64,000 bases of DNA, taken from Thalassotalea hakodatensis (GTDB taxonomy: Bacteria; Pseudomonadota; Gammaproteobacteria; Enterobacterales; Alteromonadaceae). Shown here piece by piece: positions 1 through 64,000 of this stretch. The stretch lies in the NCBI RefSeq assembly GCF_030295995.1, contig NZ_AP027365.1, positions 1,178,001-1,242,000 of the forward strand, in the 5' to 3' direction. Position numbers and translations under genes: made by a program. Each line of letters starts with the position of its first letter. The stretch's first letter is position 1. The notes beneath the pieces were generated by a model. That model was given only the letters and a program-made list of their open reading frames with translations. It searched no databases and was not told where the DNA came from.

Positions 1-1
1 T

Positions 2-505
2 TTAGTTAAATATACCGAAAATTCTGCTTTTGTTTATTCTGATATAAATGATGACTTTATCAGGGAGCCTTATTGTGCAGCATTCTTGGCAGGTAATTTT
101 GATTTCTCTATTTGCACTATTCATACCGAGTTTGGTGATGGTAAAACGGAGCCAAGAAAAGAAGTTGCAGCATTAGATGATGTTTATAGGGCTGTAACTA
201 AAGAAAGTCGTAGAGATGTATTAATTGTTGGTGATTTTAATTTACCTGCAAATGATGATGCTTGGAATGATATTGAATCGCTTGACAACTTTGAACCTGC
301 AATACCACTCCATACACCTACCACAATTGCAGATACATCTTTTTTCGATAATATTTGGTACACGAAATACTCTGATGAAGTTAAAAAAGAATCAGGTGCA
401 GTATTTGAATTTGATGAGATGATTTATACGCCAGCTATGCGTAAAGAAGCCAGCAGACAAGTGTCTGATCATCGGCCTGTAAGTGTTGAGGTTAAAATAG
501 ACTAA
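2..505 (+). CDS. Endonuclease/exonuclease/phosphatase-fold protein, C-terminal part
   Basis: The frame is open from the first bases of the window, so this is the 3' part of a gene that begins upstream. The fold is recognised from the order of its motifs: a strand reading REPYCAAF, then CTIHTEFG, the catalytic-type GDFN near the middle, and the terminal SDHRPV, which supplies the Asp-His pair of DNase I-like phosphoesterases. These enzymes hydrolyse phosphodiesters or phosphate esters using a divalent metal; the substrate cannot be read from this fragment. The gene runs towards the minus-strand pair that follows and is closed by a clear terminator. It lies in accessory DNA, so a nuclease role is plausible but inferred. 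Confidence 0.8.
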   Translation, partial: LVKYTENSAFVYSDINDDFIREPYCAAFLAGNFDFSICTIHTEFGDGKTEPRKEVAALDDVYRAVTKESRRDVLIVGDFNLPANDDAWNDIESLDNFEPAIPLHTPTTIADTSFFDNIWYTKYSDEVKKESGAVFEFDEMIYTPAMRKEASRQVSDHRPVSVEVKID

Positions 506-512
506 AAAAGAA

Positions 513-541
513 GCCCTCGTCATTGAGGGCTTTTCTATTTT
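513..541 (+). terminator. Intrinsic terminator of the EEP gene
   Basis: Six-base arms GCCCTC (513-518) and GAGGGC (525-530) enclose the loop GTCATT and are followed by a T-rich run. It begins seven bases after the stop codon of the preceding gene. Confidence 0.85.
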
Positions 542-550
542 TTGCTTTTG

Positions 551-582
551 AGTATATACTGTAAGGGTGAGTTGCAGCTCAC
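551..582. other. Palindromes between convergent genes
   Basis: A perfect 10-base palindrome AGTATATACT (551-560) is followed by the near-palindrome GTGAGTTGCAGCTCAC (567-582), which has two mismatched positions around the centre. They lie in the 150-base gap between two convergent genes, outside the terminator. They could be a protein-binding site or an element junction; nothing else in the gap is recognisable. Confidence 0.35.
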
Positions 583-658
583 AAAAAGAGTATCTATAAA
601 AGTTCTAGGGCTCGTTCGCCAAAATTAGTTCCTAGTTCTTTTCTCAAAATTATTTTCA

Positions 659-1141
659 TTATGCAGCCCCTTGAATTTCTTCTTCAAGCTTCAGTTTATC
701 TAGTTCTAACTTTGCTTGTAGGTTAGCCGATTCTGTTTTCATCTGCGCTGTTTCTATTTTTCGCTTATGTTGCTTTGCCGAAATATCCGTCCTAGTTTTT
801 CGAGTTTTTGCTATGACTTTCTTATAGTGTGCTTTTGCCTCAAATAATACTTGTTTTAAGTCGTTTTCTTCCATATTGAGCACCATATCAAGAATGTCTT
901 TCCCTGAAGCAGCTCCTGCTTCCATTAAAAATGATTTTTTCCCTTGTATGTTAAGTGCGACACGTCCACCCAATTTGACAGTAACAGAAGTTTTGTTTCC
1001 GCTTACATCTTTGGTGAAAACATTTAGTCGTGTTTTAAGTTCCTCGAAGTCACAGTCAATAATGGGTTTCTTCATAGGTACGTCATTACATCTAATGCTT
1101 GAGAATATATCGGTGATTGCTGTTTGTTGATCGTTGTTCAT
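659..1141 (-). CDS. Hypothetical basic protein sharing a module with the resolvase-like neighbour
   Basis: No known family was recognised. The 160-residue protein has three visible parts: an N-terminal stretch, a module at residues 32-58 ending in VTVKLGG, and a strongly basic, charged C-terminal half (about 90-160, many Lys/Glu with heptad-like Leu) that looks like a coiled coil able to contact nucleic acid. The module aligns with residues 209-235 of the upstream resolvase-like protein with 15 of 27 identities. Its ATG overlaps the upstream TGA (ATGA), so the pair is probably translationally coupled and works together. A DNA-binding partner or control role is inferred from the shared module, the charge and the position opposite a replication gene. 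Confidence 0.7.
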   Translation of the reverse strand: MNNDQQTAITDIFSSIRCNDVPMKKPIIDCDFEELKTRLNVFTKDVSGNKTSVTVKLGGRVALNIQGKKSFLMEAGAASGKDILDMVLNMEENDLKQVLFEAKAHYKKVIAKTRKTRTDISAKQHKRKIETAQMKTESANLQAKLELDKLKLEEEIQGAA

Positions 1142-1980
1142 AAGTTTTTTCCTTTGGTTAAGTTATAAAAAATTTCTTTTAATTCATCATCTGTCTTTTC
1201 TAGAAATTCCGTGCGTATCTTTGATACCGCTTTAGAACCTGTTTTAATGCACCAAGAATCTATGCGAAAATAGTGTCCTAAGGTTACTGTTACTAACGTT
1301 TCGTTGTTTTCTACCTCCTTAGTGTTTACTCTTACTCTTTCTTTACATTCTTCTAAATTCCACATTTGATAGTTAATTGGTAAGTGCTCTATTACATGTT
1401 TCAACTCCTCTTTGTTAAGTATTCTATAAATTGTCTGTCTTGATACGTTGTAGCTTTTAGCTAATTCAATAACAGTCTTTTCTCCTTTAACAAATGCAGC
1501 TTTTATGGTGTGTTGATCTCTCCAGTCCTTAACTGCACTTCTATTATGGGAAGCGACTAGGTTTTTCCTTTTTACGAAATTTTGCTTGTTTATCTTTTTA
1601 CTAATCCTTAAACCTTTGTGGAATCTACTAAATTCCCTAATAGCTCTTGCATGGCTATATAAACTGTCCTCGTTGATGTTCAATATCTCTAGATTAATTC
1701 CCCTATCTTCAATGTTCTTAAGTCTATTCAGTAACGTTTCTAAGTTGTTTGCTAAGTAAACTAGGTTACAGATGACAATCGTATCGTTGTGATCTAATTC
1801 ATTTATCAACTTATCGATATTCATTGATTTTTTTGTTAGTACACTTTTGTCCTCTATTAATTCTTGGCATATTGAGCTAAGTTTTACTTCTTGCTCATTC
1901 CAGTGAATAAGGTCACTTGCTAGCTTATAACTAATATCGGGCTTTTTTTCTAAAGCGCCTATGTATCCTATTTTTTTCAT
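1138..1980 (-). CDS. Serine-resolvase-like DNA-binding protein lacking catalytic residues
   Basis: Residues 1-105 follow the serine recombinase fold: IGYIG at the start, then NDTIVI..L..L....LL..L and GINLEIL. The catalytic landmarks of that family are missing: the usual R-x-S near residues 8-10 reads GAL here, and the D-R...R of the LDRLxR motif reads VYLAN. A helix-turn-helix of the resolvase C-terminal type spans about residues 156-190 (VIELAKSYNVSRQTIYRIL). Residues 209-280 add a further domain sharing 15 of 27 residues with the next protein. The family normally cuts and rejoins DNA at res/att sites; this member is predicted to bind DNA only. It is divergent from the primase-helicase operon, so a regulator or replication-control factor is the most economical guess. 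Confidence 0.75.
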   Translation of the reverse strand: MKKIGYIGALEKKPDISYKLASDLIHWNEQEVKLSSICQELIEDKSVLTKKSMNIDKLINELDHNDTIVICNLVYLANNLETLLNRLKNIEDRGINLEILNINEDSLYSHARAIREFSRFHKGLRISKKINKQNFVKRKNLVASHNRSAVKDWRDQHTIKAAFVKGEKTVIELAKSYNVSRQTIYRILNKEELKHVIEHLPINYQMWNLEECKERVRVNTKEVENNETLVTVTLGHYFRIDSWCIKTGSKAVSKIRTEFLEKTDDELKEIFYNLTKGKNL

Positions 1981-2512
1981 TTTTCTTCCTTTGTTTTACG
2001 AGTTGAATTATTTCAGGGTAAGCAGAAAATGTCGAAACATTGAAAATAATTCAGGTCTAAATATCTTTCTTGACTATGAATTTAAAGAGTTTTATTTATG
2101 TACGCTAGTTAACCTATCGTTACAGTGGGCTGTCGTCGTTTGGAGTTAAGTGTGGTGATTAGTTGTTGTGTGTTTGTGAGCTTCTAGTTGTTTACTGTCA
2201 TTCTGTGTTAACGGACAGTTGATCGGAGTTATTGGTTTGTAAGACTCTAGAAATTTAAAGTCATGGAGCTTTGTATTTGTGTAATTGCGATCATGACTAT
2301 TTATCGAGTGTAGTTTGGTTGTTAACTAATAAAGCTAATTTTTAACTCTATTAGCTTGAGCTTTTCATTCGATTTTAAGGAATTTTTCAGGTTTTCCTAA
2401 GAAGAAAAAAATAGCTATAAAACCCAATGAAAACAAAAGCACTTAAGTGCACTGAAAGTCTACCCTGTATCATTTTTGACAACACCATACACCATTGATT
2501 TAAAAAGAGTTT
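1981..2512. other. A/T-rich control region, candidate origin or regulatory DNA
   Basis: No credible gene lies here. Structured pieces seen are: inverted arms ACTGTC (2194-2199) and GACAGT (2214-2219); a hairpin with perfect 8-base arms AAGCTAAT (2332-2339) and ATTAGCTT (2350-2357); a perfect 12-base palindrome GCACTTAAGTGC (2439-2450) overlapping AGTGCACT (2446-2453); and a tandem ACACCAT pair (2482-2495). The stretch separates the dead-resolvase operon from the primase-helicase operon, the usual place for a plasmid-type origin and its control sites. No long iteron array is visible, so the origin role is an inference. Confidence 0.45.
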
Positions 2513-2541
2513 TTTACAAAATTGTCAATTTTTGATATAAT
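2513..2541 (+). promoter_or_regulatory. Strong sigma-70-type promoter of the replication operon
   Basis: A -35 box TTTACA (2513-2518) and a consensus -10 box TATAAT (2536-2541) are separated by exactly 17 bases, and TGA precedes the -10 box as in extended -10 promoters. The ribosome site AAGGAGA (2554-2560) and the ATG at 2570 follow directly. Confidence 0.8.
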
Positions 2542-2569
2542 ATATTTGAAATTAAGGAGAAAGATAAAT

Positions 2570-2812
2570 ATGAAATTAACTAAAAATTTAACTGTGAATG
2601 AAATAGTTAGTATGTATAACGAAATAGGGTTTTATATGCCATATGAGCGAGTAAAAGAGCACGTGTGCTACTCGGTATATAAAGAAGCAATAAAAGAGAT
2701 GGCAAAACAAGGACTGCCCAACGCAAGGCAATGGTTTGCACATCAAAAGTACTTGTTAAAGCGAAGAGAAGTAGAAAAATATGAGGTAGCTTTAATGTAT
2801 GGGGCTGTGTGA
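2570..2812 (+). CDS. Small hypothetical protein leading the replication operon
   Basis: This 80-residue protein was not recognised. The start was placed at the ATG at 2570 because AAGGAGA lies nine bases upstream; an in-frame TTG at 2522 falls inside the promoter and is rejected. The sequence is helical and charged, with NEIVSMYNEIGFYMPYERV near the N-terminus and a basic stretch LLKRREVEKYEV near the C-terminus. It overlaps the start of the primase-helicase gene by 14 bases, which points to coupled translation. Small leaders of this kind in replication operons often control copy number, but that is only a possibility here. Confidence 0.65.
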   Translation: MKLTKNLTVNEIVSMYNEIGFYMPYERVKEHVCYSVYKEAIKEMAKQGLPNARQWFAHQKYLLKRREVEKYEVALMYGAV

Positions 2813-5390
2813 ATTAGTATCTGTTAGTTGCACTGAAGGAGGGAATTACCGCAAGATTAACGGTCAAAAACATCCTGAAACACCAAAAGCAGGTGAGCAT
2901 GTTGTTAGACACTACCTAATTAATAACTTTATTGAAGACCTACCAAAAGTATTAACTAAATTATTTGAGAGCCCAAGGGAAGTATTATTAACTTGGCCTT
3001 CAAAAATATCAAATAACAAAACGATATGTAACCGAAGTAAAGTATTACTTGGGACAGATTATAGTCATTCAACTATTGGCATCATTGATATAGATGAAAT
3101 CGACGGAGAGCCTATTGAAAATGATGGGAGTCCAGTTGAACAACAGGTAAATAAAATTCTTGAAAAGCACTTGCCACGTGAAATCCTGTTAGCTTCAAGA
3201 GTAGTTAAGATGAGTTCTAGCTGGTATACAGACCAGAAAATTAAGTTTCATGTTTATTTTAAACTTGCGGAGCCTGTAACTCATGGCAGCTGGGCTGAAT
3301 TTTGCCAAGTCAATATCCCTATTGCAGATAAGGCACTTATCAATAATTCAGCACAAATAGCTTTCTCGTCTAGACCGAAAGGTGTTAATTCAGACATTGA
3401 AATTTTTACTTTCGAAGGAGATGAGCTTTTTGTTGATAAGAAAGTCTATAAAGCACCTCATAAGATTAAGCGAAACCCTGCTAGCGACTTAACTCACAAC
3501 ATTAACCTTAAATCTGGTGAAATAACAAAGAAGTCATTAGGTGTTAAATTAGATATGTCTTTTGACAGTCATAATAAGAGCTTCGCTGCTTTTAGGGAGG
3601 CTATCGCTAATGGTTACAACCCTGACGTGTTGACGGATATGATTGCCCAAATGCATGATAGAGGTGGAAAAGTGTCTTCAAGAGTTGGTCTTCAATCAGA
3701 AGCAGCTTTAAAAAATGTAATAGAGCGATGTACTGATTCTTTCTTCGGAATTAAAGAGGAATTACTTGCTAATAGTGAATATGTTGAATTTTCTAATCTT
3801 ATTGAGAATAAAGATGGAAAAACTATAAACCTTGTCAAGGGCACTACAGGGATAGGAAAAACCCAAGCAATGACAGATTTTTGTAAAGAAAGGTCTGTTG
3901 TAGTAATAGGACAAACAAGGCTTTTAGTTCATCAAAATGCCGATGACTTTAAAGCTTATCCTGTAGACCAAGAAGTTAACTGTGGGGCTGACTTATCAAG
4001 TCATAATAGCATATCTACCACTATCCATAGTATCTATAAGCTATCAGATACAATCTATAACAAAGCTTTTGATGTGCTTTTTATTGATGAGGCAGCACAA
4101 ACATTAAAGTCGTGGATTGATTTAGGAGAGGAGGAAAGAGTTAAAACAAAGGAAGCGGTATCATTGTTGATAGAGAAAACCCCAATTATTGTTTTTGCCG
4201 ATGCAGACATGACAGAAACAACTATTCAGGGATACGAAAAATTATTAGGGGTAGAGTTTAACTGTAATAGTAGGAATGTAACTAAACAGGATTTTGAGAG
4301 TAGAGAGGCACACCTATATGAAACTAAAGGCGAGGTGTTAACTGAACTTCAAAAAAGTTTAGATAAAGGGAAGAGATGTTTAGCTATTGTAGATAATAAA
4401 GATTATCTACATGAAATTGCTGAAAAACGATTAAATGCCACCAATGCCTTTTTCTTTTCAAGAGACACTGAAGAGGAGGTCTCTCATGTAAAATTTAGGG
4501 AGAAACCTAAGGAATTTGTTAAAGACATACAGTTGTTATTTTGCAGCCCTTTATTAAAAAGTGGTGTCTCTTTTGTGAATGTATTTGAAGAAGTGTTTAT
4601 TATTATTGATGGGGATAGCTTTACTTCGAGAGATATTATTCAAATGCTTTCAAGGGAAAGAAGGTGGAAGAAAGTCCATATATATACAAATACAAAAAGT
4701 TTAGCGATTAATAAGCCCGTAGATAATCCGTCAGTATTTGATGAAGCGCTAGTGATGGTGAATGAAGATATTAGACAGCAGCTGTTTGTACGTCCTTTTG
4801 ATACTGCATATCGACTCGAAAGACGCGGAGCAACAGTAACGTTTGTACATTGTAATCACGCAAAACTACAAGGAGGTAATATTGCAGTACAAGAGTATAA
4901 AGCTGAAAACCAAGATGGGCGTTCTGCATATGAAAAGTACGTCTTTAAACTTATTAATGGCAAGAAGTTAACTCAGGTACAAAATATAGTGACCAAGCAT
5001 GAGGCTCTAAGAAAAAGAAAAGGATTTGATAAAGCCATTCAGTGTCCGTTGAGGTTCTTTGATTGGGTGCAAGATAACCAAGCACTAAAGAAGGAAATGG
5101 GAACACAGTTTAGGAGATTTAGCAAAAGCTTAGAACAAGCAGGAATTGGAGATTGTGGCTTCTTTATTGGCGCTAATTTCACTAATAAAACCAGACCGAA
5201 ACAACCTAAAAAACTCAAAGAAGCTTTGAATGGTTACTCTTTAGGTTTTGAAGGGTATAGCAAGGCGAATGAACAGCTACGTAATCATAATAGAGTAATG
5301 GCTGCTATCGATGAAGACCCACAACGAGTTCAAGTTGAAGAGGATATTTTGGATATTTGTGATGTTCTTGAGGAGGTGATAGATATTTGA
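2799..5390 (+). CDS. Primase-helicase fusion replication protein
   Basis: Residues about 60-210 carry the three signatures of archaeo-eukaryotic-type primases: acidic motif I IIDIDE (95-100), the histidine strand FHVYFKL (H151) and a third acidic motif SDIEIF (about 198-203). Residues about 340-640 are a superfamily 2-type helicase: Walker A GTTGIGKT (348-355), DEAA (430-433), FADAD (467-471), a motif V-like SPLLKSGVSF (583-592) and motif VI QMLSRERR (615-622), a pattern resembling herpes origin-binding-protein-like helicases of plasmids and phages. Such fusions start replication of mobile elements by unwinding the origin and laying primers. The ATG at 2799 follows GAGGT at 2783-2787. The exact family is uncertain; the two-domain architecture is visible in the motifs. 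Confidence 0.8.
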   Translation: MGLCELVSVSCTEGGNYRKINGQKHPETPKAGEHVVRHYLINNFIEDLPKVLTKLFESPREVLLTWPSKISNNKTICNRSKVLLGTDYSHSTIGIIDIDEIDGEPIENDGSPVEQQVNKILEKHLPREILLASRVVKMSSSWYTDQKIKFHVYFKLAEPVTHGSWAEFCQVNIPIADKALINNSAQIAFSSRPKGVNSDIEIFTFEGDELFVDKKVYKAPHKIKRNPASDLTHNINLKSGEITKKSLGVKLDMSFDSHNKSFAAFREAIANGYNPDVLTDMIAQMHDRGGKVSSRVGLQSEAALKNVIERCTDSFFGIKEELLANSEYVEFSNLIENKDGKTINLVKGTTGIGKTQAMTDFCKERSVVVIGQTRLLVHQNADDFKAYPVDQEVNCGADLSSHNSISTTIHSIYKLSDTIYNKAFDVLFIDEAAQTLKSWIDLGEEERVKTKEAVSLLIEKTPIIVFADADMTETTIQGYEKLLGVEFNCNSRNVTKQDFESREAHLYETKGEVLTELQKSLDKGKRCLAIVDNKDYLHEIAEKRLNATNAFFFSRDTEEEVSHVKFREKPKEFVKDIQLLFCSPLLKSGVSFVNVFEEVFIIIDGDSFTSRDIIQMLSRERRWKKVHIYTNTKSLAINKPVDNPSVFDEALVMVNEDIRQQLFVRPFDTAYRLERRGATVTFVHCNHAKLQGGNIAVQEYKAENQDGRSAYEKYVFKLINGKKLTQVQNIVTKHEALRKRKGFDKAIQCPLRFFDWVQDNQALKKEMGTQFRRFSKSLEQAGIGDCGFFIGANFTNKTRPKQPKKLKEALNGYSLGFEGYSKANEQLRNHNRVMAAIDEDPQRVQVEEDILDICDVLEEVIDI
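5371..5389 (+). promoter_or_regulatory. Near-perfect Shine-Dalgarno before a TTG start
   Basis: AGGAGGTGAT (5371-5380) matches the 16S rRNA anti-Shine-Dalgarno over ten bases and ends six bases before the TTG start at 5387. That TTG shares bases with the TGA stop of the primase-helicase gene (TTGA). Confidence 0.75.
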
Positions 5391-5704
5391 GCCGATATTC
5401 AGGCATAGAAGAACAAGTTGCTAAGTATGAGCTATTGCATTACTTAGAAATAGATTATCTTATTAGTAAAAAGCGTTTCTCTAGACAACAGCTCATAAAA
5501 GACCTTTCAGTACCAAACTCTATTGCTAGAGCCTTTTCTAGAGGTAAAGGGCGTAGCAACCAAAATACATACAAATCAATCAACGAGGCAGCTCCTAAAC
5601 TAGTATGGCTAATCAAAGAATTAGCCAACTTGTGCAGGTACGCTGCTCAAATAGATAAAATAAGGAACAACCCAAATGTCGAAACAAACATATATACCAA
5701 ATGA
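5387..5704 (+). CDS. Small hypothetical basic protein of the replication operon
   Basis: The 105-residue product was not recognised. Its TTG start overlaps the upstream stop and is fixed by an unusually good ribosome site. The protein is basic and mostly helical; SKKRFSRQQLIKDLSVPNSIARAF resembles a helix-turn-helix-like segment, and NQNTYKSINEAAPKLVWLIKELANL a second helical block. Its end overlaps the next gene by 29 bases. The coupled position argues for an accessory replication or DNA-binding factor, but there is no direct sequence proof. Confidence 0.65.
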   Translation: MSRYSGIEEQVAKYELLHYLEIDYLISKKRFSRQQLIKDLSVPNSIARAFSRGKGRSNQNTYKSINEAAPKLVWLIKELANLCRYAAQIDKIRNNPNVETNIYTK

Positions 5705-5891
5705 AATTTGGAACACAATAACAGGGTATTGCAAAAAATGCCGAGCAGTACGGCAACTAGAACTTCGCCTTTATAACTCATGTGACGAGGGAGACTGTCC
5801 ATTGAATAAAGATAGAGAAATACTTAAAAGGATTGCAGAAATCTACCGTACAAAGGGTGATTATGAGCTTTGGGATGATGCATTACAATAG
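5676..5891 (+). CDS. Small zinc-finger-like protein
   Basis: This 71-residue protein starts at an ATG preceded by AAGGAAC (5662-5668). It has a CKKC pair at residues 19-22 and a second pair C-x4-C (SCDEGDC) about 15 residues later, the spacing of a small zinc ribbon. The second half is helical and acidic. No family was recognised. It overlaps the previous frame by 29 bases and ends the coherent part of the operon; small zinc-binding proteins of this size are common in phages and integrated elements. Confidence 0.6.
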   Translation: MSKQTYIPNEIWNTITGYCKKCRAVRQLELRLYNSCDEGDCPLNKDREILKRIAEIYRTKGDYELWDDALQ

Positions 5892-5908
5892 TCTCTTGCT
5901 ATTGCAAC

Positions 5909-6043
5909 ATGAACTGCTACAATTTGCCCACAAATTCACAATGTGTAAATTGTTGAGTCGGCCAGTATATATGAGCTTGCAGCGCATTCATGTGTGCCGG
6001 AGTGTGGCTGTTTGGGTTGCCACCCAAATCCCCATCTGAAATT
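5909..6043 (+). pseudogene. Possible Cys-rich peptide broken by a frameshift and an element insertion
   Basis: From the ATG at 5909 the frame reads MNCYNLPTNSQCVNC and stops at 5954. Skipping one base at 5951 continues into a frame with an unusual Cys/His pattern, CVPECGCLGCHPNPH (5991-6035), which runs into the inverted-repeat element starting at 6044. The metal-site-like pattern across the break suggests one former zinc-binding peptide of about 45 residues. An intact short 15-residue peptide and chance are both possible. Confidence 0.3.
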
Positions 6044-6357
6044 ATACCAATTCGCATAAAGATTAAGTCAGTTCAGAGCGATGTCAGCGGTGGGAGAATA
6101 AGCGAAACGTGTGCAGGTATAGTTGTTCTACATCAAACACGTTTTGCGCATTTATCGCGCCTCTAACACGCTCCCAAAGGGCGAATTTAAACGCTTCATA
6201 GTCTGTGTTGTTGATTTTAACAAGGGCGCTACAAGGGTGTAGCTTATTAGAGAACGCAGGAGCACGTTCTCCTGAATAACCATTCTCTGCAATCAATGCC
6301 GTGCCTCTAAAGCGTTTAATTCTCGCTGAATGACCGAATATTTATGCGAATTGGTAT
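6044..6357. mobile_element. MITE-like inverted-repeat element, family 1, copy 1
   Basis: A 314-base element is bounded by perfect 17-base inverted ends ATACCAATTCGCATAAA. A second copy in the opposite orientation lies at 14071-14382. No transposase is encoded. Each copy holds a 70-codon open frame (6084-6296 on the minus strand here), but the two frames differ mostly at amino-acid-changing positions, so I do not call it a gene. TA lies just inside each end, as expected of elements mobilised by IS630/Tc1-type transposases. Confidence 0.85.
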
Positions 6358-6370
6358 TACACGCCTTGAA

Positions 6371-6634
6371 TCAATTCCGATGTTGCTTCATAAACTCTAA
6401 TGCTTTACTTACCGCAACCTTTACTTTGCTTTCCATTTCAAATCGCTCAGATGCCGGAAGATAGAAAGCCATATCCACTTCATGGCGAATATAACGACAT
6501 GGCAGTTGATTCAGTACTACACACGTTAAGTCAGCGATAAAATCAGCATCATGTGTCTCTTCTAGTTTTAATGCGGCGAAATGTTGAACAACGAGTTTTT
6601 CATAGTAATTGTGAATATCATCAGCAATTTTCAT
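6371..6634 (-). CDS. ComFB-family protein
   Basis: The 87-residue protein matches the ComFB (late competence) family over its whole length: DIHNYYEKLV near the N-terminus, DFIADLTCVVLNQLPCRYIRHEVDM in the centre and a C-terminal helix. The family was named from Bacillus competence operons; ComFB domains have more recently been reported as cyclic-di-GMP receptors. It stands alone here, next to an inverted-repeat element. Two GGDEF cyclases elsewhere in the window make a cyclic-di-GMP role attractive, but that link is inference. Confidence 0.85.
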   Translation of the reverse strand: MKIADDIHNYYEKLVVQHFAALKLEETHDADFIADLTCVVLNQLPCRYIRHEVDMAFYLPASERFEMESKVKVAVSKALEFMKQHRN

Positions 6635-6954
6635 TGTGACCTCAAGATGTTAAAGACTAAAATCTTTATAACCATAGCAAAGCAAACGCCTAAAGCCTAG
6701 AGCGTGTTGATCTTTGGTGTACTTTTTTGAAGCAACCTATGTGTGGTGTAAACGATACGCGGTGATTGTCGAGTCGTTAACTTACATAGAAAATGATAAG
6801 GCAATAGAATCGAGGGAAATATGCAGCCCTAATAGGTGAAATTTAAAACACTTCATTTATAACTGCTGGCTTTCTGTTGGAAGGACTATGCCGTAAGCTA
6901 GTGCGATGAACAGCATGTTTTGAATGTCAAGAAAGAGCAGAACACTGTATGCTA
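6635..6954. other. 320-base gap with a solo repeat end
   Basis: No credible gene was seen. The stretch contains AGAGCGTGTTGATCTTT at 6699-6715, identical to the end of the main inverted-repeat family of this window, followed by about 40 bases that still resemble it weakly. The other end is not recognisable, so this is a decayed or partial copy. Confidence 0.55.
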
Positions 6955-7572
6955 TTAGCGTTTTTCACTCATTTCAATTTGCCGTTCAATTTTACTGATT
7001 GCTTGTCTACAGCGTCCAAGGCGTTGATGAAGCGTTAGGACTTGTTGAGATAAACTTGTTTGGGTAGTTTTGTTAGCGTTATGTAGTTCAATTTCTTTTA
7101 GTTCAAGCATCTCCATAAGTCGTCGTTCAAATTCATGTGTTTCTGCTAATTTTTGATGTAAGTGATGCGAAGTGTTTAATACTTGTTTCGCTGCTTTTTT
7201 AAAGTACTTAGCACGATTTTTTTGCGTGAACTGCTGTTCTATTTGTTGTTGTCTTCCTTGGGCATGAAAAGCAGTAGTAAGTGCATGTATTTGTTGTTCT
7301 ATCGTTTTTAACTCATTAAAAACAAAATCATTATGCTCTTGACGATCAATCAATCGTGAAACATGATGAACTTTCTTTTTTACTTCAAGTGAATAGGGGA
7401 GATAAGTATCAGCTTGAGAAGTAAATAATGGTGGTGAAAATAACTGTTTAGTATTGTGTTGTTTCGCTTTTTTTGCAGCAAGTCGATCGTCAATTGCCTG
7501 CGCTTCTGCGACTAACTGCTTAACAATTGCATCTAGCTTATTAAGCGTATTCAACGTTGGTACACTAACCAT
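6955..7572 (-). CDS. priC: Primosomal replication protein PriC
   Basis: PriC is a small helical protein that recognises stalled forks and reloads DnaB during replication restart. The C-terminal half carries the family pattern: LKTIEQQIHALTTAF, then LHQKLAETHEFERRLMEML and a final coiled segment of LGRCRQAISKIERQI. The start was placed at the ATG at 7570-7572 (MVSVPTLN), giving about 205 residues against about 175 in E. coli; a TTG at 7593 would add seven residues. It overlaps the end of the TSUP permease gene by eight bases, so the two are probably cotranscribed although functionally unrelated. Confidence 0.85.
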   Translation of the reverse strand: MVSVPTLNTLNKLDAIVKQLVAEAQAIDDRLAAKKAKQHNTKQLFSPPLFTSQADTYLPYSLEVKKKVHHVSRLIDRQEHNDFVFNELKTIEQQIHALTTAFHAQGRQQQIEQQFTQKNRAKYFKKAAKQVLNTSHHLHQKLAETHEFERRLMEMLELKEIELHNANKTTQTSLSQQVLTLHQRLGRCRQAISKIERQIEMSEKR

Positions 7573-8344
7573 TGAACCACGCCTGATAAGCAAGATTTAT
7601 CGACATTATTATAACAACGGTAATAAAGATAGGACGTATAAACTTTGTGCCAAATTTGATCGCCCAATGCGACCCAACCCAAGAACCAAGCATAATAAAC
7701 AATCCCATTGATACACCTAGTAAGAAGTTAACATAACCTAAATAAATAAACGTTAACAAACTGCATAAATTACTCACAAAATTAGTAGACCTAGCAAGCC
7801 CACAACTTAAAAGAATATTAATTTTATATAATGCACTTGAGGTCGCTGTCCAAAACGCTCCGGTACCAGGGCCAGCAACACCATCATAAAAGCCTAAGAT
7901 TAATCCTTGCGTACTTTGTTTAATTTTTAATAATCTATTTTTATCTGGCAATTGGTTGTTTTCATAAACAATGTTTTTTGAAAATAGCGTATAAGCTGCT
8001 GTGAACATAATAAGGATAGGTAAAGCTTTATCTAATAAATGCACAGGTAAATAATCTACTACAATTGTGCCTAGAACTGCGCCAATTGCAGTCATGATGA
8101 TAGATACTCGCCAGAAACTTATATTAAACAATTTCTTTCGATAAAAAGTGATAGATGCGGTGAGTGAACCGAAAGATGCAGCAAGCTTGTTGGTGCCTAA
8201 TGCAAGATGTGGGGGTAAACCAACGGTTAACAATGCAGGAATGGTTAACATGCCACCCCCGCCCGCAATAGCATCAATTAAACCGGCTAAAAATCCGATA
8301 CCGCAAAGCATGAGCCAAAGGTTAGGTTCGAGAGCAATTTCCAT
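7565..8344 (-). CDS. TSUP (TauE/SafE) family membrane permease
   Basis: A 259-residue integral membrane protein with about eight hydrophobic segments. It begins with the family pattern GFLAGLIDAIAGGGG and repeats a related motif in the second half (LILGFYDGVAGPGTGAFW), reflecting the internal duplication of TauE/SafE permeases. Members export sulfite, sulfoacetate or similar organosulfur anions, or take up related anions; the substrate cannot be assigned here. It is the first gene of a two-gene minus-strand unit with priC. Confidence 0.9.
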   Translation of the reverse strand: MEIALEPNLWLMLCGIGFLAGLIDAIAGGGGMLTIPALLTVGLPPHLALGTNKLAASFGSLTASITFYRKKLFNISFWRVSIIMTAIGAVLGTIVVDYLPVHLLDKALPILIMFTAAYTLFSKNIVYENNQLPDKNRLLKIKQSTQGLILGFYDGVAGPGTGAFWTATSSALYKINILLSCGLARSTNFVSNLCSLLTFIYLGYVNFLLGVSMGLFIMLGSWVGSHWAIKFGTKFIRPIFITVVIIMSINLAYQAWFNG

Positions 8345-9042
8345 GAAGATAGGTAAATTATAACAACGTATGTTTCAAAGGCGTAATATTATCATATTAA
8401 AATTTTTACCTATATAACCAATCAATACATTTAGTAACTTAAGCTTTCGATTTAACAAATCAAATCGTTTTTCTGTAAAGAAGTCGAAACAAATAGCTAA
8501 TGACCATACTTAATATATGGGTATAAAGTACGAATAGAAGGCTATTTTTGCAAATAGACACTGTTAACAGAGAATTGTCGGCTGGGCTTTGGCGGATTTT
8601 TTAAGATAAAGTCAATAATATCAGTAGGTAAATTAGGGTGTTGTCAGCAAAGTAATTGCCTTAAAGGGGACAAAATAATGAATAATTAATTAATATATTA
8701 GAATATCGTAACAATTAAATTTGACTTACTACGAATGAATTAGTAAAACATAGGGTAGGCAATATTCTGAAGATATTAAGCGCCTGCTAAATAAAACAAT
8801 TGCAAATGAAACGGTAATGTTTTGTTTGATAGTTGTTACAAAAAAGAACAATTGACTTTTTTTTGTTTCAATTTAGCAGACATTTTTAATATGTCAGGTT
8901 GACATGAAACATGTCGTTTGGGAATATTGCATGGTTTTATTCTAGAGAAATTAAAACTTAAAAAAATTATTGGGCAAATTTTTGGGATTTGCCTTAACAA
9001 TGAGATTTGTTATCTACATTCAATAACAATTGGTTGGGAACT
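8345..9042. other. Long leader region of the TonB2-type operon
   Basis: About 700 A/T-rich bases separate the TSUP gene from the DUF3450 gene and must hold both divergent promoters. I saw no convincing gene. The clearest structure is the overlapping inverted-repeat cluster at 8891-8915. A classical Fur box was looked for and not found with confidence, though A/T-rich ATAAT-like motifs occur near 8677-8700. Confidence 0.5.
8891..8915. promoter_or_regulatory. Overlapping palindromes, candidate operator of the TonB2 operon
   Basis: Three half-sites occur in a row: ATGTCA (8891-8896), TGACAT (8900-8905) and CATGTC (8910-8915). The first two form a perfect 6-3-6 inverted repeat; GACATG (8901-8906) and CATGTC form a second perfect 6-3-6 repeat that overlaps it. 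The site is about 130 bases upstream of the first gene. It looks like a dimer-binding operator; the regulator is unknown. Confidence 0.55.
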
Positions 9043-9822
9043 ATGTCCATATTAAGTAAAAAAAGCCTTATCGCATCGGCGATGGTCGGCTCATTAGCAT
9101 TGACAGCAAGCACTTTCGCTTCTGCAGATGAATTAACCGAGCTGCAAAAAGCTGAAGCACAAACGTTTAAAAACTCTGCGAGATCGCAAGCTAAAATAAA
9201 CAATATCTATGAGCAAACGCTTACTTTACTTGCGGAATACCGTAATACAGTAGACGAAGCTGAGATTTTATCGGATTACAACGACCATGTTCAGCGTATG
9301 GTTGATGGTCAAAAAGCCAACATTAAATCATTAGAAAAGCAAATTGCAGGTATCGATAAAACTAAGCAAGGTGTTGTACCGCTGATGTATAAGATGATCG
9401 ATACACTTGATCAATTTATTAATGCAGACATTCCTGTAAATATTGAAGCGCGAAAAGATCGTGTTCAAGGTTTACGTGATGTAATGGACGATTCGAACGT
9501 TACCGTTTCAGAGCAATTTCGCTTAGTACTAGAAGCTTTTGAAATTGAAGCTAACTACGGTACTGTATTTGCTGCTTATCAAGGTGAACTTGATTTAGAT
9601 GGTCAAAAAATTACGGTTGATTTCTTACATATGGGCCGAATCGCATTTGTTGCACAATCGCTTGATATGAAAAATGCATGGGTGTGGAACAACGAAACAC
9701 GTGCTTGGGAAAAATTAGGTGATGAATACTTGAAGCCTATTACAGACGGCATTCGTATGGCTCGTAACCAGCTAACGAAAGATTTAACTAAGTTACCCGT
9801 TTTCGCAGCAGGAGCTAAATAA
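9043..9822 (+). CDS. DUF3450 family periplasmic protein
   Basis: The ATG at 9043 gives a clean signal peptide (MSILSKKSLIASAMVGSLAL, cleavage after ASA), so a TTG at 9007 is rejected. The mature protein is a long helical, coiled-coil-rich periplasmic protein; DUF3450 members nearly always begin this operon of ExbB/ExbD/TonB genes in Vibrio, Shewanella and relatives. Its molecular role is not established; the invariable linkage suggests it contacts the periplasmic part of the large ExbB protein encoded next. The stop overlaps the next ATG by one base. Confidence 0.85.
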   Translation: MSILSKKSLIASAMVGSLALTASTFASADELTELQKAEAQTFKNSARSQAKINNIYEQTLTLLAEYRNTVDEAEILSDYNDHVQRMVDGQKANIKSLEKQIAGIDKTKQGVVPLMYKMIDTLDQFINADIPVNIEARKDRVQGLRDVMDDSNVTVSEQFRLVLEAFEIEANYGTVFAAYQGELDLDGQKITVDFLHMGRIAFVAQSLDMKNAWVWNNETRAWEKLGDEYLKPITDGIRMARNQLTKDLTKLPVFAAGAK

Positions 9823-11171
9823 TGAAGAAGATGATTAATTATGTAATGCTTGCTGCGTCAATGACGGCTGGCATGGTAGCGTCTGCAAATGCAAACGACT
9901 TACAAAAACTACTTGAACAGGTTAAAAATGACCGTATTTCTGAAGCAAGCATTGATAAAAAGCGTGAAGCTGAATTCACTGCTGCTCGTGCTGACAAACA
10001 AGCGCTATTAAACAAAGCAAAAGCGCAGTTAAAAGCTGAGCAAGAGCGTAATAAGCGTTTAACAAAAGAATACGCACAAAATGAAATTACCTTAGCGCAA
10101 AAAGCAGTTGAACTTGATACTGCCGAAGGTACGTTAGGTGAAATGTTCGGTGTAAGTCGTGCAGCGGCTGCTGATGCTTATGGTGCAATCTCTACTTCTA
10201 TCGTAAGTGCTGAATACCCTGGTCGTGGCGATATATTAAACGAAATCGCAAATGCAAAAGAAATACCTGAGCTAGAACAGCTAGAAGAGTTATGGTTTGC
10301 GCTGCAAACTGAAATGACTCAGTCAGGTGAAGTTTCACAATTTACGACTGAAGTGACTAATCTTGACGGTACAAAATCAACAGAAACGATTACCCGTATC
10401 GGTACGTTTAACTTAGTGTCAGATAATGGCTACTTAACGTATAATGATGAAGTTGGTCAAGTTCAACCACTTGCTAAACAGCCGGCTGGTTTTATTACTG
10501 AAACAGCATCAAGCTTCTTCAACACAACTTCTGGCTATACTGAACTTTATGTTGACCCTTCTCGTGGTGCTATTTTAACGTTAGAAACACGTAAGAAAAC
10601 GCTTGAAGAATTTTACCATCAAGGTGGCACTGTTGGTTATGCAATCACTGTATTGTTAATCATTGGTTTACTAATCGCTCTTGAACGTTTAATTGTTCTT
10701 GGCAGTGTTAGTTCTAAGATTAAGGCTCAACAGAAGAACTTAGATCAACCTAACGAAAACAATCCGCTTGGTCGTTTATTAGTTGTTTACAACGAAAATA
10801 AAAACGCTGATGCTGAAACGTTAGAACTGAAACTTGACGAAGCTATTCTTCGTGAAACACCTAAAGTTGACCGTGGTATTAACCTGATTAAGATGTTCGC
10901 AGCGATTGCGCCACTTATGGGTCTTTTAGGTACGGTTATCGGTATGATTTTAACCTTCCAAACAATTACATTGTTCGGTACAGGTGACCCTAAAATTATG
11001 GCTGGTAACATCTCTCTTGCCCTTGTAACTACTGCATTAGGTCTAATTGCTGCATTGCCGTTAATTCTAGTTCACAGTGTTGTTGCTGGTCGTAGTAAAT
11101 CTGTACTTCATAAATTAGACGAGCAAAGCGCTGGTTTAATTGCTGAAATTGCAGAGAAGGAGTCTAAGTAA
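9822..11171 (+). CDS. Large MotA/TolQ/ExbB proton-channel protein with periplasmic domain (TtpC type)
   Basis: The 449-residue protein has a signal sequence (MKKMINYVMLAAS...ASANA), a charged coiled-coil periplasmic region to about residue 260, and then a channel domain with the TolQ/ExbB pattern: a first helix near AITVLLIIGLLIALERLIVL, and the paired helices LIKMFAAIAPLMGLLGTVIGMI and SLALVTTALGLIAALPLI. This is the architecture of TtpC, the extra component needed by TonB2 systems of Vibrio for siderophore uptake. It shares the proton path with the next ExbB and ExbD and converts proton flow into motion of TonB. Genes 9043-13987 are packed with tiny gaps or overlaps, indicating one operon. 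Confidence 0.9.
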   Translation: MKKMINYVMLAASMTAGMVASANANDLQKLLEQVKNDRISEASIDKKREAEFTAARADKQALLNKAKAQLKAEQERNKRLTKEYAQNEITLAQKAVELDTAEGTLGEMFGVSRAAAADAYGAISTSIVSAEYPGRGDILNEIANAKEIPELEQLEELWFALQTEMTQSGEVSQFTTEVTNLDGTKSTETITRIGTFNLVSDNGYLTYNDEVGQVQPLAKQPAGFITETASSFFNTTSGYTELYVDPSRGAILTLETRKKTLEEFYHQGGTVGYAITVLLIIGLLIALERLIVLGSVSSKIKAQQKNLDQPNENNPLGRLLVVYNENKNADAETLELKLDEAILRETPKVDRGINLIKMFAAIAPLMGLLGTVIGMILTFQTITLFGTGDPKIMAGNISLALVTTALGLIAALPLILVHSVVAGRSKSVLHKLDEQSAGLIAEIAEKESK

Positions 11172-11695
11172 TGTTATTCCTGATAGAACTTATCGAATCT
11201 GTCAGGAGTTTTATTGCAACTGGCGGTAACGTTTTATACTTTGTCGCCTTTGCTCTCTTAATGATGTGGATATTAATGATAGAACGTTATTGGTTCTTGG
11301 CTTCAACATACCCTAAATTGCGTGAAGAAATTATCGCAAAGTGGGATGCCAGAGCTGATACTACTTCGTGGTATGCACATCGAATTAGAGATACATGGAT
11401 CTCCGAAGCGGCAGAGTTACTAGAACGTAACATGATTACGATTAAAACCTTAGTGGCAATGTGTCCACTAATCGGATTACTAGGTACAGTTACCGGTATG
11501 ATTTCAGTGTTTGAAACCATGGCTCAACAAGGTACAGGTAATCCGCGTCTAATGGCTTCTGGTATTTCAATGGCAACTATTCCGACAATGGCGGGTATGG
11601 TTGCAGCATTATCAGGTGTATTTTTTAGCAGCCGTTTAGATGCAAAAGTTAAACTAGCAAAGGCAAAACTGGTTGACAGTTTACCTCACCACTAG
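11171..11695 (+). CDS. exbB: ExbB-type proton channel subunit
   Basis: At 174 residues this is the short ExbB2 form. The three expected transmembrane helices are visible: residues about 18-38 (VLYFVAFALLMMWILMIERY), about 94-116 (LVAMCPLIGLLGTVTGMISVF) and about 130-150 (MATIPTMAGMVAALSGVFF). The Pro-Leu-x-Gly-Leu-Leu-Gly-Thr-Val motif is the channel signature. Together with ExbD it forms the inner-membrane motor energising TonB. It overlaps the upstream stop by one base. Confidence 0.93.
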   Translation: MLFLIELIESVRSFIATGGNVLYFVAFALLMMWILMIERYWFLASTYPKLREEIIAKWDARADTTSWYAHRIRDTWISEAAELLERNMITIKTLVAMCPLIGLLGTVTGMISVFETMAQQGTGNPRLMASGISMATIPTMAGMVAALSGVFFSSRLDAKVKLAKAKLVDSLPHH

Positions 11696-11707
11696 AGAGA
11701 GATTAGA

Positions 11708-12109
11708 ATGGCACGTAAACGTATTCGTGAAGATGAAGACGCAGCTATAGATATGACGCCGATGCTAGACATCGTCTTCATTATGCTGATCTTCTTCATC
11801 GTGACCACTTCTTTTATAAAAGAAGCAGGTATTGAAGTTAATAAACCGAAGGCAGCTAATCAAACCAGACAAAAGTCAGCTAACATTTTTATTGCTGTTA
11901 GAGATTCTGGTGAAATTTGGTTAGATAAGCGTCGTGTGGATGTCGAACGTGTTGCCGCTAATATTGAAAAACTATTAGCTGAGCAACCGAGTGATGTAGT
12001 AATTGTTCAAGCTGACAAAAACGCTAAACACGGTGTTGTTGTCAAAGTAATGGACGCGATTAAAGAAGCAGGCATCGACCGTATCTCCATCGCTGCAGCT
12101 AGGGGGTAA
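11708..12109 (+). CDS. exbD: ExbD/TolR-type motor subunit
   Basis: The 133-residue protein has the ExbD layout: a short cytoplasmic N-terminus, one transmembrane helix starting IDMTPMLDIVFIMLIFFIV, and a periplasmic domain. The aspartate of the MLDIVF motif is the proton-carrying residue of ExbD and TolR. It works inside the ExbB pentamer. It sits 12 bases after exbB with GAGAGAGATTAG as leader. Confidence 0.93.
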   Translation: MARKRIREDEDAAIDMTPMLDIVFIMLIFFIVTTSFIKEAGIEVNKPKAANQTRQKSANIFIAVRDSGEIWLDKRRVDVERVAANIEKLLAEQPSDVVIVQADKNAKHGVVVKVMDAIKEAGIDRISIAAARG

Positions 12110-12113
12110 GTTT

Positions 12114-12731
12114 ATGATTCGCTTTTTAGTATCAATACTACTAGGCGCAGCGGTTACTTTTGCATTGTTCGCTTTTATGGCTTATTTGATCTCTAGCACA
12201 GATCGAAGAGAAGAAGAAAAGTTAGAACACATTGTTGTTGAAGTAAACACTACGCCACCTGAGTCAAAGGCTCAATCAAGACAACGTGTACCACCGCCGC
12301 CGCCGCCGCCGCCTAAACAGCCGCCTAAGCCGCAGGCTCCAGAGCCAGAAACAAGCACTGACACTGGTGGTTTAAGTTTTAATTTACCAGGCATACAACT
12401 TGCTGGTGCAAACACTAACATTGCAGCACCTGGTGCAGGCTTTGGACGTGATGGTGATGCCGCACCTATTGTGCGTATTAATCCTAAATATCCAATGCAA
12501 GCAGCGCGAGATGGTATTGAAGGCTGGGTAATTTTATCATTTACTATCAATGAAATTGGTGGTGTTGAAGATGTTGAAGTTATCGATGCCGAACCAAAAC
12601 GTGTTTTCAATAAAGAAGCACGCCGCGCATTGAGAAAGTGGAAGTACAAGCCTAAAGTTGTAGATGGTAAACCAATTAAACAACCTGGTTTAACTGTACA
12701 GTTAGACTTTAAAATGGATGGGGGTCAATAA
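12114..12731 (+). CDS. tonB: TonB-family energy transducer (TonB2 type)
   Basis: The 205-residue protein has an N-terminal membrane anchor (residues 1-27), a short proline-rich linker with eight prolines in a row (VPPPPPPPPKQPPKP, encoded by a CCG run near 12294-12312) and a C-terminal TonB domain (about 115-205) containing YPMQAARDGIEGWVILSF and ARRALRKWKYKP. TonB carries motor energy to TonB-dependent outer-membrane receptors. The short linker is typical of TonB2 rather than TonB1. The polyproline run should depend on EF-P for smooth translation. Confidence 0.93.
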   Translation: MIRFLVSILLGAAVTFALFAFMAYLISSTDRREEEKLEHIVVEVNTTPPESKAQSRQRVPPPPPPPPKQPPKPQAPEPETSTDTGGLSFNLPGIQLAGANTNIAAPGAGFGRDGDAAPIVRINPKYPMQAARDGIEGWVILSFTINEIGGVEDVEVIDAEPKRVFNKEARRALRKWKYKPKVVDGKPIKQPGLTVQLDFKMDGGQ

Positions 12732-12733
12732 TC

Positions 12734-13987
12734 ATGCACAAGATAACTAAATCTTTAATGTTATTCGCTTCTATTGCGTTAGTGCAGCTTCCTACGTCTT
12801 ATGATGTACAAGCTGCTGAGCAAAAGTCTGAAAAGCCGAAGCGAAAAACGCAATTGGTTGGGCAGTCTGTTGGTAAAAAAATTGGTAAGGCTTTCGAATT
12901 ATATACAGCTGACGATGTTCAAGGTGCTTTAACAACGTTATTAGAAATTGACGCGAAGAAAGACTATGACAAGGCGTATTTAGCTCGATTTATCGCTAAT
13001 ATGTACGCGACGTTAGGTGAATCTCAGAAAGCAATAGACTATCTTAAGCAAGCTGTTGAACCTGACATTCTCAATGAGTCTGATCATGGTGATGCACTTA
13101 AGTTATTAGCGGATCTTCAAATGCAAGAACAAGCATATGCAGACGCGCTAAAAAATTATGAAGCTTGGATGGACTTTACCGGTAAGTCTGACGGTGATAC
13201 GTGGGTTAAAATTTCGAACGCGCAGTATCAACTTAAGCGTTTAGATAAAATGATCGCGCCGGCGGATAACGCAATTGCTGCTTACGGTGACAAGCAAAAT
13301 AAAAACCCGTATTTATTAAAACTTACTTCATATTACGAACGTAAGAAATATAAAGATGCGGTCAAAGTGCTTGAAACAGCGGTGCAATTGTTCCCAACAG
13401 AGAAAGCTTTCTGGACGCAACTAGGTAACTTTTATTTGCTAACAGAAGATTTTAAGCGTGGCATGGCTACACTTGATCTTGCTTATAAGCAAGGCTTTTT
13501 AGAGAAGGAATCACATCTTAAAACGCTTGCAAGTTTATATTCTCAAAATAATATCCCGCATAAAGCGGCGAGAATTTTAGAGAAGCATATCAACTCAGGT
13601 GAAATAAAACGTGATGATCAGAACCTATTCTCACTAGCTAATGCATACCATGCTGCTCAAGAAATTGATACCGCAGCTAAATATTTTAGCGAACTTGCGA
13701 AGATGACTAATGAATCTAAGCATTACGCTAAATTAGGCACGTTACTTGCTCAGGATGAACAGTTTAAAAAAGCTATTGTAGCACTGAACAAAGCGTTAGA
13801 TTTAGGTGCTAGTAACAAAGGCCGTTTGAATATGAGCTTGGCTGAGGCACATTTTTATTTAGGACAGTACAAACAAGCCTATGCTGCAGTTAAGCTTGCA
13901 GAAAAGGATCCTAAAACACGTAAAAGTGCGAGAGGTTGGGTAACGTATATCAAAGATACTGCACAACGAAAAGGCAAAGCTATTTAA
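12734..13987 (+). CDS. Exported tetratricopeptide-repeat protein of the TonB2 operon
   Basis: A signal peptide (MHKITKSLMLFASIALVQLP, cleavage near VQA) precedes about eight degenerate tetratricopeptide-like helical pairs to residue 417. Such TPR proteins close this operon in Vibrio and Alteromonadales; in Vibrio the corresponding TtpB-like gene is linked to TonB2. The role is probably scaffolding in the periplasm; the precise partner is unknown. It follows tonB by two bases, and the operon is closed by the terminator at 14014. Confidence 0.85.
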   Translation: MHKITKSLMLFASIALVQLPTSYDVQAAEQKSEKPKRKTQLVGQSVGKKIGKAFELYTADDVQGALTTLLEIDAKKDYDKAYLARFIANMYATLGESQKAIDYLKQAVEPDILNESDHGDALKLLADLQMQEQAYADALKNYEAWMDFTGKSDGDTWVKISNAQYQLKRLDKMIAPADNAIAAYGDKQNKNPYLLKLTSYYERKKYKDAVKVLETAVQLFPTEKAFWTQLGNFYLLTEDFKRGMATLDLAYKQGFLEKESHLKTLASLYSQNNIPHKAARILEKHINSGEIKRDDQNLFSLANAYHAAQEIDTAAKYFSELAKMTNESKHYAKLGTLLAQDEQFKKAIVALNKALDLGASNKGRLNMSLAEAHFYLGQYKQAYAAVKLAEKDPKTRKSARGWVTYIKDTAQRKGKAI

Positions 13988-14013
13988 TAGCATGTTGTTG
14001 TCTTCATTTAAAA

Positions 14014-14038
14014 AACCAGCCTAGTGGCTGGTTTTTTT
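14014..14038 (+). terminator. Terminator of the TonB2 operon
   Basis: Perfect 8-base arms AACCAGCC (14014-14021) and GGCTGGTT (14026-14033) enclose TAGT and run into a seven-base T tract. Confidence 0.92.
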
Positions 14039-14070
14039 ATCCCTGTAATATTTAAGGCTTTACATACTTT

Positions 14071-14382
14071 ATACCAATTCGCATAAATATTCGGTCATTC
14101 AGCGAGAATTAAACGCTTTAGGCACGGCGTTGATTGCAGAGAATGGTTATTCAGGAGAACGTGCTCCTGCGTTCTCTAATAAGTTACATCCTTGTAGCGT
14201 CCTTTTTAAAATCAACAACACAGGCTATGAAGCGTTTAAACTCGCCCTTTGGGAGCGTATTAGAGGCGCGATAATTGTGCAAAACTTGTTTGATGTAGAA
14301 CAACTATACCTGCACACGTTTCGCTTATTCTCCCACCTCTGATATCGCTCTGAACTGACTTAATCTTTATGCGAATTGGTAT
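14071..14382. mobile_element. MITE-like inverted-repeat element, family 1, copy 2
   Basis: A 312-base element with the same perfect 17-base inverted ends as 6044-6357, in the opposite orientation. Its internal 70-codon frame (14130-14342) differs from the other copy at several amino acids, consistent with non-coding drift. It lies just after the TonB2 operon terminator. Confidence 0.85.
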
Positions 14383-14474
14383 TACTATGATCTAGATCAA
14401 AAAAGGCTATCTAATTTGGTTAAAATTCGCTAGAATTCGCGCCGTTCATTTTGTAGTTTAGTAGGAAGTGTAAG

Positions 14475-14597
14475 ATGTCACATAATGAAAATTTCAAAGA
14501 TAGCTCATCAAAGCGCCATTTATTTGCTGCCATAACTGTCATGTTTGCCGCACCGCTATTACCTATGTTAATGGGTTGGTTTACCGTTTTAAGCTAG
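14475..14597 (+). CDS. Small single-pass membrane protein (40 residues)
   Basis: The ATG at 14475 is preceded by AGGAAG (14463-14468) and opens a 40-codon frame. The product starts with a polar, charged segment (MSHNENFKDSSSKRHL) and then has one hydrophobic stretch of about 20 residues rich in Ala, Met and Pro ending in MGWFTVLS. The positive residues before the helix suggest the N-terminus stays inside. It ends 23 bases before the receiver-domain gene, so the two may be cotranscribed. I did not recognise a family. Confidence 0.6.
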   Translation: MSHNENFKDSSSKRHLFAAITVMFAAPLLPMLMGWFTVLS

Positions 14598-14620
14598 TTT
14601 TCACTGAACTAAGAAAATAT

Positions 14621-15010
14621 ATGCAAATTTTAATTGTTGATGATAAACCTGTTGTACTAGAGCAACTACGTACGTTACTGGCTGACTATCCGTGTGAAAT
14701 TGATAGTGCTGGTAATGGCTTAGATGCTCTTGAAAAAGCTCAAAAAAAGCAATACGACCTGTTTATCGTAGATCATTTGATGCCCGTTATGAATGGTCTT
14801 CAATTGGTCAAAAACTTAGATAAAAAACAATTGTTAGCTAACGCCACGTTATTATTCATGACAACACAAGGCGCAACTGCCGCTAACATGACAGCTGAGT
14901 CTTCACTCTTCGATCAACTGATCGAAAAGCCCATTAACGTTGATTTATTCAATCAGGTTATTGAGCCGCTTTTCTCACAAATTAACCCGATAAGATCTAT
15001 ATCAAATTAG
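14621..15010 (+). CDS. Stand-alone response-regulator receiver (CheY-like)
   Basis: From the ATG at 14621 the protein is 129 residues, one receiver domain with no output domain. Landmarks: the acidic pocket VDD near residues 6-8, the phospho-acceptor in IVDHLMP (about residue 50), the conserved Thr in FMTTQG and the Lys in IEKP. Such proteins act by binding a partner, as CheY does with the motor. No kinase is adjacent; the partner may be encoded elsewhere. An upstream in-frame start at 14576 would add residues that do not belong to the fold. Confidence 0.88.
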   Translation: MQILIVDDKPVVLEQLRTLLADYPCEIDSAGNGLDALEKAQKKQYDLFIVDHLMPVMNGLQLVKNLDKKQLLANATLLFMTTQGATAANMTAESSLFDQLIEKPINVDLFNQVIEPLFSQINPIRSISN

Positions 15011-15071
15011 TCGTTTTTCTATTATTCTATTAGCTAAAGAAAATCTTTAAGAAAACAGATTAATAGTAAGT

Positions 15072-15617
15072 ATGACAAACTCTCAAAAAGCGTTATTAGA
15101 AAGCGCAGTACACACTATCCCTGATTACCCTAAAAAAGGCATTATGTTCCGAGATGTTACTGGAATATTAGATAATGCAGAGGCATTTAACTTAACCATA
15201 GATTTACTCGTTGAAAAATATCGTGACTGTGGATTTACCAAAGTTATTGGTACAGAAGCGCGTGGTTTTTTATTTGGTGCTCCTCTAGCGTTGCGTTTAG
15301 GAGTTGGTTTTGTTCCGGTAAGAAAACCAGGTAAATTACCAAGGGCGACTTTTTCACAAGAATATCAATTAGAGTATGGTACGGATATTTTAGAGATACA
15401 CCAAGACGCGTTAGTCCCTGAGGATAAAGTATTAGTTGTTGATGACTTATTAGCAACAGGTGGTACTATCGAAGCAACATATCAACTGATCCGCCGCATT
15501 GGTGCCAAAGTAACAGATGCAGCGTTCGTTATTTCATTGCCTGATTTAGGTGGTGAGAAGAAACTTGAAGCGTTAGGGTTAGCGGTACACTCTTTATTAG
15601 CATATGAAGGCGATTAA
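15072..15617 (+). CDS. apt: Adenine phosphoribosyltransferase
   Basis: Apt converts adenine and PRPP to AMP in purine salvage. The 181-residue length is normal. Visible motifs are [15 protein letters not shown] at the N-terminus, the adenine-binding [14 protein letters not shown], and the PRPP loop [13 protein letters not shown] near residue 125. It is followed eight bases later by dnaX, the conserved gammaproteobacterial order apt-dnaX-ybaB. Confidence 0.96.
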
Positions 15618-15624
15618 ATAAGTC

Positions 15625-17748
15625 ATGAGTTATCAAGTCTTAGCAAGAAAATGGCGTCCGAAAAACTTTGCTCAATTAATGGGGCAAGAGCATGTGGTGG
15701 CGGTTTTATCTAATGCATTGCAGCAGCAAAGACTACATCATGCTTATTTATTTACGGGTACTAGAGGTGTAGGCAAAACAACGATAGCGAGAATTTTTGC
15801 TAAAAGCTTAAATTGTGCAGAGGGTGTAACAGCTCATCCTTGTGGGCAATGTGATGTATGTGAAGATATTGATCTTGGCCGTTTTGTTGATTTAATTGAA
15901 ATTGATGCAGCTTCTCGTACTAAAGTAGATGACACCCGTGAAATACTAGATAATGTGCAATATGCGCCTACAAGAGGCCGTTATAAGGTATATTTAATAG
16001 ACGAAGTGCATATGCTCTCACGTAGTAGTTTTAATGCCTTACTTAAGACCTTAGAAGAACCACCTGAGCATGTTAAGTTTATTCTAGCCACCACTGACCC
16101 TCAAAAATTACCTATTACGGTTCTTTCAAGGTGTCTTCAATTTCACCTTAAGGCGTTAACAGTCAACCAAATAGAACAAAAACTTTCGGAAATTTTACAG
16201 TCAGAAAACGTCCCAATAGATCCACAAGCACTGAACCTACTTGCAAAAGCAGCTAGAGGCAGTATGCGTGATTCACTGAGTTTGACGGATCAAGCAATAG
16301 CGCAAGGTAATGGTGAAATTATTGCTGCGAATGTTCAACAAATGCTCGGTGGTGTTGATCATAATTGGGTGTTTAAAATACTAATAGCCCTGATTAAAAG
16401 TGACAGTAAAGCGTTAATGAACCTCTCATTGGAAATCGCTTCATATTCTCCTAATTATGGCCGTTTACTTGCTGAATTAATACAGTTGTTACATCAAGTT
16501 GCGATTACTCAAGTGGTTGGTAAGCATTTTGATTTATCGCCAGAACATAACGTGCTCGTTGAAAAGTTTTGCCAAGCAATGTCGCCTGAAGATGTACAGT
16601 TGTATTATCAAATTGCATTAGCGGGTCGTAAAGACTTACCTTATGCTGCTGACGAACAAGCAGCCTTTGACATGGTATTATTACGATTACTCGCCTTTAA
16701 ACCACAAACGCATGCTGAAAATGTCTCAGTAACTGAAACAATTGATAATAAGGTCAGCTTTGATGAGATCCGTTTTTCTGAAGTTGAATTATCAACTGAT
16801 ATACAGTCAGGAGCTAATAAGGTAGAACAAACGGAAAAGGCTGCTCAAGAAATCATGCCATCGGCGGAAGATGCCAGTTGTGCTGTTAATGAAGAGACGC
16901 TCACAACTCAAATGACTGAGCTGGAATTAACAGCAGCTAGTTTGCGTGAAGATACAATACCCGCAGATTCATCTAACGACGTTGTTGCTCAAAAAGATTG
17001 TAAGGTTGTTGAACAACCTACAGCGCCTAATGAACATAAAACGAATGAAAATGCACTTGATACGCAGCAATCGGAAAGCACTACAGAAACTTCAAATATG
17101 CCGTCAGCAACGGTGGCTGATGAACTGGGGCAAGTAGCAACACCAGAAATTGCACAGGTATTAGCACGTCGAAATATGCTGAGAAGTCAAAAACAAGCGT
17201 TGGAGAATACTGAAAAAAAGTCTGATGACGCCGCAACGCGTCAAGAAACAACTGCAGTTGCTAATGTTGCAAAAAATAAGATCAAGCAAGTACCTGATAT
17301 TGAAACGATCCCTGAACAACCTTTTATTGAACAGGCGATTGATCCAAGTATTATAAAAAAAGCTAATCAAGTTGATAAATGGGCGAACATGATTGACGCT
17401 ATGGCATTAAATGGTCGGTTACGTCAATTAGCATTAAATGCAACGATTAATGAAAACACGAACGAAGAAAGTTTAGTGTTGTCGTTAAATCAATCAACAA
17501 AGCATCTGAAATCAGATGCAGCCATGACACAGCTCAATCAGTTTGTTTCAGAGTACTTTGGTAAAACAACAAGGGTAGAAGTCGTTATTGTTGATGAAAC
17601 CAATGATGATCCTGCACAAATACAACAAAAAATTAATGATAAACGTTACGAGTATGCGAAAACACTATTAAAAGAAGATGATCTCGTTATTGCGATGCAA
17701 GAGACTTTTCAAGCAGAGTTGAATGAAGATACGATAGAAGCAAGGTAG
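15625..17748 (+). CDS. dnaX: DNA polymerase III subunits tau and gamma
   Basis: The clamp-loader ATPase of the replicative polymerase. Residues 1-370 hold the conserved core: MSYQVLARKWRP, Walker A GTRGVGKTT, a zinc site of four Cys (CAEG, HPCGQCDVC), LIDEVHML and the sensor LSRC. A long acidic, variable linker follows, then the tau C-terminal domain. Full-length tau is 707 residues. A slippery A-AAA-AAG at 17214-17220 is in the right frame and a -1 shift reaches TGA at 17223, giving a gamma product of 533 residues ending KKV. See the separate signal entry. Confidence 0.96.
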   Translation: MSYQVLARKWRPKNFAQLMGQEHVVAVLSNALQQQRLHHAYLFTGTRGVGKTTIARIFAKSLNCAEGVTAHPCGQCDVCEDIDLGRFVDLIEIDAASRTKVDDTREILDNVQYAPTRGRYKVYLIDEVHMLSRSSFNALLKTLEEPPEHVKFILATTDPQKLPITVLSRCLQFHLKALTVNQIEQKLSEILQSENVPIDPQALNLLAKAARGSMRDSLSLTDQAIAQGNGEIIAANVQQMLGGVDHNWVFKILIALIKSDSKALMNLSLEIASYSPNYGRLLAELIQLLHQVAITQVVGKHFDLSPEHNVLVEKFCQAMSPEDVQLYYQIALAGRKDLPYAADEQAAFDMVLLRLLAFKPQTHAENVSVTETIDNKVSFDEIRFSEVELSTDIQSGANKVEQTEKAAQEIMPSAEDASCAVNEETLTTQMTELELTAASLREDTIPADSSNDVVAQKDCKVVEQPTAPNEHKTNENALDTQQSESTTETSNMPSATVADELGQVATPEIAQVLARRNMLRSQKQALENTEKKSDDAATRQETTAVANVAKNKIKQVPDIETIPEQPFIEQAIDPSIIKKANQVDKWANMIDAMALNGRLRQLALNATINENTNEESLVLSLNQSTKHLKSDAAMTQLNQFVSEYFGKTTRVEVVIVDETNDDPAQIQQKINDKRYEYAKTLLKEDDLVIAMQETFQAELNEDTIEAR
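17202..17243 (+). promoter_or_regulatory. Programmed -1 frameshift signal in dnaX
   Basis: All three parts of the E. coli dnaX signal are present: a Shine-Dalgarno-like GGAGA (17202-17206), the heptamer A-AAA-AAG in the zero frame (17214-17220), and after five bases a hairpin TGACGC (17226-17231) with GCGTCA (17238-17243). The shifted frame adds one valine and stops at TGA (17223-17225), producing gamma. Confidence 0.9.
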
Positions 17749-17808
17749 AAGCTTGAATTTTTGTTCGTAAGCCCCTATCTTTGGCATAAGTGTTAATTGG
17801 AGAAAAGT

Positions 17809-18135
17809 ATGATGAAAGGCGGAATGGGCAACATAATGAAACAAGCCCAACAAATGCAAGCAAAAATGCAGAAAATGCAAGAAGAGCTCGCAAATATGGA
17901 AGTGACTGGTGAGTCTGGTGCAGGTATGGTAAAAGTCACCATGACAGGTAGCCATAGTGTTCGTCGTGTAGAGATCGATGAGAGCCTTCTAGAAGATGAT
18001 AAAGAAATGGTGGAAGACTTAGTTGCCGCTGCAATTAATGATGCTGTAAGACGCGTTGAAGAGCAAAATAAAGAAAAGATGGGCTCTGTCACAGGTGGTA
18101 TGCAAATGCCTCCAGGGATGAAGATGCCGTTTTAA
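17809..18135 (+). CDS. ybaB: YbaB/EbfC nucleoid-associated protein
   Basis: The 108-residue protein matches the family end to end: [20 protein letters not shown] near the start, then [16 protein letters not shown] and a C-terminal Met-rich tail. YbaB dimers bind DNA like tweezers and affect nucleoid organisation. The ATG at 17809 follows GGAG (17799-17802); an upstream TTG overlaps that ribosome site and is rejected. In most relatives recR follows directly; here the operon stops at a terminator instead. Confidence 0.93.
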
Positions 18136-18153
18136 TTAATCAGAATAAAGAGA

Positions 18154-18179
18154 AAAGCCGACTTTCAGTCGGCTTTTTT
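18154..18179 (+). terminator. Terminator after ybaB
   Basis: Arms AAGCCGACT and AGTCGGCTT enclose TTC and are followed by six T, 19 bases after the ybaB stop. This ends the apt-dnaX-ybaB operon. Confidence 0.92.
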
Positions 18180-18195
18180 GGGTGTGAGTATTAGT

Positions 18196-18394
18196 TAACC
18201 TGAGCTCGGGATAACAACTTACTTTCTAGCAGTTGTTTTTCCTTATTACTGCGTTAAATTTATTTGCAATAGACAAGTTATTACCGCACAAATTTGCCTT
18301 GCACTAAGAAAAAGCTCCGTGCTAGAACAGTGTGATAAATAAAAAGCTTACCGTTTCAGTTGATTAGCTAACTTCTTATCCCAGGCTCAGGTTA
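18196..18394. mobile_element. MITE-like element, family 2
   Basis: A 199-base element with 19-base inverted ends: TAACCTGAGCTCGGGATAA on the left; the right end has the same sequence inverted with two central mismatches. No gene is inside. The right end stops one base before the stop codon of the neighbouring minus-strand gene. A joined pair of the same ends occurs at 34856-34873. Confidence 0.75.
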
Positions 18395-18395
18395 G

Positions 18396-19157
18396 TTACC
18401 ATTTTTTCTTAGGTTGAAAAAGTAAGTCTAAATCATCTTCCTCTGCTTTTGCTTTTTTAGCAGCATCTGCCGCATTTGAGTTTTTCAGCGCATCTGTGAT
18501 TAACTCAAGTTGCTCTTGAATTTCTTCGCGTTTTTTTATGGTGTATTCAGTTTGATGCGGGTGTTCGGTTAATGTTTGTATCGCTTTTTCATAATATTGA
18601 CGGGCTGAACCAAGCATTTCTTTACCATGTGCTTGAGACCCACGCTTATACAGACTTTCGATATTAATGCGAAGTTGCATTGCATCAAGCTTTTGATCTT
18701 CATGCATAAATGTTTGGGCATCTAAAGCACCCTTCGCTTGTTCAGATTTTAATGTAACTCTCAATTTCTTGATCGTTTGTAAGATGACCACTAGTTGTTG
18801 TTCGTTATCGGGTAATATAAAGGTATCATCTGTGGTTTGTGAGGCTAAATCTTCCGAGGCTGAAAGTCTTGCTTCCATTTCATTGATTCTATTTTTTATC
18901 CCTTTTAGCTCTGGTATTATTTGTGCCATTGCTTTCGCTGCATTTAAGCTTCGACGGTTGAGTATTTCAACAACCTTTGGGTTGGTAGGTAAGTGTGAAA
19001 GATTAAGAATCAACTCTTCTGTTTCATCAATAATTGCTTTTTGTTTGGCTGCTTTAGCTCGTTTATCTTGTTCTTGTTTTTCTTTGTGTTGTTGCACAGC
19101 ATTCACAAAAACAACAATGATCACAAGTGCGATAACTAAGCCTATAATAATACCCAT
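18396..19157 (-). CDS. Hypothetical membrane-anchored coiled-coil protein
   Basis: The 253-residue protein starts with one strong transmembrane helix (residues 2-20, GIIIGLVIALVIIVVFVNAV) and continues as a long charged, helical cytoplasmic region with heptad character (about 25-120) and a tetratricopeptide-like stretch near YKRGSQAHGKEMLGSARQYYEKA. It ends in an acidic segment and LLFQPKKKW. Homologues of this layout are usual in Alteromonadales but I know no function. Its stop abuts the end of the family 2 element. Confidence 0.75.
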   Translation of the reverse strand: MGIIIGLVIALVIIVVFVNAVQQHKEKQEQDKRAKAAKQKAIIDETEELILNLSHLPTNPKVVEILNRRSLNAAKAMAQIIPELKGIKNRINEMEARLSASEDLASQTTDDTFILPDNEQQLVVILQTIKKLRVTLKSEQAKGALDAQTFMHEDQKLDAMQLRINIESLYKRGSQAHGKEMLGSARQYYEKAIQTLTEHPHQTEYTIKKREEIQEQLELITDALKNSNAADAAKKAKAEEDDLDLLFQPKKKW

Positions 19158-19444
19158 ATTTTGTTTCTCAACTGATATTGCTACGATAACTTTTCTCAGT
19201 CTACAAAAAATGTTGAGCTTAGCATAGCGTTATCTTATATCTGGATATTCCTTGAAATGAAATATAATTAGATTTTAAATAAAAAGATTAAAAAATGTAC
19301 TTTTAATTTACCTTTTGTTGTAATATTCTTTCATTAAAGGGATTTATTATATTTTTATGAAATATTTTTACAAAAAAGCCAAAAGGCTATGGAATAAATT
19401 GTTATTTAAGTATATATTTTTGGCATAAGTCATTTGAAACATAG

Positions 19445-20422
<978 letters not shown>

Positions 20423-20432
20423 TGCTTTTAGT

Positions 20433-20470
20433 CAATGAGCTTTGTATTTTAGGTAATACAAAGCTCATTG
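20433..20470. terminator. Long hairpin between convergent cysB and sdaA
   Basis: A 16-base perfect stem (20433-20448 with 20455-20470, arms starting CAATGAGC and ending GCTCATTG) encloses the loop TTAGGT. There is no strong T run on either side, but the position between convergent stops suggests a bidirectional terminator or RNA 3'-end structure. Confidence 0.75.
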
Positions 20471-20473
20471 TGA

Positions 20474-21850
20474 TTAACATTCAATAATATTAACCGCTAA
20501 ACCGCCTCTTGACGTTTCTTTATACTTAGTCTTCATGTCATTACCGGTTTCCCACATGGTTTTTATAACTTTGTCTAAAGATACTTTTTGTGTACCGGTA
20601 CCTCTCAATGCTAAACGTGAAGCATTAATTGCTTTTACTGACCCCATAGCATTTCTTTCAATACAAGGTACTTGAACTAAGCCTCCTACTGGGTCACAAG
20701 TTAAACCAAGATTATGCTCCATACCAATTTCGGCTGCATTTTCTACCTGTTTAGGACTACCGCCCATTACTTCGGTTAATGCACCTGCTGCCATTGAACA
20801 AGCGACACCAACTTCAGCCTGGCAGCCACCTTCCGCGCCTGAAATCGTGGCATTTGTTTTATATAAAATACCGATTGCTGCTGCCGTTAATAAATAACGA
20901 ATACAGTCTTCATCGGTTACTGGTCTGATAAATTTGTCGTAATAGCATAACACCGCAGGAATAATGCCAGCAGCGCCGTTTGTAGGTGCTGTAACAACTC
21001 GGCTACCTGCGGCATTTTCTTCATTGACCGCAAGCGCAAATAGATTTACCCAGTCCATCGCACTTAGTGGGTCATTATTACTTTCAACAGATAACGATCG
21101 ATATAACGCTGGCGCTCTGCGGGTTACTTTTAAGCCGCCAGGTAAAATACCTTCGGTTTTCATGCCACGCTCAACACTGTCTTTCATGGCTTGCCAAATA
21201 TTAATTAACTCTTTTCTAATGACTTTTTCATCAGCCAAACATTTTTCGTTTTCCATCATGATTGTGCTGATACTTAAGCCTTTCTCAGCAGCCATACCAA
21301 TGAGCTCATCAGCACTTGAGAATTTATGCGGACGAACAATATTACTATGTAAGGAAAGTGCTTTATCTTTTTCTTTTTCAAAGTCACAATCTTGCACGAT
21401 AAAGCCACCGCCAATCGAGTAATAGGTTTCTTCAAAAATAACTTCATCATCTTGATAAGCATATAACGTCATTGCGTTAGCGTGAGCAGGTAAGGTTTTT
21501 CTTCGGTGATAAATGATCGCGTCTGATTTCGGAAACTGAACTTCTCTGCCTGAAGATAATGTGATCACTTCTGTTTTATTGACCTGATCAACAATGCGCT
21601 CAATAGAAGAGACCGCGATACCTTCAGGGGTTTCACCAAATAAACCTAATATAACGGCTTTACCTGTGCCGTGGCCGACACCTGTTTGTCCTAATGAGCC
21701 AAATAGCTCAACTTTAAACCGATCTACATCATCAATTAATTGCTGTTCTATAAGGTGATCAACAAATAATTTTGCTGCTTTCATTGGACCTACCGTATGA
21801 GAGCTAGAAGGGCCAATGCCTATTGAAAACATATCAAATACACTAATCAT
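20474..21850 (-). CDS. sdaA: L-serine ammonia-lyase
   Basis: SdaA deaminates L-serine to pyruvate with a [4Fe-4S] cluster. The 458-residue single-chain form starts [23 protein letters not shown], the substrate-recognition signature. The C-terminal catalytic half shows [12 protein letters not shown] and [12 protein letters not shown], whose cysteines match the cluster ligands. It is convergent with cysB, linking cysteine/serine metabolism by position only. Confidence 0.96.
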
Positions 21851-21983
21851 ACTTTAAACCTGAATAATAATTCATTATTTTGTTTGTGGTGAAATAATCT
21901 TCGGTCATGATAACGTAAAGTTATACATTACTAAATAAGTTTAGTCGCTGAAAACGAAAATGTTTAACGCTAGTGTGAAAGTT

Positions 21984-22559
21984 TTAACGTAAATTTTCAC
22001 ATAAGTCTTTGAGGATCGCCGCCGTTGCTCCCCATATGTTGTGCTCGTTATATGGCATGTAATAAATTGGATGTTGACGCATTTTTCTCTCAACGGTAAT
22101 AATAATATGGTTTCTTTGGTCGATAAAATGCTGTAAAGGTACATGAAATACTTGTGCTACTTCATTTTGGTCAATAACGTAATGCTGTGATTGTGGTAAC
22201 AAGGCAATGACGGGTGTTATGGTGAAACCTGTGAGTGTTCGATATTCTGGTAGCTGTCCCAATATAGCAACGGAATCAGCTGCAAGTCCTATTTCTTCTT
22301 GTGCTTCTCGTAACGCTGTAGCAAAAATATTCGAATCATGTTTTTCTACTTTTCCCCCAGGAAAACTAATTTGACCTGGATGATGCTTTAAATGTGAAGC
22401 ACGCTTTGTGAGTACAACGTGTAGAGCGTTATTAATTTCAACAAGCGCAACTAACACTGCTGATTCTTTTATTACTCCACCTGTACCTAAAGGAGGTGAA
22501 GATACAGCAGCAGTTAGCGGGTGCAGATGAAACTTATGTAAAAACTCATGTTTATTCAT
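21984..22559 (-). CDS. nudL: CoA pyrophosphatase (Nudix)
   Basis: NudL-type Nudix hydrolases cleave CoA and its derivatives to 3',5'-ADP and phosphopantetheine. The 191-residue protein has the UPF0035 pattern TKRASHLKHHPGQISFPGG followed by the Nudix box (G..E.......REA.EEIGL; residues about 70-92). The 41-base gap to pabB is compatible with a shared transcript. Confidence 0.92.
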   Translation of the reverse strand: MNKHEFLHKFHLHPLTAAVSSPPLGTGGVIKESAVLVALVEINNALHVVLTKRASHLKHHPGQISFPGGKVEKHDSNIFATALREAQEEIGLAADSVAILGQLPEYRTLTGFTITPVIALLPQSQHYVIDQNEVAQVFHVPLQHFIDQRNHIIITVERKMRQHPIYYMPYNEHNIWGATAAILKDLCENLR

Positions 22560-22600
22560 AGCACAATGCTTAACATTAGCGATAAGGTAATTAATAAATG

Positions 22601-24001
22601 TTAAGGCATTGCAGCTAAGACAGGAAGTATTTTGTTAACTTTATCTAAGCTTTCTTGGTATTCGTCATCGACATTAGAATCGGCGACAATGCCACCACCT
22701 GCCCAACAATAAATGTGATTATTAGTGCATACCAGCGTTCTAATGGTGATACTGGTATCCATATTTCCGTTGGCAGAAATATAACCAATAGAACCACAAT
22801 AAATACTTCTTCGTTGTGGCTCAAGCTCGTCAATGATCTCCATGGCCCGTATCTTAGGAGCACCAGTAATAGAGCCTCCTGGAAATGCAGCCCGTAATAA
22901 ATCAATAGCGGTTTTATTTTCTTTAAGCGTTCCTTCAACGGTACTGACTAGATGATGAACAGCCGGAAAACTTTCTATTTCAAATAATTTAGGTACAACA
23001 ACACTGCCAGCTTCGCAGACTTTACTCATGTCGTTACGTAGCAGATCAACAATCATTAAGTTTTCTGCTTTATCTTTTTCAGATTGGCTGAGTAATGTCG
23101 CTTGCTGTTGGTCGGCTATTGGATCGGCTAAGCGAGCCATTGTGCCTTTAATTGGTTTTGTTTGTACTTTACTTTGTTTTGTTTGTATAAAGCGCTCAGG
23201 CGAAACACTTAGCACTGAAAAGTTATCAAACGTTAAGTAAGCGGAAAAGGGCGCTTGATTTGCTGCTCTTAATGCTAAATACGCCGAGAACTCATTACCT
23301 TGATAACGGCTAGAAAAGCGTTGTGTTAAATTGATTTGATAACAATCGCCTTCGGTTAAATAATGTTGAACACGGTTAAATTTTTCGGTGTATTGTGCTT
23401 TGGTAATATTATGTTGCCACGGAGCCGTTAGTTTGAATCTCGTTGGCTCATTTTGCGTGTTTTGCAAGTATTGTTTAACTGTTTGTTCTAACTGTGCGCG
23501 CTCATCTTCTATACATATTAGAAAAAATAGTTGTGTTTTATTATCGAAAATGATCCCATGAGTATAAATGCCAACGGCCATTTCAGGCATAGCAATATCT
23601 TTAATAGCTTGTTTGGGTAATTGTTCAAAACTTCTTCCTAAGTCATATGAGAAATACCCAACGGATCCTCCAGTAAATGGAAGTTCAGAGCTTGCTATTT
23701 CGATAGATTCGAAAATTGTAGACTGCAATGCAGATAAAGCAATAAGTGGATCTTCGTCAACAGGTAAGGTCGTTTTTTGCTGATTTTGTTCAATAACGAT
23801 TTGTTGATCATCGGCAATAATGGTCGCGCGGGGTTGCCAAACGATAAGGTCAAATTGGCTATCGATATGCCCTCTACTTGAAGAGTCAAGCCACATAGCC
23901 CAAGGCTGTTTGGCAAGTGGAGTGAAAACTTCAGCAGGGGTATAAGCATGACCAAAGTGTAAAGGTTTCGCGGTGATAATTGTTTTACAATGCTGCGACA
24001 A
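22601..24001 (-). CDS. pabB: Aminodeoxychorismate synthase component I
   Basis: PabB with its glutaminase PabA makes 4-amino-4-deoxychorismate for folate. The 466-residue protein has an N-terminal structural domain (PWAMWLDSSSRGHIDSQFD) and the chorismate-binding domain with KPIKGTMAR, AENLMIVDLLRND, FPAVHHLVSTVEGTL and PGGSITGAPK. The lysine of PIKGT distinguishes it from anthranilate synthase. No ATG is available near the N-terminus; translation seems to start at TTG (24001), so the exact start is uncertain. Confidence 0.93.
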   Translation of the reverse strand: MSQHCKTIITAKPLHFGHAYTPAEVFTPLAKQPWAMWLDSSSRGHIDSQFDLIVWQPRATIIADDQQIVIEQNQQKTTLPVDEDPLIALSALQSTIFESIEIASSELPFTGGSVGYFSYDLGRSFEQLPKQAIKDIAMPEMAVGIYTHGIIFDNKTQLFFLICIEDERAQLEQTVKQYLQNTQNEPTRFKLTAPWQHNITKAQYTEKFNRVQHYLTEGDCYQINLTQRFSSRYQGNEFSAYLALRAANQAPFSAYLTFDNFSVLSVSPERFIQTKQSKVQTKPIKGTMARLADPIADQQQATLLSQSEKDKAENLMIVDLLRNDMSKVCEAGSVVVPKLFEIESFPAVHHLVSTVEGTLKENKTAIDLLRAAFPGGSITGAPKIRAMEIIDELEPQRRSIYCGSIGYISANGNMDTSITIRTLVCTNNHIYCWAGGGIVADSNVDDEYQESLDKVNKILPVLAAMP

Positions 24002-24143
24002 TGTGAGTACCCGTTAAATATTCAAACGCCGCTACTAGCGAGCGCGATTCAAGCAGGGTATCATATCGGCAAAAATATAACTTTCAATACTTTCGCTATA
24101 GTTATTGTAGAAAGATCACACTGAAAATCGTTAAAGGGCAACC

Positions 24144-25679
24144 ATGGCTATTATTAAACAACAAGATATGATCGACAGCATTGCTGATGCTTTGCAATAT
24201 ATCTCTTATTATCACCCATTAGATTTTGTTCAAGCATTAGAAAAGGCTTACCACAAAGAAGAAAGCCAAGCAGCTAAAGATGCTATTGCACAAATACTCA
24301 TTAATTCGCGTATGTCAGCGCATGGTAAACGTCCTATTTGTCAAGATACGGGTATTGTTACTTGTTTTGTAAATATCGGTATGGAAGTGCAATGGGATAA
24401 AACCGATATGACCATTCAGCAAATGGTAGATGAAGGAACACGTCGTGCGTACTTGAACCCTGATAATCCTTTAAGGGCGTCAATTGTTGCTGACCCAGCA
24501 GGCGCTCGTAAGAACACTAAAGATAATACGCCATCTGTTGTTCATATTAACATGGTTGCTGGTAATGAAGTTGAAGTGATGATTGCAGCGAAAGGCGGCG
24601 GCAGTGAAAATAAAACTAAAATGGCTATGTTAAACCCAAGTGATTCTATCGCTGACTGGGTTGTTAAAACATTACCTACCATGGGAGCTGGCTGGTGTCC
24701 GCCTGGCATGATCGGTATTGGCGTGGGTGGAACAGCTGAGAAAGCTGGGGTACTTGCAAAAGAAAGTTTAATGGATCCCGTTAATATTCAAGAGTTAATT
24801 GATCGTGGGCCAGAAAATGCCGAAGAAGCATTACGTTTAGAAATTTACGAACGTGTCAATAAACTTGGTATTGGTGCTCAAGGCTTAGGCGGTTTAACAA
24901 CGGTTGTTGATGTTAAGGTTAACTCAGTACCAACGCATGCTGCGTCTAAACCTGTGGTGATGATCCCAAATTGTGCTGCTACACGTCATGTTCATTTTCA
25001 TCTAGACGGTAATGGCCCTGCTGATTTAACACCACCTAAATTAGAAGAGTGGCCAGAAATTACCTGGGAAGTTGGTGAAAATGTTCGCCGAGTAAATGTT
25101 AATGGCTTAACTAAAGCCGATATTGCAGAATGGAAAACTGGCGAAACCGTATTACTGTCAGGGAAAATTTTAACGGGTCGTGATGCGGCACATAAAAAAA
25201 TTCAAGAGTTATTAGCTTCTGGCGAAGGCTTACCTGCGGGGGTCGATTTCACTAATAAATTTATCTATTACGTTGGCCCCGTTGATGCGATTGGTGATGA
25301 AGCGGTAGGTCCTGCTGGCCCAACAACGGCAACACGCATGGATAAATTTACCGAAATGATGTTAGCTGATACTGGCTTATTAGGTACTATCGGTAAAGCT
25401 GAGCGAGGCCCAGCAACGGTAGAAAGCATAAAGCAGCATAAGTCGGTTTATTTAATGGCTGTTGGCGGCGCGGCATATTTAGTGTCAAAAGCCATTAAAA
25501 AAGCGCGAGTTGTCGCTTTTGAAGAGTTAGGTATGGAAGCTATCTATGAATTTGATGTGGAAGATATGCCCGTTACTGTTGCAGTTGACTCTACAGGTGA
25601 GTCAGCACACGTTACTGGACCAGCCATTTGGCAAGCAAAAATTGAAGAGCTCGACGACGCATTAACACCGAAGAAATAA
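24144..25679 (+). CDS. Fumarate hydratase, class I (iron-sulfur)
   Basis: A two-domain single-chain fumarase of 511 residues: the N-terminal catalytic domain with ICQDTGIVTCFVNIG, MLNPSDS and the GGTAEKAGVLAKES region, and the C-terminal domain (from about 330) with LLSGKILTGRDAAHKK and GPTTATRMD. It catalyses fumarate to malate with an oxygen-sensitive [4Fe-4S] cluster. It corresponds to FumA/FumB in layout. It has its own promoter region opposite pabB and ends at a terminator. Confidence 0.94.
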   Translation: MAIIKQQDMIDSIADALQYISYYHPLDFVQALEKAYHKEESQAAKDAIAQILINSRMSAHGKRPICQDTGIVTCFVNIGMEVQWDKTDMTIQQMVDEGTRRAYLNPDNPLRASIVADPAGARKNTKDNTPSVVHINMVAGNEVEVMIAAKGGGSENKTKMAMLNPSDSIADWVVKTLPTMGAGWCPPGMIGIGVGGTAEKAGVLAKESLMDPVNIQELIDRGPENAEEALRLEIYERVNKLGIGAQGLGGLTTVVDVKVNSVPTHAASKPVVMIPNCAATRHVHFHLDGNGPADLTPPKLEEWPEITWEVGENVRRVNVNGLTKADIAEWKTGETVLLSGKILTGRDAAHKKIQELLASGEGLPAGVDFTNKFIYYVGPVDAIGDEAVGPAGPTTATRMDKFTEMMLADTGLLGTIGKAERGPATVESIKQHKSVYLMAVGGAAYLVSKAIKKARVVAFEELGMEAIYEFDVEDMPVTVAVDSTGESAHVTGPAIWQAKIEELDDALTPKK

Positions 25680-25705
25680 ATACTTCTGTCGTTTATGATT
25701 AAGAT

Positions 25706-25737
25706 AAAGCGGCAAGTAAAATCTGCCGCTTTTTTTA
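25706..25737 (+). terminator. Terminator of the fumarase gene
   Basis: Arms AAAGCGGCA (25706-25714) and TGCCGCTTT (25724-25732) with a nine-base loop and a continuing T run. Confidence 0.92.
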
Positions 25738-25802
25738 ATGGTTGGCATTAGTGTTTTGTTATGCTTAAATGACTGTTCATATTTACAGTGTTTATTGGTG
25801 TT

Positions 25803-27149
25803 ATGCTAACATTTATCCTCGATTTCTTTCAGCAACTCTCCACATCTCAACTGCTCTTTAGTTTTTCTTGTTTATTCGTGTCTTTATTGATCGGCATTAT
25901 GCTTGGGAATATAAACGGAAAGGCAAGCCGCGAACAATTAAAAACGCTATTACAGCAGCATATGCAATTACTTATACAGCAACAACAGCAATTATTTTCT
26001 GAGCATAAATTTGCACAACATCAATTGTTTTCTGAACAGGCAACATTACAGCAACAGCAGGCGCGTGATGATGCACATATGCTGCAATCAATGTTGCATA
26101 AACACCAACAAGATTTTACTAAAACACAAACGGTTGCTCTTGAGCAATTACTAGATGTTATTGCAAAACATAATCAATCAAACCGTGAAGAACAAGCAAA
26201 GTCATTAACGATTGCCAGTGATAAAATAGCGAACAAAGTTTCAGAGTTAACTGGTGCAACGGATAATCGTTTAAAAGAAATCAGTGAACAGGTAGAGAAG
26301 CGACTTGCGGATGGCTTTGAAAAAACCAGTAAAACGTTTAGCGATATTGTTAAGCGTTTAGCATTAATAGATGATGCACAGAAAAAAATAACAGAATTAT
26401 CTAGCAACGTAGTATCACTGCAAGAAGTCTTATCTGACAAGCGTTCTCGTGGTGCCTTTGGTGAGGTACAGCTTAGTGCGTTAATTCGTAATGTTTTACC
26501 AGAACAACATTTTAGCCTACAACATACTTTGTCTAATAATCGAGTGGCTGATTGTATTTTATGGCTACCAGAACCAACAGGTAACGTTGTTATTGATGCT
26601 AAGTTCCCATTAGAAAACTACAAAGTGATGACTGATATACATCACAGCGACTTGACTCGTAAAGCGGCGGAAAGACAATTTAAAGCGGATATAAAAAAAC
26701 ATATTAATGACATAAGCAGTAAGTACTTGATTGATGGTGAAACAGCCGATGGCGCAATTATGTTTATTCCTGCAGAAGCGATATTTGCTGAAATACATCG
26801 TCATTTTCCTGATTTAGTGGAGCATGCGAATAATCAAAGGGTTTGGTTAACTTCTCCAACTACGCTAATGGCTGTTTTAACTACAGCCCGAGCGGTACTT
26901 AAAGATGAAGCTACACGAGAACAAGTGCATATTATTAAAGCACATCTAGGTGAGCTATCTGCTGACTTTTCCCGATTTAAACTGCGCTTTAATAACCTTG
27001 CTCGGCATATTGATCAAGCGTCAGTTGATGTTAAACAAATTCATACCTCGGCAGATAAAATATCTGCTCGGTTCGACAAGATAGAGCAAGTAGACTTATC
27101 CCAAGAAGATAAATTAAAGGCACAGTTACTTCATGAAAAAACCAGTTGA
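25803..27149 (+). CDS. rmuC: DNA recombination protein RmuC
   Basis: RmuC limits inversions at short repeats. An N-terminal transmembrane helix (LLFSFSCLFVSLLIGIML) is followed by a long Gln-rich coiled coil (residues about 45-210) and the RmuC nuclease-like domain (RGAFGEVQLSALIRNVLP, VVIDAKFPLENY, GAIMFIPAEAIFAEI). The ATG at 25803 was preferred over a GTG at 25788, which adds only five residues; neither has a good ribosome site. Confidence 0.93.
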   Translation: MLTFILDFFQQLSTSQLLFSFSCLFVSLLIGIMLGNINGKASREQLKTLLQQHMQLLIQQQQQLFSEHKFAQHQLFSEQATLQQQQARDDAHMLQSMLHKHQQDFTKTQTVALEQLLDVIAKHNQSNREEQAKSLTIASDKIANKVSELTGATDNRLKEISEQVEKRLADGFEKTSKTFSDIVKRLALIDDAQKKITELSSNVVSLQEVLSDKRSRGAFGEVQLSALIRNVLPEQHFSLQHTLSNNRVADCILWLPEPTGNVVIDAKFPLENYKVMTDIHHSDLTRKAAERQFKADIKKHINDISSKYLIDGETADGAIMFIPAEAIFAEIHRHFPDLVEHANNQRVWLTSPTTLMAVLTTARAVLKDEATREQVHIIKAHLGELSADFSRFKLRFNNLARHIDQASVDVKQIHTSADKISARFDKIEQVDLSQEDKLKAQLLHEKTS

Positions 27150-27254
27150 TTGCCGCTTATATCACACCATACAATAGCGTTTACGGTTGTCACCTTGTCT
27201 AGAGGTGCAATGAAATAAAAAATGTCGAAAAATAACAATGATAGGGCTGTATAG

Positions 27255-28445
27255 TTGTTGCAAAAAATTGAAGGTATAAAAACCACATTATGGACAGGGC
27301 TAGCAGTCAGCATATTCTTTGTTGTTGCTTGTTATAGTCAATCGTATTGGTTAAGTAAAATAAATCTAATCGAACAGGTTGTGTTAGGGTTATTTGCTGT
27401 AGGTATCATTTTTACTGCACAATTTAGTAGAAGTCGATATACCTTACTTATCATTAGTTTACTTAGCGTTTATTTACTCTTTCAACAACAATTGGTCAGT
27501 AATGACTGGTTTATTCAACACCAAGAGTGGATATTTTTATCTGCGATGTTCATCTTAAGCTTTTTGGTGAATGTGAAAGATCGTAGTTTAATTTCTGTCC
27601 ATGGTGGATTGCGCCTAGCTGCTATTTTTTCTTGTATTCTTTTGGCAAAAGGTTGGTTGTTATTCGGTGAATATTTAACTGCCCAAACCTTACTACTTGG
27701 CTGGCCTGCACAACTTAGCGCGCATATAACGATTACACTTCCATTGCTGCTTTCCTGTAGCTATATATTGTTTCAATCGTTGCGATACCCTAGCTTATTA
27801 ATCGCTTCTTTACTCACAAGTTTACTGGTTGCGAGTTTAGCGTATTATCAACAATTAACTTTACCTTTGAGTGCAATACTTACACTGTTGTTAGTGCACT
27901 ATATTATGGTGGTGGTCATTGATTCATATTATCTTGCCTATCGCGATGAACTCACAACTATTCCATCCCGTAGAGCATTAAATCAGTACGCATTATCCTT
28001 AGGGCGACGCTACTGTGTTGCAATGGTAGACATCGATCATTTTAAGAAGTTTAATGACAGTTACGGTCATGATATTGGCGATCAGGTATTAAAGCTAGTA
28101 GCTGCAAAATTAGCGACGGTGGGTGAAGGAGGCAAAGCGTTTAGATATGGTGGTGAAGAGTTCACCCTAATATTTCCTCGGAAGACGATTGAGGGTGCAA
28201 CGCCTGAACTTGAACGAATTCGTCAATTAATTGCTGATTATAAAATCATTATTAGGCACCCAGTAAGAAAAAGTAAAAAAGCACGTGGCAGTAAGCCAAC
28301 GGAGCAAACCAAAACAGTGAGTGTGACTGTTTCTATGGGAGTCTCTGCCAGAGAAGATAAACAAAGCTTTGAACAAGTCGTAAAGGTAGCAGATCAAGCA
28401 CTATATCGCGCGAAGAAGAAGGGCAGAAACAACGTTAGTCGGTAG
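27255..28445 (+). CDS. Membrane diguanylate cyclase
   Basis: About seven hydrophobic helices fill residues 10-215; a GGDEF domain follows (about 230-396) with DIDHFKKFNDSYGHD and the active-site RYGGEEF. It should make cyclic-di-GMP. The RxxD inhibitory site that normally precedes GGEEF by five residues is absent (GEGG there), so product inhibition is not expected. Translation starts at one of two adjacent TTG codons (27255/27258) directly after an in-frame stop; no ATG fits. A 25-residue insert rich in Lys (KSKKARGSKP) lies late in the domain. Confidence 0.9.
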   Translation: MLQKIEGIKTTLWTGLAVSIFFVVACYSQSYWLSKINLIEQVVLGLFAVGIIFTAQFSRSRYTLLIISLLSVYLLFQQQLVSNDWFIQHQEWIFLSAMFILSFLVNVKDRSLISVHGGLRLAAIFSCILLAKGWLLFGEYLTAQTLLLGWPAQLSAHITITLPLLLSCSYILFQSLRYPSLLIASLLTSLLVASLAYYQQLTLPLSAILTLLLVHYIMVVVIDSYYLAYRDELTTIPSRRALNQYALSLGRRYCVAMVDIDHFKKFNDSYGHDIGDQVLKLVAAKLATVGEGGKAFRYGGEEFTLIFPRKTIEGATPELERIRQLIADYKIIIRHPVRKSKKARGSKPTEQTKTVSVTVSMGVSAREDKQSFEQVVKVADQALYRAKKKGRNNVSR

Positions 28446-28471
28446 TCGTGTTTATATCGCGTTGAACAATG

Positions 28472-28519
28472 AAGTAAAAAAGCCTTACATGCTGTGCTAT
28501 GTGTAAGGCTTTTTTACTT
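28472..28519. terminator. Bidirectional terminator
   Basis: A perfect 18-base stem (28472-28489 with 28502-28519) with A-rich left and T-rich right flanks built into the arms serves both the cyclase and the convergent transporter gene. Confidence 0.92.
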
Positions 28520-28542
28520 TTAATAACGTTAATGAATGACTA

Positions 28543-29880
28543 TTAATTTAAAATCGCCACATTGACAAACACGACGGTTAACAACAATGGGCAGACAAAA
28601 CGCAAATAATTACCCCAATGACGTAGCCAAGGTCGATTTTGTTGTAGGTCACTATCACGAAGTTTATTGCCTCTTTTCCATAACCAACCAACAACGATAA
28701 AATAAAATAGGCAGCTAAGAGGCTGTAAAATAGTGGTGAGTACGCTAATAAATGCCCCAAATAATACATCAAAAAAGGCGATTAACAGCAGAGAGAAAAA
28801 TAATACTGTAGCCGATACTAACCAGGTCGCTTTTTGTCGAGATACCTTTTTATCTTCCATTAAAAAGGCAACAGGCACTTCAGTGGATGAAATGGTTGAC
28901 GTTAATGCGGCAATTGATAACAACAAAAAGAAGCCTGCGGCAACAACAAGGCCAATAGAGCCCATTGAGGTAAATAACTCAGGTAAGATATGGAAAATCA
29001 ATTGGCCTTCACCAATAAGCTCATTCCCTTCAAATACTTGCTGACCAGCATGTTGAGCAACAAATAACGCAGGAATTATCAGTAAACCCGCTAAAAAGGC
29101 GATGCCGGTATCTAATGCGGTAATAGACAATACTAACTTGCCTAAGTCTTTATCTTTTTGCATGTATGAACCGTAAACCATCATACCGCCAACACCTATT
29201 GATAAAGAAAAGAATGCTTGCCCCATCGCTGAAACCACTAATGTTGGGTTGGTGATTTGGCTAAAGTCAGGGATCAAATATACTTTTAACCCTTCCATCG
29301 CACCTGGCTGTTGTAATATATAGACAATTAAGCCGAACAACATGATCAATAAAATTGGCATTAATCGAGTAGACCACTTTTCAATACCGGCGTTCACACC
29401 TTGATGAACAATTGCTGCTCCTAATAAGATAAAAATTGGCGTAAACAATAGGTTTCGTTCAGTACTTGAGGTTGCTAGCCATTGTGAAATATTGGTTAGG
29501 CCGATAAGTTCAGATATTGCTGACAACGCATGAGAAAGCATCCAACCGGCAACAATGGTATAAAAGCTCAACATCATGATAGCGCCGCATAAGCCTATGA
29601 TACCTGCTTTACGACCTAGTCCTTCAGAAACACCTTTGCAGGCGTCTCCTAATGCAGAAACGGGGTTTTTTTGCGCTTGATTACCAATGTATACTTCTGC
29701 GTATAATGCGGGTAATGCTAGCAGTATCGTAACGACCAGATAAACAAACAGAAAGGCACCACCACCGTTATTAGCCGCGTTCGTTGGAAAACCCCAAATG
29801 TTACCAAGGCCAATGGCAGAGCCGGCAGCAGCCAGTACAAAACCAATGCGTGAATGAAAAGAGTCCCTGAGTTGTGTCAT
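28543..29880 (-). CDS. Sodium-dependent transporter (NSS/SNF family)
   Basis: A LeuT-fold sodium symporter with about eleven to twelve helices. The first helix carries the family signature GFVLAAAGSAIGLGNIWGFP, which forms the sodium and substrate site. Substrates are usually amino acids or related amines; none can be named. The ATG at 29880 (MTQLRDSF) places the N-terminus as in relatives; an upstream GTG at 29928 is less likely. It is convergent with the cyclase gene. Confidence 0.92.
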   Translation of the reverse strand: MTQLRDSFHSRIGFVLAAAGSAIGLGNIWGFPTNAANNGGGAFLFVYLVVTILLALPALYAEVYIGNQAQKNPVSALGDACKGVSEGLGRKAGIIGLCGAIMMLSFYTIVAGWMLSHALSAISELIGLTNISQWLATSSTERNLLFTPIFILLGAAIVHQGVNAGIEKWSTRLMPILLIMLFGLIVYILQQPGAMEGLKVYLIPDFSQITNPTLVVSAMGQAFFSLSIGVGGMMVYGSYMQKDKDLGKLVLSITALDTGIAFLAGLLIIPALFVAQHAGQQVFEGNELIGEGQLIFHILPELFTSMGSIGLVVAAGFFLLLSIAALTSTISSTEVPVAFLMEDKKVSRQKATWLVSATVLFFSLLLIAFFDVLFGAFISVLTTILQPLSCLFYFIVVGWLWKRGNKLRDSDLQQNRPWLRHWGNYLRFVCPLLLTVVFVNVAILN

Positions 29881-30077
29881 ATAGTGTTGCGCTATTATTT
29901 TTATTTCAGCCGAGCTTACCGAGTTCACTAGAAATAGGAAAGTAATTTTAATGATTTCTTAACATTTCTTTCCTTGTTGATGTAAATATATTCAACCTAG
30001 TATTGAATTAAAAATGGGTTGCACCCACATTAAGGAGCAGAGAAAATAGTTCCTAATTTTGAAACTTGAGAGTTACT

Positions 30078-30722
30078 ATGTTGCAATACCAAATTATCCC
30101 TGTTACACCTTTTCAACAAAATTGCACATTATTTTGGTGTGATGAAACAAAAAAAGCCGCTGTTGTAGACCCTGGTGGTGATATAGAACTCATTAATCAA
30201 GCCATTGAACAAAATGGTGTTACATTAGAAAAAGTATTATTGACCCATGCACATATTGACCATGCTGGCGCTACCAAAGCCGTTGCTGAAAAGTATTCGG
30301 TTGATATTGAAGGGCCACATAAAGAAGACAAATTTTGGATTGATTTGATCCCAGAGCAAATTACGCGCTTTGGTTTTGATCATGCAGAAATTTTCGAACC
30401 TACTCGTTGGTTAAATCAAGGAGACACTGTTACTTTCGGTAATATATCGTTAGAGGTTTACTTTTGCCCAGGGCATACGCCAGGGCACGTGGTGTTTTTC
30501 CATCGTGAGACTAAACTTGCACAAGTCGGTGATGTATTATTTAAAGGTTCAATGGGGCGAACAGACTTTCCGCGAGGCGATCATGCCACTTTGATCAAAT
30601 CTATTCGTGAAAACCTCTTTCCGTTAGGGGACGATGTTTGTTTTATTCCTGGGCATGGGCCAATGAGTACTTTTGGTGAAGAAAGAAGAACCAACCCTTT
30701 TGTTGCTGACAGGGTAAGTTAA
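30078..30722 (+). CDS. MBL-fold hydrolase, YcbL type (glyoxalase II-like)
   Basis: The 214-residue metallo-beta-lactamase-fold protein has the metal motif THAHIDH, then CPGHTPGHV, a further ligand in VGDVLF and the terminal PGHGPMSTFGEE. This is the compact YcbL pattern; YcbL is a type II glyoxalase homologue that hydrolyses S-lactoylglutathione-like thioesters in Salmonella. It is two bases before the channel gene, indicating an operon. The ATG at 30078 is preferred to a TTG at 30066. Confidence 0.9.
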   Translation: MLQYQIIPVTPFQQNCTLFWCDETKKAAVVDPGGDIELINQAIEQNGVTLEKVLLTHAHIDHAGATKAVAEKYSVDIEGPHKEDKFWIDLIPEQITRFGFDHAEIFEPTRWLNQGDTVTFGNISLEVYFCPGHTPGHVVFFHRETKLAQVGDVLFKGSMGRTDFPRGDHATLIKSIRENLFPLGDDVCFIPGHGPMSTFGEERRTNPFVADRVS

Positions 30723-30724
30723 CA

Positions 30725-31561
30725 ATGAGTACTGCCGTAATTTCACTTAAAGATAGATTGAAACAAATTGATTCGAGCCCATGGTTTCAATGGAGTGTTA
30801 TTGCCGTTATCATTCTATCGGCATTGCTTATCGGTGCTAAAACGCACGATTTACCTGAACCGGTTATTCAACTGTTATCGTTTGCAGACAACGCGGTCAC
30901 GGTATTTTTTCTGATTGAAATTATTATTCGCTTTTTAGCCACTGCAGATAAAAAATCATTTTTTAAGAGTGGTTGGAATATCTTTGACACCATTATTGTT
31001 ATAGGGAGTTTAGTTCCTGATGGTGGTTCTGGTGTTTTATTAGCGAGATTACTACGAGTTTTTAGAGTACTCAGGCTAGTTTCCATGGTGCCTGAATTAA
31101 GGTTGCTGATTAATGCGTTAATTAAAGCCATACCAAGAATGGGTTATATTGCATTGTTAATGTTCGTTATTTTTTACATTTACGCGGCAATAGGCAGCAT
31201 CATTTTTCATGAGATTAATGAAGAATTATGGGGAGACGTTTCAATTTCATTATTAACATTATTTCGAGTAGCAACCTTTGAAGATTGGACCGATGTAATG
31301 TATGAAACAATGGCAGTACATCCGTTAAGTTGGATTTTCTATTTATCTTTTATTTTTCTAACGGCATTTATTTTTCTCAACATGATGGTTGGGACTATTT
31401 TAGATGTGATGAATGAAGAACATGAGCAACACCGTGCTAAACAGCACGGTGAATCTGCACAAGGAGCAGAACCAGCAAGTAGAGCGCAAATTGAATCTCT
31501 TCAAAATGAATTAGCGGAAATAAAAGCGCTTCTTGTTAATAAACCGACAAAGTTAGAGTAA
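30725..31561 (+). CDS. Voltage-gated cation channel (NaChBac-like) with acidic filter
   Basis: A single-domain six-helix channel of 278 residues. S4 is residues about 106-120 with four arginines every third position (R108, R111, R114, R117). The pore filter is TFEDWTD (184-190), where studied bacterial sodium channels have TLESW; S6 follows (IFYLSFIFLTAFIFLNMMVG) and then a C-terminal coiled coil (ESLQNELAEIKALL) that would hold the tetramer. Family members conduct sodium; the three acidic filter residues here resemble calcium-selective engineered versions. It forms an operon with the upstream MBL hydrolase. Confidence 0.92.
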   Translation: MSTAVISLKDRLKQIDSSPWFQWSVIAVIILSALLIGAKTHDLPEPVIQLLSFADNAVTVFFLIEIIIRFLATADKKSFFKSGWNIFDTIIVIGSLVPDGGSGVLLARLLRVFRVLRLVSMVPELRLLINALIKAIPRMGYIALLMFVIFYIYAAIGSIIFHEINEELWGDVSISLLTLFRVATFEDWTDVMYETMAVHPLSWIFYLSFIFLTAFIFLNMMVGTILDVMNEEHEQHRAKQHGESAQGAEPASRAQIESLQNELAEIKALLVNKPTKLE

Positions 31562-31639
31562 CGACAAAAAATGACCTACTAGCGAATAGTACTTGGTAGA
31601 AATAATTGTTCACATTCTATGTAACGTGGTATTCGCTTT

Positions 31640-31864
31640 TTAGTCTGTGTTACTGCTATGTTGATATTGAAATACATCGCTAATATTAACTGCGAATACA
31701 TCAGCAATTTTAAATGCCACCTCTAGTGAGGGGGAATATTTTCCTTTTTCTATGGCTACAACAGTTTGCCTTGAAACGCTAATTGCATCGGCAAGTTGCT
31801 GTTGTGTCATTTCATTATGCTCGAAGCGTAACTTACGAAGCGTGTTAGTGATCACTTTTGTCAT
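31640..31864 (-). CDS. Small XRE-family regulator
   Basis: A 74-residue helix-turn-helix protein (LRKLRFEHNEMTQQQLADAI, VSRQTVVAIEKGKYSPSLEVAFKI) of the YozG/Cro-like class. It follows the membrane-protein gene by two bases. Such pairs of XRE regulator and DUF2178-like membrane protein are common in bacteria; the regulator probably controls its own operon. Confidence 0.9.
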   Translation of the reverse strand: MTKVITNTLRKLRFEHNEMTQQQLADAISVSRQTVVAIEKGKYSPSLEVAFKIADVFAVNISDVFQYQHSSNTD

Positions 31865-31866
31865 CG

Positions 31867-32325
31867 TTAAAAGCCCCTGCGATAGAAGAATAGCTGTGAG
31901 CTCATTCGCGTAATTTCAGCACTTACCATAAAAATAATAATGATTTGGATAATTTTTTCGTGGTAGGCTAATTGCGTGTCTGGTAATAGAAAGGCGTTTA
32001 ACATTGGTGCTAAGGTGTAAAAAATAGCAAGAGCAACACCTACTGACAATACAACATAGGCATATTTACTGGCACGAAGTGATATTTGTTTATCGCGTTC
32101 ATCTTCATCAACGTTTGCATCTTTTGCACTAATCACGGCCAGTACAATATTTAAAATAATTTCTAACGCAATGGTTTTGAAAATAACCACTTTTAGTAAT
32201 GAATTGACATTCGTTTGTGTTAACTGTTGTTGTTCTATCAAGGCTAATAAGCTGAAACCATAATCACCCCAAATATAAAGTAAAATTAGTAAAGATATCC
32301 AGATAGTTTTTTCTTTGTAAGACAT
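31867..32325 (-). CDS. DUF2178-like membrane protein
   Basis: Four hydrophobic segments are seen (about residues 6-24, 45-62, 90-108 and 125-142), with the family-type motif DEDERDKQISLRASKYAY between the second and third. Function is unknown. It is cotranscribed with the XRE regulator. Translation probably starts at the ATG at 32325 (MSYKEKTIW); an upstream ATG at 32355 would add ten residues. Confidence 0.75.
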   Translation of the reverse strand: MSYKEKTIWISLLILLYIWGDYGFSLLALIEQQQLTQTNVNSLLKVVIFKTIALEIILNIVLAVISAKDANVDEDERDKQISLRASKYAYVVLSVGVALAIFYTLAPMLNAFLLPDTQLAYHEKIIQIIIIFMVSAEITRMSSQLFFYRRGF

Positions 32326-32496
32326 ATTAAACACCATGTAAAAAATAGTAGACATTGGGTGATGTTACTTATTTGTGTTTCATGTGTCAAATATATTTAA
32401 CATGGAGTCAAGAGTAATTGATAGAACTAGTCGTGATTTGGCGACATATTATTTATTAGAATTCAAGCCAAATAACATGGTTAGCTACATCTACCG

Positions 32497-32805
32497 TTAA
32501 AGTTCGACTTTACCAAGCAGAATGTCTTTAAACATTACCCAGTCACCAATCAAGCTATAAATGGGGTAACTAAAAGTGGCAGGTTTATTTTTTTCATAAA
32601 AGAAATGACCAACCCAAGCAAAGCCATAACCTGCAATAGGCACATAAAATAAATAAAGCCAATGTTGAGTAAAAATACTCAACATAAGTAGAATAAGCAT
32701 GAATAAAGAGCCCATGAAATGTAAACGTCTACAGGTTTTATTTTTATGCTGGCTCAAATAAAATGGATAAAAGTCAGTAAAAGATTGATAGATTTTTTCT
32801 GCCAT
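32497..32805 (-). CDS. Mpo1/DUF962-like membrane protein
   Basis: The 102-residue protein matches DUF962: FYPFYLSQHKNKTCRRLHFMG at the start, two hydrophobic helices, then GFAWVGHFFYEKNKPATFSYP and a final helix. The yeast member Mpo1 is an iron-dependent dioxygenase in fatty-acid alpha-oxidation and needs conserved histidines, which are present (QHKNKTCRRLHF, GHFF). Whether bacterial members do the same is not established. Confidence 0.85.
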   Translation of the reverse strand: MAEKIYQSFTDFYPFYLSQHKNKTCRRLHFMGSLFMLILLMLSIFTQHWLYLFYVPIAGYGFAWVGHFFYEKNKPATFSYPIYSLIGDWVMFKDILLGKVEL

Positions 32806-32816
32806 TATTGTCTCAG

Positions 32817-33488
32817 TTATTCTAGTTTAGAAGTCAATACTTTGATGCCTAATAAAAGCATAGCGCCACCAGTAACTTTATCAATCCAATGGCCCATTTG
32901 CTGAAATTTCAAATTAATGCGAGGTTGTGAGAATAAGAGCGTGACCAAACAAAACCAGGCTAATTGAATCACCATTAACCAAATGCCATAAATGATTAAG
33001 TGTGTACTAGGTAGCTCTGGCGACAATATCACAGTAAATAATGCGACAAAATAAATGGGGGCTTTAGGGTTTAAGGCGTTACAAAAAAAGCCTTTGATGA
33101 TCGTTTTTACGCTTGACTCTTCTTGTCTGTTGTTTAAATTATTCTCGTCATTTTTGCCAATAAGTGCATCTTCTTGATTCAACGGTGGCTCTATATTACG
33201 TGGTGTTGCACGTAAGCCTTGAATACCTAAATAAAATAAGTAACCAGCACCGAGAATTTTTATTCCCCATAATAAGGTATCGGAGCTGGCTATTACTGCT
33301 GCTAACCCTAAAGCAGAATAAATAATATGAACGGATAACCCCAACGCAATACCTAAGGAACAAAGCAGGCCAGCTTTTTTGCCATGTTTAAGAGTTTGTT
33401 GTGTCACTAAGACGAAGTCAGGCCCTGGAGAGGCCGCAGCTAATAAGTGAACTGAAGTAATTATTATTAGGCCTGAGAGTAAATCCAT
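32817..33488 (-). CDS. LysE/RhtB-family amino-acid exporter
   Basis: A 223-residue permease with six hydrophobic helices and the family start HLLAAASPGPDFVLVTQQTL. A charged loop at about 105-125 (NQEDALIGKNDENNLNNRQE) is longer than usual. Members export amino acids such as homoserine, threonine or lysine; the substrate is unassigned. It ends 11 bases before the Mpo1-like gene and is probably cotranscribed with it. Confidence 0.92.
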   Translation of the reverse strand: MDLLSGLIIITSVHLLAAASPGPDFVLVTQQTLKHGKKAGLLCSLGIALGLSVHIIYSALGLAAVIASSDTLLWGIKILGAGYLFYLGIQGLRATPRNIEPPLNQEDALIGKNDENNLNNRQEESSVKTIIKGFFCNALNPKAPIYFVALFTVILSPELPSTHLIIYGIWLMVIQLAWFCLVTLLFSQPRINLKFQQMGHWIDKVTGGAMLLLGIKVLTSKLE

Positions 33489-33607
33489 TTGTTGGATCTC
33501 GTGTGAAAGATTACAATTGTCAGATTATCATCACTTAATCAATCCAATATTGCAATCTTGGCGTAATTTTGCACTAAGATTGACAATACGACGACAAAAA
33601 CTTGCCT

Positions 33608-34297
33608 ATGCGTTTAGATAAATTTATTTGTAAAAGTACCGAACTTACTCGAACAGAAGCCAAAAAATTATTAAAAAAAGGTGAAGTAACGGTAAATAAT
33701 GAGGTTATTACCAACCCTGCTACACAGGTACATGAAAACAATGATATTCGTGTAGATGGCAGTCAATTAATCGCCAGACAATCAAGGTATATTATGCTGC
33801 ATAAGCCAGTAGATACTATTTGTTCAAATGTTGACGAGTTGTACCCATCAGTATTACATTTTCTTGATATAGATAAAGCATTTGATATGCATATTGCTGG
33901 CCGGCTTGATGCCGATACCACGGGGTTAGTGTTAATCACAGATGATGGACGTTGGTCACATAATATTATTTCGCCCAAAAAAGCGTGTGAGAAAACCTAC
34001 CGTGTTTGGTTACGAGATGCCTTAAAACCTGACACTGCTGAACAATTTGCATCGGGTGTGCAATTACAAGGTGAAAGAGACCTTACTCGACCAGCAGTGC
34101 TAGAAATGGTCGAGCCAAAAGAAGTTTTACTTACCATCACCGAAGGTAAGTACCATCAAGTTAAACGTATGTTTGCCGCAGTGGGGAATAAAGTGGTTGG
34201 TTTACACCGTGAAAGTATTGGCAGTGTTAAACTTGGAGAGCTTGAATTAGGCGAATGGCGTTATTTAACCAGTGATGAAGTTGCTCATTTTTTATAA
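33608..34297 (+). CDS. rsuA: 16S rRNA pseudouridine(516) synthase
   Basis: RsuA makes pseudouridine 516 in 16S rRNA. An S4 RNA-binding domain (MRLDKFICKSTELTRTEAKK, residues 1-60) precedes the catalytic domain with GRLDADTTGLVLITDDG, holding the catalytic Asp, and EGKYHQVKRMFAAVGNKV. Length (229) fits RsuA rather than the longer RluB/RluF. The ATG at 33608 is preferred over a TTG two codons upstream. Confidence 0.93.
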   Translation: MRLDKFICKSTELTRTEAKKLLKKGEVTVNNEVITNPATQVHENNDIRVDGSQLIARQSRYIMLHKPVDTICSNVDELYPSVLHFLDIDKAFDMHIAGRLDADTTGLVLITDDGRWSHNIISPKKACEKTYRVWLRDALKPDTAEQFASGVQLQGERDLTRPAVLEMVEPKEVLLTITEGKYHQVKRMFAAVGNKVVGLHRESIGSVKLGELELGEWRYLTSDEVAHFL

Positions 34298-34457
34298 AAT
34301 ACTATTATTGCTGATTTCTGCTGTTACTCGTTTAACACGCTTTAGCTGAAAAATAAAAAAAGTCAAAAAATTGTTAATTCATTGCTAAAGAAATTCGATT
34401 CGTTGCCGATAATATAACCAAGTCTTTGGTTTTTAATTGAATTATTAGGTATGAAAA

Positions 34458-34751
34458 ATGGACGTTTTGGCAGATTTATTACCGCCATCTTATCTTGTAA
34501 AGTCGGAAACAACAGCAAAAGATCGCCAACCTGAGCAACACGAGCCTCAGGAGGAGCAGTCGTCTGAAGAAAATAATGAAGCACAGCCTCAAAAAAAGAA
34601 AAAAGCGTCTAAAAAAGCGTATTTTGTTGAACGACGTTCAGGGGAAGATCGCCGCTTGCATCAAAAAAATAGAGGCCGTTGGCTTGATTCGCGTTTGAAT
34701 AAAGACAGACGCAAAGAAAATATCAAGACAGAAATTAAGCTTAGCATTTAA
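34458..34751 (+). CDS. Small hypothetical protein with RRSGEDRR motif
   Basis: A 97-residue, highly charged protein. The middle is Gln/Glu-rich and probably disordered; the C-terminal third is strongly basic with ERRSGEDRR and a second RGRWLDSRLNKDRRK. Proteins ending this way are widespread in marine gammaproteobacteria, with no known function; nucleic-acid binding is a guess from the charge. It stands alone between rsuA and a repeat-rich gap. Confidence 0.65.
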   Translation: MDVLADLLPPSYLVKSETTAKDRQPEQHEPQEEQSSEENNEAQPQKKKKASKKAYFVERRSGEDRRLHQKNRGRWLDSRLNKDRRKENIKTEIKLSI

Positions 34752-34810
34752 GGCATACTTCTTTACGTCTGTTAATATGAAGCACCCATGGCTTTGCTTT
34801 AGTTAGGTGG

Positions 34811-34965
34811 GGCTGAACTTTTGAGTGCGAATTTTCTAGGGCGTTTTCATCTATTTAACCTGAGCTCAGGTTATTTATGCAGAACAACCCCGTTACCTAA
34901 GTTCAGCCTTGTATAAACATCATATATAGCGCTGCATAAGTGTACAACTAAGATCAACATAACCC
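34811..34965. repeat. Decayed copy of the main inverted-repeat family
   Basis: Outer inverted arms GGCTGAACTT (34811-34820) and AAGTTCAGCC (34899-34908) are followed by GCCTTGTATAAA and AAGATCAACA (34950-34959), pieces in the same order as in the end of the family copies at 43282, 54049 and 61230. The rest is too diverged to align by eye. The 345-base gap holds no credible gene. Confidence 0.45.
34856..34873. repeat. Perfect 18-base palindrome, joined ends of family 2 element
   Basis: TAACCTGAGCTCAGGTTA equals two family 2 terminal repeats (TAACCTGAGC) joined head to head without the interior. It could be the scar of an internally deleted family 2 element, or a protein-binding palindrome. 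Confidence 0.6.
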
Positions 34966-35097
34966 GGTTTGATGTTTTCGATAATAAGCACTTAACAAAG
35001 CTATTTAACTCTCAATTTCGCCTTACCTTTTCTTATGGTCATCACTTACTTAGTAGAAGGACATGTCTTAAATTAGTTGTAATGAAGATCAGTGTTT

Positions 35098-35388
35098 TTA
35101 TTTTTTTGCTTGCAGCTTATTGAAGGTGGCCATTTGTTCTTCGGTAGCAGGTAATTGATATTTTTCTTTCCACTGTGCGTAAGGCATGCCGTATACATGC
35201 TCTCTTGCATCTTCAATATCTACTTTTTCACCTAGTTTCTCTGCCTCAGCGACAGTCCACTTAGCAAAACAGTTACGACAAAATCCAGCTAAATTCATTA
35301 ACTCAATATTTTGTACATCTTTACGACTGTCTAAGTGGCGCAATAGTCGGCGAAATACTGCCGCTTGAATTTCAATTTCTTTTTCCAT
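35098..35388 (-). CDS. DUF1244 family protein
   Basis: A 96-residue cytoplasmic protein matching DUF1244: AAVFRRLLRHLDSRKDVQNIELMNLAGFCRNCFAKW and YGMPYAQWKEKYQ. The conserved CRNC pair may bind metal. The family is found across proteobacteria without known function. It follows the CsiV gene by four bases. Confidence 0.9.
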   Translation of the reverse strand: MEKEIEIQAAVFRRLLRHLDSRKDVQNIELMNLAGFCRNCFAKWTVAEAEKLGEKVDIEDAREHVYGMPYAQWKEKYQLPATEEQMATFNKLQAKK

Positions 35389-35392
35389 ATGT

Positions 35393-36958
35393 TTAATCTC
35401 CTGCTAATGATTGTACTACCCTTGGTTCAGGGCGATCATGACGGCGAATTTGAACGATCATGCCCATATAAGGGTGATCAAAGTAATGTGTTTCTTGACT
35501 GATTACTCTACGCTTCTGTTTAAGCCTAACTGGCGTTAGTTCAAATGTTGCGTTAGGTCTTAATGCTAAACTTGCTTGCTCTGCTAAGCTCAGATTCATA
35601 ATTGAAAAGTCAGCTTTTACATTTAGGTAATTACCAATTAAATAAATGTTTAAAAATCCATTAAGGTACCAAGGTTGTAACGGAGGTGTCGGCGCTTGAC
35701 CAACACTGAGTTGTTCACCATAGATTATCGGCTCAGGTGCTAGTGTTAGCTGAGAAATCGGTTGTTCATGGTTAAAATGCTGTAGTGTTGATAAAATTTG
35801 CTGTTTTCGTTGAGTGATTGCCTGTTGTTTTTGCATTGCTGGTGAAACTGTAGCGTTATTAAGCGCACCACCAAGAACTGACTGTAAATTTTGCTCAGTA
35901 TCGAGCTCTGATCGTCTTTCTTCATTATATTGTATTAACGCTTGCTGATAGTGCTTTTGCAGATTAGCGCCAGCATATAAACGCATAGGCACTGACTTAC
36001 TTTCTTCAAAAACTGGCTGTCGCCAGCCTACGTGTAATAGTGGTTTAAAGTCACGACTGCGTTTTAATTGCAATACAATATCATCAAGTTTTAATGAAGC
36101 TCTACTTATTAAATAGGGGGTCGATGAGTATAAATTTTCAACGCCATCAATCTTTGATGGCACATGTTCAACAGCATAACTGTTATATGAATACAATGCT
36201 GGATCAACTGATAACGCATCAAACTGATTTGGCGTTAATGTGCATGGAGCATTGTCGAGTAAGTCAGGCAAATAAAGATTAATATCAGGATATGCCGTAG
36301 TGAGCTTTTCAACGATTGTTAAGAATGTTAAATCTTCATCGCTTAATGTTTTTTGCGCGTTAAGAGGGGTTTTAGTTGGTAATGTTACATCAGCAGTGTA
36401 ATTGTTAGGTGTTTTTTCGTCTAATGGTACGCTAAGAGCCCCTTCTTGGGTCGTTTTTACTCGATCAAAGAAATCATCGGTAGTTTGCACATCATGCGAC
36501 TGACTTTGTTCTTCGTGGGAAGTTATCGCCTGAGTTTCAATCGCTTGTTGTTCGTTGTTTGAACGTTTTTCTGCTAAAGCATTCTGATCAAGCTCAGCAA
36601 GATGTTGATTTAACGATAGGTTAAATGTTTGAAATAGACTATTAAGTTTAGGGGCTGAAACGGTATGATATTTACTGAATGCATCTGGTGCGTTAGTGTT
36701 TGCATAACACTGTGGTAATAAACGTTTTAAATTGCTTACATCAGGGGTAAGGTATGTTCCTAGTAAATCACGAGACTGCTCATAGTTAGGTAAAGGTTGT
36801 TGGTTGGTAAATACTTCTTTAATCGCTGATTTATCTGCAATATTTGATAGTAAAATAACTTCTATTTCAAACCAATCACCTGACCATCGACTTGTAGCAG
36901 CGAGGCTATTTGCGACAAAAAGACTGGAAAGCAGCGCTAACCCTTGTTTAAATTTCAT
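35393..36958 (-). CDS. csiV: CsiV-like periplasmic protein
   Basis: A signal peptide (MKFKQGLALLSSLFVANSLAA) precedes the CsiV hallmark WSGDWFEIEVILL. The C-terminal half has SRASLKLDDIVLQLKRSRDFKPLLHVGWRQPV and ends with a Tyr/Phe-rich strand region. In Vibrio cholerae CsiV binds peptidoglycan and is needed for PBP1A activity through LpoA. Here the protein is 521 residues, much longer than in Vibrio, with a Gln/Glu-rich insert around residues 130-220. It lies next to mfd, as in relatives. Confidence 0.82.
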   Translation of the reverse strand: MKFKQGLALLSSLFVANSLAATSRWSGDWFEIEVILLSNIADKSAIKEVFTNQQPLPNYEQSRDLLGTYLTPDVSNLKRLLPQCYANTNAPDAFSKYHTVSAPKLNSLFQTFNLSLNQHLAELDQNALAEKRSNNEQQAIETQAITSHEEQSQSHDVQTTDDFFDRVKTTQEGALSVPLDEKTPNNYTADVTLPTKTPLNAQKTLSDEDLTFLTIVEKLTTAYPDINLYLPDLLDNAPCTLTPNQFDALSVDPALYSYNSYAVEHVPSKIDGVENLYSSTPYLISRASLKLDDIVLQLKRSRDFKPLLHVGWRQPVFEESKSVPMRLYAGANLQKHYQQALIQYNEERRSELDTEQNLQSVLGGALNNATVSPAMQKQQAITQRKQQILSTLQHFNHEQPISQLTLAPEPIIYGEQLSVGQAPTPPLQPWYLNGFLNIYLIGNYLNVKADFSIMNLSLAEQASLALRPNATFELTPVRLKQKRRVISQETHYFDHPYMGMIVQIRRHDRPEPRVVQSLAGD

Positions 36959-37033
36959 CTAAGTACCAACAAGTTATATTCTTTAAATATTTAACAGCTT
37001 TATTATTCATCATACCTTGAATTAGCATCCGTG

Positions 37034-40000
37034 TTAATTGAGTTTTTTTGACAGATCAGCAAGTATTGATGAAATTAAAGTAAAGCGGCTTGCTGTATCT
37101 TCCGTTTCACGGATAAATTTCAACTTATTTGCGCCATCCATTTTAAAAACGCTTGGTTGTTGTTGTATTAAAGAAATAATAAACATGGGGTCGACACGAG
37201 TGTTTTCGCTAAACTCAATTGAACCGCCGGCTGGTCCTGCGTCAATTCGTGCTATACCAATGTTTTGCGCTTTAATTTTCAGTTTAGCAATATGTATTAA
37301 ATTTTTGGCAGCCTGTGGTAATAGACCAAAACGATCGATTAATTCAATTTGCACATCGTCTAATTCTGCTTTGTTTTTGCAACTTGCGATACGCTTATAC
37401 AAACTTAAACGTAAGCTTACATCAAAAATATAATCATCAGGTAATAAGGCTGGTACACGTAAGTCAACTTCAGTTTGTGTTGCTAATACTTGGTCAAGCG
37501 ATGGCTGTTTACCTTCTTTTAAAGCATTTACCGCTTGGTCAAGCATTTCCATGTATAAACTAAACCCTACTTGGTTCATTGAACCACTCTGGTCTTCACC
37601 AAGTAACTCACCAGCACCACGAATTTCTAAATCGTGTGTAGCAAGGGTAAAACCTGCGCCAAGGTCTTCCAATGAAGCAATAGCATCAAGACGCTTTTTA
37701 GCATCTTTGGTCATACGCTTTTCATGAGGAGTGAGTAGGTATGCGTAAGCTTGATGATGTGAACGACCCACACGGCCACGAAGTTGATGTAATTGTGCTA
37801 AACCCAAGTGGTCAGCTCGGTCCATAATGATAGTATTGGCACTTGGTACGTCGATACCCGTTTCAATAATAGTAGTACAAACTAATACATTATAACGTTG
37901 GTGATAAAAGTCACTCATGATACGTTCTAGTTCTCGTTCACGCATTTGCCCATGGGCAACAATGACTTTTGCTTCGGGCAATAAGGCTTCTAAATCAGCG
38001 GCGGTTTTGTCGATAGTATCGACATTATTATGTAAGAAGTATACTTGTCCACCCCTTAGAATTTCACGTAAAATAGATTCCCTGATCAGTGAATTGTCTC
38101 GTTGTCTTACAAAGGTTTTTACCGCTAAGCGTTTTGCTGGCGCAGTAGCTATAATTGATAAATCACGCATGCCACCCATCGCCATGTTTAATGTTCTAGG
38201 GATCGGTGTTGCCGTAAGTGTTAAAATATCTACATTAGCACGAAGCTTTTTAATCTTATCTTTTTGTTTCACGCCAAATCGATGCTCTTCATCGACAATA
38301 AGTAGACCTAAGTCATGATATTGGATGCTATTTTGCAATAATTTATGAGTGCCAATGAGAATATCTACCTGACCAGACTCAACACGTTCAATAATTTGGC
38401 TTTGTTCTTTTGCTGATTTAAAACGTGATAAAACTTCAATCGATATAGGCCAATTGGCGAAACGATCTTTAAAGTTCTCATAATGTTGTTGAGCAAGTAG
38501 TGTGGTTGGTACCAAAATAGCCACTTGCTTACTGTCGTTTACTGCGACAAAAGCTGCGCGCATCGCGACTTCTGTTTTACCAAAACCGACATCACCACAC
38601 ACTAATCTATCCATGGTTTTATCAGATAACATGTCGCTAATCACCGCATTAATCGCTTGCTCTTGATCTAAGGTTTCTTCAAAACCAAAACTATCTGCAA
38701 AAGCACGGTAATCTTCTTTGTTGCGAGTAAATTGATAACCCGTATTTGCCGCCCGTTTTGCATAAATATCAAGCAGCTCAGCGGCAACATCTTTCACTTT
38801 TTCTGCTGCTTTTTGTTTAGCTTTACTCCAGGTATCGTTACCGAGTTTATGTAGTGGTGCATGATCTTGATCTGCACCCGAGTACCGAGAAATTAAATGT
38901 AACGAGGCAACCGGTACGTACAACTTAGCGTCGTTGGCGTAACGTAAAGTCAGAAATTCGGTTTTTATGCCGCCAGTTTCTAAGGTTTGCAGACCTAAGT
39001 ATCTTCCTATGCCATGCTCGATATGTACGACAGGTTGACCAATGCTGAGCTCTGCCAAGTTTTTAAAGATTGCATCAGCATGAACGTCTTGTTGGGCTTT
39101 TCTACGTCTTGATTGTCTGACTCGGTCACCGAGTAGTTCAGTTTCCGTAATTAACGCAATATTGTTTTTAGCCGCTGTACCTTTGGATTGAAAAATAAAG
39201 CCAGCACTTAAGGCGTTTACTGTGATTCCGATGGGGTGTTCACTGTCAATAAAGTCAGCAATCGTGTCAAAAAGTGGTGGTGTTAAGTTATTACGTTTTA
39301 ACAGTTCTAATACACTTTCTCGTCGGCCTTGGCTTTCGGCAACGAATAGCGTTTTACCATGAGAAGACTTTTCGTTTATAAAACCATTTAAGAGGTCAAA
39401 CGGATCTTTTGATTGATGATTGACGGTAATATTAGGTAATGGTTTAACATCATAACTTACGATACCTCGCGTGCTAGAAGCTTCATTATTTGCTGTTGCT
39501 TCAATAGTGATACGATCAAAAGGTTTTAGTGCTACGTATAAATCTGTTTCAGAGAGAAATAACTGCTCTGGCGGCAGCAGTGGACGAGTTAAATCGTATT
39601 TTCTATCTTCATAGCGATATTCGATATCATGCCAATAATTTGCTAAAGATTTCTCTATATCACCAGACATGAGCACGATAGTATCGGGTGCTAAATAATC
39701 ACAAAGGGTATCTGTTTGTTCAAAAAAGAGCGGTAAATAATATTCAATCCCCGCGGGTAAAATACCGTTACTTACTTGGTGATAAATAGATTCTTTATCA
39801 ATCGTGCCACTAAATTGTTCTCGGTATTGTCGACGAAACGTATTAATCCCGTCTTTATCGGTAGGAAACTCATGTGCCGGAAGCAAATCAATCGTTTCAA
39901 TTTGTTCTTTTGAACGTTGACTTTCAGGATCAAAATGGCGAATTTCTTCAATTTCATCATCAAAAAAGTCAAGGCGAAAGGGTTTATTACTGCCCATCGG

Positions 40001-40543
40001 GTATAAATCGAGAATCGCACCACGCGCGGAAAATTCGCCATGCTCCATTACTTGATCAACACATCGATAACCGCTTGCTTCTAACTCAACACGCATTTGA
40101 TGTAGATCTTTTCGATCACCTTTTTTGATCAGCAAGCTATTACTTTCAAGGTAAGCTTTTGGTGCTAAGCGTTGAATAAAGGTTGCCGTAGGAACAATGA
40201 CAATACCTTGTTTCATTCGCGAAAGCTGATAAAGCGTTGCTAACCGTTGTGAAATAATATCTTGGTGTGGTGAAAATGTATCGTAAGGGAGTGTTTCCCA
40301 ATCAGGAAATAAACAAAGAGGTACCTGATTGTTTGCATTAATACTGCGTAGTTCTTGCTCAAATTTGAGTGCCGAAGGCGTGTCATGCGTGAGCAATAAA
40401 ATGGGTTTTTCGGTTTGTAAGGCCGCATGATAAATAGCAAGTGTTGCACTTGACCCTAATAAGTTTTGCCATGCCTTTTTATCGGCATTTTTACCCTTGC
40501 GATTAGGTAATGTTGGTTGAAAAAGCGTATTTGATTTAGTCAT
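37034..40543 (-). CDS. mfd: Transcription-repair coupling factor
   Basis: Mfd removes RNA polymerase stalled at DNA damage and recruits UvrA. The 1169-residue protein has the UvrB-homology region at the N-terminus, the RNA polymerase-interacting domain (PVVHIEHGIGRYLGLQTLE), the translocase with Walker A CGDVGFGKTEVAMRAAF, DEEHRFG, TATPIPRTL and the motif VI region LRGRVGRS, and the C-terminal regulatory TRCF domain. Length and order are normal. Confidence 0.97.
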   Translation of the reverse strand: MTKSNTLFQPTLPNRKGKNADKKAWQNLLGSSATLAIYHAALQTEKPILLLTHDTPSALKFEQELRSINANNQVPLCLFPDWETLPYDTFSPHQDIISQRLATLYQLSRMKQGIVIVPTATFIQRLAPKAYLESNSLLIKKGDRKDLHQMRVELEASGYRCVDQVMEHGEFSARGAILDLYPMGSNKPFRLDFFDDEIEEIRHFDPESQRSKEQIETIDLLPAHEFPTDKDGINTFRRQYREQFSGTIDKESIYHQVSNGILPAGIEYYLPLFFEQTDTLCDYLAPDTIVLMSGDIEKSLANYWHDIEYRYEDRKYDLTRPLLPPEQLFLSETDLYVALKPFDRITIEATANNEASSTRGIVSYDVKPLPNITVNHQSKDPFDLLNGFINEKSSHGKTLFVAESQGRRESVLELLKRNNLTPPLFDTIADFIDSEHPIGITVNALSAGFIFQSKGTAAKNNIALITETELLGDRVRQSRRRKAQQDVHADAIFKNLAELSIGQPVVHIEHGIGRYLGLQTLETGGIKTEFLTLRYANDAKLYVPVASLHLISRYSGADQDHAPLHKLGNDTWSKAKQKAAEKVKDVAAELLDIYAKRAANTGYQFTRNKEDYRAFADSFGFEETLDQEQAINAVISDMLSDKTMDRLVCGDVGFGKTEVAMRAAFVAVNDSKQVAILVPTTLLAQQHYENFKDRFANWPISIEVLSRFKSAKEQSQIIERVESGQVDILIGTHKLLQNSIQYHDLGLLIVDEEHRFGVKQKDKIKKLRANVDILTLTATPIPRTLNMAMGGMRDLSIIATAPAKRLAVKTFVRQRDNSLIRESILREILRGGQVYFLHNNVDTIDKTAADLEALLPEAKVIVAHGQMRERELERIMSDFYHQRYNVLVCTTIIETGIDVPSANTIIMDRADHLGLAQLHQLRGRVGRSHHQAYAYLLTPHEKRMTKDAKKRLDAIASLEDLGAGFTLATHDLEIRGAGELLGEDQSGSMNQVGFSLYMEMLDQAVNALKEGKQPSLDQVLATQTEVDLRVPALLPDDYIFDVSLRLSLYKRIASCKNKAELDDVQIELIDRFGLLPQAAKNLIHIAKLKIKAQNIGIARIDAGPAGGSIEFSENTRVDPMFIISLIQQQPSVFKMDGANKLKFIRETEDTASRFTLISSILADLSKKLN

Positions 40544-40686
40544 GAAGCTAGCTGTTTGTCTTGATTATCCGTGAAAAACTTGCTGATGATACCTTAGCAG
40601 GCGCTAGGCGTTAACATTTATTTCGAATTAAAGCTGAAAGACGATATAATAATGACTTTATTACCTTAACTGTAGCGAGAAACCAC

Positions 40687-41331
40687 TTGACCAATAATGA
40701 TGTCCTTCGTCGAATACGTTTTACCTTTCAATTTAAAGATCAACAGATGGTAAATATTTTTGCCTTGGCAAGTAGGCAAGTAACAACGCAACAAGTGATC
40801 GCTTGGTTAAAACCTGATGAAGACAAAGAAACGATGCCTATATCAGACAGTGAATTGGCAAGTTTTCTCAATGGTTTTATTGTTGAAAAGCGCGGTAGAA
40901 GTGAAAAGGCAGTACCAGCGCCTGAAAAGCAACTCACAAAAAACTTAATCTTAAAAAAACTTAAAATAGCGTTGAATTTGACCAGCGACGATATTATTGC
41001 TTTGTTGGCTAAAATGGATGTGACTATTGGCAGTGCAGAATTAACGGCTTTCTTTAGAAAGCCAGAGCATAAAAATTACCGCCACTGTAAATCGCAATTT
41101 TTACGTAATTTTTTAATGGCGCTTCAGTTAACACATCGCCCAGAAGGGGCCGATAAAAAAACGCAACAAAAACCTGCCGAATACCGTAAAAAGCCCATTG
41201 AAAAAATAGAAAACAACGTTGCTAAGCCAGCAAAGGCGAAAAAGCGCTACGATAACCCCAATGCCAGCCCCTATGCTGCCTTTGATGAACAGTCAAAACG
41301 TAATGTATTGTCATTAAAAGAAAAGAAATAG
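40687..41331 (+). CDS. DUF1456 family protein (YehS-like)
   Basis: Two related halves are visible, as in YehS: NNDVLRRIRFTFQFKDQQMV and NLILKKLKIALNLTSDDIIALL. The C-terminus adds a basic tail of about 55 residues. Function is unknown. The start must be the TTG at 40687, since it aligns with the YehS N-terminus and no in-frame ATG precedes the domain. It is four bases upstream of the dehydrogenase gene. Confidence 0.88.
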   Translation: MTNNDVLRRIRFTFQFKDQQMVNIFALASRQVTTQQVIAWLKPDEDKETMPISDSELASFLNGFIVEKRGRSEKAVPAPEKQLTKNLILKKLKIALNLTSDDIIALLAKMDVTIGSAELTAFFRKPEHKNYRHCKSQFLRNFLMALQLTHRPEGADKKTQQKPAEYRKKPIEKIENNVAKPAKAKKRYDNPNASPYAAFDEQSKRNVLSLKEKK

Positions 41332-41335
41332 CACT

Positions 41336-42292
41336 ATGAGTAAGCTTATTCCGTTAGTCAGTCAGCTATCGCTATCTGAACAACAAACGTGGTGTGAAGC
41401 GCTAAATAAATCTTTACAACATCATCAGGTAGATGCGCGAGTTTGCTTACCAAATGAGTTAAGCAACCGTCAAAACGCACTGGTAGAGTTTGCGATAGTA
41501 GCTAATCCTGAACCAGCATTGTTGGCTAACTATCCTAATATTATTTGGGTACATAGTTTGTGGGCCGGTGTAGAAAGGCTTGTTGATGATTTAAAACACA
41601 AACCTATCCAGTTAGTGAGACTTGTTGACCCGTGCTTAGCATTAACGATGGCGCAAGCTTGTGTTGCTTGGAGTTATTTTGTACTACGTGATATGTTGCG
41701 TTACTCGCAACAGCAACAAACAAAAAACTGGCAACAACACCCTGTAACACTTACACAAGAATGCAATATAGCAGTGCTCGGTTTGGGGGAATTAGGCCAA
41801 GCTGCGTGTGCGGCATTAACACAAAATGGTTTTAATGTTCGTGGTTGGAGTCGCAGTAAAAAATCAATAAAAGGTATTGCATGTTTTGCGGGAGATGAAG
41901 GCTTAACTCAAACAATAAGTCATGCTGATATTGTTATTTGTTTGTTACCTTTAACCGATGAAACGCGTCAATTATTTGATAAAAGTCGATTGATGCAATT
42001 AAAAAAAGGCGCAACCTTGATTAACTTTGCTCGCGGCGCCATTATTCATGAACAGGCTTTACTTGAAGTGCTTGATCAAGAACATTTATCTCAGGCAATA
42101 TTAGATGTTTTTAATCAAGAACCTTTACCACAGCAACATGCTTTTTGGTCACATAATAAAGTCACAGTGTTACCGCATATTTCAGCACCAACAAGCCAGA
42201 ATACTGCCTGTGATGTTGTGGTGAACAATATTGTTAATTACTACAATACCGGGCAATTACCACGAACGGTAAGTTACCAAAAAGGATATTAA
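41336..42292 (+). CDS. D-2-hydroxyacid dehydrogenase (GhrA-like)
   Basis: A 318-residue NAD(P)-dependent dehydrogenase of the glyoxylate/hydroxypyruvate reductase A type. The Rossmann motif is VLGLGELGQAACAAL (about residue 145), followed by WSRSKK, LPLTDETR, the catalytic Arg in FARGAIIHEQAL, and the His in LPHISAPT. These enzymes reduce glyoxylate and hydroxypyruvate. The lysine/arginine-rich WSRSKK after the second strand favours NADPH. Confidence 0.88.
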   Translation: MSKLIPLVSQLSLSEQQTWCEALNKSLQHHQVDARVCLPNELSNRQNALVEFAIVANPEPALLANYPNIIWVHSLWAGVERLVDDLKHKPIQLVRLVDPCLALTMAQACVAWSYFVLRDMLRYSQQQQTKNWQQHPVTLTQECNIAVLGLGELGQAACAALTQNGFNVRGWSRSKKSIKGIACFAGDEGLTQTISHADIVICLLPLTDETRQLFDKSRLMQLKKGATLINFARGAIIHEQALLEVLDQEHLSQAILDVFNQEPLPQQHAFWSHNKVTVLPHISAPTSQNTACDVVVNNIVNYYNTGQLPRTVSYQKGY

Positions 42293-42422
42293 CGGTGAGT
42301 TTTTAGCATCTATAGCATTGATAAGTCGTCATTTAGTTATCAATCAATAAAGTGCATGTATTTGAATCAATATTATGCGATAACGTTGTGAACAATGTAC
42401 TTTCTTTAAATGGGCTGTTGAT

Positions 42423-42770
42423 ATGTTTAGATTTTTCGAAAAACTAGCAAATTTAGTATTCCCTTTTCGTGCTATTTTTCTTATCGGAACGTTAGTAAGC
42501 GCCAGTATCTTTGTTTTCCTATTATTATTTGCCGATATTGCCACGCAAAATAACGGGTTAACTTTTTTAATGTTAACATTCTTATGGTGTTTATTGTTTA
42601 GAACGTTAACGTTTTGTTTTCAACCATTAGCACAATCTACTGACAAAATTGTTTTTTTCTCATCAATTAAACATAAATTAATCAATGTTATTCAACTGAT
42701 GTTTTCATTACTTTTTATCGTAGTAAGTTGTGCAACGATTTATCTGTCGATAAAACTACTCACACTTTAG
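42423..42770 (+). CDS. Hypothetical three-helix membrane protein
   Basis: A 115-residue protein with hydrophobic segments near residues 18-38, 46-64 and 90-112. No family was recognised. It has its own ATG after GGGCTGTTGAT and stands between the dehydrogenase and the thioesterase genes. Hydrophobicity and intact length support a real gene, but function is unknown. Confidence 0.65.
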   Translation: MFRFFEKLANLVFPFRAIFLIGTLVSASIFVFLLLFADIATQNNGLTFLMLTFLWCLLFRTLTFCFQPLAQSTDKIVFFSSIKHKLINVIQLMFSLLFIVVSCATIYLSIKLLTL

Positions 42771-42857
42771 TAAGTAGCCAGTAAAGTTTATATTTAACTC
42801 CCTAAAGACAATGGCTTAGTCTATAATTTAACGCATCTTTTTAACAAGGAAATACCT

Positions 42858-43280
42858 ATGCGATTTTTATCTCGACGATTAGTGATGCCAAGCGATTTAA
42901 ATTATGGACTGTCATTATTTGGCGGTCGCGCACTGCAGTGGATTGACGAAGAAGCTGCAATTTATGCAATTTGTCAACTTGAAACTAACTTCTTAGTAAC
43001 TAAACATATTGGTGAAATAACCTTTGAAGCACCCGCTATGCAAGGAGATGTAGTTGAGTTCGGACTGGAAACAAAAAGTGTTGGCCGTACATCAATTACT
43101 GTTAGCTGTTTAGTAAGAAATAAGGTCACTAAAAAAACGATTTGTATGGCTGACGATATCGTTTTTGTGAAAGTGGACCCTGAAACCGGTGCACCGATTG
43201 CACATGGCAAGTCTTTGCAAGAACTTGAGCAACAGACAATTGATGAGATACGTACACTTAATATTAATATGGATAAATAA
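42858..43280 (+). CDS. Acyl-CoA thioesterase, hotdog fold
   Basis: The 140-residue protein matches the YciA/BACH-type hotdog thioesterases: VMPSDLNYGLSLFGGRALQWIDEEAAIYA holds the central helix and catalytic Asp, followed by VTKHIGEITFEAPAMQGDVVEFGLE. It should hydrolyse acyl-CoA esters. AAGGAAA precedes the ATG. An inverted-repeat element begins two bases after the stop. Confidence 0.88.
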   Translation: MRFLSRRLVMPSDLNYGLSLFGGRALQWIDEEAAIYAICQLETNFLVTKHIGEITFEAPAMQGDVVEFGLETKSVGRTSITVSCLVRNKVTKKTICMADDIVFVKVDPETGAPIAHGKSLQELEQQTIDEIRTLNINMDK

Positions 43281-43281
43281 C

Positions 43282-43550
43282 TAGAGCGTGTTGATCTTTC
43301 ATGTTTACTTTTGCCGCAATTTGTTTGGTATTTATACAAGGCAACACTTGCGCTGTGTAGTTATTCTACTCCAGTCAAGCGTTAACACAGTAGAAATGCC
43401 AAACAGATACAGCCCGAAGGGTTCAACTAAACGCCTCCTGCTCTTTGTTACTTGAATTAACCATAGAATGACTATGCAATAATCCAAGTGCCGCGATCAG
43501 AAGGCGTTTAATTTGAACAAAACTTAAACAGCAAAGATCAACACGCTCTA
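43282..43550. mobile_element. Main inverted-repeat family, copy A (long form)
   Basis: Ends TAGAGCGTGTTGATCTTT and its inverse at 43533-43550 are bounded by TA. Two internal hairpins occur: GTAG-TTATT-CTAC (43357-43369) and CATAG-AATGA-CTATG (43462-43476). Relative to the copy at 61230 it contains about 90 extra bases that correspond in position to the interior of the copy at 61525. No gene is inside. Confidence 0.85.
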
Positions 43551-43572
43551 ACTAACGCGTAATGCCATAAAA

Positions 43573-43605
43573 GCGTCATAAACAAGTAACAAAGGTGTCA
43601 TTTTT
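43573..43605 (+). promoter_or_regulatory. Candidate PhoB box before the ornithine-lipid synthase gene
   Basis: Three 11-base units follow one another: GCGTCATAAAC, AAGTAACAAAG and GTGTCATTTTT. Their GTCAT/GTAAC cores start exactly 11 bases apart, the spacing of PhoB direct repeats (CTGTCAT consensus). A -10-like TATGTT (43612-43617) lies ten bases after the last core. Confidence 0.6.
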
Positions 43606-43621
43606 CTTAACTATGTTAAGA

Positions 43622-43645
43622 ACATTCCAATAAAGGTTGGAATGT
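43622..43645 (+). promoter_or_regulatory. Hairpin in the leader of the ornithine-lipid synthase gene
   Basis: Perfect 9-base arms ACATTCCAA and TTGGAATGT enclose TAAAGG, ten bases before a TTTTTGGAG ribosome site region. It may act as an operator or affect translation; it is not a good terminator because five bases separate stem and T run. Confidence 0.5.
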
Positions 43646-43668
43646 GACACTTTTTGGAGCTTTAAAAG

Positions 43669-45390
43669 ATGATCCGTGTTGATGATGTTGTCGAACAAAA
43701 CTTACCTAAAATACAACAAACCCCTTGGTTAGCAAAGCCAGTCAAAGCGATTTTAAAAAGCTTATTACACGAAAACAAATTTCAAGATTTTGAACAGAAG
43801 TACCCGCATATTTCAGGGTTTGATTTTGTCGAACAAGGATTATCACATTTAGGTGTCAGTTATTCAGTGCGAGATAACGAGCGTGAGAATATTCCAAGTG
43901 ATGGTCGCGTGGTCATCATTGCCAATCATCCTATTGGTTCTATTGATGGATTAACCTTAATAAAGCTCGTTGCTGATATTCGTCGTGATGTAAAAGTTGT
44001 GGTGAATAACATGTTAATGGCGCTTACACCATTACAGTCTTTGTTATTGCCCGTTAATAATATGGGAGGGCAAACGCCAAAACAAAACTTACAAGCCATT
44101 CAACAACACTTAGCCAATGACAGCGCGATTATCGTTTTTCCTGCGGGTGAGGTTTCACGTTTAAGCCCAAGTGGCGTGAAAGATGGTAAATGGCATAGTG
44201 GCTTCCTACGTTTTGCTCAGCAAGCTAAATCTCCCATCGTACCAGTATATATAGATGCGAAAAATTCAGCGAAGTTTTACGGTTTATCAATGATGTATAA
44301 ACCAGCATCTACGTTGTTGCTCGTAAACGAAATGTTTAACAAGCAGCAAGGTAACGTTGCGATGCGTATTGGGCAACAAATTCCTTACGAAAGCTATCAA
44401 TCAATAGCTGTAGACATAAAAACCAAAACCAAGCTGTTTAAACAGCACCTTTATCGCTTAAAGAAAAGTCGAGCAGGTATTTTTAAAACACAATCTGCTA
44501 TCGCTCCACACGAAGATAGAAAAGCGCTCAAGCATGCAATAAAAGCTTGTGAATACCTCGGTCAAACGCAAGATGGAAAGTGCATTTATCTCCATCGCTA
44601 CCAAGAGAATGATCCTATTATGCGGGAAATAGGTGTATTACGTGAACAGGCATTCCGTGCAGTGGGTGAAGGGTCTAATCTACGTCGTGATATTGATCAT
44701 TTTGACAAGCACTATCTGCATTTAATTTTATGGGATGATGACGAATTGGAAATTGTTGGGGCATACCGGTTTGCAGATACAAACGACGTGATATCAACGC
44801 AAGGCTTAACGGGATTATATAGCCACTCTTTGTTTGATTTTTGTGAAGAGATGACACCTTACCTTGCACAAGGCTTAGAGCTTGGGCGGAGCTTTGTGCA
44901 GCCTAAATACTGGGGAAAACGCAGTTTAGATTATCTTTGGTTTGGTATTGGCGCGTTTATAAATAAATATCCTAAATATCGCTATTTATTTGGTCCAGTC
45001 ACAATCAGCAATAGTATGCCGCAAGCAGCTAAAGAGCTCATGGTATATTTTTACCGTTTATACTTTGGTAGCGAGCAAAATATCGCAACGTCGCGATCAC
45101 CTTTTACCCTTCAACAATCCGCTATTGAACAATTAACACAGCAATTTACCGGACAAGATTATAAAGCGGACTTTACACGCTTAAAACACCTATTGGCGAA
45201 TATGGGTACTGCGATCCCTACATTATACAAACAATATAGTGAACTTACTGAACGTGGTGGTGTGCAATTTCTTGATTTTGGTGTTGATGCTGAATTTGCC
45301 GACTGCATTGACGGTTTAGTGATGCTAGATTTAGCTAAGTTAAAAACTAAGAAACGAGAACGCTACCTTGGAAAAAAGCTAAAACAATAA
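43669..45390 (+). CDS. olsF: Bifunctional ornithine-lipid synthase (OlsF-like)
   Basis: Two acyltransferases are fused in 573 residues. The N-terminal half is a PlsC-type domain: NHPIGSID (86-93) is the H-x4-D motif and FPAGEVSRLSPSG (about 157-169) the second block. The C-terminal half (about 290-500) is an OlsB/GNAT-type N-acyltransferase: LREQAFRAVGEG, LELGRSFVQPKYWGKRSLDYLW and YLFGPVTISN. In Serratia OlsF, such a fusion makes the phosphorus-free membrane lipid ornithine lipid from ornithine and acyl donors. The PhoB-like box upstream agrees with production under phosphate limitation. The fusion is clear; the substrate is by homology. Confidence 0.82.
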   Translation: MIRVDDVVEQNLPKIQQTPWLAKPVKAILKSLLHENKFQDFEQKYPHISGFDFVEQGLSHLGVSYSVRDNERENIPSDGRVVIIANHPIGSIDGLTLIKLVADIRRDVKVVVNNMLMALTPLQSLLLPVNNMGGQTPKQNLQAIQQHLANDSAIIVFPAGEVSRLSPSGVKDGKWHSGFLRFAQQAKSPIVPVYIDAKNSAKFYGLSMMYKPASTLLLVNEMFNKQQGNVAMRIGQQIPYESYQSIAVDIKTKTKLFKQHLYRLKKSRAGIFKTQSAIAPHEDRKALKHAIKACEYLGQTQDGKCIYLHRYQENDPIMREIGVLREQAFRAVGEGSNLRRDIDHFDKHYLHLILWDDDELEIVGAYRFADTNDVISTQGLTGLYSHSLFDFCEEMTPYLAQGLELGRSFVQPKYWGKRSLDYLWFGIGAFINKYPKYRYLFGPVTISNSMPQAAKELMVYFYRLYFGSEQNIATSRSPFTLQQSAIEQLTQQFTGQDYKADFTRLKHLLANMGTAIPTLYKQYSELTERGGVQFLDFGVDAEFADCIDGLVMLDLAKLKTKKRERYLGKKLKQ

Positions 45391-45408
45391 TTATATTAAC
45401 GTGCAATT

Positions 45409-45430
45409 TTGTCATCTTTCGGTCATATAT
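45409..45430 (+). promoter_or_regulatory. Candidate PhoB box before the PAP2 gene
   Basis: TTGTCATCTTT (45409-45419) and CGGTCATATAT (45420-45430) form two 11-base units with GTCAT cores exactly 11 bases apart. The distance to the ATG at 45451 is short, leaving only a tight fit for a -10 box (GATAAG at 45435), which weakens the call. Confidence 0.5.
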
Positions 45431-45450
45431 TCACGATAAGGTAGAGCATT

Positions 45451-45966
45451 ATGACAGTACTTGAAGCGCTATATCAGGTAGATTTACGGGTACTTCTATG
45501 GTGCAGGAAATCGCGTTATTACCCGCAATTTATCGCCTTTGTTCGGAGCCTGTCAAAAACAGGTGATGGCTATATGCAAGGCTTATTTCCCTTGGTTTAC
45601 TGGGGATATAACCCTGATTCCGGACAAACATTTCTTTTACTTGCATGCCTTACTTTTGCTTTTGAACGACCTATATATTTTTTACTAAAAAACATACTTA
45701 AAAGACGAAGACCACCAGAGGTGGTGCCTGACTTTTTTTCTCTGGTAAAAGCCGCGGACCAATTTAGTTTTCCGTCTGGACACACTATGGCAGCCTTTGC
45801 GTTAGCAGGACTTGCAACTATTCACATTGGCAGTGCTGCTTTTCCACTTTATATTTGGGCTACTTGCATTGGTATATCTCGTGTAGTGCTAGGAGTGCAC
45901 TTTCCTTCTGATATCATTGCTGGAGCATTACTTGGTAGCCTAATTGTGATAGGAGTTGTGCTTTAA
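45451..45966 (+). CDS. PAP2-family membrane phosphatase
   Basis: A 171-residue membrane protein with all three PAP2 active-site blocks: K-x6-RP in KNILKRRRP, PSGHT and SRVVLGVHFPSD. Several hydrophobic helices surround them. PAP2 enzymes remove phosphate from lipid phosphates such as phosphatidate, phosphatidylglycerol phosphate or undecaprenyl diphosphate. Its stop overlaps the start of a glycosyltransferase gene by one base, so the pair is one functional unit; phosphatidate to diacylglycerol would supply a glycolipid acceptor (inference). Confidence 0.9.
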   Translation: MTVLEALYQVDLRVLLWCRKSRYYPQFIAFVRSLSKTGDGYMQGLFPLVYWGYNPDSGQTFLLLACLTFAFERPIYFLLKNILKRRRPPEVVPDFFSLVKAADQFSFPSGHTMAAFALAGLATIHIGSAAFPLYIWATCIGISRVVLGVHFPSDIIAGALLGSLIVIGVVL

Positions 45967-46988
45967 TGAAAATCCTTTACGGTATTCAAGCGACAGGCAA
46001 TGGCCATATTTCACGGTCTCGTGTGATGGCTAAGTACTTTAACGAACGTAATATAGATGTGACGTATTTATTATCAGGGCGTGAGAAAGAAAAACTATTT
46101 GATATGGAAGTGTTTGGTGACTTTCTTTATCGGAGGGGCCTGACATTCGTTACCCATCAAGGAAAAATAGATCATTGGCGAACGATAAAAACCAATAATA
46201 TTATTGAATTTGTCAATGATATTCGCACACTTGATGTAAAGCAGTACGATTTAGTGATCACTGATTTTGAACCTATCACCGCCTGGGCTGCTAAATTATC
46301 TGGTGTAAAATCATTAGCGATTGGCCATCAATATGCCTTTGGTGAAAACACTCCGATTACGGGTGGCAATGTATTAGCAAGTGGTATTTTAAAGTACTTT
46401 GCACCAGCAAAACAGTCGATAGGGCTACATTGGGCTCGTTACAATAATAACGTATTGCCGCCTATTATTGATGTTAGGTTAACACGTTCGGCACAAAAAG
46501 GGCCGGTATTAGTGTATTTACCGTTTGAAGATCAACAAACGGTTCTGAAAATGTTAAACAGCGTTACAGCGTACCAGTTCGTTCAATACTCTCAAGAGTT
46601 AACAGATAGTGAACAAGCAAATGTGCAAACGCGAACAACGAGTTATCAAGGGTTCAAAGAAGATTTAAAGCGTGCAAGTGCAGTCATTTGTAATAGCGGC
46701 TTTGAATTAAATAGCGAATGTATTCATTTAGGCATTCCTATTCTTACTAAACCCATCGCTGGACAAATGGAGCAAGAATCGAATGCGCTGGCATTAGAAC
46801 AGCTTGGTTATGGTAAAGCGGTTAGTGCGCTTTCGAGTACAGTCGTTGAACAATGGTTAGTGAATTTACCACCACAAACACGAACTACCTTTCCAGATGT
46901 TGCTCAATTAATTGTCAATTGGTTATCGCAAGACAATGCGAACCACACTATTGATGACTTTACTGCTCAAGTATGGAAGCAGCATTAA
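45966..46988 (+). CDS. MJ1255/VC2487-family glycosyltransferase
   Basis: A 340-residue GT-B-like protein: MKILYGIQATGNGHISRSRVMA (glycine-rich loop of the acceptor domain), DLVITDFEPITAWAAKL, and in the donor domain VICNSGFELNSECIHLGIPIL with KPIAGQMEQESNALALEQLGYG. This matches the MJ1255/VC2487 family, related to MurG and diacylglycerol glycosyltransferases. Substrates are unknown. Translational coupling to a PAP2 phosphatase suggests a lipid acceptor. Confidence 0.85.
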   Translation: MKILYGIQATGNGHISRSRVMAKYFNERNIDVTYLLSGREKEKLFDMEVFGDFLYRRGLTFVTHQGKIDHWRTIKTNNIIEFVNDIRTLDVKQYDLVITDFEPITAWAAKLSGVKSLAIGHQYAFGENTPITGGNVLASGILKYFAPAKQSIGLHWARYNNNVLPPIIDVRLTRSAQKGPVLVYLPFEDQQTVLKMLNSVTAYQFVQYSQELTDSEQANVQTRTTSYQGFKEDLKRASAVICNSGFELNSECIHLGIPILTKPIAGQMEQESNALALEQLGYGKAVSALSSTVVEQWLVNLPPQTRTTFPDVAQLIVNWLSQDNANHTIDDFTAQVWKQH

Positions 46989-47155
46989 GCGTTAATACAC
47001 TAACGTGCATTACTGTCTTCGGTAGACTCTTTCACTTTATCTTCGTTGAATGAAACATTTATTTACAGCTTATTTGAGCGTAAAATTTGTGTTTTGGTGT
47101 GCTGGTGATGTATAACACTAATTATTCGCTAATCACTATTCATGGATAAAACACG

Positions 47156-47515
47156 ATGACAACTCAATGGCAGGCTGATAAGCCTATCTATTTGCAGTTA
47201 TATCAGCAAGTAGTTGGACGAATTCTTGATGGATATATTCAAGAAGGGGAAGCACTTCCTTCTGTGAGAAAGGTAGCTGCACAGTATCAAGTTAATCCAA
47301 TGACCATTTCAAAGGCATATCAAATGTTGCAGGATGAAAACATTGTTGAGAAACAACGAGGTAAAGGGCTTTATGTTAAAGCTGGCGCTCAAGAAACCAT
47401 GCTTGTACGGGAACGTGAAGTGTTTTTACAAGAGCAATGGCCTGAGATATTACAACAAATAAAACGATTAAAACTTAAACCCGAATCATTGTTAACCACG
47501 GGGGACTCACTATGA
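47156..47515 (+). CDS. GntR-family regulator, YtrA type
   Basis: A 119-residue short GntR regulator: QWQADKPIYLQLYQQVVGRI, EGEALPSVRKVAAQYQVNPMTISKAYQMLQDENIVEKQRGKGLYV, then a short helical tail. YtrA-type regulators lack a large ligand domain and repress ABC exporter operons in which they lie. It overlaps the following ATPase gene by four bases. Confidence 0.93.
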   Translation: MTTQWQADKPIYLQLYQQVVGRILDGYIQEGEALPSVRKVAAQYQVNPMTISKAYQMLQDENIVEKQRGKGLYVKAGAQETMLVREREVFLQEQWPEILQQIKRLKLKPESLLTTGDSL

Positions 47516-48369
47516 GTGCGGTAGTGTCACTAAAACAAGTATCAAAGTGTTATAAAAATACGAAAGTTGTTGATAATGTAGATTTAACTGTTGAAAAAGG
47601 ACAGATCCTCGGTTTAGTTGGGCCTAATGGAGCAGGTAAAACTACCTGCTTACAGGCAATGTTGGGGCTAATTTCTTACCAAGGAGAAATTGACATTCTC
47701 GGTTTCGAACCCAGAAAGAACCGCGCGAAAATGCTAGAAAACGTCGCTTATATTGCTGATGTAGCAGTGCTGCCAAAATGGTTAACTGCAGCACAAGCGA
47801 TTAAATATATGGCGGGGGTTCATCCAAGGTTTAATGCAGATAAAGCGCGTACTTTTTTATCTAAAACAAATATTAATGAGTCAAGCAAAGTAGGTACATT
47901 GTCTAAAGGCATGATAACGCAACTACATTTGGCATTGATTTTAGCGTTAGATGTATCGGTGCTTATCTTAGATGAGCCAACTCTCGGTCTAGACATTTTA
48001 ACGAGACGTCAATTTTATAGTCACTTACTCGAAGACTTTTACTCCGAAGAGAAAGCGATTGTCGTGACAACACACCAAATAGAAGAAATTGAGCACATTT
48101 TAACGGATGTTGCTTTTATTCAAGATGGCAACATTATTATTGCAGAAAGTGTTGAACAGATTAAAGACAGGTTTAAGCTTGTTGCTGTTTCTGATGAATG
48201 CCAAGAGCTGGCATCTTCTATGTTGCCGTTATGTACGAATCGTTTAATGGGGATCACAACCATGTTATTTGATCAGCACTCACGGGAACAGCTGGAAGCA
48301 GTTGGAAAAGTATCATCGCCAAGCTTAGCGGATATTTTTGTAGGCGTAATGGCCAAGGAGGTGTACTAA
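47512..48369 (+). CDS. ABC transporter ATP-binding protein
   Basis: A 285-residue ATPase: Walker A VGPNGAGKTT, Walker B VLILDEPTLGLD and the switch histidine in TTHQIEE. The signature reads LSKGMITQ rather than LSGGQ, a variation usual in this exporter group. It pairs with the permease that follows (one-base overlap). The YtrA-regulated class exports peptides, antibiotics or other envelope-active compounds; no substrate can be assigned. Confidence 0.92.
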   Translation: MSAVVSLKQVSKCYKNTKVVDNVDLTVEKGQILGLVGPNGAGKTTCLQAMLGLISYQGEIDILGFEPRKNRAKMLENVAYIADVAVLPKWLTAAQAIKYMAGVHPRFNADKARTFLSKTNINESSKVGTLSKGMITQLHLALILALDVSVLILDEPTLGLDILTRRQFYSHLLEDFYSEEKAIVVTTHQIEEIEHILTDVAFIQDGNIIIAESVEQIKDRFKLVAVSDECQELASSMLPLCTNRLMGITTMLFDQHSREQLEAVGKVSSPSLADIFVGVMAKEVY

Positions 48370-49259
48370 TGAACATGCACTCTTTACAAATGAATATACA
48401 AAAAGAATTATGGGAATATAAAAGAATATTTGTATGGTTGCCGGTAATTCTAGCTTCGCTAATAGTATTGATACCAGTGCTTAATTATATTCTCGGAGAC
48501 GGCTTACCAATTAACTGGCAGCAACAGCTGAACAGAATTAGCCAACAGCAAGATAACATGTTGTTTTCGCAAATAGTGTTTGGTTTTATTTCTGCATTAT
48601 TTGCTCCTTTTATGATTGTTGCGTTTATTGTGCAACTTTATTATTTCACCGCATGTTTTTTCGATGAAAGACGAGATTTATCTATCGTTTTTTGGCGTTC
48701 ATTGCCAGTACCAGACAGCCAAACCGTCGGTGTTAAATTGCTTGTTGGTGCGATTATTTTACCTGCCATTTTTATGTTAGCAGCAACGATAGTGTTATTG
48801 TTATTTGTGTTAGTAGCATTGATTGTATGTACGGTCTTATCTGTTAGTCAAGATATTGATATATGGGGCTTATGGTTTTCAGGTGAATGGCTCAGTAATT
48901 TTCTTATTACTTGGAGCAGTTTGTTACCGCTTAGCCTGTGGTTGTTACCTGTTTATACTTGGTTAATGTTGACGTCTATATATGCTAAAAAAGCCCCCTT
49001 TTTATTGGCGATTTTACCCGTTACTATTTTAGTGATCGTTGAAGCAATTATTGTTGAATATTTCAATTTAGCTTCACCGTATTTTACTGTGATGCTTGTC
49101 AATTATTTTGACTTTTCTAACGCTATAACCGGTCAATATACATCCATCTCAGCTGTTCCGATTAACGCAATAATGAGTAAGGTAACTGTGGGAACATTTG
49201 TGTTAGGCGGAAGCTTTATTTATGCCACTTATTGGTTGAGGGTAAATAGAGGCCAATAA
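48369..49259 (+). CDS. ABC transporter permease
   Basis: A 296-residue membrane protein with about six hydrophobic helices (near 25-45, 70-92, 130-160, 180-205, 215-235 and 270-288) and no catalytic motifs. The N-terminus NIQKELWEYKRIFVWLP is characteristic of ABC-2-like permeases. It overlaps the ATPase gene and is closed by a terminator. Confidence 0.88.
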   Translation: MNMHSLQMNIQKELWEYKRIFVWLPVILASLIVLIPVLNYILGDGLPINWQQQLNRISQQQDNMLFSQIVFGFISALFAPFMIVAFIVQLYYFTACFFDERRDLSIVFWRSLPVPDSQTVGVKLLVGAIILPAIFMLAATIVLLLFVLVALIVCTVLSVSQDIDIWGLWFSGEWLSNFLITWSSLLPLSLWLLPVYTWLMLTSIYAKKAPFLLAILPVTILVIVEAIIVEYFNLASPYFTVMLVNYFDFSNAITGQYTSISAVPINAIMSKVTVGTFVLGGSFIYATYWLRVNRGQ

Positions 49260-49281
49260 GTCACAAATATGTGTAAACCTC

Positions 49282-49328
49282 TTAGTAGTGACAACGTCGT
49301 AAAGTTTATTGTCACTACTAAATTTTTT
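49282..49328. terminator. Terminator of the GntR/ABC operon
   Basis: Perfect 13-base arms (49282-49294 and 49309-49321, arm TTAGTAGTGACAA) with a 14-base loop and a T run at 49323-49328. It lies between convergent genes. Confidence 0.88.
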
Positions 49329-49341
49329 ATGAAAAAGGCAC

Positions 49342-49632
49342 TTAAAAGTTACTGCAATTCGTGCCATTACCTTTGCGTGATGCCCCTAAAATTTTATTCT
49401 GCCTATCGATCATAAAAGTTAAAGAACAATAATTAGCTGCTTTATGTAATGCTGTTGCGCCATCATATTCAATGACTTTATTGCCATCTTCGAGTTTTAG
49501 GAATGTTTGAGGTGTGCCATATTCTTCAATTAATGTACCGAGTGATTCTCCGTGCCAATGTGACACATCTCCGTTTGATGCACATGAAGCAACGAATATC
49601 ATGAAAAAACTACTTACTACTCTATTTTTCAT
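49342..49632 (-). CDS. Small outer-membrane-type lipoprotein
   Basis: From the ATG at 49632 the signal peptide MKNRVVSSFFMIFVASC ends in a lipobox-like V-A-S-C, so lipid attachment at that Cys is expected. The 80-residue mature part contains WHGESLGTLIEEYGTPQTF and GNKVIEYDG, a pattern like SmpA/OmlA-type small lipoproteins, plus two further Cys that could form a disulfide. The function is unknown. Residue after the Cys is Ala, which favours outer-membrane sorting. Confidence 0.75.
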   Translation of the reverse strand: MKNRVVSSFFMIFVASCASNGDVSHWHGESLGTLIEEYGTPQTFLKLEDGNKVIEYDGATALHKAANYCSLTFMIDRQNKILGASRKGNGTNCSNF

Positions 49633-49765
49633 TGTATTACTCTTGATATTAGCCACTAAAGGATTTGATTATAAAATAAACAGGTACGACTTGTAAATTA
49701 TATGTATGAATATTTCATAGTGTGTATGGTTCGAAATGTTCACTTTACTGAACATAATTAAAATC

Positions 49766-49893
49766 GCGTTTAGCTGAATACAAAGGGCAGGTTTTTTGTC
49801 ATTTATACGTCGTTATTGCTATTTCATGTGGAATAACCACCTATTAATCGCAATGCCTTGTCTAAATACCAATAAACTGCTGTAAAAATACAT
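49766..49893. repeat. Truncated copy of the main inverted-repeat family
   Basis: CGTTTAGCTGAA, then AAAGGGCAG, GTCATTTATACGTCGTTATT and the hairpin GTGG-AATAA-CCAC match the right half of the copy interrupted at 61525-63076, in the same order. Both outer ends are missing. The 318-base gap has no credible gene. Confidence 0.75.
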
Positions 49894-49974
49894 GCGAAAG
49901 TAGACTTTGTTTCTGAGGGAAGCACAGCGATTAATACATATTAACCGCTGTTTTCTGCGGGTGATGATTTTTTG

Positions 49975-50706
49975 TTATTTAACAAACATCCAGATACCAG
50001 CACTGATCATAAATAGGTTTTCAGTGAGAGAAATAAAACCTAGTGGTACGTTACTATCTCCACCGACACATGCGCATTTTAACTCACGTTTATCAATATA
50101 CACTGCTTTTATAACTGAAATTGCACCAATACCACCAATCAATAATGAAAAAGGCGCAACGCTATAAGCGGGTAAACCAGCAATCATTCCAATACCAACA
50201 TAGGCCTCTATAAAGGGATAAGCATAGGCATATCTCACTACTTTCATGCCAACAAGATCATAAGTAATAAATGAATTAGTAAAACTAAATAAATCTTGCA
50301 GTTTTTGTATTGCCAAAGCCGACATGGTTAATGCCACAAATAATTCAAGGGTGTATATTGATATCAAGCTAAATCCAGCTGAGAAACTAAACGCTAAACT
50401 TAATAATAAGGTGATGGAAAAAATCGCAATTACCGGTGTATAACTGGTACCCTGTTGATCTGCTTGTGCTTTATTAAAATAACTGCGCAATTCATCATAT
50501 CCCCCTATGCGTGTATTTTGAATGAAAGTTTGTGGGGTGGTGTCTACGCTATGTTGCTTTTTAAATGAGTCTGTTTGTTCTCGAGACGTTAATAAATGGT
50601 CTGCAACGTTATATCCTTCTCGCTCTAATAAATCTTTTGATTTTAAACCAAATGGACATATGTGCTCTTCGGTAGCCATTCTAAAAAGTTGTGCAGACTT
50701 ACTCAC
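49975..50706 (-). CDS. Glutaredoxin-like/MauE fusion membrane protein
   Basis: The GTG at 50706 is fixed by AAGGAG six bases upstream. Residues about 8-75 are glutaredoxin-like (HICPFGLKSKDLL, TTPQTFI, IGGYDEL), but the active site reads C-P-F-G with one Cys. The rest is a MauE/DoxX-like four-helix membrane domain with a conserved CACVGGDSNVPLGFISLTEN loop holding two Cys. MauE-type proteins take part in disulfide chemistry in the envelope; the fused glutaredoxin domain suggests electron or thiol transfer to the membrane Cys pair. The fusion partner order and the loss of the second active-site Cys are the notable points. Confidence 0.82.
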   Translation of the reverse strand: MSKSAQLFRMATEEHICPFGLKSKDLLEREGYNVADHLLTSREQTDSFKKQHSVDTTPQTFIQNTRIGGYDELRSYFNKAQADQQGTSYTPVIAIFSITLLLSLAFSFSAGFSLISIYTLELFVALTMSALAIQKLQDLFSFTNSFITYDLVGMKVVRYAYAYPFIEAYVGIGMIAGLPAYSVAPFSLLIGGIGAISVIKAVYIDKRELKCACVGGDSNVPLGFISLTENLFMISAGIWMFVK

Positions 50707-50931
50707 TATACGCTCCTTATTTACTAGCATGTAACAGAAATAAATAGACTTTGCTCTTGAGTATGGCTAATAATTACTATTCGTAAAGCCGTTGTACTGG
50801 AATAGCTTGTAAAAAGTGAAGATGACAATAGAGCATGTGGACGCTTGATAAAAGCTGACGTGGTCCTACTTCATAGGCATTCAGTGATAATATTACAGTT
50901 GAAGGTTTGCATGTCTGTTACGTTAATCGTG

Positions 50932-51126
50932 TTAATTGGTTAAAAAGTCGCGATAATTTTTAACACCAAAATATCGAATAGACTTTTTAACCTTTACTTG
51001 CTTCGCAATGAGTAAATCACCACAGTAAATTTTAACCACTTGCTTATCACCATTACTGTCTGTGTCGTATTGGTGTTGAGTATTAAGCCTGAGGTTATCA
51101 AACTCAGTTTTCATGATTAATTTCAT
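50932..51126 (-). CDS. Small hypothetical protein
   Basis: A 64-residue polar protein with YDTDSNGDKQVVKIYCGDLLIAKQVKVKKSI. No family recognised. It lies five bases downstream of the PspB-like gene, in the same orientation, which supports a real gene. An internal ATG four codons later is an alternative start. Confidence 0.5.
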   Translation of the reverse strand: MKLIMKTEFDNLRLNTQHQYDTDSNGDKQVVKIYCGDLLIAKQVKVKKSIRYFGVKNYRDFLTN

Positions 51127-51131
51127 GGTTG

Positions 51132-51374
51132 TTACAGTTTTTCTATTTCTTGACTAACTTGGTAGCCCTGATCAGTCACGATCTTTTCTAGAACTTGTAC
51201 ACGTTCTTCCAAGGATAACACTTGCTTTTTTAACGAAATATTTTGCTCATGCGCTTTATTATTACTATTTAGCGTACGTTCTTTAAAGGCTATATGCTTT
51301 TTATACATATCATACAGTACGCTAAAGCCCACAGATATAAGTACAATAAGCACAACCATTGTAGTACCTGTCAT
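51132..51374 (-). CDS. PspB-like small membrane protein
   Basis: An 80-residue protein with one N-terminal transmembrane helix (MTGTTMVVLIVLISVGFSVL) and a coiled-coil cytoplasmic tail ending LEERVQVLEKIVTDQGYQV, similar to the tail of the stress sensor PspB (RI.TLE.IL). PspB normally works with PspC and PspA, which are not present here, so the assignment is structural rather than functional. Confidence 0.6.
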   Translation of the reverse strand: MTGTTMVVLIVLISVGFSVLYDMYKKHIAFKERTLNSNNKAHEQNISLKKQVLSLEERVQVLEKIVTDQGYQVSQEIEKL

Positions 51375-51385
51375 ATTAACTCTCC

Positions 51386-52360
51386 TTAACTGATCAGCGA
51401 TTGCAACTCTTGCTTCGCTAGATAGTTTTCCATGGTAGAACGTAATAATTTATATAACAATATTGAACCATCAATTTCTTCTTTTCGATTGGTTAAACTT
51501 TCAATATTCAGACCAAGTGGTAATTGATAAGGTAAAACGGCATCTAATATTTGGTGTAAACTATTAGTACAAATGCGAATAGACTCATATAGTGGTTTTT
51601 CGGCATTTAAAATACGTAGGCTGGTAGCTTCTGGAACGCTAACGCCTAACCAATCAATAAATTCTAAGGTTTTCTCACTGCCACAAGGTGAAAACGTTAA
51701 GATAATTCGTTGAGGTTTTAGACCTAACTTTTTACATTCGATCGCGTAGCGAGTGAGCATATCAATGGTGGCTTGAGGATCATAGATCGCCTGTGATATA
51801 AAGAAATTACAGCCTTGTTTATGTTTTTCAATCAATCGTTCATGCTCATTGCCTTTACTCGCATGGCGTTCAGCAATTGTTACACCACCGATAAAAAAGT
51901 CATGTTGGTTTTCAACAAGCGTTTTATAAGCCGTTTGTAGCGGTAGTGATACTTGATTGTGGCTTGAAGGACTTCCTACTAGCACAACGTCTGTAATACC
52001 AAATCGTTGCCATGCTTCATCTGCCCAAGTATTAAAATCATCAGCATTTGATTGCACAACACTTTTATAAGTGATCACTGGTCGTGATGATTTTTGATTC
52101 AATAATGCAGAATAATGCCGTGGGTCATGTGTTGATTTAAATGGGAACGGCCTTGGTTTATTAGTGCGCGAATCTTCATTTTGAATATCGTAAACAATCA
52201 AGCCATCAAAGTCGATATCGCTAACTCGTTCAAGTAATTTTCCGGCTATTTCATCGACTTTTTCAACGGGCGTATCACTTTTAGGAGGGGTAGTACCAAT
52301 AAAGTAAACGCCACGCCTGATATCGTTATACCTTGCTCTTAATTCTGAACCTTGTTCCAC
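51386..52360 (-). CDS. Methylenetetrahydrofolate reductase-fold protein
   Basis: A 324-residue TIM-barrel protein of the MTHFR superfamily: DIDFDGLIVYDIQNEDSR near residue 50, VVLVGSPSSH, FFIGGVTIAERHASKGNEHERL and CNFFISQAIYD. The normal MetF enzyme reduces methylene-THF to methyl-THF with FAD. This protein differs from MetF in its N-terminus and loops, so it is a paralogous family; its reaction is uncertain. Confidence 0.8.
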   Translation of the reverse strand: MEQGSELRARYNDIRRGVYFIGTTPPKSDTPVEKVDEIAGKLLERVSDIDFDGLIVYDIQNEDSRTNKPRPFPFKSTHDPRHYSALLNQKSSRPVITYKSVVQSNADDFNTWADEAWQRFGITDVVLVGSPSSHNQVSLPLQTAYKTLVENQHDFFIGGVTIAERHASKGNEHERLIEKHKQGCNFFISQAIYDPQATIDMLTRYAIECKKLGLKPQRIILTFSPCGSEKTLEFIDWLGVSVPEATSLRILNAEKPLYESIRICTNSLHQILDAVLPYQLPLGLNIESLTNRKEEIDGSILLYKLLRSTMENYLAKQELQSLIS

Positions 52361-52469
52361 TGTTATATTCTTCTTAACCTAATTTGAGAGTAATCATACC
52401 GATTTTTTGGTTAAAAATCTTCGCTAACACTAGCTCGAATTGTGATAATTTATCGCAAATTTTTCGTAT

Positions 52470-52492
52470 GGGTATGAGAAAAATTCATACCC
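52470..52492. terminator. Hairpin after dusC
   Basis: Arms GGGTATGA (52470-52477) and TCATACCC (52485-52492) form a perfect 8-base stem a few bases after the dusC stop. There is no long T run on the minus strand, so it may be a weak terminator or an mRNA 3' end structure. Confidence 0.5.
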
Positions 52493-52498
52493 GTGCAT

Positions 52499-53473
52499 TT
52501 ATGGATATTTATTTTGGGCATCAAGTGAGGTGAGTGTGGAAATTTCTGCTAGTATTTCGTGCTTTTGTGTCAACGTTTTTATTCGTTGAAAAAGGCTTTC
52601 TGCTTGCGGGTATTGCAATTTCAAATAGCGGAGCCATTGTTTTAATCGACTCGAAAAATAAAAGCTTTTATCACCGCTTAACTCTAATTGGGCATAGTGT
52701 TGTAGTAAGCGACTCAGTGCTTGCCAAGACATTTTATCTTCTGTGCCCTTTATTACATTCGCCAAATTAGGCATGGCAAGCGCACCTCGGCCTAGCATTA
52801 AATGTTGGGTTTTTGCTTCTACCATGCATTGTTGTGCTGAGTCTACATCCCATATTTCACCATTTGCGTAAATTGTCATATCGTGACTGTTGGTTAATTT
52901 ACCAATATGTTGCCAATAAGCTGGTGGTCTGTAACCGTCTTTTTTGGTGCGTGCATGAATGGTTAATTCGTTTGCGCCAGCTTGGGCAACAGCTGAAACC
53001 ACTTCTTCAAAAAGCATTGTGTCTTCGAAACCTAAACGAATTTTAGCTGATACGGTTTGAGAAGAGGGTACCGCACTTCTAACGGCAGAAACTATTTGAT
53101 GAATGGTCTCCGGCGATTTTAATAACACTGCGCCGCCTTTACTTTTATTAACCGTTTTTGCAGGGCAACCGAAATTTAAATCAACACCTTGCGAACCAAG
53201 CTCAATAGCGCGTTTGGCATTTTCTGCCATCCACATGGCATGTTGACCTAGTAATTGAATGCGTACAGGTGTGCCATTAGAAGTTGTACCTTTATTACGT
53301 AATTCTGGCGACAGTTTGTGATAAATATGACGTGGTACTAACCCTTGTACTACTCTAACAAACTCAGTGATACATAGATCATAGGCATTAATGGAGGTAA
53401 GCAATTCTCGCATTAGCGCATCTGCAACACCTTCCATTGGCGCAAGTGTTATTTTTTTTACGTTATTATTCAT
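52499..53473 (-). CDS. dusC: tRNA-dihydrouridine(16) synthase
   Basis: An FMN-dependent enzyme reducing U16 of tRNA. The 324-residue protein has LAPMEGVADALMRELL, CITEFVRVVQGLVPRHIYHKLSPEL (the DusC type), LNFGCPAKTVNKSKGGAVLL with the catalytic Cys, and HARTKKDGYRPPAYW. The ATG at 53473 (MNNNVKKITLAPMEG) is used; an upstream ATG at 53503 would add ten residues. Confidence 0.93.
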   Translation of the reverse strand: MNNNVKKITLAPMEGVADALMRELLTSINAYDLCITEFVRVVQGLVPRHIYHKLSPELRNKGTTSNGTPVRIQLLGQHAMWMAENAKRAIELGSQGVDLNFGCPAKTVNKSKGGAVLLKSPETIHQIVSAVRSAVPSSQTVSAKIRLGFEDTMLFEEVVSAVAQAGANELTIHARTKKDGYRPPAYWQHIGKLTNSHDMTIYANGEIWDVDSAQQCMVEAKTQHLMLGRGALAMPNLANVIKGTEDKMSWQALSRLLQHYAQLELSGDKSFYFSSRLKQWLRYLKLQYPQAESLFQRIKTLTQKHEILAEISTLTSLDAQNKYP

Positions 53474-53631
53474 AAATATATAGATACAACTTTGGCTAGA
53501 CAAATCTTACTTTCTCGCCTAGCTTAAAAAAAGCAATATTTGTTGAAATTAAATGAAATAGTTCAGGTCTTCTTAAATAGAGCTGATCGTAAGATATGGT
53601 ATCTATTTTTATATAATAAAGGAAAGATAAG

Positions 53632-54045
53632 ATGAGTATGTCAAAAAAATCTACAATAGCAGCAATGTTTACTGCTTTAGCGATGGCGAGCGTTTTTACG
53701 TTACCAGCTAAAGCGGAAAATAATATTAACCCATTTGAAATTGAAAATGTACAGTTTTCAGGAAGCAGCCATGTTGGACATGAAGGTGGTTCTTGCGGCG
53801 AAGGTGCCGATAAAAAAGACAAAAAAAGCTGCGGCGAAGGTATGAAGCATAAAGACAAAAAAAGCTGCGGCGAAGGTATGAAGCATAAAGACAAAAAAAG
53901 CTGTGGTGAAGGCATGAAGCACAAAGATAAAAAAAGTTGCGGTGAAGGTGCAATGAAGAAAAAGCCACGTACCAGTTGTGGTGAAAATCATTGTGGTGAA
54001 GGTAGTAAAAAGAAAATGAAAAAAATGAAAAAAGATAACGGTTAA
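53632..54045 (+). CDS. Exported Cys-Gly-Glu-Gly repeat peptide, HvfA-like
   Basis: A 137-residue precursor: signal peptide (MSMSKKSTIAAMFTALAMAS, cleavage near KA/EN), a short spacer beginning NPFEIENVQFSG, then CGEG motifs repeated about seven times within Lys/His-rich units (KSCGEGMKHKDK). Signal plus NPF spacer plus serial Cys-Gly-Glu motifs resembles HvfA-type precursors, whose EGKCG motifs are modified by MNIO enzymes to bind metals. Here the motif is SCGEG, and no MNIO (DUF692) or partner gene is in the window, so modification is unproven; a plain metal-buffering peptide is the alternative. AAGGAAAG precedes the ATG. Confidence 0.75.
   Translation: MSMSKKSTIAAMFTALAMASVFTLPAKAENNINPFEIENVQFSGSSHVGHEGGSCGEGADKKDKKSCGEGMKHKDKKSCGEGMKHKDKKSCGEGMKHKDKKSCGEGAMKKKPRTSCGENHCGEGSKKKMKKMKKDNG
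53818..53961 (+). repeat. 36-base tandem coding repeat
   Basis: Three full 36-base units (53818-53853, 53854-53889, 53890-53925) and a fourth degenerate unit encode DKKSCGEGMKHK. Units 1 and 2 are identical; unit 3 differs only at synonymous positions, suggesting recent duplication with selection on the peptide. Confidence 0.9.
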
Positions 54046-54048
54046 TAC

Positions 54049-54225
54049 AGAGCGTGTTGATCTTTTAAGTTTGTTTTTGCAGCAATTTGTTTGGTATTTA
54101 TACAAGGCAGAGCTTGTGCCGTGTAGTTATTCTACTCAAATCAAGCGATAACATAGTAGAGATGCCAAATAGGTGCTGCCTGAAGGGTTTAACTAAACTC
54201 AAAAAGCAAAGATCAACACGCCCTA
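54049..54225. mobile_element. Main inverted-repeat family, copy B (short form)
   Basis: Ends AGAGCGTGTTGATCTTTT and inverse of the same (54208-54225, one mismatch CGCCC). It carries the hairpin GTAG-TTATT-CTAC and starts four bases after the stop of the CGEG peptide gene. The interior of the long form is deleted. Confidence 0.8.
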
Positions 54226-54240
54226 ATACTCGCGCGCTTA

Positions 54241-54279
54241 AAAAGCCACTTGATAGTTTAACGTCAAGTGGCTTTTTTT
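54241..54279. terminator. Bidirectional terminator
   Basis: Arms AAAAGCCACTTGA (54241-54253) and TCAAGTGGCTTTT (54264-54276) with a ten-base loop, T run on the plus side and A run on the other. It serves the CGEG peptide gene side and touches the stop of the GNAT gene. Confidence 0.88.
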
Positions 54280-54844
54280 AGTGTTTATTCTTTTGTTCAT
54301 TGACTAGCAGAGCGTAAATAAACTCATCATGCCATTCATTATTGAGTAAAGTATGAGCACGAAAGTGCGCCTCTTTTCGCATACCCAGTTTTTCCATGAC
54401 TTTCCAGCTGCCAATATTCTTGGCATAACAATAAGCGATAACTTTATGAACGCCAATTTGTTGAAAGAGAAATTCAATCAGGCAACGACCAACCTCTGGA
54501 ATAATACCTTTTCCTTGGTGTTTTCCTAATAGTAAATAACCTATTTCAGCACGCTGTTGCGCTAAGTCTTCAATACGAAAACCGATACTACCAACAGCAG
54601 ATTTTGATGATTTTTCTGTAATTTTAAAGGTTAGCCAATGCTCTTCTTCATGTTGCCAAGGCTTGATCCTTTGTGAAAATTTTTCTGCTAATGCTTGTGG
54701 CTCAAGTATTGGCCCAATGTACTGCATTAATCTTGGATCAGTTTGTAACTGTTGAAACAGATTAAAATCATCTGAAGTCATTAAGGCTAAGTCAAAACGC
54801 GTTGTTTGAAGTGAAATGGACTGTTGGATCAGCTCAATGTTCAT
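54278..54844 (-). CDS. GNAT acetyltransferase (RimJ/RimL type)
   Basis: A 188-residue N-acetyltransferase of the RimJ/RimL group: TRFDLALMTSDDFNLF, the acetyl-CoA loop region EIGYLLLGKHQGKGIIPE (R/Q-x-x-G-x-G/A) and NIGSWKVMEKLGMRKEAHF. Targets may be ribosomal proteins, small amines or antibiotics; none is indicated. Confidence 0.9.
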   Translation of the reverse strand: MNIELIQQSISLQTTRFDLALMTSDDFNLFQQLQTDPRLMQYIGPILEPQALAEKFSQRIKPWQHEEEHWLTFKITEKSSKSAVGSIGFRIEDLAQQRAEIGYLLLGKHQGKGIIPEVGRCLIEFLFQQIGVHKVIAYCYAKNIGSWKVMEKLGMRKEAHFRAHTLLNNEWHDEFIYALLVNEQKNKH

Positions 54845-54921
54845 AAACTATCCTTGAATAATGTATAGCGTGTTGCCATATAGTACATAAGGTTTGATCA
54901 ATAACAAACAGAGGAAGTGAA

Positions 54922-55587
54922 ATGAAAAACACTGTAGTAATTACTGGTGCTAATCGTGGAATTGGACTTGCCATGGCGACGATTTTCGCTGAACAGGGTG
55001 ATAACGTTATCGCATTATGTCGTCAAAGCTCAGAGGCGTTAGATGCGATAAATGCAAAGGTAATCAATGGGGTTGATGTTGCCACCGAGCAAGGGTTAAC
55101 TGTTATGGCTGAGGCATTATCTAACGAGAGAATTAACGTGTTGATTTGCAATGCGGGTATTCTAAGAGATGAACAATTAGGTCAATTAAACACAATCACA
55201 ATAAAAGAACAGTTTGATGTTAACGCTTTAGCACCTTTATTGGTTGTTGAACGTTTACTGCCTCAGTTAGTTACCGGTAGTAAAGTTGCGATGATCACTT
55301 CTAGAATGGGCTCTATCGCGGATAATGGTTCAGGTGGTCGATATGGTTATCGTATGTCAAAAGCAGCTTTAAATGCGGCTTCTATGTCGTTATCGAAAGA
55401 TTTAGCATCTCACGATATTTCTGTTGGCGTATATCATCCAGGCTATGTTCAAACTGAAATGGTCAATATGGGTGGGGATATTAGTGCTAATGAAGCGGCT
55501 GGTCGTATTGTTAAGTTAATAGAGCAACAATCAATGGCTGAAACGGGTGTGTTTAAACATTCAAATGGCGACGTATTACCCTGGTAA
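54922..55587 (+). CDS. Short-chain dehydrogenase/reductase
   Basis: A classical SDR of 221 residues: nucleotide loop TGANRGIGLAMA, NAG in LICNAGI, catalytic Ser in MITSRMGS and YRMSK with catalytic Tyr and Lys. It resembles the CsgA/YbbO-like small SDRs with unknown substrate. Its stop overlaps the next ATG (TAATG). Confidence 0.92.
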   Translation: MKNTVVITGANRGIGLAMATIFAEQGDNVIALCRQSSEALDAINAKVINGVDVATEQGLTVMAEALSNERINVLICNAGILRDEQLGQLNTITIKEQFDVNALAPLLVVERLLPQLVTGSKVAMITSRMGSIADNGSGGRYGYRMSKAALNAASMSLSKDLASHDISVGVYHPGYVQTEMVNMGGDISANEAAGRIVKLIEQQSMAETGVFKHSNGDVLPW

Positions 55588-55943
55588 TGACCAACATAGG
55601 AAATTACCAACGAATTTGGCAAACGGTACAACAGATCCCTGTTGGTAAAGTAGCGACTTATGGTCAAATTGCTGATTTAGCTGGTTTGCCCGGCCGCGCT
55701 AGATTAGTGGGTAAATCACTTGGCTATGTACCTGATGGCGGCTGGCAAAATAAAGCTGTTCCTTGGTTTCGTGTGATTAACGCACAAGGGAAAATATCGT
55801 TACCGCTTGCCAGTGAAGGGTTTGAACGGCAAAAAGCGTTGCTACAAGAAGAACAAATTGTGGTAGTAGGGACTAAGATCAGCCTGAAAGAGTTTCAATG
55901 GCAGCCTGATCTTAGCGAGTTATTATTTACCCTATCTTTTTAA
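55587..55943 (+). CDS. Alkyltransferase-like (ATL) protein
   Basis: A 118-residue member of the MGMT family. The usual active-site PCHR is PWFRV here, so the acceptor Cys is replaced by Trp, the hallmark of ATL proteins that bind O6-alkylguanine without transferring the group and hand lesions to nucleotide excision repair. The DNA-binding helix GQIADLAGLPGRARLVGKSL is intact. It is cotranscribed with the SDR by overlap and ends three bases from a convergent gene. Confidence 0.92.
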   Translation: MTNIGNYQRIWQTVQQIPVGKVATYGQIADLAGLPGRARLVGKSLGYVPDGGWQNKAVPWFRVINAQGKISLPLASEGFERQKALLQEEQIVVVGTKISLKEFQWQPDLSELLFTLSF

Positions 55944-55946
55944 CGA

Positions 55947-56735
55947 TTACAGACTGGATGTTCTGCCACCATCGACGGGTAAATTAATACCAGTGATGTA
56001 GCCCGCGCTAGGTGATGCTAAAAATGCAGCCGCAGCGGCAAACTCTTCTGGTTGTGCAAATCGTCTCATTGGTATGTGAGATTTTTCAATGTCGGTCGCT
56101 TGCTCAATACTAATGTTTTGCTTTGCTGCTTTACCTTCGATAATAGCGTCTAATCTTGCGGTGGCTGTTGCGCCTGGCAAAACGTTGTTTACCGTAATAC
56201 CAAACGGGCCCAATTCATTGGCTAACGTTTTAGCCCAACTTGCTACTGCACCACGTATCGTATTGGAAACACCCAAATTTGGTAATGGTTGTTTCACTGA
56301 CGTTGAAATAACGTTAATAATCCGTCCATATCCTGTATTTTTCATGTGTGGGATTACCGCTTGTACTAAGTGGTGGTTCGAGACTAAATGTAACTGAAAG
56401 GCATCGATGAACGCTTGCGCATCTGCTGTATTAGCAGGCCCTGGCGTTGGCCCGCCAGTATTATTAATGAGAATATCAATGCCACCATGCTTTTCGATAT
56501 TTGCAGTAATCGCATTTTTCACTTGTTCAGGCTGGGAAAAATCAGCAACTAATACATGATGTTGTTGGCCTTGACTAGTGTCTAATAACGCCAACACCTT
56601 ATTGAGTGATTGTTCATTACGTGCAAATAAAGTGACGTTAGCACCCAGTGATGCTAATTCGATTGCACATGCTTTTCCAATACCTTGGCTGCTACCGCAC
56701 ACTAGGGCGCTTTTGTTGGTTAATGTTATATTCAT
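55947..56735 (-). CDS. SDR family oxidoreductase
   Basis: A 262-residue FabG-like SDR: CGSSQGIGKACAIELA, NNTGGPTPG, ISTSVKQPLPNLGVSNTIRG and the terminal TGINLPVDGGRT. The tyrosine of the usual YxxxK motif is not obvious: the region reads N-L-G-V-S-N-T-I-R-G, where Y and K would be expected, so catalysis may be altered as in the atypical SDR group that includes 3-oxoacyl-ACP reductase-like proteins with NTIRG. Confidence 0.85.
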   Translation of the reverse strand: MNITLTNKSALVCGSSQGIGKACAIELASLGANVTLFARNEQSLNKVLALLDTSQGQQHHVLVADFSQPEQVKNAITANIEKHGGIDILINNTGGPTPGPANTADAQAFIDAFQLHLVSNHHLVQAVIPHMKNTGYGRIINVISTSVKQPLPNLGVSNTIRGAVASWAKTLANELGPFGITVNNVLPGATATARLDAIIEGKAAKQNISIEQATDIEKSHIPMRRFAQPEEFAAAAAFLASPSAGYITGINLPVDGGRTSSL

Positions 56736-56837
56736 GCTTCTCTTTATATCTTGCTTTTGACCTAGTTATTTAATCATATCTCTTGTTAAAATGTGCAACA
56801 TTTTACGATGTTAATATGAAAAGGTTGTGTTTCAGAT

Positions 56838-57623
56838 ATGCAAGGTATCAAAGTATTAGGACAAGGCCCTGCCGTTATTTTATTGCATAGTTCACTCAGT
56901 AGTAGTAAGCAATGGTTGCCATTGTGTTTTCAATTACAAGACAGCTTTACATTAATTAATGTTGATTTACTTGGTTATGGTGATGCAGGTTTACCTGATG
57001 ATCTATCGAGTTATACCTTTGAAGATGAGTTAACTCGCATTGAACAGTGCTTACTTCAAGAAAATATTCAAACGCCAATTCATCTTGTTGGTCATTCGTG
57101 TGGTGGGGCTGTTGCATTAGCTTGGGCAATGAAAAATCGTCAACGAGTAGCAAGTTTATCTTTATTTGAGCCGGTTGTCTTTCATTTGCTTGAACAGGCT
57201 CAAGCGCAATACTTTCAGCAAGTGAGTGAATTTTCACAGCAATTACGCCAATTAGAAAGTACAGAGGCAACAGCGGCATTTGTTAATTTTTGGAATGGTG
57301 AACAGTTTTTTCAACAGCTTCCTCAAAAAGTACAACAGCAAATGGCACTTGCTATGCCGAAGGTTCATGCAGACTTTCAAGGAATATTAGACCAAAGCTA
57401 TCAGTTGATAGACCTCAGTCAGTTATTATGTCCTTGTTTATTAGTCATAGGTGAACAAACCAGACCGTTGAGTAAAGTATTGAGTCAGTTAATTGCTGAG
57501 CATCTTTTTAATGCTCACCTGCACTACGTTGAAGGGGGTCATATGGCGCCAGTTTCTCATCCGCAAGAGACGGTAACCTTGTTCAGCCAATTTTTAAATC
57601 AACAAAAAAAGCCCGGTGAATAA
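56838..57623 (+). CDS. Alpha/beta hydrolase
   Basis: A 261-residue hydrolase: HSSLSSSKQWLPL as oxyanion loop, nucleophile elbow GHSCGG, and the terminal VEGGHMAPVSHP with the catalytic His. The substrate is unknown; the layout fits esterases and lactone/enol-lactone hydrolases. The stop codon lies inside the stem-loop that terminates the opposite-strand hsp20 gene. Confidence 0.9.
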   Translation: MQGIKVLGQGPAVILLHSSLSSSKQWLPLCFQLQDSFTLINVDLLGYGDAGLPDDLSSYTFEDELTRIEQCLLQENIQTPIHLVGHSCGGAVALAWAMKNRQRVASLSLFEPVVFHLLEQAQAQYFQQVSEFSQQLRQLESTEATAAFVNFWNGEQFFQQLPQKVQQQMALAMPKVHADFQGILDQSYQLIDLSQLLCPCLLVIGEQTRPLSKVLSQLIAEHLFNAHLHYVEGGHMAPVSHPQETVTLFSQFLNQQKKPGE

Positions 57624-57629
57624 CCGGGC
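57604..57629 (-). terminator. Terminator of the hsp20 gene, overlapping the neighbouring CDS
   Basis: Arms GCCCGGT (57611-57617) and ACCGGGC (57623-57629) enclose a five-base loop; reading the minus strand the stem is followed by seven T. The left arm and loop lie within the last codons of the alpha/beta hydrolase gene. Confidence 0.85.
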
Positions 57630-57662
57630 AAAAAATAAGGGAGAAAATCAGTTTAGCTTATG

Positions 57663-58118
57663 TTAATTCGAGTTATCATTTAATAAGCTTTTACCATTAA
57701 TGGCGATTTTTCGTGGTTTTAAAGCTTCTGGAATTTCACGCTGTAAATCAACGTGCAGTAAACCATTTTCCATAAAGGCACCAACCACCTTAACATGGTC
57801 GCCTAATTGAAATTTTCGTTCAAAATTTCGTTCTGCAATGCCTTGATGTAAGAATTTTCTGTCGGTTTTATCTGTTTCACCTGCTTTAGTGCCAGTAATG
57901 ACTAAATTGTTATGTTCAGACTGTATCGCTAGCTCTTCTTCAGCGAAACCTGCAACAGCCATGGTAATTCTGTATTGGTCTTCAGCAAGCAATTCAATGT
58001 TATAAGGGGGATAAGACGATTGTTTATCAGCACGAGATGCTTTGTCTAATAATCCAGCTAAGTGATCGAAACCGATAAATGAACGGTAAAGTGGGCTAAA
58101 ATCTGTAGTTGTACGCAT
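57663..58118 (-). CDS. Small heat-shock protein Hsp20 (IbpA type)
   Basis: The 151-residue protein has an N-terminal part with SFIGFDHLAGLLDKASR, the alpha-crystallin domain (AEDQYRITMAVAGFAEEEL, ITGTKAGE, FLHQGIAERNFERKFQLGDHV, ENGLLHVDLQREIPE) and a C-terminal K-P-R-K-I-A-I tail with the I-x-I anchor. It holds misfolded proteins for later refolding. No clear sigma-32 promoter was recognised upstream. Confidence 0.93.
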   Translation of the reverse strand: MRTTTDFSPLYRSFIGFDHLAGLLDKASRADKQSSYPPYNIELLAEDQYRITMAVAGFAEEELAIQSEHNNLVITGTKAGETDKTDRKFLHQGIAERNFERKFQLGDHVKVVGAFMENGLLHVDLQREIPEALKPRKIAINGKSLLNDNSN

Positions 58119-58365
58119 AATTCATATCCTCTGTTAAGCAATATGTTAATAAGTAAAGTTGTGCGTTGAATGTCGCTCGAGGTTCTCGCCGCGTATTTCA
58201 TCGTACTCGCATAACTTTTATAAAGTGCCTTTCAATAGTGAACAGGCGGTTAATTGTAGTCCCTTTCAGCGACTACAATTAATAGATAGGGTTAATATGT
58301 TTTTATTCAAGGATAAAAATTAAATTTTTTGTGCTTATCTGGTAACTTTTTAAAAAATAAAGGTT

Positions 58366-58986
58366 TTATTTTTTGTCGTCTGTTAATTTTATTGCTTCTA
58401 AAGCCGCAAGTGCTGCATCGTAATCAGGGTGTTGTGAAATATCAGCAACAAGCTCTTTATAAGTGACTTTACCGGTAGCATCAATGACGAATATTGCGCG
58501 TGTTAATAACCCCATATCCTTGATCAGAAGGCCATATTTTTTACCAAAATCACGCCAAACACTGTCTGATAATACTTGTAGCTGTTCGATATTTTCATTT
58601 TTGCAAAAGCGCTTCTGTGCATAAGGTAAATCATTACTAATCGTCAGCAACGTTAAGTTGTCGCCTAATTTGGCAGCTTCTTCATTGAATCGCTTTGTTT
58701 GAACGGAACAAACGCCTGTATCTAAGCTAGGTACTACAGAGATTAACACTGGCATATTAGAAAAGTCACTGAGAGATACTGGTGAAAACATATCATCAAC
58801 CACTTTAAACTGAGGTGCCTGCTCCCCAACAGCTACTTGGTTGCCCAATAATGTAATGTATTTATCACCCGCCTTAACAAGGTCATAAGATTCAGGTAGC
58901 GGGTTCGATACTGTTTCATTGGCTAAACTTGGCAGCGATAGGCTGATGAGAATCGCGAAAATACTTGAATAAGTTGTTTGTTTCAT
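58366..58986 (-). CDS. tpx: Thiol peroxidase (Tpx) with export signal
   Basis: The peroxidatic Cys lies in SLDTGVCSVQTKRFN and the resolving Cys in RFCKNENIEQL, the two-Cys atypical peroxiredoxin pattern of Tpx. The protein has 206 residues because a signal peptide (MKQTTYSSIFAILISLSLPSLA) and a short linker precede the usual 168-residue core, so it is predicted periplasmic, unlike cytoplasmic E. coli Tpx. It removes hydroperoxides; its reducing partner in the envelope is not visible here. Confidence 0.88.
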   Translation of the reverse strand: MKQTTYSSIFAILISLSLPSLANETVSNPLPESYDLVKAGDKYITLLGNQVAVGEQAPQFKVVDDMFSPVSLSDFSNMPVLISVVPSLDTGVCSVQTKRFNEEAAKLGDNLTLLTISNDLPYAQKRFCKNENIEQLQVLSDSVWRDFGKKYGLLIKDMGLLTRAIFVIDATGKVTYKELVADISQHPDYDAALAALEAIKLTDDKK

Positions 58987-59159
58987 GTGATGTCATATAT
59001 TTTTTAAGAGTTGAAGATAAAATAGTACCTCTGACAAAAATAAATTGCGAATAAATAGTGTTTTTATCGATTTATAACTATGGTTATATTTGAGAAGGCT
59101 TTAAAATAGCCGAAATTGTTTTTTTATTAATATTATCTTTGTGTTAGACGAGTTTTTCT

Positions 59160-60254
59160 ATGCCAACACCTTTGTTGATTTGTGACGATTCAAATATGGC
59201 GCGAAAACAGGTCGCGAGATCTTTGCCTGATGGCTGGGATGTCGAGATCAGTTTCGCAACTAATGGCTTAGAGGCCATCGAGTTAATTAAAGCAGGCAAA
59301 GGAGATGTGCTATTTTTAGATTTAAATATGCCAGAAATGGACGGCTATCAAGTATTAGAGGCTATTGTACAACAAGACCTGCCAACAATGGTGATTGTGA
59401 TATCTGGTGATATTCAACCTGAGGCGCACCAACGAGTCACTAGTTTAGGGGCGTTAGATTTTATACAAAAGCCTGTAAACAAAGAAAAATTAACGGACAT
59501 ATTAGCGGCTTTTGGTGTGTTTAATGCTGATGTTCAGCAAGGTGAGACAGATAGGCCATTATCAAGTAAACCTAGTGAACCTTTGAATGTAACACCAGTG
59601 AGCGTAGCTACCCCACCTTCTGAAGTGGCTGACGTTGAATCGGTACCTCAATTACCTGCGTTAGAAGGTGATATTCGCGATTGTTATCAAGAAATTGCCA
59701 ATGTAGCGATGGGACAAGCCGGTGATTTATTAGCACGCTTACTTGATGTATTCGTGGTATTGCCAATTCCGAATGTTAATTTAATTGAGGTGAGTGAGTT
59801 GTCAATGGCGTTATCAGCCATTGAAGCCCATGAAAGTACGTCAGGAATTTGCCAAGGCTTTATTGGCGCAGGTATCTCTGGTGAAGCGTTACTTATTTTA
59901 AATGATTCTAGCTTTAAAGATGTAGCGGATTTAATGAATTATCAATATGAAGTTGACGATACAACCGAGCTTGAATTGCTAATGGATTTGGCAAATGTGC
60001 TGATTGGCGCTTGTTTGAAAGGAGTTTCGGAACAGTTAGATATGCCTTTTAGTCAGGGACACCCGGTTGTATTGGGTCAACATCGTAAAATATCGGAATT
60101 AATTGCGACTAATTCGACTAAGTGGCGAAGAACGTTAGCAATAGAAATAAGCTATGGAATTGAAAACTATCCAATAAAATGTGATCTTTTGTTACTGTTT
60201 ACTGAAGACTCTATGAATACGTTAAATAATAAAATTGCTTACCTGTTGGATTAA
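59160..60254 (+). CDS. Receiver protein fused to a CheC/CheX-like domain
   Basis: Residues 1-120 are a receiver (LLICDDSN, LFLDLNMPEMDGYQ with the phospho-Asp, VISGD, IQKPVNKEK). A linker of about 45 residues precedes a C-terminal CheC/CheX-like domain (about 180-364; DCYQEIANVAMGQAGDLLARLL, ELLMDLANVLIGACLKG). CheC/X domains dephosphorylate CheY-P; a fused receiver may be its own substrate or a switch. The next gene is a diguanylate cyclase, five bases downstream, so the receiver may control or sense cyclic-di-GMP synthesis. Confidence 0.88.
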   Translation: MPTPLLICDDSNMARKQVARSLPDGWDVEISFATNGLEAIELIKAGKGDVLFLDLNMPEMDGYQVLEAIVQQDLPTMVIVISGDIQPEAHQRVTSLGALDFIQKPVNKEKLTDILAAFGVFNADVQQGETDRPLSSKPSEPLNVTPVSVATPPSEVADVESVPQLPALEGDIRDCYQEIANVAMGQAGDLLARLLDVFVVLPIPNVNLIEVSELSMALSAIEAHESTSGICQGFIGAGISGEALLILNDSSFKDVADLMNYQYEVDDTTELELLMDLANVLIGACLKGVSEQLDMPFSQGHPVVLGQHRKISELIATNSTKWRRTLAIEISYGIENYPIKCDLLLLFTEDSMNTLNNKIAYLLD

Positions 60255-60258
60255 AAAC

Positions 60259-61224
60259 ATGTCGTTAGAAACTGAGCAAATAAATGAATTACACTGGTTA
60301 ATGGAAATGTTGCACACCATAGATGTAGGTTTGGTTGTGCTTGATCGAAAATACCAGATACAAATTTGGAATGGTTTTATGGAAAATCATAGCGGATTAT
60401 TACCAAGAGAAGTGAAAGGTAAAACGCTTTTTTCCTTATTTGAAGAAATTCCAGAAGAGTGGTTTGTGCGCAAATCAGAATCAGTATTTATGCTTAAAAA
60501 TAAAGCGTTTACCATTTGGGAACAGCGTCCTTATTTATTTAAATTTCAAAACTATCGACCCATTACAGGTACCGCTGATTATATGTACCAAAACACCACG
60601 TTTATTCCCTTAATGTCGTCAACGGGCGAAGTTACGCATTTATGTTTAATTGTTTATGATGTCACTGATAATGCTGTACATAAACAAGATCTTGAGCAAG
60701 CGAATGCTGAGTTAGCCATTTTAAGTCAAACCGACGGTTTAACAAAATTGTTTAATCGTACGCATTGGGAACGATGTTTAGAAGCTGAATATAAACGTTG
60801 GACGCGAAGTCAGCACGCGAGCAGTTTAGTGATGATTGATATTGATCGTTTTAAAGATGTTAACGACAATTATGGGCACGTGGTAGGTGATGAAGTGATC
60901 CGTCACTTGTCTAGTGTGATCCGTAAGCACGTACGAGAAACCGATGTTTCTGGTCGTTATGGCGGTGAAGAATTCGCTATTTTACTTTCAGATACCGCTA
61001 TAGAAAATGCGCAAACTTTTGCGGAACGTTTACGTGCAGAAATTGAAAGCGCGCTAGTGCAACATAATGATATTGATGTTAAATACACCATTAGCTTAGG
61101 TCTGGCAGAAGTCGAGCCTAGTATTAAAAATTATGAGGCCTGGATAGAATGCGCTGATGCGGCATTATATCGTGCAAAAGAATCGGGTAGAAATAAGGTC
61201 GTATTACATCCGAAACAGACATAA
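60259..61224 (+). CDS. PAS-GGDEF diguanylate cyclase
   Basis: The 321-residue protein has a PAS sensor (about 10-140; DVGLVVLDRKYQIQIWNGFME) and a GGDEF domain (about 155-321) with DIDRFKDVNDNYGH and RYGGEEF. The inhibitory RxxD site (RETD) lies five residues before GGEEF, so product inhibition is expected, unlike the membrane cyclase at 27255. The ATG at 60259 follows the upstream stop by two bases after it and is preferred over an earlier in-frame codon overlapping that gene. Confidence 0.93.
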   Translation: MSLETEQINELHWLMEMLHTIDVGLVVLDRKYQIQIWNGFMENHSGLLPREVKGKTLFSLFEEIPEEWFVRKSESVFMLKNKAFTIWEQRPYLFKFQNYRPITGTADYMYQNTTFIPLMSSTGEVTHLCLIVYDVTDNAVHKQDLEQANAELAILSQTDGLTKLFNRTHWERCLEAEYKRWTRSQHASSLVMIDIDRFKDVNDNYGHVVGDEVIRHLSSVIRKHVRETDVSGRYGGEEFAILLSDTAIENAQTFAERLRAEIESALVQHNDIDVKYTISLGLAEVEPSIKNYEAWIECADAALYRAKESGRNKVVLHPKQT

Positions 61225-61229
61225 TAAAC

Positions 61230-61407
61230 TAGAGCGTGTTGATCTTTGCTGTTTAAGTTTAGTTGAACCCTTCGGGCTGTATCTGTTTGGCATTTCTACT
61301 GTGTTAACGCTTGACTGGAGTAGAATAACTACACGGCGCAAGTGTTGCCTTGTATAAATACCAAACAAATTGCGGCAAAAGTAAACATGAAAGATCAACA
61401 AGCTCTA
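61230..61407. mobile_element. Main inverted-repeat family, copy C (short form)
   Basis: Ends TAGAGCGTGTTGATCTTT and inverse (61390-61407, one mismatch), oriented opposite to copies A and B by its internal order, with GTAG-AATAA-CTAC at 61320-61332. It starts a few bases after the stop of the cyclase gene. The part corresponding to about 90 bases of copy A is missing. Confidence 0.85.
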
Positions 61408-61410
61408 ATT

Positions 61411-61464
61411 AAAGGGGTCAGGTACATTAAATTAAACATAAGTAAAGTTTCAGGTCACCCCTTT
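61411..61464. repeat. Short GGGGTCAGGT inverted repeat
   Basis: AAAGGGGT (61411-61418) and ACCCCTTT (61457-61464) bracket AGGTACATT and TTTCAGGT. GGGGTCAGGT-type repeats often accompany REP-associated (Y1) transposases in marine gammaproteobacteria. No such transposase is in the window, so this is an isolated unit. Confidence 0.55.
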
Positions 61465-61662
61465 TAATAATAACCAACTAGTAGAGTCTGTGGTACAAAA
61501 AGCCATAAAAAAGGCGCCATATATTAGGGTCTGTTGAACTTTCGAGATTAAATGTTGTTCGAACTAAACGCTTTTTGTTCAAGGCGTGAGCAATGTCACA
61601 TGGTTATTCCATGTAAATTTCGAACAACGATGAAGAAATAGCGTTTAGCTGAACCCAAAGGG

Positions 61663-62939
61663 CTGACGGATCCCCATTTTTATATAACTGAACATATTTG
61701 ATAATAAGCTAAAAAGTTTTCTCGACTTTTCTGTAGATAGTGATTTTTAATTTTGTGGAGTCTATGCCGAATTACTTGCTTCGCCAATGTAAGAAACGAT
61801 AGAACTCTGCGGTGTTTTATCGTATTAGCCTGAAACATTATTTGCCAATTGCGCTGCTCCGCTTCAAAGCCAACAAACCAAAGTAATAGACTAGCTAAAC
61901 ATGCAATTAAGCACAAGGCACTCATTCGCCTTACGCCTTGTGTTTTACTAAACCGCCACGAAAAGCCATATTGTTGGCTTTTGTCATCGCGAAAGTTTTG
62001 CTCAATTTGCATCCTTTTACTGTACAACTTAATTACTTGATCACTAGTGAGTGTATTATCTGATGTTGCGAGTAACCATGGCTCATGAGCATGCCGTCGA
62101 TACATGCGAGTATCTTTAGTAAAACGGCTATTCCCTTTTCGTCCTTTGTATTTTCCTTTGTACAAATGGAGAAATGCATCACATGCTGTTGGACTGTGTT
62201 GAGTAACCCTCGCTTTGCCAAGTCGAGTTGGTTGACAGCTCGCTCCCTGATGAAAGGCAGGGAGTTTTTCCCAAGTATTTTTACCTTCTAACTTACATGT
62301 CATCGTGCCTCTGAGACGGCCAATAAAGTGCCATCCTAATGAACGGACTTTAGTATACCAAGGAGTAAGAAAACCACCATCTGACAAAATATAAACGGAC
62401 CGGTGTTCACCAATAACTTGAAGGAGGTTGTCTAAAAATCTGGCATTGGTTTCTGGCGTATCAAAATCTTTTAATTCAACAACCATGTTGTAAAGCACTA
62501 AAGAACGGCCGTCAACGAGTAAACTCGCTCTAAGCAGGTGGTAATCTGAACGACAACAACCACTCCAGTCCACTGCAATGGCTAAATAAGGCAAGTTGCT
62601 AATGATTGGTTTGGCCAACGAAGCGTATATTTCAACTTGTTGGTTAAACAAATGCTCGTTATTAAGAAAACGAGCAACCCTTTTTATTTTATGCTTAATG
62701 TTCGCACGCCCAGCTAAGTAACGCCCCAAACTTGTTAAGGTTAATCTATCAGACGCTATAAGTGCTTCAGAGCATGCTTTAAGTGTCTTCATTCTCGCTT
62801 GATTGAAATTCGATAAGGACTTATCAAAGAAGTTATGGCAAAGTAAGGATTCAGGCATAGCATTTTACTCTTATTTTTGTTTTGGCGAACTAATAAGATC
62901 ATAAAATGTTGTGCCTGTCATTTTTTGGGGATTCGTCAG
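61663..62939 (-). mobile_element. IS10-like insertion sequence (IS4 family)
   Basis: The 1277-base element has ends CTGACGGATCCCCA and, inverted, CTGACGAATCCCCA, close to the known IS10 ends. It is flanked by an exact 9-base target duplication CCCAAAGGG (61654-61662 and 62940-62948). A GATC lies at positions 7-10 of the end next to the transposase C-terminus, as at the inside end of IS10, and another at 62896-62899 in the leader of the transposase gene. The element looks intact. Confidence 0.93.
61680..62858 (-). CDS. IS10-like transposase (IS4 family DDE)
   Basis: The 392-residue transposase has the DDE triad at D97 (AIAVDWSG), D160 (ILSDGGF) and E286, close to the D97, D161, E292 of IS10. 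The YREK signature is complete: Y-x2-R-x3-E-x6-K in YSKRMQIEQNFRDDK. It cuts and pastes its element. No frameshift or truncation is seen, so it may be active. Confidence 0.95.
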   Translation of the reverse strand: MPESLLCHNFFDKSLSNFNQARMKTLKACSEALIASDRLTLTSLGRYLAGRANIKHKIKRVARFLNNEHLFNQQVEIYASLAKPIISNLPYLAIAVDWSGCCRSDYHLLRASLLVDGRSLVLYNMVVELKDFDTPETNARFLDNLLQVIGEHRSVYILSDGGFLTPWYTKVRSLGWHFIGRLRGTMTCKLEGKNTWEKLPAFHQGASCQPTRLGKARVTQHSPTACDAFLHLYKGKYKGRKGNSRFTKDTRMYRRHAHEPWLLATSDNTLTSDQVIKLYSKRMQIEQNFRDDKSQQYGFSWRFSKTQGVRRMSALCLIACLASLLLWFVGFEAEQRNWQIMFQANTIKHRRVLSFLTLAKQVIRHRLHKIKNHYLQKSRENFLAYYQICSVI

Positions 62940-63105
62940 CCCAAAGGGCAGCGTTTTTTGTCATTTATACGTCGTTATTGCTTTTTCATGTGGAATAACC
63001 ACACATTAATCGCAATGCCTTGTCTAAATACCAATAAACTGCTGCAAAAATAAACACTAAAGATCAACAGACCCTAGGCGCCTTCCTAGAAACTAATGTT
63101 ATCGG

Positions 63106-64000
63106 TTATATACCGCAGCTTTTACCTTGGTTTTTCTTCTTCAACCATTTATGTAATGGCGCAAAGTAATCTAAGATTGCTGTAGCATCCATTTGTTCGC
63201 TACCGGTTAGCACCTTATAAGCTTGCTGCCATGGTTTACTTTGTCCCATTTCTAACACTTCATTCAGTGCCTTTCCAGCCTCTTTATTATTATAAATAGA
63301 GCATCGATGAATGGGATCTGTGTTACCCGCAATTTCACATAACGCTTTATGAAATTCAAATTGCTGGATATGTGCTAAGAAATAGCGAGAATATGGCACA
63401 CCACCTGGCACATGATATTTTGCACCTGGATCAAACGCGTTATCTGGACGGGCTACAGGAGCCGCAATACCTTGATATTTTTCACGAAGTTCCCACCATG
63501 CCGTATTGTAATTTTCAGGCGTAATTTCACCCGAGTATACTTTCCAACGCCATTGATCAACTAATAAGCCAAAAGGAATAAACGCCACTTTATCAAGTGC
63601 CATTTTCATTAATAATCCAATGTCTTTTGATTCATCTGGAATTGAATCAATTAGGCCAATTTCTTTAAGGTATTTAGGCGTAACAGAGAGTGCGATAGTA
63701 TCGCCAATTGCTTCATGAAAGCCATCATTCGCACTTCCTTGATATAGCGTAGGTTGGTTTTTGTAGGCGCGTTGATAAAAGTTATGTCCTAATTCATGAT
63801 GAATTACGTTAAATTCTTCCCCGGTTTTTTGAATACACATTTTAATACGAATATCATCTTTAGCATCTAAATTCCATGCTGATGCATGACATACTACGTC
63901 ACGATCTTTTGGTTTAGTAAATAAAGAACGCTCCCAAAATGTTTCGGGTAGTGGTTCAAAGCCTAGAGAGGTAAAAAAATGCTCGGCGCCTTTTACCATT
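63106..64000 (-). CDS. M2-family metallopeptidase (ACE-like), C-terminal part
   Basis: The gene runs out of the window, so only the C-terminal 298 residues or so are seen. The zinc site is HHELGHNFY (HExxH) with the third ligand in [13 protein letters not shown] about 25 residues later, the M2 peptidyl-dipeptidase pattern, and [20 protein letters not shown] later. Bacterial members release dipeptides from peptide C-termini and are usually exported; the signal peptide would lie outside. The first Met visible at the edge is internal. Confidence 0.93.

Follow-up and report, generated by a model that had tools for sequence, protein, structure and literature searches.

Membrane lipid remodelling by the PlcP-Agt pathway occurs in SAR11, roseobacters, Pseudomonas, Agrobacterium and Methylosinus; PlcP is a phospholipase C whose known product is diacylglycerol, and Agt, a GT4 enzyme, is the usual diacylglycerol glycosyltransferase of the pathway. 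Residual glycolipid in a Pseudomonas plcP mutant has been taken to suggest a PlcP-independent diacylglycerol supply (excerpt of PMC8528852), and PMC9239053 describes "another putative DAG glycosyltransferase" next to plcP in Crenothrix and Methylobacter, likening it to a B. subtilis enzyme in an excerpt that gives no family for it. In Vibrio cholerae, the OlsF protein VC0489 is reported to be under PhoB control (Barbosa 2018, as cited in excerpts of PMC12186959 and PMC13157583); the lipid identification excerpted from PMC13157583 (section 9) covers PE, PG, CL and OL only.

We analysed a window of 64,000 nucleotides from Thalassotalea hakodatensis (contig NZ_AP027365.1, positions 1,178,001 to 1,242,000) containing a block of OlsF and a PAP2-glycosyltransferase pair, each downstream of PhoB-type direct repeats. 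We judge it probable, at roughly 0.7, that PhoB controls this block and that the block serves membrane lipid remodelling, with its glycosyltransferase (GT) taking Agt's role. Its features are:

43561..43601, + strand: Pho box array preceding olsF, its four units spaced by 11 bases
43669..45390, + strand: olsF, predicted bifunctional ornithine lipid synthase, 573 aa, acyltransferase plus GNAT
45408..45429, + strand: Pho box before PAP2-GT, GTCAT at 45411 and GTCAT at 45422
45451..45966, + strand: PAP2-family membrane lipid phosphatase, 171 aa, PF01569
45966..46988, + strand: MJ1255/VC2487-family GT-B glycosyltransferase (GT), 340 aa, TIGR00661 and PF13528

The three gene identities proposed in the first-pass annotation held up against NF052615, PF01569 and TIGR00661. 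OlsF scored 882 bits against the NCBIfam equivalog NF052615 (cut-off 620), with both the acyltransferase and GNAT halves present (PF19576 at residues 18-267, PF13444 at 324-424). The PAP2 stop and GT start share one base, at 45966. PAP2 carries the KX6RP, PSGH and SRX5HX3D motifs, kept in 75 of 76 PAP2 proteins of the family sample, and its predicted structure (pLDDT 92.9) has the fold of a PAP2 lipid phosphatase. GT scored 209.3 against TIGR00661 (curated cut-off 195.9), which places it in the MJ1255/VC2487 family, and likewise exceeded the cut-off of PF13528.

The repeats before both transcription units resemble those of the phoB promoter, strongly for olsF and moderately for PAP2. Three GTCAT units had been claimed before olsF; the 11-base spacing stands, while the array has four units (GCCAT at 43564, GTCAT at 43575, GTAAC at 43586 and GTCAT at 43597), only two of them exact. 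It matches at 17 of 20 unit positions. Nowhere else in the window, whichever strand is read, is a value of 16 or more reached, and such arrays averaged 0.0 over 40 order-1 resamples of the + strand. The two units claimed before PAP2-GT are there as described, being exact GTCAT cores 11 bases apart and the sole GTCAT-N6-GTCAT on the + strand of the window. The whole genome contains 10 copies of this strict pair and 5 of its reversed counterpart. Of the 10, four fall within long open reading frames and one is intergenic and wrongly oriented; the other five are correctly oriented 5' of genes, namely phoB itself, the window's PAP2 and three other genes. As this count is too weak alone, we built a matrix from phoB promoters, which used the best core match of every one of 30 loci and so 24 distinct sites; the matrix is thus independent of the two loci here, though not of the GTCAT idea by which its training sites were chosen. 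The best 22-base site of the olsF array, beginning 108 bases 5' of the ATG, scored 19.4, ranking first of ~128,000 window positions on both strands, a score not attained in six shuffled windows. The PAP2 box ranked third at 8.9, a moderate match beside the 23.7 to 31.4 of the training sites; such a score is expected ~5 times per shuffled window (3.8e-5 per position) and ~0.0015 times within the 60-base gap before PAP2. By itself the PAP2 box is not rare; the evidence for it is recurrence in relatives.

Recurrence was found at both loci. Across our genome and its relatives, a box at p<=0.05 stands upstream of OlsF at 25 of 29 loci (reversed control 3/29; a thirtieth locus, which starts 211 bases before the gene, was skipped) and upstream of PAP2 at 54 of 76, the remaining 22 failing. 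In that count each PAP2 was taken to start at its first possible codon; for some long calls (>200 aa) the upstream region is probably misplaced as a result, which may lower the count. On repetition the PAP2 test gave 56/76, against 10/76 reversed and 11/76 for the other strand (both above the 4 expected), 3/76 inside PAP2 and 1/76 at -500..-350. At least one significant PAP2-GT box occurs in 30 of 37 genera, or 25 of 37 judged by the first-listed member, and among wider PAP2-GT loci, taken from the best 80 of at least 593 matches, a box is present in 46/63 against 4/63 reversed; a PAP2-GT locus of Aeromonas caviae has no box scoring >=8. A box also lies upstream of plcP in 12 of the 17 OlsF loci with a recognised plcP start; before plcP of our own genome no box reaches significance (p 0.13 to 0.18 across three genomes of its genus).

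A reading of the boxes as accidental repeats, among three neighbouring genes with ordinary housekeeping roles, is very improbable. The strict count of 10 against 5, the ~5 PAP2-level scores per shuffled window, and an OlsF-GT adjacency that in the family sample is confined to the window's genus (two further genomes have looser clusters, in which plcP, olsF and PAP2-GT share 7 kb in G031 and 9 kb in G108) would fit such an accident, but the boxes recur at both loci above controls, and PhoB control of OlsF has been shown in Vibrio (excerpt of PMC12186959). The PhoB-like control first proposed for both transcription units therefore looks right: PhoB binding and co-transcription are inferred, and olsF and PAP2-GT are very likely under PhoB control.

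The first-pass annotation had also proposed a PlcP-independent route. This part was not supported in the form proposed, since our genome encodes a PlcP homologue away from the block (G000:C1:595906-596643) and PlcP in the family sample occurs only alongside GT. The homologue is at 49% to the PlcP of locus L207, itself at 52% to a Sinorhizobium meliloti gene that has LuxR-type and acyl-homoserine-lactone synthase genes nearby and that by its position we take to be SMc00171, the tested PlcP. Among 118 genomes of the family, GT is present in 82, full-length OlsF in 74 and PlcP in 59; the OlsF figure covers only the full-length genes among 95 genomes with a match, so that weak or partial hits (~30% identity) are excluded and a gene split into two overlapping frames (G081) is counted once. 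PlcP without GT was found in none of the 59 (Fisher 1e-14), a co-occurrence that may be partly phylogeny, as the 118 genomes are one family. In 45 of the 58 family genomes with both, plcP lies directly upstream of olsF. In our own genome plcP is not beside GT; PlcP lies <=5 kb from GT at 14 of 80 wider loci (best 80 of at least 593), and at a Methylobacter locus (L220) plcP and a PF13528 GT are one base apart. OlsF lies <=5 kb from GT at 4 of the same best 80 of at least 593, one of them from the window's own species. The proposed role of GT in lipid remodelling with OlsF thus gains from the co-occurrence and neighbourhood of PlcP and OlsF.

An Agt query found no match at E 1e-25 in the 118 family genomes, our own included; applied as a control to 369 genomes of the class, it matched in 100. 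In that class sample, which holds only 9 GT genomes, Agt matched in 1 of 8 PlcP-positive genomes with GT versus 83 of 96 without; at a stricter level 51 of the 96 matched, and the exclusion between GT and Agt had p 0.06. With no Agt found in any of the 59 PlcP-bearing family genomes, the enzyme using their diacylglycerol was missing, and GT would fill this gap.

The fold of GT is less specific. Its model (pLDDT 93.8) matched GT-B structures including MurG and a sterol glucosyltransferase, the best being small-molecule glycosyltransferases; the fold search singled out no acceptor and did not distinguish a lipid one. A sequence search for solved relatives found none, its one match (E 0.07) being an unrelated chaperone; the GT alignment comprised 25 sequences, one with an in-frame stop (L023) being excluded and near-identical ones left out by choice. 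An acceptor other than diacylglycerol, perhaps a surface sugar or one linked to undecaprenyl, within a phosphate-starvation envelope change, would accord with these structural results and with a ChiS ChIP peak that precedes VC2487 in V. cholerae (excerpt of PMC11856585) and hints at other control of that gene there. We regard this as unlikely, because PlcP, whose product is diacylglycerol, never occurred without GT in the family sample (59/59) and adjoins it in several lineages, and because Agt, the usual consumer of that product, was not found in the 118 family genomes. GT thus probably acts on diacylglycerol, its acceptor and sugar both being predictions.

The part of PAP2 is less certain. 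Of the 82 family genomes with GT, 76 have PAP2 immediately 5' of it (not found there in the other 6), as do 63 of 80 wider loci (best 80 of at least 593 confirmed matches). The active site of PAP2-type phosphatases is periplasmic, whereas GT is modelled as a GT-B fold. The closest folds to PAP2 are B. subtilis PgpB (5jki) and LpxE (6ebu), the latter also the best solved sequence match to its profile (E 1e-21). The reported substrates of these two enzymes are lipid A, undecaprenyl pyrophosphate or phosphatidylglycerol phosphate (PGP), all three in the case of LpxE (excerpt of PMC6581854). PAP2 could therefore save phosphate on one of these, with GT using PlcP-made diacylglycerol or another lipid, the two being co-regulated rather than successive steps. 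PlcP near GT with PAP2 absent, at 7 of the best 80 of at least 593 loci, agrees with such a division, which we consider a serious though minority possibility; the close PAP2-GT pairing instead suggests a shared pathway, and the 23 of 82 GT genomes in which PlcP was not found, 20 of them with PAP2, would then require another diacylglycerol source. We put PAP2 as diacylglycerol supplier to GT at about even odds, with phosphatidate as a putative substrate; the fold does not reveal specificity. A simple swap of PAP2 for PlcP fails as the sole reading: both lie near GT at 7 of these best 80 loci, PlcP stands there without PAP2 at the 7 just mentioned, and two genomes (G365 and G439) have PlcP, PAP2 and GT together.

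Under the remodelling reading, low phosphate would bring PhoB to both promoters; OlsF would make phosphorus-free ornithine lipid, and GT would transfer sugar from a nucleotide-sugar onto diacylglycerol, giving a phosphorus-free glycolipid, so that an MJ1255/VC2487 (PF13528) enzyme would take over the task of the GT4 Agt. Diacylglycerol would come from the PlcP encoded elsewhere in the genome and, as a second source, probably from PAP2, with phosphatidate or some other lipid phosphate as its substrate. A broader proposal is more tentative, falling somewhat short of even: that MJ1255/VC2487 is an unrecognised diacylglycerol glycosyltransferase class replacing Agt in many gammaproteobacteria and Nitrosomonas, and that PAP2 feeds it from phosphatidate in a phosphate-induced route able to run without PlcP. 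The cases cited for a PlcP-less route are those family genomes, 20 of the 82 with GT, that have PAP2-GT and in which PlcP was not found. We found in the literature no tested function for the TIGR00661/PF13528 family, for which a testable one is now proposed, and PAP2 becomes a candidate for PlcP-independent diacylglycerol supply. Exchanging phospholipids for phosphorus-free lipids would lower phosphorus demand in marine bacteria.

How does the locus compare with known systems? OlsF under PhoB is already published in Vibrio; the PAP2-GT pair was not found in print. Like V. cholerae VC0489, the block has OlsF, low-phosphate ornithine lipid and PhoB dependence (the last two predicted here); here olsF adjoins PAP2-GT, and the excerpts on VC0489 mention no glycolipid arm. 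The Crenothrix and Methylobacter system shares a non-Agt GT near plcP, as at L220, whose PF13528 GT is likely the same as the Methylobacter enzyme of PMC9239053, a text in which "PAP2" occurs 0 times. LpxE and B. subtilis PgpB (YodM) resemble the window's PAP2 in their motifs and in the compact fold of a PAP2 membrane phosphatase; the window's PAP2 differs in being paired with a GT. In common with the PlcP-Agt pathway the block has probable Pho-type regulation, a genome that encodes PlcP, a GT expected to use diacylglycerol, and predicted ornithine lipid alongside; it differs in that its GT belongs to PF13528/TIGR00661 rather than to GT4 Agt, its partner gene is PAP2, and plcP lies elsewhere, preceding olsF in most sampled relatives with both.

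Under low phosphate, PhoB would activate both olsF and the PAP2-GT pair, OlsF would produce ornithine lipid, and GT would glycosylate diacylglycerol freed by the phospholipase C PlcP, perhaps also by PAP2; we consider this the most likely mechanism behind the following features.

43564, 43575, 43586 and 43597: predicted Pho box array before olsF, four units (GCCAT, GTCAT, GTAAC, GTCAT) at 11-base spacing
43669-45390, + strand: olsF, ornithine lipid synthase
45411 and 45422: predicted Pho box before PAP2, two units (GTCAT, GTCAT)
45451-45966, + strand: PAP2
45966-46988, + strand: GT, glycosyltransferase

The first-pass annotation had read three GTCAT units before olsF; the repeat array is indeed there, but with four units, two of them exact GTCAT, while the two GTCAT units described before PAP2 are present at 45411 and 45422. 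Our yardstick was the phoB upstream regions of 30 loci from the same genome and relatives: phoB of the window genome has GTCATAAAATTGTCAT upstream, and the best site matches 8 to 10 of 10 core positions in 30/30 (reversed, 6 to 8). Across ~128,000 window positions on both strands, a matrix built on 24 distinct phoB sites gave its top score, 19.4, to the olsF box and its third-highest, 8.9, to the PAP2 box; because a score equal to that of the PAP2 box is expected ~5 times per shuffled window, the weight of the PAP2 box rests on its position in a 60-base gap and on its conservation. Ending ~10 bases upstream of the olsF box is a MITE-like element of ~270 bases with inverted ends (43281-43551), one of 11 near-full copies in the genome (at least 89% over ~270 bases) among 66 matches. 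The sequence preceding the olsF box differs in the sampled genome G021, with the box itself kept.

Both boxes recur in relatives, each region being compared with order-1 resamples of itself and the relatives not being independent of one another. At p<=0.05, an olsF box was found within 150 bases at 25/29 loci (reversed, 3/29). In a sample of 118 genomes of the window organism's family, PAP2 lies directly upstream of GT in 76 of the 82 genomes with GT (all 82 examined), and 54 of these 76 upstream regions have a significant box. A repeat with new random draws gave 56/76 (controls, n=76: reversed 10, other strand 11, inside PAP2 3, -500 to -350 1). By genus, at least one case was significant in 30/37, or in 25/37 by first-listed member; among 63 wider PAP2-GT loci (a subset of the top 80 of 593 matches that includes a few from the window's family), 46 were significant versus 4 reversed. 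For plcP, 12 of 17 loci with a recognised start have a box; the window genome's own plcP has no significant one (p 0.18), nor do those of two other genomes of the genus (p 0.13 to 0.16).

Elsewhere on the single 4.28-Mb contig to which the window belongs (as G000:C1:1178001-1242000), three more strict Pho-type boxes lie just upstream of genes, in the right orientation, at G000:C1:2992543, 2999856 and 4189386 (loci L005, L006 and L009). We take the genes behind them, all candidate Pho regulon members, to be a cluster that includes an ExbB/TolQ-like gene, one for a 562-aa protein that looks secreted, and one for a ChrA-like transporter.

OlsF scores above its equivalog model cut-off. GT is a TIGR00661/PF13528 member whose closest named record among the matches listed is from Thalassotalea sp. 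PP2-459 (99%), which makes a Thalassotalea the most likely source organism; the GT-B enzymes that Foldseek matched to the high-confidence predicted structure of GT (pLDDT 93.8) were small-molecule glycosyltransferases, MurG and a sterol glucosyltransferase. The PAP2 stop overlaps the GT start by one base. PAP2 carries three catalytic motifs, as do 75/76 family PAP2 proteins, and its predicted fold resembles B. subtilis PgpB and LpxE. PAP2 is the weak step of the proposed mechanism, because PAP2-class phosphatases are expected to act on the periplasmic side, GT, with its predicted GT-B fold, should use a cytoplasmic nucleotide-sugar, and the nearest solved relatives of PAP2 act on other lipid phosphates. 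In the sampled genome G020, GT is broken into two overlapping frames (G020:C5:61055-62076) and the upstream PAP2 (L152) has an altered third motif, perhaps marking a decaying copy. After the block, at 47156-49259, are genes for a GntR-type regulator and an ABC ATPase, along with one whose protein gave no Pfam match.

The suggestion that the route is PlcP-independent is not supported for the window genome, since it has its own plcP at G000:C1:595906-596643, preceded by a presumably ispB-like gene. Among the 118 family genomes, GT occurs in 82, full-length OlsF in 74 and PlcP in 59, with all three in 58 and no case of PlcP without GT; olsF is directly preceded by plcP, 42 to 294 bases apart, in 45/58 genomes with both. 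A PlcP-independent route is possible in the 23 GT genomes without a PlcP match (a single query at E 1e-20; G076 among them is 84% complete), of which 13 are also without full-length OlsF and 20 have PAP2, 14 of the 20 with a significant box. In the 369-genome class sample, PlcP occurs in 8 of the 9 GT-positive genomes (E 1e-40) versus 96/360 others (p 2e-4).

The wider GT loci are the top 80 of 593 matches. In 14 of them PlcP is no more than 5 kb from GT, seven with PAP2 and seven without, and in four OlsF is that close: L153, from the same species as the window, L163 (Zhongshania), and L211 and L221 (Pseudomonadales), L163 and L221 also containing PlcP. Genes for PlcP, PAP2 and GT occur together in G365 and G439, plcP, olsF and PAP2-GT cluster within 7 kb in G031 and 9 kb in G108, and in L220 plcP ends one base before GT. 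PAP2 does not adjoin GT in 17/80, several of which have a calcineurin-like phosphoesterase upstream. An S. meliloti gene in the neighbourhood of genes for acyl-homoserine-lactone synthase and LuxR-type proteins, presumably SMc00171, whose product is the tested PlcP, shares 52% identity with the L207 copy. Four copies checked for LpxH fall far short of its cut-offs. Between plcP and GT, Nitrosomonas-type and similar loci have a patatin-like phospholipase gene, assigned by Pfam in L159 and by similar protein start in L165, L169, L173, L215 and L258 (G439), possibly a further lipid-recycling enzyme. In some genera GT lacks a preceding PAP2 and directly follows what we take to be a thymidine-kinase-like gene (L026, L027, L030, L031, L161, L162, L202); no good box was seen upstream in four family loci tested.

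For Agt, the GT4 diacylglycerol glycosyltransferase, our query was the GT4 gene immediately downstream of plcP in G253. At E 1e-25, which counts any close GT4, it matched 0/118 family and 100/369 class genomes; among PlcP-positive class genomes, 1/8 with the window-type GT matched versus 83/96 without (p 2.6e-5), the latter falling to 51/96 at a stricter level (p 0.06).

Our searches of open-licence papers found no publication on the PAP2-GT pair. V. cholerae OlsF is described as PhoB-controlled in PMC12186959 and PMC13157583; as lipid identification in PMC13157583 lists only PE, PG, CL and OL, glycolipids could be missed. VC2487 appears in one paper, PMC11856585, as a putative glycosyltransferase with an upstream ChiS ChIP peak. 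The PlcP-Agt pathway is treated in PMC4796936, PMC8231724, PMC8528852 and PMC9239053, and the last mentions, in type Ia methanotrophs, 'another putative DAG glycosyltransferase' beside plcP, which may belong to the same family as the window GT.
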